NCBI RefSeq assembly: GCF_963675165.1
Contig: NC_087389.1
Coordinates: 3,010,001 to 3,074,000, forward strand
From: Halichondria panicea
Taxonomy: Eukaryota; Porifera; Demospongiae; Suberitida; Halichondriidae
Reading direction: 5' to 3'
DNA: 64,000 bases
The translations under genes were made by a program, and so were the position numbers. The notes under the pieces are model-generated. The model saw only the letters and a list, made by a program, of their open reading frames with translations. It ran no database searches and was not told the DNA's origin. How positions within the stretch are numbered: position 1 is the first letter of the stretch; the number at the start of each line of letters is the position of its first letter. Positions 1-64,000 of this stretch are shown here, one piece after another.

Positions 1-270
1 GTATTACAGCTAGCCACTTTATTTGGATTTGGATTCCTGGATTTGCAAATAAAGCTTGAGCTTTCTCGAGTTATGGATATAATTATGGTTTTACTTTCAG
101 TGAAGCTATCTCTTCAGAATTGTTGTAGCATCATCTGTTCGCAAGAAGGTATTATGAGTTAGCCTTGCATTAAAACGACAGCTGCAAATGCCATTGTGAA
201 CTTTGTAGCTACACAATACTTACCACTAGTTCTAGCTAGCCGTTTAGCTGTATGCAAGCTATAATTGCAG
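1..270. repeat. Fragment of dispersed repeat (CTCGAG-TTATGG family)
   Basis: This stretch shares its text (GGATTT...GCAAATAAAGCTT...CTCGAGTTATGG, then a segment ending GAGTTAGCCTTGCA) with copies near 30,780-30,960, 49,650-49,920, 50,470-50,600 and 59,172-59,390. It has no coding signal. It is cut by the window edge. Confidence 0.6.
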
Positions 271-639
271 ATCTCCAATATTCATTATTGACCATGAAAT
301 GCACACTCAGATATATTAAAGACTGAGACCTTCAATTATTGCTGAATCAGCTAATACGCACCACGCACAAAGTTTTTAATGTTAAAAGACGGGCATGGTT
401 GTGTATTAGCTGGTTCAGTCGGTATTTTTCGGGGGGGAAAACATTTGTGGGTGAGCAATATTATTTTAGTCACTTCGTGGATAATATTTTCGTGTTTGCT
501 GCTTGCACTGCAGGTAGAGGTATAGGCAAGGTCGCTTCATTCGCGGGTAAAAATATTCATGGTCAGAACTTCAACCACGAATATTTTCCCCCTGGAAATT
601 ACCAGCTATACGTTAATTGAAGGTCCCAGTCCTTAATAA

Positions 640-879
640 CCGTACAGCAGGAAATTTTTCGTGAGGTACAAAATTTCGCGTTTTTCTAGGACAGACAGAA
701 GACGCGAAAATTAAAAACTGGGATAAACTCCCATGCACCAGTATTTCACGTGCAAAGCTATTGGTGGGTGTGGTTTCCTGGCATTGAAACACGGATATTA
801 GAATCCACGAAAATTTATGCTGAGCTCTAGAGCCAAATAGCGAAAATTTGCACCCACGAACATATTTCCCGCTATATGG
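640..879. mobile_element. MITE with CCGTACAGC...GCTATATGG ends
   Basis: This is a 240 bp non-coding element whose ends are imperfect inverted repeats. It is a diverged copy of the clean element at 43571-43809, sharing TTTCGCG, AACTGGGATAAACTCCCA and CCAAATAGCGAAAATTTGCACCC. The right flank is TA; the left flank has mutated. It was probably moved by a Tc1/mariner-type transposase, which is an inference from the TA target in other copies. Confidence 0.75.
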
Positions 880-1170
880 TAACCAAAACACATGTAATCC
901 CTTCAAGATTAGGCCTTAACAAAAATAATAATTATGCCTATTATTCTTTTTGACTATTGTCAAAAAATCCTCAAAAAGTCAGCCTATTCCATTAAAGATA
1001 ACACACTCATTCTGAAAAAACAATTTGTATTGTACAATGACCACAAAACCATCAATGGATAGCAGAGTTGCACTCCAAGAGCGTTTCTGTTTAACAGATC
1101 AGAGGGCGAAGTGCATGCCTGCCCTGCCTGCCTAGTGGCTAGTGCTACAGTAGTACAGATCTGTATACTA

Positions 1171-1304
1171 GTTCGACACTGTTTAGGAAGTTTCTACATG
1201 ATTTAGAAGCCCAAAGGGCTGGTTGTAGTATCCCGAACGCAGTGAGGGTTCTACTAGCCCTAAGGACTTCTAAATCATGTGGAAACTTCCTAAACAGTGT
1301 CTAA
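1171..1304. repeat. Foldback element (GTTCGACACTG...CAGTGTCTAA)
   Basis: The two halves are near-perfect inverted repeats: GGAAGTTTCTACATGATTTAG pairs with CTAAATCATGTGGAAACTTCC around a loop containing TATCCCGAAC. Half-copies lie at 14231-14321 and 15628-15711, and larger relatives at 17577-17711 and 27882-28015. The remaining sequence from 880 to 1771 shows no gene. Confidence 0.8.
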
Positions 1305-1771
1305 GCATTTTAGATCATAGCAACCATCAGTATTTAGCCAATCAGATTTGAATGTTCTTATCTAATCTTTGCTACATGATTTTCTAAGTGAAGTACATGA
1401 TTTCTAAATAAGTACATGATTTTCTAGAACACTTCCTTAGCCAATCAAATTGCAGTATTTATGGCAAACATGATAGATGTGTATAGCTACATTTTAAGTG
1501 AAATTAGGTCTACCAGACCTCTGAGGGTCAAATTATGGTAGTTTGGTGCCCTATTATTCTGATTATGCTAGTTCCTAGAAATCTCCCTATTATTAAAAAT
1601 TATGCTAGCATAAAGCCCTGTTCAAGATCACCAGACTAATGTTTCCATTAAGCTACTTTTTGTAATTTTAGCGAAGCCAATCATTCCGCAGCACTCGCGG
1701 GTGGTTGTGTGAGTTTTATTTATGGCAATAATTATGTTAATTGCATGTTAAAATTTCTGTAGTTTAACCAG

Positions 1772-3277
1772 TTTGTGTTGGTGATTCGAGAGATGTTGGT
1801 GAAAGTAGAGACCGAACACCAAACCTACCTCGACCATCTTTCTAAAATGGAAGAACAAACAAAGTAAGGATTTAACCAAAATATTTTTTATTACAGATCC
1901 TATTACAATATTTTGCAACTACTAAACGGTGGCAGCAGCATCACAAAGCGATAGCAAATAATTATATTGTAATTGCACAACATCACGATCACAAAAGTTT
2001 ATCTCAAATAATATTCAAAGAGTTGGCTCATTCGCAAAGGTTTTCACTTGCAAATCATTTTAGTAATATGGTATGTACATGAATTACAGTATACTGATGT
2101 AGCCTACCTGTAGCCATTATAATTATTGTAGGTCTACAGTTGCTTTTGCTCGGGAGGTTGCTGAACAGAAAGCTATGGACGATGCCATTGATAAGATTGA
2201 AGATATTTTTGGTGCAGATAAGTCCCAACATGTAGCAGGAACTACTTCTACACCTGTCTCCACAATAACTTCACAAGGGGTGAGTTGTGTTGTTTTTGTT
2301 TACTGTGTACACACATTTCGATAACACAGGGCTCAAACGATTTGCTTGGAGGTTTAATGAGTAAACCGTCACAAAATAATATATCTATGGCAGAATCAGC
2401 TTCCCAACAATCTACCGGCAGAGTTATAAGCTTTGAAAATCAACCACCAGCTTTAGAAATCTGGAAGTCGTCACCAGCTACTTTGCAACAAGCGTCCTCA
2501 TCATTGAAACCTAGTAACTATGCTCCATTAGTACCAGAAAACCGCGCTGCTCCTATCTCACAGAATTTGTTTACCAACGATCAATTTTCACCGGTGAGCT
2601 ACACGGCAGCACAGCGTAAACCTCAACCAGGATCTCGTATGCCAGTCAATCAGTCATCACAAGGCGACTTTCTACAGCGGTCTAGTGGTAATAACTTAAT
2701 CAGTGGGACAAAGAGCTATCTGTCAGCTGGAACGAATGGTGATTTGCTACAGCCAACAATCAGCAATCGTCACATAAGCGGAAATGTTGTACAGCCAACA
2801 AAAAATGTAGTTGTTGGTATGCAAACCAGCTATCCACAACATGGAAACCGACCTCAAGATTCTACCGCTCATGGAATCAAGCAGCAGCAGCAGCAACCAC
2901 TAGTTCCGATGCAAACAAACTCACCCACAAGTATGAGCCATATGGGTTGGTCATCGTCTATTGGGAACGTTAGTTCAACATCACAAAGAGAAAGCAATAC
3001 TAGCTGGCCTGCCAATATGGATAACAGTGTCGGTTTACGAACCGAACAGCTTCGAGATGGACAATTATTAAACAACATGTTGGGACAGAGCAGTCCGATG
3101 GGAGGTGTACAGCATAATATGACAGGCAACTATCAGCAGAGTAATACTGGAACTGGATTGGGACATCATAGTAGTATGAACTGGTCTTCTAACCCTGTAG
3201 GGGCCTCTATGATACCTCAGAGACAGCCCGATGCAAGCAAAGCTAACCCCTTTGCGAATTTGAGCTTTTTGAGTTAG
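1772..3277 (+). CDS. SCYL2: SCY1-like pseudokinase 2, C-terminal exons (5' end outside window)
   Basis: These are the last three exons of a SCYL2-type protein, a clathrin-associated pseudokinase that works in trans-Golgi and endosomal traffic. Exons are 1772-1863, 2132-2279 and 2330-3277, joined by GT-AG introns of 268 and 50 bp in matching phases (2, then 0). The first exon contains VLVIREML and EHQTYLDHLSKMEEQ, which match the end of the HEAT-like helical region of SCYL2. The last exon is a 315-residue tail rich in Ser, Gln and Asn. It opens with NDLLGG, holds a CAG-encoded run of five glutamines near 2880-2895, and ends with an NPF motif eight residues from the stop, a known EH-domain ligand. 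The pseudokinase domain and start codon lie left of the window. The stop codon is 141 bp from the stop of LIPT1 on the other strand. A diverged SCYL relative cannot be fully excluded. Confidence 0.85.
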
Positions 3278-3418
3278 TTCCAGTGAGTGTATACACACTA
3301 CAGTTATTTTTGTGACATGTAAGCAAGTTTTAGTTGAAACAGTATCGTACGTACATGTGTAGTAGCAATTACAAGCATAAATAATAGTTATTAGAGTACT
3401 ATTACACAGTGATAATTA

Positions 3419-5875
3419 CTACACACACAAGTTCTGTATCCAATCACGTACATATTCTAGTTTCTTGTCTGTGGTGAAAATTGAGGCTTTCATAGCGATG
3501 TTGATATCAGTGTGCCAAAATCGTGTGCCTGAAAATGCATGGATTCCGTAATTATTTTTGTGCTACATGTTGTTGATAATTACATACACTCTCTTGCCTT
3601 CCATTGCCTTGCATATAGCAGGTAAATCATCTGACCTCCAACTAATATCTAGTTTGACATTCTTTATGATACCTTGTTGAATTTCCATAGAGAGATGCTG
3701 TATATTCATGTACGTATACAGTGCAGCACTTAATTACCAAAATATAAACAAGCAGACTCACAGCATCCCCAAAGCTAAAGCGTTTTGTATTTTGTACTGT
3801 AAATTTTGGGGTCTTTCCATAGATCCAGTTCCATTCCTACACTTTGTGATACACAATAAAATAATGACCCAGTAATATTATAATTATAATAATTAACTTC
3901 ACCTGAAGTTCTTTCTTTATATCCATGACGCCTGGTAGTGTTAAAGGGTCAATGTCAATTACCTGCAATAGTAGTATAATAATTATTTTGTAGGGTTGGT
4001 AGATACGAAACAACTATTTCCGTATTACTGGAGCATCAAACATATGCGAACTTTGCATGCATGGGTTGAACCGCAAAACCTAAACCTAAATTAGTATACA
4101 CACGATCCTTCCCAGAATGCAATACATGTAGTTTAACCGAAAAAGGGTCAATTTTTCTGCTGATTTGGCTCATTCAAAAATCATCCGCAAAAAGACAAAA
4201 TTATATTTTAACATAATAACTTAGATTCAACGTCACTATCCTACTTGACTATGAGTACTCCTTCGGTGTGGGTCAGTTATGGGAGACACCAGAATACTTT
4301 CTACATCACCCTTGTGCAATAATTACAGGCATTTCTTTGCCCCTCCCCCCCCATGCAGCACTAGGATTAAATCGTGTTGGATGGCAGACATGAACCTGTT
4401 AAAATTTAAAATAGAGACATCTTAAGCTTAAATACTAAATGGATAATTCATGAAAAATAATGTGCACCAACAAAAATTAGTCTGCAATTTGAAAAAATTT
4501 ACCGTATTACTACAGTATACCACGTATTGCAGTAGAATAATTTTCTAGTTTTAATTTTCGTATGATGCTAAATTTCCGCTATACGATATACTTATTATAC
4601 TCAAATTATACAGCATACTATAAAATGTTTGGCGATGGTGATTTGGCGAAACAAGGTGAGGGTCGCAAAATGCAATCTCAATAAGTGATCTCTCCACCTG
4701 GATCAGTTCTTTAATAATTAGCTAGATTGATAACCTTGAACCGCATGTTCTCATCTGACCTCAAAGTGGCTAGAAGCCTACAGACGCTAGTAGAGCATAA
4801 TTTACACGCACAGCAGTAATACACACACAAACGAACACACTACCTTGCCTGTGCATAATTATAATAATGAACATCCCTCGTACAAAATAATTGATTACCC
4901 ATCTGTTTAAATCCACTTGATGAACATCGTAGAACTTTTCAGCTATTACACTGCAGACATCATTGTAGTTCATGCTTGGTTCAATATTGCATAAATTAAT
5001 CACATCAGAGGGTGTGCTTGCTGTAGCCCGAGACTCCCGTATACAAGCCTAAAATAAAAAGCAACGAATAATGGAATATTATAGTTAGTGCACAGCAGAC
5101 CTCAGAACTCGAAGTGAGAAGTTGACGAAGATTTTGTAGGTTCACATTCAACAATAGTGTGAAGTGGTGACAAGCTAAGTCTTTCAATAGCTTAGCAGAG
5201 CTACCCGAGACCTGCATAACAGAAGCGAAAAAACTACACGGTGAATCAATGACTCGTAAGAGAATACTAAGACATAATAATTATGATTATATGAAAACAG
5301 CACCTTGTTAAATTCTATTACAGTAATTTTTTGTTGGGAATTATTGTGTCCTGGGGGGGACAAATTAATATTAATATTCCATGACAAACCTTCCACTTAT
5401 CCTTGCAAATGATATCATCTTTCTTGTTGCGTTGCAGGTTGACCTTCCATTTCTGATTAACAGCGTCACAAATTAACTGCAAGTTACGTTTCCTATTGTA
5501 GTCTTGTCTTGATGAGAAAATGGTGCAGTTTGTGTTACCCAAGTCCTACAAAACAGTTACAAGAACAGCTATGGTATGGTGTAATTCAATGCTCACATGA
5601 TACACTGCTCCCCCACCAGATTTTCTGCGTACTAGAGTCATTCCTCTATTACGAAGAAGATGGAGATTTGCTTCTTTCCATGGATTCTAACAGTAAAGAA
5701 AGAAAGTTGTGTGTGCCTTGCTATAAACTGGGCTTACTTGATGTCTTCCAATAACAACCTGCAATAATTACATAGTATATGCACGCTAATAATTCAGAAC
5801 TTTAAACTTACACATGACGTGTTTCTCCAAAAGAATAGAATCCGTGCATGTGACAAGTTCAAATTTTTGAATACC
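3419..5875 (-). CDS. LIPT1: Lipoyl (amido)transferase 1, mitochondrial (first exon not found)
   Basis: LIPT1 moves lipoyl groups onto the E2 subunits of mitochondrial 2-oxoacid dehydrogenases. Ten exons on the minus strand join in phase: 5875-5812, 5758-5738, 5686-5597, 5545-5390, 5211-5101, 5048-4899, 3962-3903, 3836-3762, 3697-3598 and 3528-3419. Family landmarks in order: [40 protein letters not shown] (the RRxSGGG lipoate-binding loop of the LplA/LIPT1 fold), SGSSAK, then [12 protein letters not shown] in the C-terminal domain. Two features are unusual: VVIGRHQ is a 21 nt micro-exon, and the last intron starts with GC (AAG|GCAAGA), the only donor that keeps frame. Several introns are about 50 bp. 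The N-terminal exon with the targeting peptide should lie above 5875 but I could not recognise it; the next 1.6 kb holds two transposons. Confidence 0.93.
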
Positions 5876-6111
5876 CTGTATGTATTTAGCTCAAATTAAA
5901 GTGTGAAGGATATAATTATCTAAAAATGGATCAAAATTCCATACCATTATAACACCACTTATGCTTAACTAATTACAGCGTTACAAATTATAATTTTCCA
6001 GTGGTGTACGAAAAAACACTAATTCTAGTTTGGTGCTTATAGCGATAGAACACGTAGAAAAATTACACCTGTGTGCTACGAGGCTATAATAGTATGTATA
6101 CATGCAGTATA
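5876..6111. other. Putative 5' flank or first intron of LIPT1
   Basis: This AT-rich stretch lies upstream of the first recognised LIPT1 exon. A missing first exon may lie here or beyond the transposons at 6112-7522. No confident coding signal was seen. Confidence 0.3.
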
Positions 6112-6442
6112 TAGATGGGCGTGGCCCGCCTCCAAAGGGGAGACGGGTAGCAGCCCTATATAGCATTCGGTCTGCACTAACTATGAATATCATTAATATT
6201 AGCCGCGCCTCTAACCACAAAGCTCAGCTTGCTGCAGAGAGGGGAGGGGCTGGGAAGCCAACAAAATGCATTACGTAAGGGTTATACAATCTGATTGGTG
6301 CATATGCATTCCTGAATGCAAACTGCTTACGTAACGTAATCACTCTGCAATCTGATTGGTGCTGCATGATTTTCTGCAGCAGAACGAATGCTATATAGGG
6401 CTGCTACCCGTATCCCCTTTGGAGGCGGGCCACGCCCATCTA
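6112..6442. mobile_element. TAG...CTA inverted-repeat element with 9 bp target duplication
   Basis: The element is bounded by TAGATGGGCGTGGCCCGCC and its inverse GGCGGGCCACGCCCATCTA, with arms of about 70 bp. It is flanked on both sides by TGCAGTATA (6103-6111 and 6443-6451). The centre is non-coding and contains a duplicated CAATCTGATTGGTGC segment. Confidence 0.85.
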
Positions 6443-6449
6443 TGCAGTA

Positions 6450-7522
6450 TAGCCTCGATTCCAAGCCGCTGAGAAAGGCGGCCTGGTATACACTGTTTAC
6501 GCATGCGCCAGAATTACCCAGAACCTGGGTAATCGTAAATTGCAGTATAATTATTTATCAGTATTCTTATTCCGCATTAGTTTGTAAAACATTGATATCC
6601 GTTTCATTTATAATGATGTCATTGAAAAAAGAAATCTAGTCCAAGTTGTGTAATGGCTGCTACCTTCTCTTCTGCTCTCGCGTACGTGTTATCCTGTGTT
6701 GGAAAACCAGGTCTAGTCTTGAAAGACAAGCAGCTGGAGGCGTTGAAGTGTCTGTACGCTGGTGTTTATGTGGGTACCGTACCGACCGGCTATGTCAAGT
6801 CCCAGAGCAAGTCCATCTGCTTTCCAGACACTCCCTTTCTTGATTGATGTGAAGCTTGACAGGACTCTCTCTGAAAGAAGTGTTGTGATGGTGATTTCTC
6901 CTCTTGTTTCTCTGAGTGAAGCCATCTTCAAAGTGTTGGTGTGTCTGTTCGACGTTCAGTGCCATGCTCTCTGGAAGGAAGTATTGTTGTGACATTTGCC
7001 GAAAATTGGTCACAGAGTAAGTACGTGGTATCTGATCCAAGAACTGTGTGGCCTGAATGTGTTTACAATCCGAGGGACTTGTGTGTATCCGATCCGAGGG
7101 ACTTGTTGCTTGAGTGTGTATCCGGACTTGTTGCTTGAGTGTATTAATGGATAGTGCTTTCAATGGTAAATCTATTGTGTAAATCACATTATGTTACGTC
7201 ACAGCCACTGTACTTATCCACATTTATTTTTTCCCCACAGGTTTAAACTAATTTCTTATGAGATTAACTTGTCGCCTAAGTGTGTATCCGATCCGAGCCT
7301 CAAGTTAATGAATAAATCTACAGAGCTGATGTTTTACTTAGCTGTCTCTGTCTACAGTATATACAGAGAGGTAGCCTCTTCTTTTTCTTTTTTCTGTTCT
7401 TTATCACAATAACTGTTTTAACGTTCAATGAGATAAAATACGGTAGATAATAAATTAATTGTCCACCCACGTGCCAACAGTAAATACCAGGCCCACTATT
7501 CAAGGGGCTGGAGTCGAGGATA
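6450..7522 (+). mobile_element. TAG...ATA element carrying a RecQ-like gene fragment (Pack-MULE-like)
   Basis: The left end TAGCCTCGATTCCAAGCCGC and the right end (read inverted, TATCCTCGACTCCAGCCCC) are related inverted repeats. They also match the ends of the gene-free elements at 27208-27771 and 31491-32062. Nine-base flanks are TATGCAGTA (6441-6449) and CATGCAGTA (7523-7531), one mismatch. The inside holds a helicase-derived reading frame at 6653-6991. A 9 bp duplication with long terminal repeats is the pattern of Mutator-like elements; that assignment is an inference. It overlaps the duplication of the element to its left, so the two insertions share a target. Confidence 0.8.
6653..6991 (+). 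pseudogene. RecQ-like DNA helicase fragment, frameshifted
   Basis: The frame from the ATG at 6653 reads LKDKQLEALKCLYAG followed by VPTGYVKS, matching the start of the RecQ helicase core: a Q-motif region, then a Walker A motif (family PTGxGKS, with the second Gly changed to Val here). That frame stops at 6847. A different frame continues with PFLIDVKL and VVMVISPLVSL, the next conserved helicase block (motif Ia), until 6991. A frameshift of about one base near 6800-6835 therefore separates them. The DEAH box, helicase C domain and RQC region are absent. The fragment lies entirely inside the transposable element 6450-7522, so it is most simply a captured and decayed piece. It is not a working helicase. 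Confidence 0.75.
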
Positions 7523-7534
7523 CATGCAGTATAG

Positions 7535-10500
7535 ACTCTCGCTATTCTGGCTCTCGTGTTATAATAATTATATGAATAATATCTCTGAGTATACTCGATA
7601 TATACCGGCCATTTGCATGGTTTGGCACGGATTGCTAGCTAGATTTTTACTGCACAAAACTCACTCTGAAGTGTGGCCACTCCACCATTCCATATACTGG
7701 CCAGTGCTGGCTGCCTCAAACCATAGGTTTTGGGTGTGGTTTGGCAGATAAAATTGGATTGCACTTAAATAGACAGCAGAATGATTCATTATTCATTATC
7801 CTCGAGACAAAAACCGCAAAATTATATAGTCATTAGATTCGAGGTATAAGGCCATTTTTAAGTCGCGGCTATTTCCTGAAGTACAGCCACCTCGCTATTC
7901 CCCGGCCAAGCTGCTCTGTCCGGTGACCGGATTAACGAGAGTCTACTGCTACATTCCTTGCATAATAAAATATGCGAGTAACGCTTTAGACTGGAAACCA
8001 CTCTCTTTCCTTTGGAAAAGGGAATGGCCAGCTGCCGCGTTGAGAATTTTCCCATTGGAATGCAATTAGTACAAACCAAAAAATACGTTTGCGTGGGTGA
8101 TGTTACTTTTAGCCTCTACAACGACTGCCAGCTAGTGATGTGTTTATTACTCGAGGCTTATTGTAGTATGGCTAGAGCCATACTATTGTCGTTTGTGATG
8201 CAGTTTTAAGGACATTTTTAGCTACAGTTTCAGCATAAAAATTAGCCGCGGCCGTTATTCGAACGTGCGGTCGTCAAGGCAGTAATGACGACGTGAAATT
8301 ACTGATACGCGATTAATTACTGTACGAATCACAGTGAATAATAGGACAACATGCGATTAGTGCAGTAAGAACTAGCGTGTGGGCTATGGCACATATAAGA
8401 ATTTGTGATATTTGCATTCTTGTGTGAGCGCAAGATTCTTCGAGCACTGGGACAACTCTCAACATGGCAGCTGGCCAGTCCCTTTTTTGCATTCAGGCAA
8501 GGGTGGGGCTATCAACGTGACGTCATGTCAACGGTTTGGGAAAAAATTTCCATGGAAAAATGGTCCAGTGTCCGTTATAAGACATAGTGTGTTAGCCACA
8601 TTCAGTGTGGCAGCTATAATATATATAGGGCCTCCTCAATCAAACCTAAATTCTACATGGGTTCAGAGAACTAAAACAATCGGTCCTTAATTAATTAAAC
8701 ATACCAGTCCTCAAATGCTAGGTTGGTAAAAACGTCGTTTGACAAAGACTTGTAAACAACAATCTACAGAAAAGGTGAAGATTTATATATCACATTTAAC
8801 ATGACACCTTTCTTTAGCAACTAACCTCCCTAGTCGCTCCAGCCCATGCCATTTTTCTCTCACAGTTGTACTTACTTGTATGGGTTTAGCCAATACCCCA
8901 TGAATATCATTATCATTAGCACGGTAGTGCTAATAGTAGGGTTGGGTCGAAAACAGCAAAAAGGCCCCCTCTGGATCTCACCCAAGAAGCAAGACAAAGT
9001 TATTTTGAGTTTATATATCTGTTGCCCATATCATTTGTGACATTTGTGTGAAATATGAACTGAATTGAACATTGTATGAAAAAGTTATAAGAACAGCAAA
9101 ACAAAAAAAACAACCACTTTTTGTTCATCTTCTCCTCACGTTCATCAGTCAGTTAATCTAGAGAACTGTAGGTCCACAAGACAAACTAGTGACATATTAC
9201 TGTTCTCAGTCGCCTTGGGTAGTGCAGTAACTAATCTATTTCCTTCAAAGTTAAATTTGCTAGGGTGGAAGCCAGAGTGGAAGCTACGCCCTCTTTAATA
9301 GGTGCAGAGGTGAGGTCGCCATTGTTTACCTACTGAGCATGCTCAGACATAGCCAAAAGCACGGCCACGCCCCTATTATCTTAGCAACCACTTGAGGTCT
9401 ACAGCAACAGTAGTGTTTTAAACTGTCGATTCTTACCGCTCCAGTTAATGCTCATTATGTTGAAGCTCTTCATTGCATTCTGAGCCTGCTCTGTCTGAGC
9501 TTGTGATAATAAATTATTGCATGCATAAGACCAAAAAACTTATGAAAATTATTATAACAGACACAAACTGCAACAGTGCAAATAAAAATTCAGTACAGTT
9601 GCTAGCTCTTTTTATCCGCATAGTAAAGGTAGATTGCCACCTACTGAAGATATTTGATCTAGCTAGCACCGTAGATAAATCTATGCTAGTACCTGCGAAG
9701 AAAAATTGTAGGTACAAACAAGTGTAAAAAAATTTTGTGAAAAGAATAATGGTGAGAAGTAGGGTTGCATGTTGGATGAGTCGCTGGCAAAAGGATGTGA
9801 ACAAGATGGGTAACCCTAAAAGGAACGCCCATTAGAATAGACACAAAACGTCATCACTTAAAATATTGTACGTGGTTTCTCAGGACCACTTATTAACGCA
9901 TGCATGCAGCGAAAAAAGTTTACAAACAAGTGCAAAAAACATTTTGTGAAAAAATGGGGAAGAGTAGGGTTGGAAGAGCATGTGCACTGAAGTAACAAAA
10001 AGTTCGAACACAAGATTGTGGGTTGGTATAGTCTTGCATGCTCCAACTAGTTGGGGGTGGGGCACGATCTTTAACAGTTGGGTCCAGCACTACTTCGAGT
10101 TTTGGGTGGGCAGGGCTCATCTGTAGAGTCTCACATTTATTACACCATGTGTTTCGGTGCTGTAACAGAAAGAAACGTTAATTTGAAAAAGCCTCATTCA
10201 AATGCGTCATTATGCAAGTTGATGGTCAAATAGGTGATCAAGCGTCTCAAATAAAGAAAGAGGTGTAACGAGAAGTAGTGCTTTTTCACAAAATGTTTTT
10301 TGCACTTGTTAATTTGAGTGTTGGCCACGCCTCTCAGTGCAAAATTTACATGTGGTAATGGTGTGATTCCTGCAATCCGTGGAAACTGTAGATGGTCCCG
10401 TCCTCTCCGTACAAAGTTACGTGGGTGTGATAATCCTACTGCAATCTGACCAGAGTACAGTCTACACTAAGACTACAAATTTGGCTTCAAATGATGTAAT

Positions 10501-10897
10501 TGTGGTTTTGCATCATAGTGAGTAAATTTCCTGTTTGTGGCTTGTAAATACTACAGTAATTCTCCGTAAATTTAATTATGGCTTCCGTTATGTCATTGTT
10601 TACTATCAGAATTGGATAAAGAAACAACTTTTTCAGTTTTTCCAGCATCAATACCCAGGTCCTGAAGTGCAAGCCAGGTTCCAGAGTCACAGTACTAGTA
10701 GATATAGTATTCATGAACTGGCCACAGGAAAATTAGGATCCAGAACTGGGGATTACTAATTTGCCCAGAAATCAAAGTCAGTCCAAACAGGATATATCCA
10801 ATAAACTGGCCAATGTTAGAACACAAGACCTGCTATAAAAAAATATTGGCAAAGCGGATGCTGTTTATTTCTTTGCAAAGACTAACTTCTAGCATTA
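7535..10897. other. Intergenic region with dispersed repeats, no gene seen
   Basis: No conserved reading frame was found. Positions 8940-9110 repeat, diverged, at 49137-49290 (CCCCCTCTGGATCTCACCCAAGA, then GACATTTGTGTGAAA...CTGAATTGAACATTGTATGA). A segment with AAACAAGTG.AAAAAA.ATTTTGTGAAAA and GTAGGGTTG occurs twice, near 9715 and 9925, and inverted near 10,285. A solo arm of the GTCCCGTCC...CCGTACAA repeat is at about 10,393-10,440. Confidence 0.5.
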
Positions 10898-10899
10898 TA

Positions 10900-11207
10900 C
10901 AGTAGAACCTCGATTATCCGGCCCTCGATTATCCGGAACCTCGATTATCCGGCTTGGCAGTTTTCTTTTTAATCAGATTACATAATTCAGAAAATGGGCG
11001 TGTCCCTCAAATGCGCATGCGTGTTGCAGCTGTTACCATGGAGACATGCCTGCTTTTCTTTTGCGCATGCGCAGACAACATGCGGCACTGCTGTTCATCA
11101 ATAAAGTGGGTGGATCAAGGCGTGGTTTATCTATTCGATTATCCGGCATATTCACTTATCCGGCCTGCTTCTGGAACCAAGGTGTCCGGATAATCGAGGT
11201 TCTACTG
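10900..11207. mobile_element. Pogo-like MITE (CAGTAGAACCTCGATTATCCGG ends)
   Basis: The element is 308 bp, starts with CAGTAGAACCTCGATTATCC, ends with the inverse GGATAATCGAGGTTCTACTG, and is flanked by TA on both sides. The left end carries two extra tandem copies of the CCTCGATTATCCGG unit. Such ends and TA targets are typical of pogo/Tigger-derived MITEs. The inside contains GGGCGTGTCCCTCAAATGCGCATGCG. Relatives are at 14358-14590 and, broken, at 14627-14770. Confidence 0.85.
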
Positions 11208-11995
11208 TATTAGCTATCTAGGCAGTTTCAAGAAACTCTGGACACTCAAGTGGCAAGTAGGCAAGAGCTAAACTTACTCATTTTTGTCAATGTTTACTTT
11301 GTTGTATCTTAGTCAAACCTGGGTCATTAGTGTTCTTATTTGGTCTACTTGTAGTTACCAGTGTTGTCTATAGTCTAGGCCTATCTGTATCTGTCCAGCA
11401 CCCCCATTACTGATTTGCCCAGAAATCAAAGTCACAGAAAAAATTAATATCACCAGTTTTCTTTCATTCAATGTAACTATTCAGTTCCTTCTTACCACTT
11501 TATTTTTATATCATTCAGTAGCTTATTTATTCAGGATTATTTCTATATCATTTAATAGTGTTAGGCACCTTCTGATGAAAAGTTATCCTTGACAAAAGGA
11601 GTGTTACTGTTTTTGTTACTACCGCGAACTATGAATATCATTAACTCCCATAAGGGGCCATATAAATTGACAAATGAACTGTATAATACACACTTCCGGG
11701 AGTCTTAGTGTAGACTGAGTAGGTGGAATAAGAACAAAACTGTAGATATGCTTGGGTCCCGTCCTCATTCCGTACAACGGTGAGGGCAGCAATGCCCGTC
11801 TTAGCCCCTACTAAGGAGTCACTTCAGATCATCCACATTGTGCATAATTATAGAGCTAGTTAATACAGCAGTAAACCGGTTGCAAACCCGTACCCATAAT
11901 AGATACCCTCATTTCATTTGCACCTGCACCTTAATAGTAAAAAGGAGCACAACAACTTAATCTTGCAACAAAATTATAGTTACATGTAAATGTTT
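11208..11995. other. Intergenic 3' flank of NFYA
   Basis: No gene was seen. At about 11,696-11,815 there is a solo arm related to the element at 33246-33539 (CAAAACT...CCGTCCTCATTCCGTACAACGGTGAGGGC). Confidence 0.45.
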
Positions 11996-13420
11996 TTAGT
12001 GAATAGTCTTATCCGTATGATTCCTAGTAGAGGTAGAAATGTTACTGTCCGTGGGTACCTGTACCCCAGTCCGTTTCCAATTAGGTGAAGTAACCGCTAG
12101 ACTGCCCATGTTCGAATTTTGATACTTTATCAAATTAGCGACAAACGACTCGGGCTTTGCCATGATGCCAACAGCTGGCGTAATAGTAATGGCTGCACTA
12201 GCACCAGCAAACTGAGAAATCTCAGGTTGCTGATCTTGCTGGCTTGTCACCTCACAAGTGATTGGGTCTGCTTTTGTTGGGAGTTGCGGAAGGGTGGAAG
12301 CTACAGTTGAGACAATGGCAGCATAACAATCAATTTTCTGGTGCGATATGGCTACTGTGCAGTAGATTGCCTGAGGTTCAAAATAAAATAAAATAATTTA
12401 TTATGGGCATCAGCCACCCGGTCCCAAAATTAGGCTAAGTTACGGGCACAGTACATAGCTGGAAAATCACAAAATGACTTGAATCAATATTTTGTGGTGC
12501 GATATGGCTACTGTGCAGTGGAGGGATTACCTGAGCTTCGAATTATGGGCATCAGCCACCCGGTACATCAAACAATAGGCTAAGGTACAGGCACAGTATA
12601 TAGCTGGAAAATCACAAAATGACTTGCTAACCAGGCAAGTTTCCTGTGGAAAAACGTCCACTATTCCCACGAGCCCTTCTTTGAGCATGTTTGTGTCGAG
12701 ACTCGTGTAGGTATGCCTATACAATTATGAATACAATCAATCAACAGCCTAAAAGAAACTAACAAGATGACCGACCTGTCTCTGCTTTGGGATCTTCCCT
12801 TCTGCTTCAAGCTTCGCTCTGGCTTGCCTCCTCTTTAGGATTCGATGGTATTGCTTGGCATTTACATACAAGGGTTCCTCTTCAGACATCTCTCCATGAC
12901 CAAGTGAGATCCTAGCAAGTGCATTCGCGGCGCCTGGAAGCATCTGAGGATAAATACATTATAAAGCAGTTTTATCAAAATTTAATATGGCACAAGCATT
13001 TTGACCACTCGAAATGATATTTATAATATACCGTAAGCAGACTTTGAAAAGCTGCAACACTATTTGCTGGTGCAGTGGTGGAGGAAGGCAGCTGAGAGAG
13101 TACGGCACTACCAGTACTTGCGGTAGACACATCACGTTCAACATCACTGGATACACTATTCATAGTAGTCTGAACACAAGATAAACAATAGCATTAACAT
13201 TACTATAAAGAGCTCACATTTTACATACATAGCAACGTGGCTATCAGAATTAGCCCCTTGTTTAGAAGTTCAAAATTGTCGTTAGCTTCATATGATACGT
13301 TGCTAAAGCTGAATTATGACAGGAAGTTCATGTAATTAACGAGTGTTTCACCTGAATCTGTTGATTTTGTTCCTGTGCTTGTAAAGATGTTGCCGCCGTT
13401 ATAGAAGATGTTTGAAGATT
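11996..13420 (-). CDS. NFYA: Nuclear transcription factor Y subunit alpha (CCAAT-box factor), 5' exons not found
   Basis: NF-YA gives the NF-Y trimer its CCAAT specificity. Minus-strand exons join in frame: 13420-13352, 13169-13032, 12943-12776, 12716-12632 and 12354-11996. The first two encode a Gln/Ser/Thr-rich activation region. Exon 12943-12776 carries the subunit-association helix (EEPLYVNAKQYHRILKRRQ, ARAKLEAEGKIPK). Exon 12716-12632 carries the DNA-contact part YLHESRHKHAQRRARG with GRF. Two positions differ from the usual consensus: HAM is HAQ, and GxGGRF is GNSGRF. The last exon adds a 119-residue tail with no acidic C-terminus like that of vertebrates. The intron before the last exon holds a tandem duplication (12328-12627) that copies the splice acceptor. 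More N-terminal exons probably lie above 13,420, within 4 kb of repeats; no start codon was assigned. Confidence 0.94.
12328..12627. repeat. Tandem duplication inside NFYA, duplicating a splice acceptor
   Basis: Two adjacent copies (12328-12482 and 12483-12627) share GGTGCGATATGGCTACTGTGCAGT, GGGCATCAGCCACCCGGT and AGCTGGAAAATCACAAAATGACTTG. On the minus strand each copy holds CTGCACAG|TAGCCATATCGCACCA, the acceptor and first codons of the last NFYA exon. Use of the copy nearer the promoter would add about 15 codons and then a stop. Confidence 0.9.
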
Positions 13421-13579
13421 CTGCAGAAAGGATGCAGGTATGTGAGAGTACGAGTATTAAATTATGCTTTGCATAATAGCAGGAATACATTAAGAGGAGT
13501 ATCCAACTGTGGCAGTTGTAGTATAAACTATCTCAGAACGCATTTTAAGTGGGTGCGTAGGTGTATGGTTAATTAGTTA

Positions 13580-14140
13580 ATGAAAGCACCGCGGGTGCTG
13601 ATGCCTCGGTGGAGATGCCCAAGCTACATAACTTAAAGCTACTAAAGCTACTAATAGCTTTTATACACACATTATAAGTTACCATGATGAACATTTTTGC
13701 ATATTAATTTTGCTGCATGCAAACTCTGGTAATGATCGCTCATGATGGTTGTTAAAAACGATCAATGCCAAACGTTCAAGTCTAAAATTAATGGCTGCAT
13801 CAGTAGAGCCTTGCAGCTCTCTTCTGACTCTTGCAGCTACCAGTAGCTAGTGTTCTAGTGTTCTACTGCAGAGCTAACTACTAAGTAGAGTAGCAACACT
13901 CGGTAAACAAGTTTGGCTACGTGCTCTTCTGAAAAGGCTGCAATGGCATTCCCAGTGAGCAAAATTAGGCATAACTCAAGAACGAAGCATTATTTTGCAA
14001 ATCTACAAATGAAAACATGACTAGAAGCCTGTAGAAACTCTTACTTGCACTTCATTGATCCTTGAGCAGCTGTAGTAGCCTACACACACAGACACACACA
14101 CTACCGCATACCTCGCTTGCGCATGCGCACCGAGGCATAA
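13580..14140 (-). mobile_element. GCCTCGGTGCGCATGCGC element, full copy in minus orientation
   Basis: On the minus strand the copy begins TGCCTCGGTGCGCATGCGCAAGCGAGGTA and ends CCGAGGCATCAGCACCCGCGGTGCTTTCATT. Other copies are at 46646-47273 and 50868-51364, an interrupted one at 39209-40505, and end fragments at 15512-15600 and 43376-43410. It is non-coding. The start (CCTCGGTGCGC) and the terminal block share the CCGAGGC core in inverted orientation. Confidence 0.75.
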
Positions 14141-14357
14141 TCATGTAGCAAAGATTAGATAAATATGATTGGCTAGAAACTCATGGTTGATATGATCTAA
14201 AATTCTTAAGACACTTGATTTAGAAATCTCAGGCAAGTAGAACCCTCACTACGTTCGGGATACTACAACCAGCCCTTTGGGCTTCTAAATCATGTAGAAA
14301 CTTCCTAAACGGTGTCTAACTATTATATATATATCCCTCGTGCTCGTGTTATAACTA

Positions 14358-14590
14358 CAGTAGAACCTCGATTATCCGGACACCTTGGTTCCCAGAGATA
14401 ACTGAATAGATAAACCACGCCTTGATCCACCCACTTAATTGATAAACAGCAGTGCCACATGGTTGTATGCGCATGCGCAGAAAATAAGCAGGCCTGTCTC
14501 CATGGTAACAGCTGCAATGCGCATGTGAATTTAAGGGACACGCCCATTTTATACAGAAAATTGTCAAGCCGGATAATCAAGGTTCTACTG
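14358..14590. mobile_element. Pogo-like MITE, second copy
   Basis: The ends are CAGTAGAACCTCGATTATCCGG and CCGGATAATCAAGGTTCTACTG, with TA on both sides. It lies in opposite orientation to the copy at 10900-11207 and shares its internal GGTGGATCAAGGCGTGGTTTA and GCGCATGCGC. A diverged, end-less copy follows at 14627-14770. Confidence 0.85.
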
Positions 14591-15511
14591 TACAACCATA
14601 GATTGCTATGGTATAGTAATGATACTGTAACCGTGGAACCTTGATTATCAATTCAGAAAATGGGCGTGTCCCCATGCGCATTGCAGCTGTTACTACGGAG
14701 ACAGGTCTGCTTATCTCGTGCGCATGCAGATGTGGCACACTGCTGTTCAATTAAGTGGGTGGATCAAAGCGTGGTTAATCTATTTGATTCTCTGGACTGC
14801 CCAAGCTGCTGTAATCAGAGATTGAAGAGAGAGGGATATGAAACTTGATGACGTGTACATACAATTCGTGTTGCCCAAACTGGGCGTGGCACGTTGTCTT
14901 CACTGCAAGTTCTATGTAAAATCCTGTAAAATACTTTGTGGGACTGTATCTCTGGGACTCGCTGCTACATATAGAACAAAGTTGATATTAAATGCAAGAG
15001 TGGACTGTTGGGAAGTGTAATAGCTCCTCAGCTAAAAGCCAAGAGACAGCTTGTTCGATCACTTCAACTTTTTTGACCTCTTGTACTAGCTTGTCCTGGA
15101 GCAAAATTTTGCAAAATTGTACGCTAAAAATCGATTATACTTTCAGTATCAGAGCGACCTAGCCTTTGAGAAAGGCACCAGTCCATATAGCTAACATTAA
15201 AACTCATCACTGAACCATCTTATGAAAACCAACTTGCTTTCTGCTACAGTCCCACAAAGGCCAATAAACCAGGGAATCTGGCGTTCTGGATTTTATTGCC
15301 ACCAAATATATTTTAAAACAATCTGTGGCTAGTCAATTGTATGATCATACAGTAATTTATCAAACACTTCTAATTACCCCGGACACTCTTTTGGGAAATT
15401 TGCACTCCAGTGCTTTAATATACTAAATATCCGGACAATACCTTGGGTTACATTCATAGACGTCAAGTAAGACTTAGAGTGCTGCAGTTAGATAGTTTTG
15501 AGTAGCTAGTT

Positions 15512-15561
15512 ATGCCTCGGTGCGCATGCGCAAGCGAGGTATACGGTAGTGTGTGAGTGTG

Positions 15562-15596
<35 letters not shown>

Positions 15597-15711
15597 TTAT
15601 GAAGTTGATTATGAAGTTGAGGGCTAGTAGAACCTTCACTGCGTTCGGGATACTACAACCAGCCCTTTGGGCTTCTAAATCATGTAGAAACTTCCTAAAC
15701 AGTTTCTAACT
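15512..15711. repeat. Repeat end fragment, TG microsatellite and half foldback
   Basis: The region holds TGCCTCGGTGCGCATGCGCAAGCGAGGTATACGG, then a GTGTGAG/GTGT microsatellite to about 15,595, then half of the GTTCGACACTG foldback (CTTCACTGCGTTCGGGATACTACAACC...). The same junction occurs inverted at 14075-14321. No gene was seen from 14,771 to 17,576 apart from the repeats listed here. Confidence 0.6.
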
Positions 15712-15980
15712 ATTATAAAGATCTCATAGCGTGACAAAGAAGGTTTTGTACCTCTAGCTCTCTTCACAAAAGTCAAAAATGTATTTTTCTTTTCCAACTG
15801 ATGCTCACCATTAGGGAGGCTCTGAATATCTTTTAGTGATCATAATTCATGAAACATTGTTTCTCGCGTGTTGAGCAACCATAATTTAGGCGCCAGCTTG
15901 GGCTGAACGCAATTTTTTGTGCTCTAAAGATACGCCACTCAGAAGTGGAATTAATTTCTGGTGCTGTAATTACATCAATT

Positions 15981-16799
15981 CATAGATAGAGCAAAGAGGG
16001 ATTGGCAACAAAATCGACCTCGAATAACCATCCGTGTTGCCCCGGCGTTACTCGAGGCTGTCTACTTCAACGTAGGAAGACAGCCTCGAGTAAAGCACAG
16101 GCTGGGAATGGTTGAGGAGACAACTGATTGTCTTACTGTCAGTATAACAATCCTGCTGCTGATTTTAGACTTCATTTCCATGCTTGAGGCTATATGTGAT
16201 CCAGGACACTACTTAGATAGACAATCTTAGCTATATTATAGGTGCTATTGGTACATAGCCATAAAAAAACGGTGAAAAAAGCGCTATGTACCTGTAGCTC
16301 TTTCTCAACAATCTAGAAACAATTTTGGGAATTTCCACATAATACACATCATCAAGAAGCATGGAAATGAAGTTTTGGGGGGTCTTAGAAAGCTCTGTGT
16401 AAGGCCTCAAATAAAAAAAGTGTTTCGCGGCGTTACGGTGGGGTAGCCTCGAGACCAGCCGTTCGTTATCTGAAAGAATGCCTGGTCAAGTTCCAATGTA
16501 GCACTCGTCCTATGGTCCAGGAATTTCTTGGACTGGTAATTGCCCGCAAAGATCTGCCCAAGGTGTATTACCCATGAATATCATTATGATGCTATAAAAC
16601 GCTGACTCAGCTAGAACGAGTGCTACATTGGAACTTGACCAGGCGTTCTTTCAGATAACGAACGGCTGGTCTCGAGGCTAACGGTGGGGGGGGGGACAAC
16701 ATGCCCACGCATCGTTTTAGGATTAAGCCACACCCCCTGCACAAAAGTCTACGTTTTAACTTCCGTTGCCAATCCCTCTCTTCTTTATCTAGCTCTATG
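15981..16799. mobile_element. CATAGAT...GGGATTGG element, host of a nested insertion
   Basis: The left end CATAGATAGAGCAAAGAGGGATTGGCAAC and the right end GTTGCCAATCCCTCTCTTC...CTCTATG are inverted repeats of the same family as 39238-40013 and 62036-63297. It is interrupted by the element 16444-16680. It also contains a short hairpin at about 16,048-16,096 (TTACTCGAGGCTGTCT). Confidence 0.65.
16444..16680. mobile_element. TAG...CTA element with 9 bp duplication, nested
   Basis: The arms TAGCCTCGAGACCAGCCG and CGGCTGGTCTCGAGGCTA pair over about 75 bp. The 9 bp flanks ACGGTGGGG at 16435-16443 and 16681-16689 are identical. It sits inside the element 15981-16799. Confidence 0.9.
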
Positions 16800-16804
16800 T
16801 TATA

Positions 16805-16917
16805 GTTAGAACATGGGCATGAGGTATCTATGTGTTATAGTGTCCCAAAGCTCGAGGGCTTTAGCCCGAGGGATGAGGGACACTATAACCATAAATATCG
16901 AATGCACATGTTCTAAC
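16805..16917. repeat. Foldback element GTTAGAACATG...CATGTTCTAAC
   Basis: This is a short inverted repeat with GTTATAGTGTCCC and GGGACACTATAAC around a GCTCGAGGGCTTTAGCCCGAGG loop. It is non-coding. It resembles the other foldbacks in having a GTTAG start, but the body differs. Confidence 0.7.
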
Positions 16918-17711
16918 TGATTTAGATCCCAAAACCTATTGGCTACTAGAAATGCACTAGCTTAGCAACAGTCAACCTATATAAACAGCCAACCTAGCAA
17001 CTGCATCATTAGTCTCAGTTTTGAAAACTAATATCTAAAGTTGGCATCTCTGTGTCTCTACTAAATCTGTGGTCTCTATTCAAGTCAACCCTGTTCCTCC
17101 ACCTCAGTTTGATTGACAAAATTATAGTCCTAGCTCCACCCACAAAACGGAAACATCCAGCTCCTCTCCCAGTTTTGCAGCAAACAAGCCCCAGCACACT
17201 TCCCAAGAAACGAGCGGCTCGTACTACTCTCACAAAGCGAAAGGAAGACACCTAAGCTATAATTTACAGCAAACAAGCCCAGCAAACGAGCGGCTCCTAT
17301 ACTACTCTTGAACAAAGCGAAAGGAACTTAGGAAGAAGCCAAAGCTAGAATCCCAGCACTTCCATACATCCAGCTCCTCCCCCATGCAGCCTTGCAGCAA
17401 AAAAGCACAGCACACTGCCCAAAATTACTAGATAATTTAAAGCATCTAGCTACAATAATTTTTATGTTATTACATGTGTATCTTCTTGTGTAGTTTGTAG
17501 CCCAGAGCAATCTATAGTACCGGTACTATAGCTCATAGTTCCCTGCTAAATACACTCAAATGGGATCTAAATAATAGTTAGACACTGTTTTGGAGGTGTC
17601 TATGGGATTTAGAAGCCCAAAGGCACTGATTTAGTATCCCGAGCATAGCGAGGGTACTAAAGTGGCTGAGGGCTTCTAAATCACATGGACACCGACAAAA
17701 GCAGTGTCTAA

Positions 17712-19379
17712 TGCACCTATCAATGGCAAGCCCCACCTCCCCCAGTACGGGCACTAGGTGGGGCTTATGTGGGGATTTGATTATACATTTTGCCCCAGAT
17801 GCAGGGAATTTGATAATACTGTTCTGCGCATGCGCAGTAAAAAATTAGCCATGTGCTAATTGCAACTCTATTCATAAAATATTATAAAATGTGCTAGAGA
17901 AGGCTAAATATAGAAGCTCTGAAGATTTAGCTGCAAGAAGAAGTGTGTGAAGAAATCTATCAGCTAATATAAAACAAGTGAGTGTCTGTCTGGTGCATGG
18001 TGCTCTGTAGCAAGCCTGTATTAAACTTATTGTCTGGCTTTAATAATTTTTTTTTTTTATATTCAAAGCCGAAGGTGATGTCACAATATGAGAAAAAGGT
18101 CCTAGTGACCTTTGGAGACAATCGGCGTCCAGTTTCTTTCCAAGGAGGGGTGACTAACCTAACGTTAAAGATCAAGGAACGTTTTTCAGACTGTGGGATA
18201 GAGAAAGACGATACCATTGTTCTTCAAATAAAGTCCAAAGAGTGGGGAGGAATATTTGTTGATATGGAACCGGATGAAGTCATTCCTGATAAATGTGTCA
18301 TCAATGCTGTGTCCTCGAAGGTATTTATACCGAAAATGTGCATGCTATTAAATCTGTACACACAGGTCATAATTATAGTCTAGTAATGAAATAAACACCA
18401 TTTTCACTTTACAAACGAGACTGTGCCCACTCCATCTACTACACAAGCAACATGCAGTGTCACAACCACAACCACACCGAATGTTGGACTGACCCAATTG
18501 AGATTGTCGTTCTCTGGAAACCTGAGGAAACCAACTGAAAACGTACATGATGAAATTATGTGCTATTAATACAAGTTATGTATCATTTGACTTTGTGCTA
18601 GCTGTTCTACATTTTATATTTTTGCCACCCAGTATGCCAAAAGTCTGTCGGTGCATCAGCAGACAAATTGCAGTGGTATCTGTGAGGACCCCCTCTAAAT
18701 TCACTCCCAATGCCTCACATAGATCCAGAAAGACCATGGGGAAAAGAAAATTGTAAAGACTGTAAGGGGATCTGCAATGGTCACTATGTGGAAAGCTCGG
18801 ATGGAAGTTACGCTCCACCCCCATCTGCAACATTGCAGAAAGCTTTTAACAGTACGTCTACCTTAGAGCCTGAACAATTGGCTGAGGCTGTTTGTCTTCC
18901 GGAGGCAGAAGTTGAAATTTGGCTCAAACATTTACAAACAGTAAAAGATAACCGAAAACTTGGTGCAGAAAAAAGAAGATGTCCTGTATAGCTGTGAGAT
19001 ATGTAGAAATGTTTATGAAGAACAGACGGAAGAAGTTGAAAACTGGATTGCATGTGATGTGTGTGACAGTTGGTTTCACTGGAAATGTGTGAATCTTTTG
19101 TCTGAACCTGATAAGTATGTGTGTAGCACTTGTACCATGTAATAAAGTGGATTGAATCTTTTGTTTGCCTGTATAAAGAGATAATAATTATAGCCAACCC
19201 GTATTAATTATGATTTATAGCTCATTGTAGGTGTCAATTCCCCAGGTAGAACTACGGGTTTTACCTAGGGATTTGACATCGAAGTTGCCCCCAGATATGG
19301 TGCAATTGAAATATGTATGTTTCAAATCCCCACCTATGCCCGTACTGGGGGGGGGTGGGGCTTGCCATTGATAGGTGCA
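17712..19379 (+). mobile_element. TIR element carrying a homeodomain-like/PHD gene, TAA target duplication
   Basis: The ends are near-identical inverted repeats of about 58 bp: both read TGCACCTATCAATGGCAAGC, then CCCACC, CCCCCAGTACGGGCA and GGTGGGG when taken from outside in. TAA flanks both sides (17709-17711 and 19380-19382). The related host element at 27139-28015 has CAGTGTCTAATCATTTAG at this position, an empty site with a single TAA. A 3 bp TWA duplication is the habit of PIF/Harbinger transposons, but no DDE transposase is encoded, so that assignment is only a suggestion. The only gene inside is the spliced PHD gene at 18078-19142, which ends 237 bp from the right tip. Confidence 0.82.
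18078..19142 (+). CDS. Homeodomain-like and PHD-finger protein inside a TIR element (one apparent frameshift)
   Basis: I do not recognise a named orthologue. Likely exons are 18078-18320, 18420-18542, 18633-18681 and 18723-19142; the third intron is only 41 nt. The first exon gives a compact N-terminal domain (YEKKVLVTFGDNRRPVSF, then WGGIFVDMEPDEVIPDKCV). After a Thr-rich linker come a Cys cluster (CKDCKGIC) and a helical stretch ending EVEIWLKHLQTVKDNRK, which has the spacing of homeodomain helices 2-3 (WL in place of WF). Then follows a canonical Cys4-His-Cys3 PHD finger (CEIC, CDVC, WFHWKC, CSTC). The helical part and the PHD finger are in different frames; dropping one A from the six-A run at 18969-18974 joins them. 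AATAAA overlaps the stop codon. A 5' UTR intron may end at 18066. The gene could be a decayed copy, a sequencing indel or a frameshifting gene. Confidence 0.68.
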
Positions 19380-19528
19380 TAACTCATTTAGATACTAGTG
19401 CGCATGCGCAAACCGCTTGACTACAATACAATTACTTGACAACGGAATACTAGGTATACTAAGTAAATTTGTAGGTATACTAAGTCCCATAGTATACCTG
19501 CTCTGAGGCACTTTTCCCATGTACTTCC

Positions 19529-19822
19529 TAGACTCGCAAGCCGTCACTGTTGCAGGCGAACAGTACACTGGTCAAACTCCGTGTTGAGACTCGTGTAAGG
19601 TTTGCCACGATATTTGTGGCAACTAACCACATGCGGTTACCTCAAGATTGATGATAGTGACGTTTCACTAGAAAACTCTACGTATCACATGCAGTATACT
19701 GACGTCACGAAAACCGCAGCCACTTAGAATCTTATCTGATATGCTGACTGTGCAACACGAGTCTCAACACGGAGTTTGACCAGTCTACTGTTCGCCTGCA
19801 ACAGTGATGGCTTGCGAGTCTA
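19529..19822. mobile_element. TAG...CTA element with 9 bp duplication, nested
   Basis: The arms TAGACTCGCAAGCCGTCACT and the inverse AGTGATGGCTTGCGAGTCTA extend about 75 bp inwards. The flanks TGTACTTCC at 19520-19528 and 19823-19831 are identical. It interrupts the right part of the host element 17577-19861. Confidence 0.9.
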
Positions 19823-20292
19823 TGTACTTCCCATGTAGATCTTATCAACTAGTGTCTAAGATCAATTACAGTACATAAATTAATGAATATTTTAACCTAC
19901 ACGTAAAATGGATTCCGACATATCGCTGTAGAAAACATTGCCTTGCTGCTGGACATTATGAGATCCCAAGACACTGCGTTGAGATAACGCACCAGGTTGA
20001 ATTTGTAGTTGTAGATGAGACATACCGTACAGAAACTATGCTTCTGAATAAAGCACAAAGATCGAGGTATAATTATGACACTTCCGCATACTAGATCTAG
20101 TGTATACCCGTATACTACCTACGTTTCACCATATCTATGGTTTCACATCCACCCACGGAGCAGATCAGAGTCCACGGAGTGTAGTATCTCTGGTATCTAC
20201 TATATATAGTAATACTACAGTCACACTCCTGGTCACATGCACAAGGACTATATACGCCTGGCTGTACTATACCATACCATGTACCAGTAGTA

Positions 20293-21729
20293 ATGGCTAC
20301 GAAGAAAGAAGATGTTGCTGAAATGAAGAATTTAGCCTGTATGGACCATTTATACCCCTTGCAATCCAGAAAAGTGAGGGCTCAAGCATTTGATTCAGAG
20401 GATATTGGTGTGACCTGTGATCTAAAAAGTATCTTTGTTAAACACCGCAGCGTTGCTCTTGAGGGTATACAGGGTGAAGTTAATGCTCAACAAAGAAATC
20501 CAATATGTGGTCAAAAAACATCCCTCACTAAGTGCGCTGCTATTGAGAAGGAGGTACAGAAGTTAATCAACAGGTATAGAGAAAATTCTGGAAAGTTGCG
20601 AGGATTTCTATCTGAGGTGAAATCGCAACCGGCGTGGCAAAAATTGCCACAGTGGATAGAACCAAGCAGAGCTACAGCTTGTTACAAGTGCAGTTGTCGT
20701 TTCCGCCCATTTTCAACAAAAACAAATTGCCGTATTGGTGGCCAAGTATTCTGTTCTAGCTGTTGTAATGATCAAATGGTAATCTTTGATTGTCCTGAAG
20801 GAACAAAATGGGCAATTAACGGAAAACAAGGTGGTCCTTCCACTATACCTAGTAGCTATACCCTAATTCCTGTGTGTTGTAATTGTTCAAATGAGTTGCA
20901 AGCTCTTTTATCTGATAACTGTACAACAAAAACCGACTTTATTGAACAGCTTCAAGGTTTGCACAAAGCGATTTCAAAACTTCAGTTTAAAATTGATTTA
21001 ATTCTCCCAAAGTATTTAGTAATAGTAGATTCTCTAAGCATGGACGCTGGAAGTCCAAATTCGATTAGTGAAAAGAATCCTATTCAATTTGTGGCAAAAG
21101 CCCATTGCGATCTTCTCTACATATTTGACATGCAATCAACGAACTTTCAAAAGTTAAAATGTCTTAATCCGTGCTCAGAAACTGAGGAAAAATTGCAAAG
21201 CAATGTTGGACAGTGTTCCAGAAATTTTGTACAGGAAAAATCAAAATTCCAATTGGCCAAAAGTCGTCTAAGTGATATAATGCCATTGCAAGACTTAAAA
21301 AAGGTTCAGATGAATGTTAGCGAGAGGAACATTTTGCATATTTACAACAATCTTCAACGACTTGAATTTGAATTATCATGCCTTGCTCAAATCTACAAAT
21401 TAAATGTTGACATAATGAAGACAATTCGAGTTACCAGGTGTTGCATTGAAGAAGAATGTAGTATCTACATTACAAAGGAAACAGTGGAAATCACAGTTTT
21501 GGTGCCAGCAGAGGAAAACCTTAGACTTATTACATTGGATCCACAAGTGACAAACCCAGAGAATGTACAATACATTATTATAAGCCAGATTTCTAGCTGT
21601 TTGGGAGAGTACCTGCAGCAATTACTAGACAAGACTACTGAGCAAGAATTCCCCAAAACTAAAAAAAGCTTACAAAATGCTAATCATGCACTTGATTGTT
21701 TGCAAATTACATCCTGTGTACATGTATAA
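20293..21729 (+). CDS. Rabenosyn-5-like protein with degenerate FYVE finger (paralogue 1)
   Basis: This is an uninterrupted 478-residue frame starting at ATGGCTACG. Residues about 50-130 (KHRSVA, then QPAWQKLPQWIEPSRATACYKC) and the region after the finger (ILPKYLVIVDSL, then a helical NPIQFVAKAHCDL...MPLQDLKKVQ segment) follow the layout of Rabenosyn-5 (ZFYVE20), an endosomal Rab effector that binds PI3P through its FYVE domain. The zinc finger at about 130-198 keeps paired cysteines (CYKC, GGQVFCSSCC, VCCNC). The diagnostic R(R/K)HHCR motif is replaced by TKTNCRIGG, so PI3P binding is doubtful. Compared with its neighbour at 23117 it lacks the extra N-terminal FYVE finger. No introns break the frame, unlike the other long genes here; retroposition followed by tandem duplication is possible. 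The 560 bp upstream shows no coding exon. Confidence 0.72.
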   Translation: MATKKEDVAEMKNLACMDHLYPLQSRKVRAQAFDSEDIGVTCDLKSIFVKHRSVALEGIQGEVNAQQRNPICGQKTSLTKCAAIEKEVQKLINRYRENSGKLRGFLSEVKSQPAWQKLPQWIEPSRATACYKCSCRFRPFSTKTNCRIGGQVFCSSCCNDQMVIFDCPEGTKWAINGKQGGPSTIPSSYTLIPVCCNCSNELQALLSDNCTTKTDFIEQLQGLHKAISKLQFKIDLILPKYLVIVDSLSMDAGSPNSISEKNPIQFVAKAHCDLLYIFDMQSTNFQKLKCLNPCSETEEKLQSNVGQCSRNFVQEKSKFQLAKSRLSDIMPLQDLKKVQMNVSERNILHIYNNLQRLEFELSCLAQIYKLNVDIMKTIRVTRCCIEEECSIYITKETVEITVLVPAEENLRLITLDPQVTNPENVQYIIISQISSCLGEYLQQLLDKTTEQEFPKTKKSLQNANHALDCLQITSCVHV

Positions 21730-21979
21730 TTTATAGGTGCTAATAATAAGTGTTTTTGACATCAATACTAGTTGAGGGTACTAAAGGAAGATTAGACGAT
21801 TTAAAATGTCTTCCAGAAGCAAATTTTAATTAAGAACTTTTGTCCCTGGCTATTCTGCGGAAGCCCAAAAGGGCACTAGTTAGGAAGGTCGGAGAGCATG
21901 TTATGCACATAATTATGCACATTATAGATCTACTTGTACTTTAAGTCCGACATGTGCAGTGGTTGTGTGTGAGTGATTA

Positions 21980-22090
21980 GAGGAGGTCCGACATGCGTGC
22001 ACGAATCAGTGCATTGTGGGCCTGGACGTTATTACATGACATCAATGCACTGAACTTGTAGTGATTCGTGCACACATGTCAGACCTCCTC
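21980..22090. repeat. Inverted repeat GAGGAGGTCCGACATG...CATGTCAGACCTCCTC
   Basis: The two arms also share GTGCACGAATCA / TGATTCGTGCAC and AGTGCATTG / CAATGCACT, leaving a short loop. No target duplication could be fixed. Confidence 0.75.
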
Positions 22091-22237
22091 TGGAGTGTGA
22101 CATTAATTATGCTGTGTATATTATTATGAGACACGATCACGTGCACCACTTTTTTGCTGAGCTGGCACAAAAATTGACTGAAGTTCTATCTAATGTTGCA
22201 CGGTCATTATAGAGACTGAAGGCAAACTTTTTTATTA

Positions 22238-22884
22238 CAGCAGTTTTAAGCACCTTTGCAACACATGAACACAAGCATAAAACCACAATGTACTATTGTA
22301 GTAAATTGTGGTTACTCAAATGGGAGACCATTTGCAGTACTGCCAGTCCAGTGGTGTACTAAAAGTAGGAACCAGGCCCCTAACACTGCATGCTTGCTTT
22401 TTACCCAAGCTCAATTGAATCAAAGATCAAGCTTTTAATTGTACCAAATACACCAATCAATACCAGAGCATGCAATTTTTTTAGGGGACTACCCTAAGAC
22501 CCCCTTGCAGGCGCACTTTAATGTGTGCACATGCGTATCAGCTCCCCTTCCAAACTATCCATGCTCTCTAAGTGATAACTCTCTTCCTACGCCACTGCTA
22601 TCACTGCTGTCAATAATTATGTTCACATTTCAAATTGCTAGTTATTTTTTCTGTGTGATATGAAGTACACACCTCAGCTCTGGTACATCATTCTCCATCT
22701 CACATCTGTGGAGTAGGCCTTATTACTGCAACCCTGTATATAGCTAGATCTATAGTTGTTGTGTTAGTACACTGGCCAATTTTTATTTGGTAAGAAACCA
22801 CTCAAGGCTAGCCTGCATGTAGTCCATGTTTACATCGTGATTTACCCATTTGTGTGTGTGTTGCAAAGGTGCTTAAAACTGCTG
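22238..22884. mobile_element. TIR element CAGCAGTTTTAAGCACC, TA-flanked
   Basis: The left end CAGCAGTTTTAAGCACCTTTGCA is the exact inverse of the right end TGCAAAGGTGCTTAAAACTGCTG, and TA lies outside both. The 647 bp element has no conserved coding sequence. It is Tc1/mariner-like by its ends and target. Confidence 0.85.
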
Positions 22885-23116
22885 TACGCAGACGTTAGGA
22901 ATGTCACATGATTGATGACCGCGTGGCCAACCTCTGATAAGCTTTGACCCTAGATGGGCGTGCCCGTCTACCTGCTACATGTACCTTGCTTGATTCACAT
23001 TTTCAGATTCTTTGTGTGTGCTATAATTAGAACGATACCGATTAAAAGCTCGAAAACATCTCTCTGCTACTCCTCGATCTCATGCTCAGAAATCGATAAT
23101 TACGAGGATATCTAAA

Positions 23117-24925
23117 ATGTCAGTGGCAAGTACAACTTCAGAGTATCTACTAACAGCGATGTTAAACTACACTGAAAGAACCAATGGCAATGGGGCACCA
23201 ACTGTTGATTCATGTGTAGATTGCTCAGCCTCTAGCTCTCTGCTCAAGTCACCAAAACTTGACTCAGTCTCTGTACCAAATTCATTGGATTGTGAACAAT
23301 TAGAAGCACGATCACAGTCTGAACCTATGCTTGTAAAACTCAATGAATCACGTTGGAATCCCATTTCATCTGCTTCAAAATGTGCAGACCCGAAATGTAG
23401 GAAACGTTTTACATCACTTCTCCATCGTCGACGAAACTGCAGTATGTGTGGCGAGGTATTCTGTCGGGGTTGTACAATTTATAGGCGCAAAATTTCTGCA
23501 AACGCAAAGCCTGATCCTCTTGGAACCTTTTTTAATGTGTGCAAGTGCTGCTACTATCTTGAATCTGATTATGGCATGTCTACTGACCTCTTTAAAGAAT
23601 TTAGTGAACACCGGAGTGCAATGTTTGGGCTGAAAAACGCTGCAGTCAATACAGATCTACGAAATCCACTATGTGGTCAAAAATTATCTGCACTAAAATG
23701 CATATTGCTGAAACTGGAAGTACAAAAGCTGTCGGAAGGCTACAAAGCAAATACTGGTCTACTACGAGGAATTTTATCAGAAGTTAAGGTTCCTGCATGG
23801 CAAAAGCTACCACGGTGGGTGGATTCTAGAAAAGCTTCTGGCTGCTTTAACTGTGGACACACGTTTGGCTTACTGTCTGGAAAGTTAAAAAAGCTCAATT
23901 GTCGTGTTGGTGGCCAAGTGTTTTGCTCTGACTGCTGTAAGGATGAAATTGTACTGTATTGTGAAGATGAAGAGATCAAGTGGGCAATTAACGGGAAACA
24001 AGGAGGCCCATCTGTGACACCCAGCAGCTATATGCTTTTGCCAATTTGTTGCCACTGTTCTCATGACTTACAAGCGATTGTTCCTGAACAAGTACCTTCT
24101 TCCTCCCAATGTACAAGCTACCTACAAACACTTCACCTCAGGCGTCAAAAACTCTCAAAGCTTGAAGAAAAAATTGAAACTGCTCTACCTGAATACATGA
24201 AAGTTGTGGATGCCTTAGATGTGACCAACAATAGTCCCAGGTCTATAAGCGGACGTAATCCACTGCAAATTCTAGTTAAAGTTCAAACTGACTTGTCAGA
24301 TGTGTTTTCGTCGCTAGCTGTTCAAAGCCAAAGCCTGAAACATCTAAAGCCTGAAACAGAAACAGAGAAAAAACTGCACAGAAACGTAACGATTGGTACG
24401 TATCGGTACTACAGTGAAAACATGTTTCAATTCAGGTTATTCAAAAATCGATTGTGTGAGCTTATACCAACGGACCACCTAGAAGAAATCCAACAGAGTG
24501 TAAGTCAAAGAAGCATGGAACGTGTCCATGTGTACCTTCAGCAACTTATGTTTGAGCTCCTAGACCTGAAGAAACGATACTATTTTAATGACGACTTCTT
24601 TGAGCCAATAATGGATACAATTAGAAGTATGGAAGAAGAGTTAAGGCCTTTTCTGGAGTATCGAAATGAAAGCTGGGAAAAACATGCTAAGTGCTCTCTC
24701 GACTTCGTCAGATGTGAGCTTGAAGCAGGACATCGAGCATTAACATTAGATGCCAAACTTAATGATCAAGCACTTGTTCGATGTATTGTTATCGGTCAAA
24801 TATCAAGCCGATTGCATGAGTGTTACAGAGAATTGCAAGCAAAGACTATTGACCGTGAGTTTTTGAAGACAAAACAAAGTGTCCATGATGCCTTTGTGAC
24901 AATAGATAATTTGCTGGCTCAGTAA
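23117..24925 (+). CDS. Rabenosyn-5-like protein with two FYVE-type fingers (paralogue 2)
   Basis: This is a single 602-residue frame. Residues 89-145 form a FYVE-type finger: CADPKC, HRRRNCSMCGEVFCRGC, then NVCKCC; the basic patch is RRRNCS in place of the usual R(R/K)HHCR. A second finger at 243-314 (CFNCGHTF, LNCRVGGQVFCSDCC, ICCHC) aligns with the one in the upstream paralogue and has lost the His-His patch. Between the fingers lies HRSAM...VPAWQKLPRWVDS, and after them ALPEYMKVVDALD, NPLQILVKVQTDL and IPTDHLEEIQQ, in the order seen in Rabenosyn-5 around its FYVE and Rab-binding helices. KWAINGKQGGPS is identical in both paralogues. The stop lies 164 bp from the stop of the forkhead gene on the other strand. 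A role in endosomal trafficking is inferred from the family. Assignment to true ZFYVE20 is uncertain because the N-terminal C2H2 finger and NPF motifs are absent. Confidence 0.75.
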   Translation: MSVASTTSEYLLTAMLNYTERTNGNGAPTVDSCVDCSASSSLLKSPKLDSVSVPNSLDCEQLEARSQSEPMLVKLNESRWNPISSASKCADPKCRKRFTSLLHRRRNCSMCGEVFCRGCTIYRRKISANAKPDPLGTFFNVCKCCYYLESDYGMSTDLFKEFSEHRSAMFGLKNAAVNTDLRNPLCGQKLSALKCILLKLEVQKLSEGYKANTGLLRGILSEVKVPAWQKLPRWVDSRKASGCFNCGHTFGLLSGKLKKLNCRVGGQVFCSDCCKDEIVLYCEDEEIKWAINGKQGGPSVTPSSYMLLPICCHCSHDLQAIVPEQVPSSSQCTSYLQTLHLRRQKLSKLEEKIETALPEYMKVVDALDVTNNSPRSISGRNPLQILVKVQTDLSDVFSSLAVQSQSLKHLKPETETEKKLHRNVTIGTYRYYSENMFQFRLFKNRLCELIPTDHLEEIQQSVSQRSMERVHVYLQQLMFELLDLKKRYYFNDDFFEPIMDTIRSMEEELRPFLEYRNESWEKHAKCSLDFVRCELEAGHRALTLDAKLNDQALVRCIVIGQISSRLHECYRELQAKTIDREFLKTKQSVHDAFVTIDNLLAQ

Positions 24926-25089
24926 CACATAGTAGTATTATAATGACATTATTGTGGTGTTATTCAAATCGCTATTTATAGTTATACAAAAATACCTGCG
25001 TGTGCTATTGGTGGACATAACTTCTTAATAAATTATTGGTTTAAAAATGACTCAAACTAAGATAACAATCATGCTCTATATTGTTAAGT

Positions 25090-28000
25090 TTACCTAGACA
25101 GAGAAGGAGGTGTCAGTCCTGGGAGACCTAGTGCTTGCAGTGACCCTATCCTAATTGAAGTATTTGGAGATTCACTCGTGACATTCAAAGAAGGAAACAT
25201 GTCATGATGAGGTGTACCAAAAGGGGGCAGAATGTTTGAAATCGGACTAAAAAGTTTCAATGGTGTACTACACTTCATGCTTGGAGAATCAAGGGATGTA
25301 GATGGTCGGAAAGGCGTGAAGATTCCACTATCCATATTAGGGTCGTTTAGAGGAGTGAGAGGTGACGGCACAATATTTGAGCCTGGTCGTCGTTTTGGAG
25401 TACCACAATGTGGAGACACAAAATTAGCATAAAGAGGTGATAAAGATATCCCTCCAGGTCCAATTTCTATGTCATTGACTATATCTTTGAGTGGCGTAAG
25501 TAGTGATGAATCGAGGAAGCTGAGACTAATATCGTGCTCTCTTGAGGGGGTAGTCATTGCAAACATAGAGCATTGGTGACCAGTAGAAGATCTACAACAA
25601 TTTTCTTTGTTTGTAGTATGCCATGATTTAGAAGATCGACAACATTTATTGACCAAGATTTCTCTTCTTTTTTTCCGCTTGGGTGTGAAGATTGCTTCAA
25701 TGGTGGCCTCAGAATTGATAGAGTCATCATCGTCAGTATTTGGACTTTGCCTGTGTATGTACACTTTAGGCAGCTGCTTAGCATAGCTATGGTCGATTAA
25801 ATGTAAAGGTATACAGGTGACCTTATGTTCGGCTATTTCAGAAGATTTCTGCAATATTATAGATTCATCTTCAGATGATTGCAAAAGCAGCACTTCTTCT
25901 TGATGTGGAATATAGCCAACAGTATTACTAACAGAAAAGTATGGTCGGTTAGTAGCAACTCTATCTGATCTAGGCAAAACAGGGATAAATTGCCCTCGAC
26001 TCTTAACTGTGTGAGTGGTTGGCGTTCGATTGTAAACTGACTCAGGATCAATAACTGGAGGTTGAAAAGTGGAAAAAAGGGGGATGGCTCGCTTCAGTTC
26101 ATCTTCCCCATCTGCCAAGAGAGTCCAGTATGACCCATTTCCTCTTCGAGGTGGATACTGGTACACTTTCATGAACATTCCCTTTCGAATAGAGAGATTG
26201 TGGCGAATTGAATTCTGCAAAGCAACAATAAAAAGGTGCAATCAAAGTTAATTAGCAATGTGTGGGCTGAGTACTACCTCCCTAACCCTAACCCAGGCGG
26301 ATTTTTCTTTAGAAAGATATGGCCAGGTATCTTCATGTGCGCATTTGCTTTTATTCTCCGAATCTGAGGAATCTCGCTCTTCTACATATCTATAGCTGGT
26401 TGAGAAGGCTTGCACACTATTCTGAGGCCAGAAGAGGCTCTCCTCTACATCTGGATATCTGAGTTTGGTTCCGTATAGGCTATGGCAAGTTTTTGTGCTT
26501 CCTACTGCTGCTTGAGAAGCCTAAACAAAATTTAATACAAACACTATTTTGTACAGACATGACATAACTCCTCTATTATATACCGTATAATATGCTTGAT
26601 CAGGAGCCGCGGCTACTAAATGTTTCATTTTGCTGGAAGAGGAGGCTACAATTCAAGAGGGGCCACTGTTCAAGAGCGGCGTTTATTAGCTCCAGATAAT
26701 TTAGTTTGTCATCAAAAGTTATTTTCACCTGCATAAACTTGAACTCTGCCATGAGAAAGTCTTTGTGAAGCACTAACAAGCTGCTACTCATAGCTACGTA
26801 CATGTAGCTAGCTGCTAGTAATAATTTTTTTGGCTGCCACGTGCAGAAATGCTAGAGTCAAAGTTCACTGAGGCTACTATTTGAGAGCGGCTACTAAATG
26901 TTTCATTTTGCTAGCAAGGGAGGCTACTATTTGAGTGCGGCCTTTATACAAGAGCGGCCTCTGATCGAGCATATACGGTAGGCTATAATTATTATTCTAG
27001 GGCTAGGATTGTCCAATTAGCAGCAGAGAAACTATTAAATATTCGAGTTTTCCACGCGTCCCTCTCCATGATAGCTATAATTATGCAAAGCTCGCGGCAT
27101 CAGTAAAACTGAGTAATGCCACAAAGTACAGTTCTTTAGTTAGACACTAGTTGATAAGATCTACATGGGAAGAACATGGGAAAAGTGCCTCAGAGCAGGT
27201 ATACTATTAGCCTCCTTCACCGGCCTTCATAGAAAAGAAGGCCTGCTATCGACTGCTTGCGCATGCGCCAAATTATTGGATATTTTTTCCTGTAAAATTT
27301 CTAGAGAAAATATCCTAAAAGTCATACACAGAGCTATATAGCTAGCTAGCTAGAGACAGAGCTGTGTAGGTTTGTTGTACAGCTATTTTCTTCTGCAGTA
27401 GCAGTAGTATAGTAGACTGTCACCAACGTTAGTGTTAAACGGGCGTGGACGTCCATATAGGCTCTTGTCAGCTTTCACTCCGTTCAGACGATCGTCATCC
27501 ACACTGTTGCAGGCTGTGAGTCTTTTGTTAACATAGCAGGCTATCAGAGAATGCTATCCGATGGGCTAGAAACCTTCAATCGAACTTTCTACCTACTTCC
27601 TTCAATCCACTTCCGTTCGTTGTGATGTCATAGTTTACTGAGCATATACGATGTTATCCAAAGCCCCCAGATACCGAGGGGATATTAGCGCATGCGCAAG
27701 CAGTCGATACCAGGCCCACTTCCCTAAGTGAAGTGGAAAGTGCGGCATGGGATCGAGGCTAGTATACTATGGGACTTAGTATACCTGCAACTTACTTAGT
27801 ATACCTACAGTGTAGTATTCTGTTGTCAAGTAATTGTATTGTAGTTAAGCATTGAGCGCATGCGCACTAGTATCTAAATGATTAGACACTGTTTTGTCGG
27901 TGTCCATGTAATTTAGAAGCCCTCAGCCACTTGTAGTACCCTTGCTACGCTCGGGATACTAAATCAGTGCCTTTGGGCTTCTAAATCCCATAGACACCTC

Positions 28001-29291
28001 CAAAACAGTGTATAACTATTAATAATTATATCCTGTTTTCATGCGGTTGCTAGGATGGCCACGGGATAACTAGGATAATTCCCTCTGATATTTCCCCAGA
28101 CATGTTTGCTACAAGATCATGTAGATAATTTTATCTACTTTTTGTATTTTTTAAACTTGTGCAGGCTGCCATATTAAAACCAATGTTTGGTTGCTTTTAC
28201 AAAGTCAAAGATAGTGAGGAGATGATAGAAAGCTAGTGCAGTCCAAGTGCTAGTGGGAGCCTGTGAGCCTTGCAAGGCTCCACTCGTACTGTACTATACT
28301 CTGCCTTGGCACTGCACTATTGCACTGCACACTGTCTGGCTCCAGCTCTGTGGGTATGGGTGGCTGTAGCAGCTTGTGAGGTTTTAGTCATGGAGGAGGA
28401 GTCAGGGCGGGGCTCAGAGTGTTTCCTAGATCAGCATTTCTTGACAGCGTGGCAATAAAGAATTCCGTGTCGAACGGTAAGCAATAGTATCTGTAGCTAG
28501 CTAGCTATTGACAGAGCAAGCTTCTCCTCAATGCTTTTTTTGTTTTCTGATAGTTGAACGTGAGTTACCATGGTAGAGGAGTAAATGCGCAATTATAGCT
28601 AGCCGATATATAACACTCATACTATGGTTGCTAGGGATTTATGGCACCGTAAACCACACCTCGCCCTCGGGCTTGGTGGGTTTACTGCCATAAATCCCTA
28701 GAACCATAGTATAACTATATTTAGTGCCTCCGACTCGTTCAAAACTGTAGAGCACACAATGGCCATCTGACCATTTAAACTGATAGAATGAGCACTGTCA
28801 CATGTTTTGAAAACACAGACTTACCTTCCAGGCTTTAGCTGCCGGAGTACGATAGAAAGGAAAAGTATTTTCGATCCACTTATAAATACCGCTCAATGTC
28901 AGCATTCGTTGTGGAGTACTGCATATAGCCAGTGCTATGAGAGAAGCATACGACAAAGGGGGTTTATTGCTGGTTCCTTTCTTTACACTGCAGTAATCCA
29001 GCTTCTTGCGACAGCTTTCCTTTGTTTCTACTGTTTCATCTGCAAAGATAGTAGCTCTACGTTTGCGAGACTGTATACACCGCATTCCTGGTATCTCATC
29101 CCCTAGACAAAGAGAAAAATAGTACAAAGCATGTAAAATTTCTTGAACTTACCGGCATCCATTTTTTGAAGCCACTGCATGTCAGTCAGACTATCATCCA
29201 TTGCTTCACAACCAAAGTCAAGACCAGAGTCATTTTCAGACAACGGTTGAGATACAACAGAAATATGAGGGGCAGTGGTTCCTTGGTCCAT
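25090..29291 (-). CDS. Forkhead transcription factor, FOXM-like
   Basis: Three exons on the minus strand, 29291-29153, 29102-28825 and 26214-25090, give 513 residues with phases 1 and 0. The forkhead domain spans about residues 93-178: [55 protein letters not shown]. An intron splits it between AWK and NSIRHNLS. The usual KPPYSY is KPPLSY. The 300-residue C-terminal part is full of SP/TP sites ([32 protein letters not shown]), as expected for a CDK-regulated factor. [10 protein letters not shown] after the domain resembles the corresponding part of FOXM1, but the domain alone does not rule out FOXJ2/3 or FOXN. The 2.6 kb second intron holds repeats at 26583-26978 and 27139-28015. It shares a 644 bp upstream region with CTSD. 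Confidence 0.86.
26583..26978. mobile_element. CCGTATAATATGCTTGATC MITE, TA-flanked
   Basis: The left end CCGTATAATATGCTTGATCAGGAGCCGC and right end CTCTGATCGAGCATATACGG are inverted repeats with TA outside. Internal units CGGCTACTAAATGTTTCATTTTGCT are repeated. A second copy starts at 63,949 and is cut by the window edge. Confidence 0.82.
27139..28015. mobile_element. Inverted copy of the GTTAGACACTG host element, empty site for the PHD element
   Basis: Read on the minus strand this copy runs from the foldback (28015-27882) straight into AATCATTTAGATACTAGTGCGCATGCGC, without the 1.7 kb PHD element found in the plus-strand copy. It ends at ACTAGTGTCTAA (about 27,140). It is itself interrupted by the TAG...CTA element 27208-27771. 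Confidence 0.8.
27208..27771. mobile_element. TAGCCTC...GAGGCTA element with 9 bp duplication, nested
   Basis: Identical 9 bp flanks GTATACTAT lie at 27199-27207 and 27772-27780. The 564 bp body is homologous to 31491-32062: both hold GACTG.TTGCGCATGCGC near each end, a TAGCTAGCTAGC run next to AGAGCTGTG, and CACAGCCTGCAACAGTGTGGAT. Its ends match those of the RecQ-bearing element at 6450-7522. Confidence 0.92.
28616..28711. repeat. Foldback inverted repeat
   Basis: ATACTATGGTTGCTAGGGATTTATGGC pairs with GCCATAAATCCCTAGAACCATAGTAT around a short loop with CTCGCCCTCGGGC. It lies in the second intron of the forkhead gene. Confidence 0.75.
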
Positions 29292-29935
29292 TTATACGTA
29301 AGATTTCAGTATGCTGTAACTAGAAGTATCGGATTAAAATGTGATAAAGATGATAAATTGTAAAGTGCTCCTGGCCTATTTTATATAAAAAAATTTAAGG
29401 TACTAAAACTGGTTGCTAAGGGAAATAAGTTAGTGTATAACAAACTTACTACTGGTCCTAGGTTGTTGTTTTTAGTGAATGTCAAAAGCAGAGGTAAAGT
29501 ACACAAATACGACTTCAACTAGATAGCTAGCTAGCGCTCTATAATAAAAATAATTTTTAGCAATCCATGAGAGCACTTTTCTGATCTTGAATTTAAACCG
29601 CGGTTTTATGGAAACGTTTTCTGCGCATGCCTGGAATTATGCTTTTGCTAACCTCGTTCCCAGGCTGAGTTGTCTAATATTTTATTAATAAAAGCGAAAA
29701 CTCGGCCTGAGAAGCAGTTCACATGATCATTTTACATTTTGCAGTAAAACCTCGAAAACTATCCGCGTTACGCCCTATAAACGAGGCTATTTTTCCGGGT
29801 AACTCCCTCAAAATAAGTTACCAATCCCTCTTCCCCTTAATTCTATGATACATGATATCAGATTAAAGTGCACGTGTATTTTCTGGTGAAGGATCTTTAT
29901 GCTGCAGCTAGCTGATCTGAAGTGAGAGATTGAAA
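29292..29935. promoter_or_regulatory. Divergent upstream region of the forkhead gene and CTSD
   Basis: This 644 bp region separates the two start codons, which face away from each other. A solo end of the GGGATTGG repeat family (TTACCAATCCCTCTTCCCC) lies at about 29,818-29,850. No TATA box is obvious. The promoter role is inferred from position. Confidence 0.5.
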
Positions 29936-44172
<14,237 letters not shown>

Positions 44173-46294
44173 TTGGGTGTTGTGCTGAACGTACTTTCAT
44201 GAACAAAAAATGTTGTATTATAATTATGTAATTATAATTATCAGAGATGATTTTTGTTTGCTATCAGGAATTAACCCTGTATGTTAATTGGGTCCTCTCC
44301 TAGTTAAATCCAATAGTGAAATTTGCTCATAATAATTATGCACTGGGAGAAAAAAACCGATCCATTTGATAACATACGAGAGTAACTACTTTAATCAGAT
44401 GTACACATATATAATCATAAGAGTGTTCAAGAACTCGTAGTGCATACATTATTTCTTGTGCAGGCATTGGCCATGCAGGCAAACAGCTAGTTAATTAGTG
44501 AACCTGCAAAGGGGTGAGCACTTCATCTTTAACAGAGTCAGGGTCCTATTAGTAAAACTGTATAGACCGAACAATAGAGGAATTGGTATGAGGTCATTCT
44601 AGCTCAGATTACTATTAATTTTGATAAAAATGGAGAAAATTAATCACATACTGTACCATATAATTATGAAAGCAGCCCTAAATACTAACATAGTTCGTAC
44701 TGTACGTACTATAGTCAGAGCTTTCGTTTATATATACTAAGATGAGGTCATAAAATTTTGTATTGGAGGCTGCATTCTCAAAAGAAAATAAAATGGTCAC
44801 AGGTACTTAATGCACACAACATGCCAGTAACCATGGCATTGAGTGTACAGTATCTATGGTAAAACTGAGTTTATACCCTCGCACCCCTGAGTTTATACAC
44901 CATCAATAGCTTGATCCTATTTATAATCACAACAGAAATCGGTTGAGCTATCGCGCCCCAGAGGAATCAGCTTGAAAGAGATCCATGCAGGATATAATTG
45001 CAACCTTTGACGTTTTATTGCATTCTTAAAAACCACAAGATATGGAAATTATATAGCTTTCCGTGGCTAGGGTATAAATTACTTAAGTAACATGAATTGG
45101 GAATTTTTAAAAGATAACCTGATTTTCATATCACCATAATCATCTTAATAATTGTATTATAGCGTACATTTGCTTAGGTGACTCATTATACCAAACATTA
45201 CATACTTCACTGAAATTCGAAGTGCTTCTAATTATCTATAATTATGCTGCAGAGCTGCTAAGCTTCCCCTAAAAGTTAGTATTTCTATGCAGTCCGTTAT
45301 AATCATAAATGAAGTCAAAATTAACCACGTGCACATAACTCAACGCAAAATAATAGTTTGCAGATCCACACAGGTTTTTTTTGTAGGAATTATGTTTCAC
45401 CATCATGCAAAAGCTACTTTTTTTTTTTAAAAGCATCAGCCTTCACTAGGCAGCATTGCTTGTAGTGGGAACTGCTTTTTTTTTTACCCAGGAACTGAAA
45501 CCCCTTTCTGCTCTTGCTACTACCAAACCATGTCATTACTTCCATCGCATTGTAGCCTTTACGACAGGACTGGCAGATTAGAAATAGTTTGGTTTGACAA
45601 ACAGTTTGGAAGTTTATTTACTGTTACACATATAGTTTACACAGTCCAGTCCATATTGACAGTATAGCCACAGATAAATTGGTTGGGACTGTGGGACAGT
45701 ACATGTAAATACCGTAGGTAGATCTGATGCCTGAACCATGCCAGTCGTCATTGCACACAAGTAGATAGTAAGGTAGAGAGTGTTACACCTGTATGGTAGT
45801 AGAGCACCAGCTATAGGTGAATTAGCTTAGTGTTTAGACTTGCTCTGCCTATATAATTATTGTTGTTTTCTTATTTCTCGTTCCATTCCATTTCTCTCCC
45901 TGTTTTATCACCACACAACTTTTGCAAGCAACTGACCTGAAAAACTCTGTATACGGTATATAATAGAGAGATCGAGAGAGTATCGAACGTAGGCAAATGT
46001 GCAATAGATGTATGCGGATCGAGAGTAACGTGACTTCCTGTGTCTGTAATGGGTTTGGAATGTGCATGCACTGCATGCACTAACCAATCCAAGTGTGTGT
46101 GATGTAAGATTGCTCTCACGCAGTCTTTGATACGCTAACTAGAACTTTGCATTGTCAATAATAATTTTGAGCTGGCTCAGCTGTTGCACGTGAGCCTACA
46201 CCTAGCCTAACAATACAAGAATACAATCTCAACCTCGCCAATAATCAAAATACTAACCTACATTAATTGTCACTATAACTTTAATTTACTCTCT
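44173..46294. other. Intergenic region between CTSD and ATP5IF1 3' ends
   Basis: Both neighbouring genes end here. The sequence is AT-rich with several runs of TAATTATAATTAT and poly-T. No conserved frame and no clear transposon ends were seen. Confidence 0.5.
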
Positions 46295-49200
46295 CTAATC
46301 ACTGTCTTCGTTGCTACTATCTCTTAACTTTTTCTTGTGCCTCCTTATTTTTTCTTTGTGCCGTCTTATTTGATCTTCCAAGTCATCAATGGCTTCCTCG
46401 TGAGAATCGATTTCTTCCTCATAATGTTGTGCACGCTCTTCCTTAATCTTATTCAGCTGAGCAATTTCCTATAATAAGGGAGAGTAATGGATAATTAAAA
46501 AAATGAAAGTATATTGTGTACATAAATTACGGACTGTTAATCTGAGGCACATTGGTCTGCCAATGTTTCTGTCTGTCTGTTTTGTTTGTTGGTGTATTTT
46601 GAGTCAGCTCACCTGGCTGCCAAATGCTACTAGTTCTACTTATTATGCCCCGGTGCGCATGCGCAAGCGAGGTATACGGTAGTGTGTTTGTCTGTCTGTG
46701 TAGACTGCTACAGCTGCTCAAGGATCAATAAAGTGTAAGTAAAGTTTCTATAGGCATGTTTTCTTAGATTTTAATTCGTGGATTTGTAAAACAATTCTTT
46801 GTTCTCGAGTTATGCCTAGTTTTGCTGGTTCAAGTGGCATATACGGCACTGGATGTAGGTAGGGGGTTTGGGTTAGCAAAGATCAATAATAAAAGCAGCA
46901 AATTTTTACCACATCCACTGCACCGTATAAGCCTCATATCCCTCTACTTAGTAGTTATATAGCTCGGCACTAGAACGCTAACTATTGGTAGCTGCAAGAG
47001 TGAGAAGAGAACTGCAAAGCTCTAGCTGCATCAGCAGCCAGACATGGATAGCTATTGGTAGCTGCAAGAGTGAGAAGAGAACTGCAAAGCTCTAGCTGCA
47101 TCAGCAGCCAGACATGGATAGTTTTTAACAACAACCAGGTTGATCATTACCCGTTTCTCTGTGATTCTGCCTGCATACAGCAAAATTTATGCAAAAATGT
47201 TAATCATGATATAATGTGTATATAAGCTATTAAGCTATTGCTAGTAGCTTTCAGCACCTGCAGTGCTTTCATTTTCAGAGGTGTTCCACTGTGTACATTA
47301 ATTGTGAGCTATCGTTTGTTATAATACAGTGCTATATATAATAGTGTAGCAAGTGTCCAGCAAAAAGTAACATCTTGAAGCTCGATCTGGATCGCTGTGA
47401 AGACTGGATAGTGACAACAATCACTACATAAGAAAATACTGCGAAATAAAGCATAGCTTAGTGTATTTAGCCGCCAGTACATCGATCAATTTATGCTTGC
47501 ATGCTTTTGAAATTCTCTTGTTGAGGCTGCTGAGAAAGATATTTCACGTGTCGTACTTGAACTCATCATCACTTGGCTTGACCACACCCACTATTATCTT
47601 TTACACATGAAATGTAATGTAGACACTACTAGATGTTATTGAAGTGTAATTGGCTCTTTCCATAATTATAGCTTCTTATTGTCTGGAATCTCCTCACCTG
47701 GCTTTGTTGACATATCTTCACTTCAATTTAGGTTGCTAGGCAACCAAAACACACATTAAGCTTTAATTTTTACCACTGTCTAATTTTTAGTGACTGAATT
47801 TCAAGGCGTGCAGTGAAATGGTTAAGTCAGGGTTCTATAGCTAGCAGAACTAGAGCACTGAAGTGCAAACCCTCGGCTGGTGACATGATACTAAAGAAAA
47901 CGGAGGAATGGTAGACGTCTATAATTATAATGCAGTGCATGTGTAGCATGCCTATGACTAGCACAGCAACTCAAGAGCAATAAAACTAAAGTAACAACGT
48001 ACAACTACATGAGACATGCACTGTGGACTGGGATCACAGCAAAGAAGCCAGCCTGGAGTCTTAGACTAAGAGAAGTATGGCTCCTGCTAAGCTGGAGTAT
48101 AGGATCTAGAGTCGTCAAAACCAGTCACAATTCTACTTTCTTGACCCTAGGCCTATTCATTCTCAATTGTTTCTGGTACGGGATCACTTCAGCTGAAAAT
48201 AGGTAATAAAGCCTTGACTACGTTAACATCAAAGTCTGCCACTATTTAAAACAAGATACTGTTGTGTGATTCAGGCTATCCATGCTGTAAACGCAGTGCT
48301 GTGGCATCCAGGTGAGTAGAAAATCCCATCACAAACAAACAAACCAACAGACTACTATAACCCGTGGCCGCCCACGCGCCTTGGGTTAAAAATAAAGGGG
48401 GGGGGATAAGCTGACAAAGCACAATGATGATGACAGACTGAGAGAAATACCTAAATCTAGTCAGTCCTCAACACAGTATCTTCACATTAGGTGTTCAGTA
48501 GCAGCTCTACTGGACTCATATTGACTACATGTACTAGAAAGCTAGCTATACTAGAAGTCTTTAAAAAAAAAATTTGTTTTAAAGCTACCATGTGGTCAAT
48601 AGAGATGGTGCAGCGGAAGTAGATGTAGTCTACATGATGACGCACGCCCCTTGACAATTGTTGCTATCGGCCATCTTGGAGGGCAAGTACACGTTCAAAT
48701 GCTGCATGGAAGGCAAGTTAGAGTGCTTTTCGGGGCTTTCAAGGGAATCTACGGCTAGATATGAAGGGTAAGTGATTGGCACAATCCGTGATCCTTATGT
48801 CATAAATAACTGGACTGACTTTCCTGATGTTCTCTACCTGATGATATGATGCTAAGTATAGATATGAAGGGAAGTTCTAGTACTCAGACTTTGGAAGAAG
48901 TCTAGGTATTAGTCTATAAGTGTGGTCTGTTTGAGTGTGCAGGTACTGTTTGTCTGTGCAGGCTTGGAAAGGCATGCTGATGGGGATTGCTCCATAAAAT
49001 CAGGAATAGACTTGCAGCCATGGAAATGGTAAATAATAAATATAATGATGTGTATGATGTAGGACAAATCGTCACAAACGTGTCTGATTATTATTTGTTA
49101 CCACAATTATTAGTGAGAAGATTGAACCCTCCTGTAAGGCTTGGGCGGATGTGGCAGAAAGCCCCCTCTGGATCTCACCCAAGACACTAGATATATCTGT

Positions 49201-52200
49201 TGGCTATATTATTTGTGACATTTGTGTGAAAAATAAACTGAATTGAACATTGTATGAACAAGTTATAAGAATAGTAAAAGTACAAAAACACATGCGCCAC
49301 GCCCCTTAATGCCCTTTTAACGAGAACCCTGGGTTAAGTAAGTGTGCTAATGAAGTATAATTATATATACTCACAAGATTATGAAAATATTGATCTTCAA
49401 CAGCCTTTTCTTTCTTTCCGAACGCTCCTCCAGCACTTCTGATAGATCCTGAAGAGTCCTGCAGTGAATTACAGAGCAGGTCGATAAAAGTAGCAGAGAT
49501 CGACATAATTATAGAGACGTATAATTATAGGAAAGGGTTTAGTTTCACTTTTAATAATTTTCTAACCATAACCCTAACCCTAACCCTAACCCCTACTGAT
49601 AAAGAAGTTGTTGAGGCCATGGAAGCATTCAGTGCCATGTACGTTCTAATTATGCCTCGAGGCGTAGCCGCACGAAGGATACGGTAAAGCTGTAACTGCT
49701 CAACGGTTGCAATGCGACGAAAACTAATAGCTTCTATAGGCTTCTAGCCACGTTCTCCTGGATTTTGAATCGTGGATTAGCAAACTAAAACTTCTTTCTC
49801 GAGTTATGGCTAGTTTGACTCACATTGAAGGCTGTTGCAGTCTCTTCAGAATCTTTCATAGCATCATTTGTTCGCACAAACTTTCTATACAACTTATGAG
49901 TTAGCCTTGCACGAAAGCGCTAGCTTTTTGTTAGCTACAAGAGTCAGAGAGCGCTAAGCTATGTATTTTAGTAGCCCTTATTGAAGTTGCGAGACACACC
50001 CCTTATTCCTGGATGTAATGCGCATGTGCGCTCAATACTACGTGTAAGAGAATCCATTTTGAACCCCTGGCAGAATCAATTTTCATCTTTGTTGAGGTCC
50101 TGGTAAGCCACAAAAACCAACCTTTTCTGATAACTCTTTTTAGACTGCATGCTTGTTATATAGATACGACTTTCTGTGATTATCTCACAGACTACTGACT
50201 ATGCCTTTGACAAAGGTTTGCTCCAACTGTTTGGCTACAGGCCATTTAAGACGATCAGTATGCACTATTAACTGTGGATACCCCTTTCTTGTGAAACAAT
50301 CAAAGCACATGCAAATTATTTACCTCTTCTATAACACTCTAATACTTTTGAGCAAATGCAAAAACATGGCGAGAGGCATTAGTAAGCGCACGCTTGCAAC
50401 ACTCGTTAGCTAAGCACCACAAAGAAGTTGTTGATGCCATGGAAGCATTCAGTGTTATGTACATTCTAATTATGCCTCGAGGCGTAGCCACACGAGGGAT
50501 ATGGTAAAGCTGACTGTGTGTGTGTGTGTGTGTGTGTGTTCCAGCTGTAACTGCTCAACGGTTACAATGCGACGAAAACTAACAGCTTCTAAAGCCACGT
50601 TCTTCCAAATATGCCACACCCTCGATCTTTCTGACCTCAAGTAGCGACTGCTGCGTTTACAACAATTTTTTTATGTAGCGTCCTAAATAGAGGTCAAACC
50701 ATAGCCTCGATTCCAAGCCGCAAGAAACAGTGTAATTTAAGCGGCCTATAATCGAGGATAGTAGTGTAACCTCCAATTAGATAGATGTGACCCTCTAAAT
50801 ATGCGACACAGGGACTTCAACATAATTTTTCAACCCCCAAAAGAAACGACCTCTGGCTTTGTAATTAGGCCTCGGTGCGCATGCGCAAGCGAGGTATACG
50901 GTAGTGTGTTTGTGTGTCTGTGTAGACTGCTACAGCTGCTCAAGGATGAATCAAGTGCAAGTAAGAGTTTCTATAGGCTTCTAGTCATATTTACTTGGAT
51001 TTTAATTCGTGGAGTTGCAAAATAATGCTTCGTTCTCGAGTTATGCCTACTTGGAAAACCATTGCAGCCTTTTCAGAAGAGCACATAGCCAAACTTGTTT
51101 ACCGAGTTTGCTACTCTATTAGCTCTGCGCTAGAACGCTAGCTATTGGTAGCTGCAAGAGTGAAAAGAGAGCTGCAAACACTTGCTGAGGTAGCCGTTAA
51201 TTTTAGTTGAACTTTTGGCATCGATCGTTTTTAACAACAATCATGGTCGATCATTACCCACTCTTTGAGTTTGCATGCAAAATTGTTTATCATGTGTATA
51301 AAAGCTATAGTAGCTTTATGTTATGTAGCTTTGGCATCTCCATCGAGGCATCAGCACCTGCGGTCTGGGGCCAGACCACTCCCTTGCATGTGATCTGATA
51401 GGTGCCAGGGAGAATCCAGTTGGTGCTTGTATCGGATGGTTCTATAATTAGAAGACTACAGTACTAACCAAGAAAAGTGACTCTAAATTAATGTCAGGCC
51501 CTCTCCCTGGCACCTATCAGATCACATGCAAGGGAGTGGTCTGGCCCCAGACCAGAGGAGATACGACATGCAGGAGCAATTAGAAATTAATTGGCAATTT
51601 TGCTGAGTCAGCAAATACGTTCAGATACAGAAAACCCAGTGTTAGTTCAAGGTCACTGCATTGAGCATCAACGTAGCTACACATATATTTGTAGCACGTG
51701 ATTGTTATGTAATAGTAATTGCCCTACATGTCGAGTCAGCAAATAATTATGTGTAGCTATGTTGATGCTCAATGCAGTGACCTTATACCTGAGAACTAAC
51801 AGGCTAGCTACATAGAAGTGATCTTGCAATTGCTGCCTGTTGTTTTTATTAGCCATAGGACTCTACAGACACTGAGTTTTCTGTATCTGAAGGTAGTTGG
51901 GCGGAGTCCAACCAACGCTTCGCTCATGGTTGGGTATCAGTACATGTAGCAGTTTTGTTCCCACTGCAAGAAATTTGCAGCCCAATCAGATTGCTGCGTT
52001 CAAGTGGGAAACCTTACAGCTCAATTTAGCTGACAAGGCAAGCTGGGACACTGTATTTTAGCTGTATTTCTCTGGAGAATGCAGAAACAGCTCCTGCTGG
52101 ATATCTAGGCTACTAGAAAAGAAGCATCTATGAATGAAGCTTGAACAGTAGTATCTTTGTATTAATTACTTGTCTTTGTTTAAGTTTTGCTGTGCTACCA

Positions 52201-52904
52201 ATCTAAGATTAGATCATTAGTTTGGACAAAACCTGTGATATGTATGCCTTCTTTGGTCTTCGAAAAGCTTCTCCAGAAGCCTTGGGGTAGTCTTATAGCT
52301 GGCTAGCTGTACGTACCTCTCTTTGTGCTAGATGTCTAACTATTATGACAAATTTTATTTCTGCCTGTACTAAATCTAGGTTACAGTATTCTTCTACTTT
52401 CTCTAAGAGTCTGAGGTCTTTCTTGAATTCCAAAACAACTATAGCTAGATCCAGGCAGCTAGAATAGCCATCCATTGATTTCTTTATATCCCACCCCTGA
52501 GCCATGCGGTTGTCAGCCACTTAAGATTAAACAATATTCATACTCTGTCTCAAGTACCAGTGGAACAAAACTGCTACATGTAGTGATACCCAACCCAGAG
52601 CGCAGCGTTGGTTGGACTCCGCCCAACTAATCTGAAGGTATATATTTGCTGACTAAGCAAAAATTGCCAATTAATTTCCAATTGCTCCCGCATGTCATCT
52701 ACATGTCGTACCCTCTTCTGGCCCCAGACTACCATTGACATGATAGGTGCGGTGCGAACATGCATTACACCACAAACTTCGCTGGAAAAAGACAGATAAA
52801 TTACAGCTTACATGTGAAGATCCATTGGAATAGAGCCGTGAAAAGGACACATACCAGATTCTTGGAGAAACAGCAAAATGAGAGAGCTTCAACCTGATTG
52901 CCAT
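46295..52904 (-). CDS. ATP5IF1: ATPase inhibitory factor 1, mitochondrial
   Basis: IF1 blocks ATP hydrolysis by mitochondrial F1-ATPase when the proton gradient falls. Exons 52904-52812, 49458-49375 and 46468-46295 join in phase 0 to 115-116 residues. Exon 1 gives a good mitochondrial presequence: MAIRLKLSHFAVSPRIW, basic and hydroxylated with no acidic residue, ending near FSRLYSN. Exon 2 holds the inhibitory core SGSIRSAGGAFGKKE. Exon 3 is the C-terminal coiled coil, RAQHYEEEIDSHEEAIDDLE and RRHKEKIRRHKKKLRD; it includes one His where vertebrate IF1 has its pH-sensing histidines. Exon 2 could also be read from an ATG at 49506 without splicing, but the result would have a poor targeting peptide. 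The introns (3.4 and 2.9 kb) are full of transposons. Its start codon is 103 bp from that of ETFRF1. Confidence 0.93.
46646..47273 (+). mobile_element. GCATGCGC-family element, full copy with internal tandem repeat
   Basis: Begins TGCCCCGGTGCGCATGCGCAAGCGAGGTATACGG and ends CAGCACCTGCAGTGCTTTCATT. It contains a 70 bp tandem duplication at 46982-47051 / 47052-47121 (CTATTGGTAGCTGCAAGAG...). It lies in ATP5IF1 intron 2. Confidence 0.75.
47850..48388 (-). mobile_element. AACCC(G/A)AGG...CCTCGGCTGG element, minus copy
   Basis: On the minus strand it runs from AACCCAAGGCGCGTGGGCGGCCACGGGTT to CAGCCGAGGGTTTGCACTTCAGTGCTCTAG. Related copies: 54571-55200, 55200-55440 (partial), 55800-56100 and 58340-58650. 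A non-coding repeat with a partly shared ACCCGAGG/CCGAGGGT end core. Confidence 0.65.
49137..49290 (+). repeat. Repeat shared with 8940-9110
   Basis: Shares CCCCCTCTGGATCTCACCCAAGA and a 3' part ending CTGAATTGAACATTGTATGAACAAGTTATAAGAA. Function unknown; it could be the 3' end of a retroelement. Confidence 0.55.
49572..49592. repeat. Interstitial telomere-type repeat (CCCTAA)n
   Basis: Three and a half perfect CCCTAA units lie directly between ATP5IF1 exon 2 and a CTCGAG-TTATGG family repeat. A shorter run (CCCTAACCCTAACCC) is at about 26,280. Confidence 0.75.
49651..50200 (+). repeat. GCCTCGAGGCGTAGCCGCACGA family repeat
   Basis: Starts TATGCCTCGAGGCGTAGCCGCACGAAGGATACGG and continues through CTGCTCAACGGTTGCAATGCGACGAAAACTAA. 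Copies with the same start are at 50467-50620 and 59172-59390. The opening mimics that of the GCATGCGC family. Confidence 0.65.
50201..50413 (+). pseudogene. Short zinc-ribbon-like ORF, repeat-derived
   Basis: A 70-codon frame opens MPLTKVCSNCLATGHLRRSVC followed by NCGYPF, giving two Cys pairs spaced like a zinc ribbon. The remainder is unlike a protein. The nearby text (ACCTCTTCTA.A.CACTCTAATA.TTTTGAGC) is repeated at about 32,900, where the frame is absent. Probably a fragment of a mobile-element gene; low confidence. Confidence 0.3.
50868..51364 (+). mobile_element. GCATGCGC-family element, full copy
   Basis: Begins GGCCTCGGTGCGCATGCGCAAGCGAGGTATACGG and ends CGAGGCATCAGCACCTGCGGT. Same body as the copies at 13580 and 46646. 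It lies in ATP5IF1 intron 1. Confidence 0.75.
51365..52740. repeat. Nested inverted repeats with GGGGCCAGAC arms
   Basis: An inner palindrome at 51365-51555 (TCTGGGGCCAGACCACTCCC... inverse at the right end) is followed by TACGACATG...GGAGCAATTAGAAATTAATTGGCAATTTT. That segment is found inverted at 52660-52740 next to CTGGCCCCAGA. Between them sits the element 51894-52629, so this is an older element split by a younger one. Confidence 0.7.
51894..52629. mobile_element. TAGTTGGGCGGAGTCC element with perfect 9 bp duplication
   Basis: The ends TAGTTGGGCGGAGTCCAACC and GGTTGGACTCCGCCCAACTA are exact inverses and ATCTGAAGG flanks both (51885-51893 and 52630-52638). Inside, on the minus strand, 52293-52520 is a 75-codon open frame (GWDIKKSMDGY, EFKKDLRLLEKVEEYCNLDL) that looks protein-like but matches no family I know; it might be captured sequence. 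Confidence 0.9.
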
Positions 52905-53007
52905 AACTATTGTTAATCGAAAATCAACGGCTATTTTTTCTGGGAGGAATTAACACGTGACGTGTCTCCAGCTGCAATTAACGAATATCCAGTGAAATAT
53001 TGAAAGA
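52905..53007. promoter_or_regulatory. Bidirectional promoter of ATP5IF1 and ETFRF1
   Basis: Only 103 bp separate the two start codons, which point away from each other. The segment contains CACGTGACGT at 52954-52963, an overlapping E-box (CACGTG) and CRE (TGACGT). No TATA box is seen. The shared-promoter role is inferred from the geometry. Confidence 0.75.
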
Positions 53008-53784
53008 ATGTCTACAATAGTGAAAAGGCAGGTCCTGAAACTTTACAAGCAGGTATAATATTATATATGTACGTACGTATAATTAGCGTTGTATGTATAC
53101 GTACGTATACGATTTCACTGTTTTGCTGGTACAGTAGAACAATAGACGTAGAGTTAGAGCCTGTATTATCGGGAAGTCGCGTGAGGGTAGAGGGTGAGAG
53201 GAGGTTGGTCACGATTGTTAATTAATCTTCTAATTTTCTTTGTAACCTCTAATTCCTACATACAGTAAATGCACAGAAGCCGCTGAAAGAACCCCAACCT
53301 ATCCAACCTGCTCAGTCAGCATTTTTATCTTATTTTGGCATTCTTGAGCGTTTATCTGTACGTCTCCTGTTAGTCTATGAGAACGCAGAAAGACTACGTT
53401 ATAAGTAGGCTATGACATCATGTCCTTGTGCTGTACAGCCCTCGCGCATGAGTGATAACAAGAGTAATCTGGGTAATAATTATAATTAACATTATGTACA
53501 TTAATTACCAATAATTATCACTAATTGTTGTCAGCCAAGTGTATACTGGTTGTCACCTGTTACTATTCTCTATACAGATGCTGTACATGGGTCGTGGGTG
53601 GCCAGAAGGATATGAGGTGTTTAGAGACCGAGCCAAGAAAGCGTTTATAAAGAACCGTGACGAAGAAGACCCAGTTAAAATTAATGTATTACTAGGCAGA
53701 GGAAGTTTCGTTTTGAGCGAGATTGAAGCACTATATAAACTTAAGAAATATAGAACAATGAAAAAGCGATACTATAAGAGTTAG
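53008..53784 (+). CDS. ETFRF1: Electron transfer flavoprotein regulatory factor 1 (LYR motif protein 5)
   Basis: This mitochondrial LYR protein binds electron transfer flavoprotein and removes its FAD in other animals. Two exons, 53008-53052 and 53578-53784 (phase 0), give 83 residues against about 90 in human. Exon 1 supplies VLKLYKQ, with LKLYK in the place of the LYR tripeptide helix as in vertebrate ETFRF1. Exon 2 gives MGRGWPEGYEVFRDRAKKAF, RGSFVLSEIEALYKLKKYR and MKKRYY, all close to the family sequence. The gene is head to head with ATP5IF1. Its stop codon lies 53 bp from the stop codon of PACSIN, so the two 3' UTRs must nearly meet or overlap. Confidence 0.94.
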
Positions 53785-53837
53785 TTCAATCTGCGTTTGT
53801 ACATGTACACAATATTAAAATAATTGTATCAGTTCAA

Positions 53838-56800
53838 CTAATTGTTTGAAACCGGTTCGAGATAGCCAATGGGAACATAACCATACTTATCCGCCATTAT
53901 TCCCTCCGCCCATCCATTTTCTCCTTCATACACAACACGAATAATGTCTCCTTCCTTGAAACTAATATCTTCTTTCTCGCTCCCAGAGTAGTCATAAACA
54001 GCTCTCATCAGTTGTCCCTGTGGCTCATTAGGACTGGTTCTCCTCACACTGCGCCCGGCCACCGATTCCTGTGCATAGCATTAATTAACAACTGTGAGTA
54101 TAATAATGTCAGGCGGACAACGCTTCACAGGTGTGCCTACAATAAAAAGTTCCCTTTTCCGTTTGCGCAAGACACACCATTCCCGTCAAAAAACTGCGCA
54201 ATGAACGCATTGCAAAAATGCTACCGTTTTCACGGATGTGCAGAATCTGCTGAGTAAGCAGATTTGTTAACTTGTGATCATGTAGCTTGCTAGCTAGCTA
54301 GCTTGTGTACTTAAGTATTGCTGATTATGTAGCGCTTTAATCCTCTTATTTACATGTAGCTTATAGATGCTATTTTGCAACAGTGTACTAGTTGTTCTCT
54401 GTCTCGCATCAGCCCCAAGACTAAGTTACTAAGTTGCCCTCCATGCAAATCATCTGTGGCCTGGAATGACGAAGACCGTCGTCTCTTCTCCAGTGCTGTA
54501 TCAGTATGTCTGACTGTCTGCGTACTTTATAATAGCTAGCTAGCTCATTGTACAAATCATACAGTATCATTAACCCGAGGTGCGTGGGCGGCCACGGGTT
54601 ATAGTAGTCTGTTAGTTTGTTTGTTACCTGAGGCGCGCGTGGGCGGCCACGGGTTTAGTAGTCTGTTGGTTTGTTTGTGTGTGACATGTGAGTCTACTCA
54701 CCTGGATGCCATGCACTGCGTTTACCGCATGGATAGCCTCCAAACAACAAGTTATTAGTTTTAAATGTGGCACATTTCGATGTTACAGCTTCGTTGTCGT
54801 ATAAAAGCGAGCAAAAGCTAAGCAGCTTGAACTGGCACCTTGGCAGCTAGCTACACGCGGCCTTTATTCGAGGTACCCTACGCATTTACAGCTGAAGTGA
54901 TCCCGTACCAGGAACAATGGAAAAGGGTCACTACAATAGAAAGCTAGAATTGTGACTGGATGCTGTCTCTGTTAGCTGACTCTGGGATCTGGATCCTACT
55001 TCCTTGACTCCAGGAGCAATATACGTCTCTGAGACTCCAGGCTTCTTTGCTGTGATCCTAGTCCACAACTCTGTTCTCAGCATGTCTCTCTCTCTCTCTC
55101 TAGTCTGGTTTAGTTTTATTGTCCTGAGTTGCTGTGCTATAATTATAAGCTGGTTTCTTTATAATCATGTCACCAGCCGAGGGTTTGCACATTAGTGCTA
55201 TAGTTTGTTTGTATGTTTGTGATGGGATTTTTTACTCACCTGGATGCCACAGCACTGCGTTTACAGCATGGATAGCCTTCACACAACAGTATCTTGTTTT
55301 AAATAGTGGCAGACTTTGATGTTAAAGCTCCTTTGTCGAATAAAAGCGAGCAAAAGCTAAACTTGCACATGCCTTGAGTCAAGGTACGGGATCATTTCAG
55401 TTGCAAATACGTAGTCAAGGCTTCATTACCGATTTTCAGCTGAAAGTGATCCCGTACCAGGAACAGGCCTACTAGTTGGGCGGAGCCCGACCGTCCCTGA
55501 CGGGAGGTCGGGTTGCAAGCCTATCTGGAATTTGTTCTGCGCATTATGTAGTACTACTATGAATATTATTATTCTCAAGTGGGTGTTAACTGACTTGATG
55601 ACGTGTAAACCACAGGATGGCACAGCAATACTGCATGCGGTTTTGCAACTAGATGCAAGCGAAAGTGTAACCAAGCCACGTGAAAAATACTGCAATCTGA
55701 TAGGGCGCCACTATAGTGGCGCTAGAACAAATCCCAGATAGGCTTGCAACCCGACCTCCCGTCAGGGACGGTCAGGCTCCGCCCAACTACAGGCCTACGG
55801 TCAAGAAAGTACAATTGTGACTGGTTGTTGACTGACTCTGGATCCTATACTCCAGCTTAGCAGGAGCCATACTTCTCTTAGTCTAAGACTCCAGGCTTCT
55901 TTGCTGTGATCCCAGTCCACAGTGCATGTCTCATGTAGTTGTACGTTGTTAGTTTAGTTTTATTGCTCTTGAGTTGCTTGTGCTAGTCATAGGCATGCTA
56001 CATGCACTGCATTATAATTATAGACGTTTACCATTCCTCCGTTTTCTTTAGTATCATGTCACCAGCCGAGGGTTTGCACTTCAGTGCTCTAGTTGCGTCA
56101 ATTTTTCATGATGACGTCATCGTTTTTAGGAAGTGGCCGTTCTACATCCGGTTTAACGCTACCGTTTATACGTGTGTTTTAAGAAACGGAACGGGAACTT
56201 TTTTATTGATGAGTACTGTATATATACAGAGGAGTAGGAAGATAATTTTGCAAGGGGGTGCTGAGGTGGCCAGAGGCCACCAACATTGTACAATCCCGGA
56301 GATAAATTCTGAGCAAATCAGTATCATAATTAAGTATCAACATTCTTAATTCTACATGAGTTTATGCATACCGTATAACGGAAAATGTTCGTGGGTGCAA
56401 ATTTTTGCTATTTGGCTCCAGAGCCCTCATAAGAAATTAATGTTCGTAGGATCTAATAATTATTTGCGTTTTAATGCCAGAAAACCACACCCACCAGTAG
56501 CTTTGCACGTGAAATACCGGTACGTGGGAGTTTCTCCCAGTTTTAATTTTCGTTAACTGTCTGCCCTCGAAATACGCGAAATGGTACACCTCACGCAAAT
56601 TTTCCGCTGTACGGTCATAAGCTAGCTAGCCCCACCCTTTTATTATGCAAAGAGAACCAGCCCCACCCTTTATTAAGCAGAGAGAACGTACTTGTACGAC
56701 TTTATTACGACAGTACAGTTAGCTAGCTAGCTAGTAATGTCAATACTAGCTGGAAGGGTAGTTCGTACGAACCCAACGAACTACCTCTGGATCCGCCCCT

Positions 56801-59800
56801 GCCATTGGGGAACAGCCTTTCGGCGGTTATATATAGAGAGGAGGCTTCCTTGTGAGGTTTCGATTGCCAGCTATGTATGCTAGCTTTTCTATGAGCCATT
56901 TCTTGCTGCAAATGAATCTTGGAGCTTGCTAACTGCTTCTTTAGCTCATACAAGCTTTGAAAAGGCTGTAGGGACAAGCTATACAGCTAGGTTTTCACGG
57001 TTGTGCAAAATAATTCCATATCAACAATCTAATTCTGGGTGTGGTGTGGCTGTTGTCCGTTTTGGGAGGTTGTTTTCCATAAGCTGATTGGGGACTAGAA
57101 AGCTGCTCGTTATACGGAGTAGAGAAAAGCTGAAGTGTTTAGCTACTCAGCAACGCAAACACTTTTATCACGTGGACAACTTAATGCGCATGTGCAGTAG
57201 GTGTTTGCTATGAAAATGTGACCAAATCTTTCATTCAGATAATCGAGAATTCGGCGAGGTTCAACTGTTATATAATTATTATTATCATCAAGAGTAGATG
57301 AATTTAGGTGTAGGCAACTACTGTACATTCCACGTCAGGCATTGTGATATAGCTACGTCGCAAACACTTGAAAAACTATACCTGTGTGTATGGCTAGGCA
57401 GGTGGGCTACAAGCAGACATTTCTGGAGGTGTGGGCGTTTTACACATGTACATGTAGAATGTCGCAATCATCACAATGCCTATACGAAGTCTGGGCAGTG
57501 AGTTGCCTACTCCTATTCATCCACTCCTGTAATACCACTCCTGTAATAGCATGATAGCACTAAACTGGCCATGCAGTAATGGTGGCAACTGTCTGCCAGT
57601 TTTAACAAACACATGATTGTGCATAACACTGCGCATAGAAAGGGAAATACATTATGTAGCACTCGTACCTTCGATAGTGGAGGTTCCATCCATTCTTCTT
57701 CATCACCACTGACATAACCAGCTTCGAGGTTAACAGATTTACAGGTTAATCCTGGACTACTTGAAGTGCTGCTTCCAGCCTGGTTACTAAGCTCCAGATG
57801 GTGAGATTGCATGCTTGATGCACCAGTGCTATGGGACATAACAATAATCATAGAGTACATGTACATTGTATCATATTATCATACCAACATAATTATACAT
57901 ATTTATACGTTCATGACTAATGTGCAGAAAATGGTACTGGTAGCGAGGTCAGACCAATTTTTTTATACTAACCCCTATGCATTAATGACTACTTTATTGC
58001 ATTTGGTCAAGCGAATGCATAGATATAATTATTGCCTTTGAAGAACGCTAGCCATCAAAGTCAAAAACTTACCGCATTTGTAATTGACTTGGGCGGGACT
58101 TACCTAAAATAAAATTTGTCATACCGGGTGATCTTAAAGTACATGTAGGCCTAGGCATGTCTGCTGAACCGCTTGGTCTACTCCCTTTTGAAAGGACTCA
58201 TGAGTTAACATTGAAGGAATTAAAATAGAATGGGGAAAAAATCAAGGTCTGACCTCTCTAGCGACTGGTAACATGACTATATAATGACCTGAAGCGTGCC
58301 CATAGTCGACTGGTAACATGACTATATAATTACCCGAAGCGCGCCCATAGTAGTCTGTTGGTTCATTTGATTGTGTGTGACATCTGATTCTACTCACATG
58401 GATGCCATAGCGCTGCGTTTAGCAAGGATAGCCTCCACACAACAAGTTATTATTTTCGATTGTGATAGATTTCGATGTTAAAGTCGTATAAAAGCGAAGC
58501 TTAAACTTGCACGACGTTAGCCAGCTCTACACGCTACAAGGTGGATTTCATAATTATTTGCAGCTGAAGTGATCCTTTACCTTTACTAGTCTCTACTTGC
58601 TTCTTGTATAACTGAACACTCCCCCAGCCGAGGGTTAGCACTTCAGTGCTCTAGTTATGTAAATGTAGCTACATGTTTCACAACACCTACCATTACCACA
58701 GTATAAAAAATGGTGATTATTACAATGTATTTATTGTGCAATGTGTTTAAACGGGAACGGCACGTTTTACGCAAATAGAACGAGACATTTTTACTGTACA
58801 GTATAAATTAATAATAAGAGGCACATAAATGCTAAAATCAACTAGACAAAAAGGTCACCGTCTACGTATGCTATTCGTAGACGTGACTGTACATGTAAGC
58901 GTACATGTACATGTACATTGTAGGTGCATGCTAATTACAAAGTGAAATTACCTTGGTGTAGTTTTCCCATTTTCTCGAAGTGCAGGTGAATTCTTTTGCA
59001 CGCTGTTCAGTTTAGAAGTTTTCCCACTAGCATACAGCTACATGTATAACAGAGAGGCAAAAAAAGTTAGCATGAGGTTGAATGGTTTTGTATAATTATA
59101 AATGTAGCAGTAAAACCGTAAGTCACAATACACTAATAACAAGTGGTGGTGAGTTTATATCAGCTATTATTATGCTTCGAGGCATAGCCGCACGAGGGAT
59201 ATGGTAAAGCTGACTGTGTATGTGTCTGTCTGAGTGTCTGTTCCAGCTGTAACTGCTCAACGGTTGTAATGCGACGAAAACTAACAGCTTCTATAGGCTT
59301 CTAGCCATTTTCTCTTGGATTTTGATTCGTGGATTAGCAAACTAAATAAAGCTTCTTTCTCAAGTTATGGCTAGTTTGACTCATGTAGGGTGCATCTTTG
59401 ACTCATGTTACATGCGTGATGGATAACAAGCATGGATATACATGTTACACACATGTAGGTATTTACTAAACAAATTGCTTCCAAGCAAAACAAAAAGTAC
59501 CTACGTGTAGTACCGTATAATCTGGTTAGTAAGCGCATGCGCCTATAAGGAAAAGAGCAGGCCTCTATGCGCCTATTATCCATATGCGCTTATAGAGATT
59601 AACCACACCCATAACGTTTCAATGAAGCAAATCTCCATTAGCTACATGTAGCTCGATCGTTTGTCTGCAAGACATATCTGACAGCAGTAACACAACTACC
59701 GGTAGCGAAAGAGACTTAACATCTATAAAGAAGTGTGGAGACCAGTTGTTGGGCAGAGAACTCTGCAGAAAACCATGCGCCTTCTATCAAGGCTCTTGGT

Positions 59801-61405
59801 CTGCAACCAGTATGCGCCTATTAGTTGATGTGCGCTTATTAACCAAGTGCGCTTATTAACCAGATTATATGGTAGTTGACATTCTTCACACACCTCAAAT
59901 TCAGGCCAATTGTGGCTCATTCCGGTTCCAAATGTGAGTGCATAAAATCGCAAGTCATCTTCAGGAGATATGTGTGATAATTCTGCCTCTTGCTGAGCAT
60001 AAACTGCAGGCACACTGCACAGAGTGATGTACATGTACATAATACTATATACATGAGAGAGAGAGAGAGAGAGAGAGAAAGTATTGAACAAAGCATAACC
60101 TTGCATCAGTGTATTCGGAAAGTAACGTGACTTCTTGCTTGGTAACTGACCAATCCGAGCGCCTGGAGCCACCAATGCCTCTAGGCAGCAATAATGTTAT
60201 GCCATATCATAATTATCATGATTATTCATCACGCGTTTCAGAGAGGAAGTCAAGTTACTTTCAGAATACATATAATGCAAGGCAAGGCTTCGTTGGATAC
60301 TCTCTCTTGTTTATTACATGTATGAACTCTTGATGTTATAGACACAATCAGCTCACTACATGTTGGTTTCATAACTGGGTGAATGTAGTTTGCTTTTAAT
60401 ATCAATGTCAATGAAGTTGTTTTGATAACAAGCTGACACATACTTTCCCAAATGTTACGTCTAACTAACATAGGCATAAGCTAGACTAGTTAGACTAGTC
60501 AAACATTATCCATGACCTACCCCAATTACTCAAACCATAACAGAGTTTAATACTGTACCGTGCATTTTTGCTAATATCCAGAGCATTCTTTAGCTTGTAT
60601 AGTGTTTTCTTGAAAAATTCCATTCGGACATGTTCAGCTTCTTGACACCGATCAAATTCTATTGTGAGGTCATCAATGTATCTGTAGACACACACAACAA
60701 TCACAAAATGCTGAATCTATTTATATCTACTTACCTCGGTTGGTAGCTCTGTAGATCTTGTAGCTTGGTCTTGTACTTTTCCAGTGCTCTGTCAAACACA
60801 CACTCAGCACGCTCACACTTGTCTCTAGTTTTAGCACATTGCTCTGGAGATACTTCGGAGCTTGTCTCAGCTATGTGGAGCTTATTCTGTAAGACTTCCA
60901 AATCATGAGCACTCTGAAAATATGTCTTCTTGGCACGATTTATCTTCTCCAATCTTTTAATCCACGGCTTCTGCCCAAGTGTAAAACTCTCTTCAGCTCT
61001 CTTGACTTCTTTCAAACCTCGAATCGACTTACGAAAAGTGTCTGCTTTCCACACCTGAACAGTATCAACAACCTCACGCTGTACCACTTTGCTCATAGCG
61101 TTGTGAATGTCTGCTACTTCTATGGCCTCCTTCAAGCTGGCTTTCCATCCACTTTCCAATGAGCCATACTCAGGACCGTTGCTAATAACGTCTTCCCACT
61201 TCTTTGACCATTGCTGCAGTCCTCGGGCATACTTCGCCTCAATATCTATTCTTTCTTGAGCCATTTTTGCAAGATCACTGCACAACCGAGCACCATTTTC
61301 TATTCTTTTAATGACTCTCCGAAAGTTTCCAATATCCCAGAAGCTGTCAGTGCTAGCTTCCAAGCTCACGATATCATCTTCGCTTTTGAATTTATCACTA
61401 TCCAT
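53838..61405 (-). CDS. PACSIN: PACSIN/syndapin (F-BAR and SH3 protein)
   Basis: PACSIN bends membranes through its F-BAR dimer and recruits dynamin and N-WASP by its SH3 domain during endocytosis. Six exons, 61405-60735, 60681-60559, 60014-59894, 59037-58952, 57828-57669 and 54068-53838, keep phase (2, 2, 0, 2, 0) and give 463 residues. The F-BAR domain fills about 10-305: SFWDIGNFRRVIKRIENGARLCSDL, then a conserved GPEYGSLESGWKA, QKPWIKRLEKINRAKK and GMSHNWPEFE. A Ser-rich linker with DEEEWMEPPL follows. The SH3 domain is at about 406-460 (MRAVYDYSGSEKEDISFKEGD, NGWAEG, YGYVPIGYLEPV). The linker lacks the NPF motifs of vertebrate PACSIN1/2, so EHD binding is not expected. Introns 4 and 5 hold many repeats. 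Vertebrate paralogue number cannot be assigned. Confidence 0.95.
54571..55200 (+). mobile_element. AACCCGAGGTGCGTGGGCGG element, full copy
   Basis: Runs from AACCCGAGGTGCGTGGGCGGCCACGGGTT to CAGCCGAGGGTTTGCAC. A duplicated start (CTGAGGCGCGCGTGGGCGGCCACGGGTT) follows at about 54,628. It lies in PACSIN intron 5. Confidence 0.65.
55473..55789. mobile_element. TAGTTGGGCGGAGCC element with perfect 9 bp duplication
   Basis: The ends TAGTTGGGCGGAGCCCGACC and GGTCAGGCTCCGCCCAACTA are inverted; CAGGCCTAC flanks both (55464-55472 and 55790-55798). The arms extend about 65 bp (GACGGGAGGTCGGGTTGCAA and its inverse). It shares its tip with 51894-52629 but not its interior. Confidence 0.92.
56371..56614. 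mobile_element. CCGTATAACGGAAAATG MITE
   Basis: Diverged copy of 43571-43809: GTGGGTGCAAATTTTTGCTATTTGGCTCC, CTCCCAGTTTTAATTTTCGTTAACTG and the end TTTTCCGCTGTACGG. TA is kept on the left and TC is on the right. Confidence 0.78.
58262..58349. repeat. 44 bp tandem duplication in PACSIN intron 4
   Basis: CGACTGGTAACATGACTATATAAT.ACC.GAAGCG.GCCCATAGT occurs twice. It directly precedes a partial AACCCGAGG-type repeat (58340-58650). Confidence 0.7.
59172..59390 (+). repeat. GCTTCGAGGCATAGCCGCACGAGG family repeat
   Basis: A further copy of the family at 49651 and 50467, with GTTCCAGCTGTAACTGCTCAACGGTTG and CTCAAGTTATGGCTAG. It lies in PACSIN intron 3. Confidence 0.65.
60056..60079. repeat. GA microsatellite
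   Basis: An almost uninterrupted (GA)n run in PACSIN intron 2, just upstream of exon 3. Confidence 0.85.
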
Positions 61406-61685
61406 GACCTGAGTAAAAACCGACGATAATAATTATTATGGCCTAGGCATTTAGCTAGCTAGCATTAGCTAGCCAATATATAGGCTTACCATAAGCTGTA
61501 GCTATGGCTACAGGGATAATTACGCAAAAAAGCACGCATGCCCAATACAACTATCAAATAACACGTGGTAATTGTGTACAGGGCCCTCTGTTGGAAGGTG
61601 AGTGAAATCCTATTGTCGTTATCTGTTGTAATCCTGCTGTTTGTGGACTAAAAATTACTGGCCTGATAAATATATGTATGTGTAG
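61406..61685. promoter_or_regulatory. Divergent promoter region of PACSIN and RPS10
   Basis: 280 bp separate the PACSIN start (minus) from the RPS10 start (plus). A 5' UTR intron of RPS10 is likely: CTGTTGGAAG|GTGAGTG at about 61,600 and GTATGTGTAG|ATG at 61,685, which would put the coding start at the first base of exon 2. Confidence 0.65.
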
Positions 61686-61829
61686 ATGTTGATTCCAAAG
61701 AAGAATAGGAAGCTAATATATGAGAACCTCTTCAAAGAAGGTGTCCTTGTTGCCAAGAAGGACTTCAATCTTCCTCAACATCCAGAAATCGATGCAGTAC
61801 CCAATCTCCAAGTCATCAAGGCCATGCAG
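61686..61829 (+). CDS. RPS10: 40S ribosomal protein S10 (eS10), first coding exon
   Basis: The exon gives [36 protein letters not shown] and [11 protein letters not shown], nearly the vertebrate eS10 N-terminus, which forms the winged-helix part on the small-subunit head. It ends in phase 0 at GCAG|GTGATT. The next exon, which should read like LKSRGYVKEQFAWRHFY, was not found before the window ends, so the intron is over 2 kb or carries insertions such as the element at 62036-63297. The preceding AG at 61684-61685 fits an upstream non-coding exon. Confidence 0.93.
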
Positions 61830-62035
61830 GTGATTAAACCTATTTTGTGTGCAAGTTTTATCACTCTTGCTGTGTGTGTCTGTACTAAACTAGGAAGACC
61901 ATTCACCGAGGTGCGTGGGCGGGTATGGGTTATACTGTCTATGTGTATTTTGAGTATCCACAGTGTTTACAGCCTCACCACAACAAATTAGAGCAGCAGG
62001 CTTGTAGGACACCAGATGTGGGTACACCCTAAACC

Positions 62036-63297
62036 ATAGATTGAATAGGGAGAGGGATTGGAAACGGAAGTAGCGCCACGTGACATTTTACATTGATTTT
62101 GTAGCATGGCACCAGAGAGCCTTTGATGCCAATCCGTGTTTACGGTTGCTCAACACGCGGGAAACAATGTTTCATGAATTATGATCACTACAAGAAATTC
62201 AGAGCCCCCCAAAAACTTTATTCTCATGTCCCCTAATGGTGAGCATCAGTTGGAAAAGTTTTGACTTTTGTGAAGATAGCTAGAGGTACAAAGCGTCTTT
62301 GAGATCTTTATGTACCTAGAATGCTTCTAATAATAGCTAAGACTGTGCAACCCATCGATCTCAAGTGTCAGTTTGAAGTGCAAGTTTTACAGTACTTTTC
62401 AAGTAGGTTGAATATCATTCCAAGTTGAATGTTGAAGTGAGTACTCGCACCACCAAACCACAAAGCTGATACAACTGTAGGTGGCTGTCACAGCCTGTCA
62501 GTGTGATGATGCCCATGCATGATACCGTAAACGTTGAAATTTTCGACGCATCAAAATTTCGCACTTTCTGCACTAGGCCCACAATTCTTAAATTTCGTGC
62601 ACATAAATTTTCGTCCGTTATATTAACGTAGGTGTGGCTACCACGTACACGTACACCCACGTATATATTTAATTTCGTGCGTTGAGTCCAAGGACGAAAA
62701 AAACGAAATTAAACACCTGTCGAAAATTTCAACGTTTACGGTAATACACAGCACTGACTACATGTGTGGGTGTTCATCTAGATGCATATTCAAATGACTT
62801 GAGGTGCAGAGTGTTGCTACACTACTTAAGCAAACCAAGTAAGAGAATTAATGTACATCAGCAAAAGTACTGTAAAAGAATAGAGCATTTGTTCGGGAGA
62901 AGTGGAGATGTCGAGCCAAAGGCATGCATGGTCCTCATCCTATGTTGAATCCGTAACAGTGCTACTGATACTCTTTGAAAATCTAGGCACTTACTTAGGA
63001 AAAGTTCAAGCAAAGATACATGTACACCTACATTTGTACATAATTATGAAGCTCGTGGGTAGATCATAATTATGATCAGCTTTGTTTTGTGGTTTAGTGG
63101 TGTTAGTACTCACTTTAACATTCAACTTTGAATAATTCAACCTACTTGAAAAGTACTGTAGTAGCTGACAGTCAAGGCAAGGTACTATCTAGCCTAGATT
63201 TTACTTTCAGATACACAGCCTCAATTACACCCCGGCGTAACGCGGATATAATTTGAGGTAACTTCCGTTTCCAATCCCTCTCCCTATTCAATCTATG
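62036..63297. mobile_element. ATAGATTGAATAGGGAGAGGGATTGG element
   Basis: The ends are inverted repeats of about 36 bp: left ATAGATTGAATAGGGAGAGG..., right the exact inverse ending ...TTCAATCTAT. CCTAAAC lies just outside both ends (62028-62034 and 63300-63306), a candidate 7 bp duplication. Same family as 39238-40013. It contains the nested MITE 62525-62740 and a short frame at 62766-62948 with no recognised match. Confidence 0.82.
62525..62740. mobile_element. CCGTAAACGTTGAAATTTTCG MITE, TA-flanked, nested
   Basis: The ends CCGTAAACGTTGAAATTTTCG and CGAAAATTTCAACGTTTACGG are perfect inverses; TA flanks both. It sits inside the larger element 62036-63297. Confidence 0.9.
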
Positions 63298-63430
63298 CCT
63301 AAACTAAGAACTGTCACTTTTGCTTATGTACTGTCAAACTAATGCTCCACCCCCTACTGGGGATAGGTGGGGATTAAACCAATCACGTGATGTAATCCCC
63401 CCACCTTTGGGCTGGTTGTTTGGTCTAATC

Positions 63431-64000
63431 ATAGATAGAGTAGAAGGGGATTGGCAACGGAAGTGGTGCACGTGATGTTGTACAGTGACGTCTATGTAGA
63501 GCTCAGAAACAATCTGTGTTTCGCTTTCTACCCCGGGTAAGTTTACCGGGAAACTTATTGAGTCTAATCATAGTCTATGCATGCGTCTCAAAGACCCCTC
63601 TAACACTAAAACAAATACCCCCTGATGGTGAGTATCATTTGGAAACGAAGAAAAGACAATCTTGATTGTCGTGAAGTAGCTAGTCTAACACAAAGCGATT
63701 TTTCATGCTTGTGTTAGTTTAGCTACAATGATATAGCTTGAGCTTGACTCTAGTCCGACTTTGTGAAGAGACATGAGAGGTGTAGAATAGGCGGGAGCTT
63801 CGGCGCCGGTGAAATACCACTAAGGTTGTGTCACTAAGTAGTATGCTGTGTCCCAAATGGCCACAAGTATTTGATGAAGTTGATGTTTAGCAGCAAAACT
63901 GCTCGTGGACTTTTTACTGACAGCAAAAACAATTCTCATTAATTACCGTATATGCTTGATCAGGAGCCGCGGCTACTAAATGTTCATTTTGCTGGAAGAG
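63431..64000. repeat. Left end of a further GGGATTGG element and a truncated CCGTATATGC MITE
   Basis: CATAGATAGAGTAGAAGGGGATTGGCAACGG at 63,431 is a left end whose partner lies outside the window. From 63,700 to 63,930 the text repeats 42,370-42,520 (CTACTATGATATAGCTAAGG..., GTGTCACTAAGTAGT). The MITE at 63,949 matches 26583-26978 and is cut by the window edge. Confidence 0.65.

Follow-up and report, generated by a model that had tools for sequence, protein, structure and literature searches.

How does a gene with a PHD finger come to lie between the inverted ends of a small transposon? The question is raised by a locus of the sponge Halichondria panicea, in the window analysed here (the whole stretch of 64,000 nucleotides of contig NC_087389.1). 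The preliminary description of this locus saw a terminal inverted repeat (TIR) transposon whose only gene is a spliced homeodomain-like/PHD gene, and suggested either a non-autonomous relative of PIF/Harbinger or a transposon that had captured a host regulator. Using a combination of flank and copy comparisons, genome searches, Pfam scans and shuffle tests, we arrive at a different reading: the element is probably an internally deleted, non-autonomous copy, and its gene the remnant of the long protein of its own family.

The element, its ends and its insertion site

A 1,668-bp element has inserted at a TAA with a 3-bp duplication (Table 1). Its inverted ends, first described as 58 bp long, are present and align over 56 columns; the alignment has two gaps of one base each, and 52 of its 54 aligned bases agree. 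TAA stands on either side, together with the additional C that had been noticed beside the right copy. The joined flanks match an inverted copy at about 27700-28030 of the window over 240 of 252 aligned bases, with 11 gap positions, and this copy runs uninterrupted through the insertion point with one TAA. The empty site is paralogous, lying within another repeat, and not orthologous. From the TAA on both sides and this read-through paralogous copy, it follows that the insertion and its 3-bp duplication are real, as had been claimed.

The element lies exactly at the end of a foldback repeat (TTAGACACTG...CAGTGTCTAA, window 17578-17711). By eye, the inverted ends bear a hairpin of their own, with the arms AAGCCCC/GGGGCTT here versus AAATCCCC/GGGGATTT in a C4 locus (L022), and the arms vary, on both sides, among subfamilies of the family ends.

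Table 1. Positions of the features discussed (window coordinates, save for the last line, which refers to locus L061).
Feature	Position	Strand	Evidence
Element, 1,668 bp, TGCACC...GGTGCA	17712..19379	+	sequence, end alignment, genome search
Left inverted end, with internal hairpin (17728-17738 pairing with 17756-17766)	17712..17766	+	alignment; hairpin by eye
Right inverted end	19325..19379	-	aligned to left end
Left target-site copy TAA, also the final 3 bases of the older foldback repeat	17709..17711	.	sequence, flank comparison
Right target-site copy TAA, followed by one additional C	19380..19382	.	flank comparison
Empty site in inverted repeat copy, single TTA/TAA at 27882-27884	27851..27905	-	flank comparison
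5' coding block (MSQYEKKVLV...), 95% identical to C9	18078..18320	+	sequence comparison
Middle segment, once in the genome, other sequence in C9; read as remainder of an internal deletion	18321..18632	+	C9 comparison, genome search
Block of the C-terminal part, Cys-rich and homeodomain-like (C9 comparison over 109 codons), with a TGA in its frame at 18683-18685	18635..18961	+	
Homeodomain-like stretch, weak, below Pfam cut-off	18827..18922	+	Pfam
PHD finger, frame differs from that of the homeodomain-like block	18993..19133	+	Pfam, frame comparison
AATAAA polyadenylation-like signal, overlapping the stop codon	19141..19146	+	sequence
Parent-like blocks at C5	L061 6519-8487		

A large family with common ends

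The ends of the element belong to a large TIR family. Their first 26 bases occur, at up to three mismatches, at 101 places in the 131-Mb genome (44 forward and 57 reverse), the reversed control pattern at none genome-wide, and the TIRs are therefore not confined to this locus. A related end variant occurs at 120 places at up to two mismatches (reversed pattern, 0), the two sets overlapping. In the loci read, TTA/TAA precedes 34 of the 37 distinct ends (first 14 bases at up to two mismatches, duplicates removed by the first 60 bases plus flank), the exceptions being CGA at L047, which is not a family end by eye, CAA at L058 and TTT at L065.

When the whole element was used as the query, in a genome search limited, like the others, to scoring the best candidates (here 40 of 41), its internal sequence was matched, among the matches listed, only on C13 (the window copy), at C9:4077505-4079602 and in two pieces on C10, the other of the 60 rows being ends only. 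In the short copies at C1:4083038-4083309, C16:1885513-1885794 and C17:3125880-3126153, similarity to the element is confined to its first 103-149 and its last 112 bases. The inverted ends, a duplication of fixed length, the empty site, multiple dispersed copies with common ends, and no intact transposase within (no long open frame, and broken frames) support the element as a non-autonomous TIR transposon with TWA duplications; this part of the preliminary description stands.

Among the first 100 of the 120 places of the end variant, many are single family ends on one strand, at irregular spacing, in C7:5833013-7231729 and C1:133784-3089174. Three of these single-end places, when read, were old short copies or ends without parent blocks. 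Two C7 single-end places have common flanking sequence, one of them with an open frame that is piggyBac-like by eye (L070 3545-4845).

The gene inside the window copy is broken

The PHD finger is borne out by Pfam (PF00628, 33.4 bits versus a cut-off of 24), and the solved sequences closest to it, the BPTF PHD finger among them (E 6e-6), are PHD fingers too. The homeodomain is not confirmed as such and stays a weak lead (PF00046, E 0.027, 14.7 bits versus a cut-off of 22.9). The polyadenylation-like signal AATAAA is present as described. A spliced working gene is not supported: a TGA interrupts the frame, the domains lie in different frames, and the putative intron region (18316-18640), found at a single place genome-wide (E up to 0.1), is replaced in the C9 copy by non-homologous coding sequence. 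The linker between the homeodomain-like and PHD parts is 17 bp shorter than that of C9, thereby putting these two parts of the window copy in different frames. The gene is thus broken, and the window copy cannot supply the protein of its parent.

The 5' block, in its C9 sequence, is 44% identical to a domain in repeats at four places elsewhere, on C1 (two places), C8 and C16. This repeat is at least 6 kb long (L039 288-6289, L040), and two of its copies are 99.8% identical. Predicted structures were too poor for use (mean pLDDT 35 for the C9 protein and 59 for the 5' block).

Three coding copies point to a longer parent gene

Three coding copies were found, namely those of the window, C9 and C10. 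On the 5' side the identity between the window and C9 copies is 97.8%; in the two longer 3' pieces it reaches 98.9% and 95.5%. The middles between these flanks do not align (about 310 bp in the window and about 280 bp in C9). The C9 middle is coding and continuous with the downstream block; that of the window has no second place in the genome (E up to 0.1). The open frame of C9, 286 codons long, begins ahead of the 5' block, takes in the Cys-rich part and ends at a TAG in the homeodomain-like part; past this TAG the same frame continues across the linker as far as the first residues of the PHD, where another insertion interrupts it. Save for the TAG, a single frame of C9 covers the homeodomain-like block, linker and PHD start, so that the three once formed one protein.

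Five of 184 codons (blocks of 75 and 109) differ between the window and C9, namely two stops, one per copy, one missense and two silent changes, and the comparison gives no sign of a maintained protein. Most simply, the two copies would be separate internal deletions of one longer parent gene; internal losses of this kind usually arise by abortive gap repair after excision. No relatives of the C9 or C5 proteins were found among the viral contigs searched.

A nested transposon in the PHD splits the C10 copy. The two pieces on C10 (C10:3569581 and C10:3631537; L041/L042), which lie 62 kb apart, have the same TTA flank at either end and are taken to be halves of a single copy. A RAG1-like partner, first suspected to be the transposase of the family because it adjoins the PHD at C10, belongs to a separate transposon with ends CACAGGTGTTTC, which landed in the C10 PHD with a 4-bp AAAT duplication. 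This RAG1-like transposon (L049 2199-6617, L050 4860-9252 and L041/L042) has ends CACAGGTGTTTC...GAAACACCTGTG and 4-bp duplications, and encodes a protein with the Pfam matches RAG1_imp_bd (E 2e-8) and DUF1280 (E 8e-15) and, by eye, a RING-like Cys-rich part. It fits Chapaev with Chapa and RING domains, as these are given in the excerpt of PMC4079192.

Parent-like sequences at C5 and C2

The C9 middle has a relative at C5:3941777-3941950 (43% identity over 58 residues), the common stretch scoring 91 and none of 100 shuffles more than 66. The reverse search from the C5 protein returned itself, C9 (E 1.7e-5) and one C7 place (E 1.15; L063), which gave no match at E 1 when read. At C5 (L061) the blocks GADAWRRTG and RVDGASDEGPSHDEV stand directly upstream of the C9-like region, on the same strand, and a family end (CATTGATAGGTGCA) lies about 195 bp beyond that region, flanked by TTG and not by TWA. 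No second family end occurs at up to two mismatches in the 8.6 kb upstream, and the closest related end among the matches listed is about 46 kb away.

The more decayed C2 locus (L062) has the C5 blocks in the same succession as at C5, all on one strand (1429, 1942, 2243, 2415, 2526 and 2798), and its last piece, CCFQSDCPHVRCQ, resembles the Cys motif of C9, CFKASCCHPVCQ. Three block comparisons exceed 100 of 100 shuffles. Four others are weak by themselves: as good a score was reached by 3 of 100 shuffles for the first block and likewise for the Cys motif, by 9 of 100 for the second block, whose best match is on the opposite strand, and by 12 of 100 for a piece in an alternative frame. No family end was seen at up to three mismatches in the 4 kb examined.

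No PHD was found at either locus, nor a partner of the homeodomain-like block (86 and 92 of 100 shuffles as good at the two loci) or of the 5' block (76 and 87 of 100). It is therefore the region just upstream of the homeodomain-like block and the PHD that links these loci to the element. In Pfam the parent-like fragments have no match at E 1, and one fragment, compared with solved structures, found none better than E 0.77. The preliminary description had proposed looking for a longer copy with a DDE transposase and a common TIR; the assembly searches found no intact parent, which N runs and weak matches may hide, and six unpaired ends (L064-L069) gave no match to the homeodomain-PHD gene.

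Two further candidates were set aside. A helicase/zf-AD partner between family ends 6.4 kb apart (L022, C4:5219455-5225835) is not the parent, because it lies in a nested element with inverted repeats of its own, followed by a second insertion. This nested element (L022 349-4965, C4:5219648-5224264) has 75-bp inverted repeats (97%), and DEAD/Helicase_C frames and zf-AD on opposite strands. A PHD-like match in 850-bp C6 copies (L023, L059) is due to chance, and no PHD follows it in L059.

The origin of the PHD region

From the copies and from these two loci, it is strongly suggested that the Cys-rich/homeodomain-like/PHD unit would be the C-terminal part of a long parental protein, whose middle was lost separately in the window and C9 copies. 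The unit is read as the tail because the region just upstream of it is, at C5 and C2, the continuation of a longer conserved protein encoded by the same strand; for the tail as such, the final step, the reading relies on the frame of C9. By its place in the TIR family, the long protein would be the transposase of the family. The PHD is thus most likely the C-terminal tail of this transposase and not a captured regulator.

A two-gene transposon, in which the PHD protein would be a separate accessory gene, comparable to the Myb/SANT gene of PIF/Harbinger, and the transposase gene would have been lost, appears unlikely. It would agree with the 5' block and start of its own that the unit has in the window and C9, with the polyadenylation-like signal of the window copy, and with the TWA duplication, which the excerpt of PMC4482050 reports for PIF/Harbinger. 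It is opposed by the longer protein that continues just upstream of the tail, on the same strand, at C5 and C2. Furthermore, the closest of the 39 DDE_Tnp_4 matches in the genome is 12.6 kb from any of the 101 ends compared (100 listed of the 101 counted, plus the C5 end). The frames of the window and C9 copies had no Pfam match to a Myb/SANT second gene. The suggested kinship to PIF/Harbinger finds no backing beyond the TWA duplication, neither in these distances nor in the parent-like fragments.

That a TIR element captured a host gene is highly improbable. The PHD and, weakly, the homeodomain-like part do resemble domains of host regulators, but no donor locus was seen in the genome searches, where close matches lie only inside TIR copies. 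Outside these copies the homeodomain-PHD query found only 27-41% identity, at E 2e-4 or worse, and the kinship to C5, beside a family end, is old (43%). The sole outside match over part of both domains (C1:5963241, 30% identity; L073) is weak and, like C3:1253779 (L074), has a PHD without a clear homeodomain-like or upstream match. L073 and L074 hold no family end at up to three mismatches, save for one unconvincing 14-base match in L074; other PHD matches (L031-L034) were compared by tblastn. The idea of a captured regulator, one of the two offered at the outset, is therefore not upheld, the more so as C5 and C2 continue a longer protein. In L073 (1624-3500; C1:5961600-5965100), the PHD frame lies downstream, on the same strand, of a Cys/His frame that is SWIM-like by eye, and the whole is possibly Mutator-like.

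Finally, that the cargo is a domesticated PHD protein under selection, spread by the element, is barely conceivable: the flanking coding parts of the window and C9 do differ little, but two of their five codon differences are stops, one in each copy, the window copy has a frame break, C9 has an insertion in its PHD, and C10 is split by the nested transposon.

We propose that the long protein of the parent, acting as the transposase, would have bound the hairpin-bearing ends and mobilised them in trans, by cut and paste, into TWA sites. Its C-terminal PHD, going by its family membership, may have read the histone H3 tail, thereby perhaps steering integration. The middle of the parent gene would then have been lost by internal deletion, independently in the window and C9 copies, and the shorter copies of the family may represent the next stage of the same erosion.

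The nature of the parent itself is more doubtful. Tentatively, it may belong to a DNA-transposon lineage without superfamily assignment, having a TWA-targeting transposase with no Pfam model, C-terminal Cys-rich, homeodomain-like and PHD parts, and hairpin ends. As a lead, there are presumably long predicted proteins of cnidarians and sponges in which upstream blocks are followed by Cys-rich, homeodomain-like and PHD parts. No title among the matches listed in the literature search described an element of this make-up.

If true, this lineage would add to RAG2 and Ginger1 another way in which a PHD entered an animal transposon system. A deletion derivative such as the present one can mimic a transposon that carries a regulatory gene. 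Should the parent be confirmed, its transposase, with a PHD reader of its own, would allow a test of whether cut-and-paste transposition is steered by histone marks, which is linked to the role of the PHD of RAG2 in V(D)J recombination.

Comparison with known systems

Regarding the TWA duplication, seen here at 34 of 37 distinct ends, the element resembles PIF/Harbinger (excerpt of PMC4482050). It differs in that no DDE_Tnp_4 occurs in the parent-like fragments, which are fragments only and no intact parent, or near the compared ends, and in that its weak DNA-binding-like part lies in one protein with the PHD. Chapaev3 also makes TWA duplications, but the Chapaev termini, CAC...GTG in the excerpt of PMC4079192, differ from the TGCACC start that is set here by the empty site. 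AcademX, according to the excerpt of PMC10045372, makes duplications of 3-4 bp, the 3 bp seen here falling in this range; no nuclease, a feature of Academ, was noticed in the Pfam scans run.

Ginger1 (Ginger1-9_HM) is, in the excerpt of PMC2836005, an animal DNA transposon whose transposase has a C-terminal PHD finger. It thus shares with the present system a C-terminal PHD in an animal transposon, whereas its CCGG/CCGT duplications and TGTNR ends contrast with the TWA duplications and TGCACC ends found here. Ds-like internally deleted elements and MITEs are alike in the fate of the copies, with the ends kept, the middle lost, remnants of the parent gene and short copies with the same ends; what sets the present element apart from them is that the remnant is a C-terminal PHD region.
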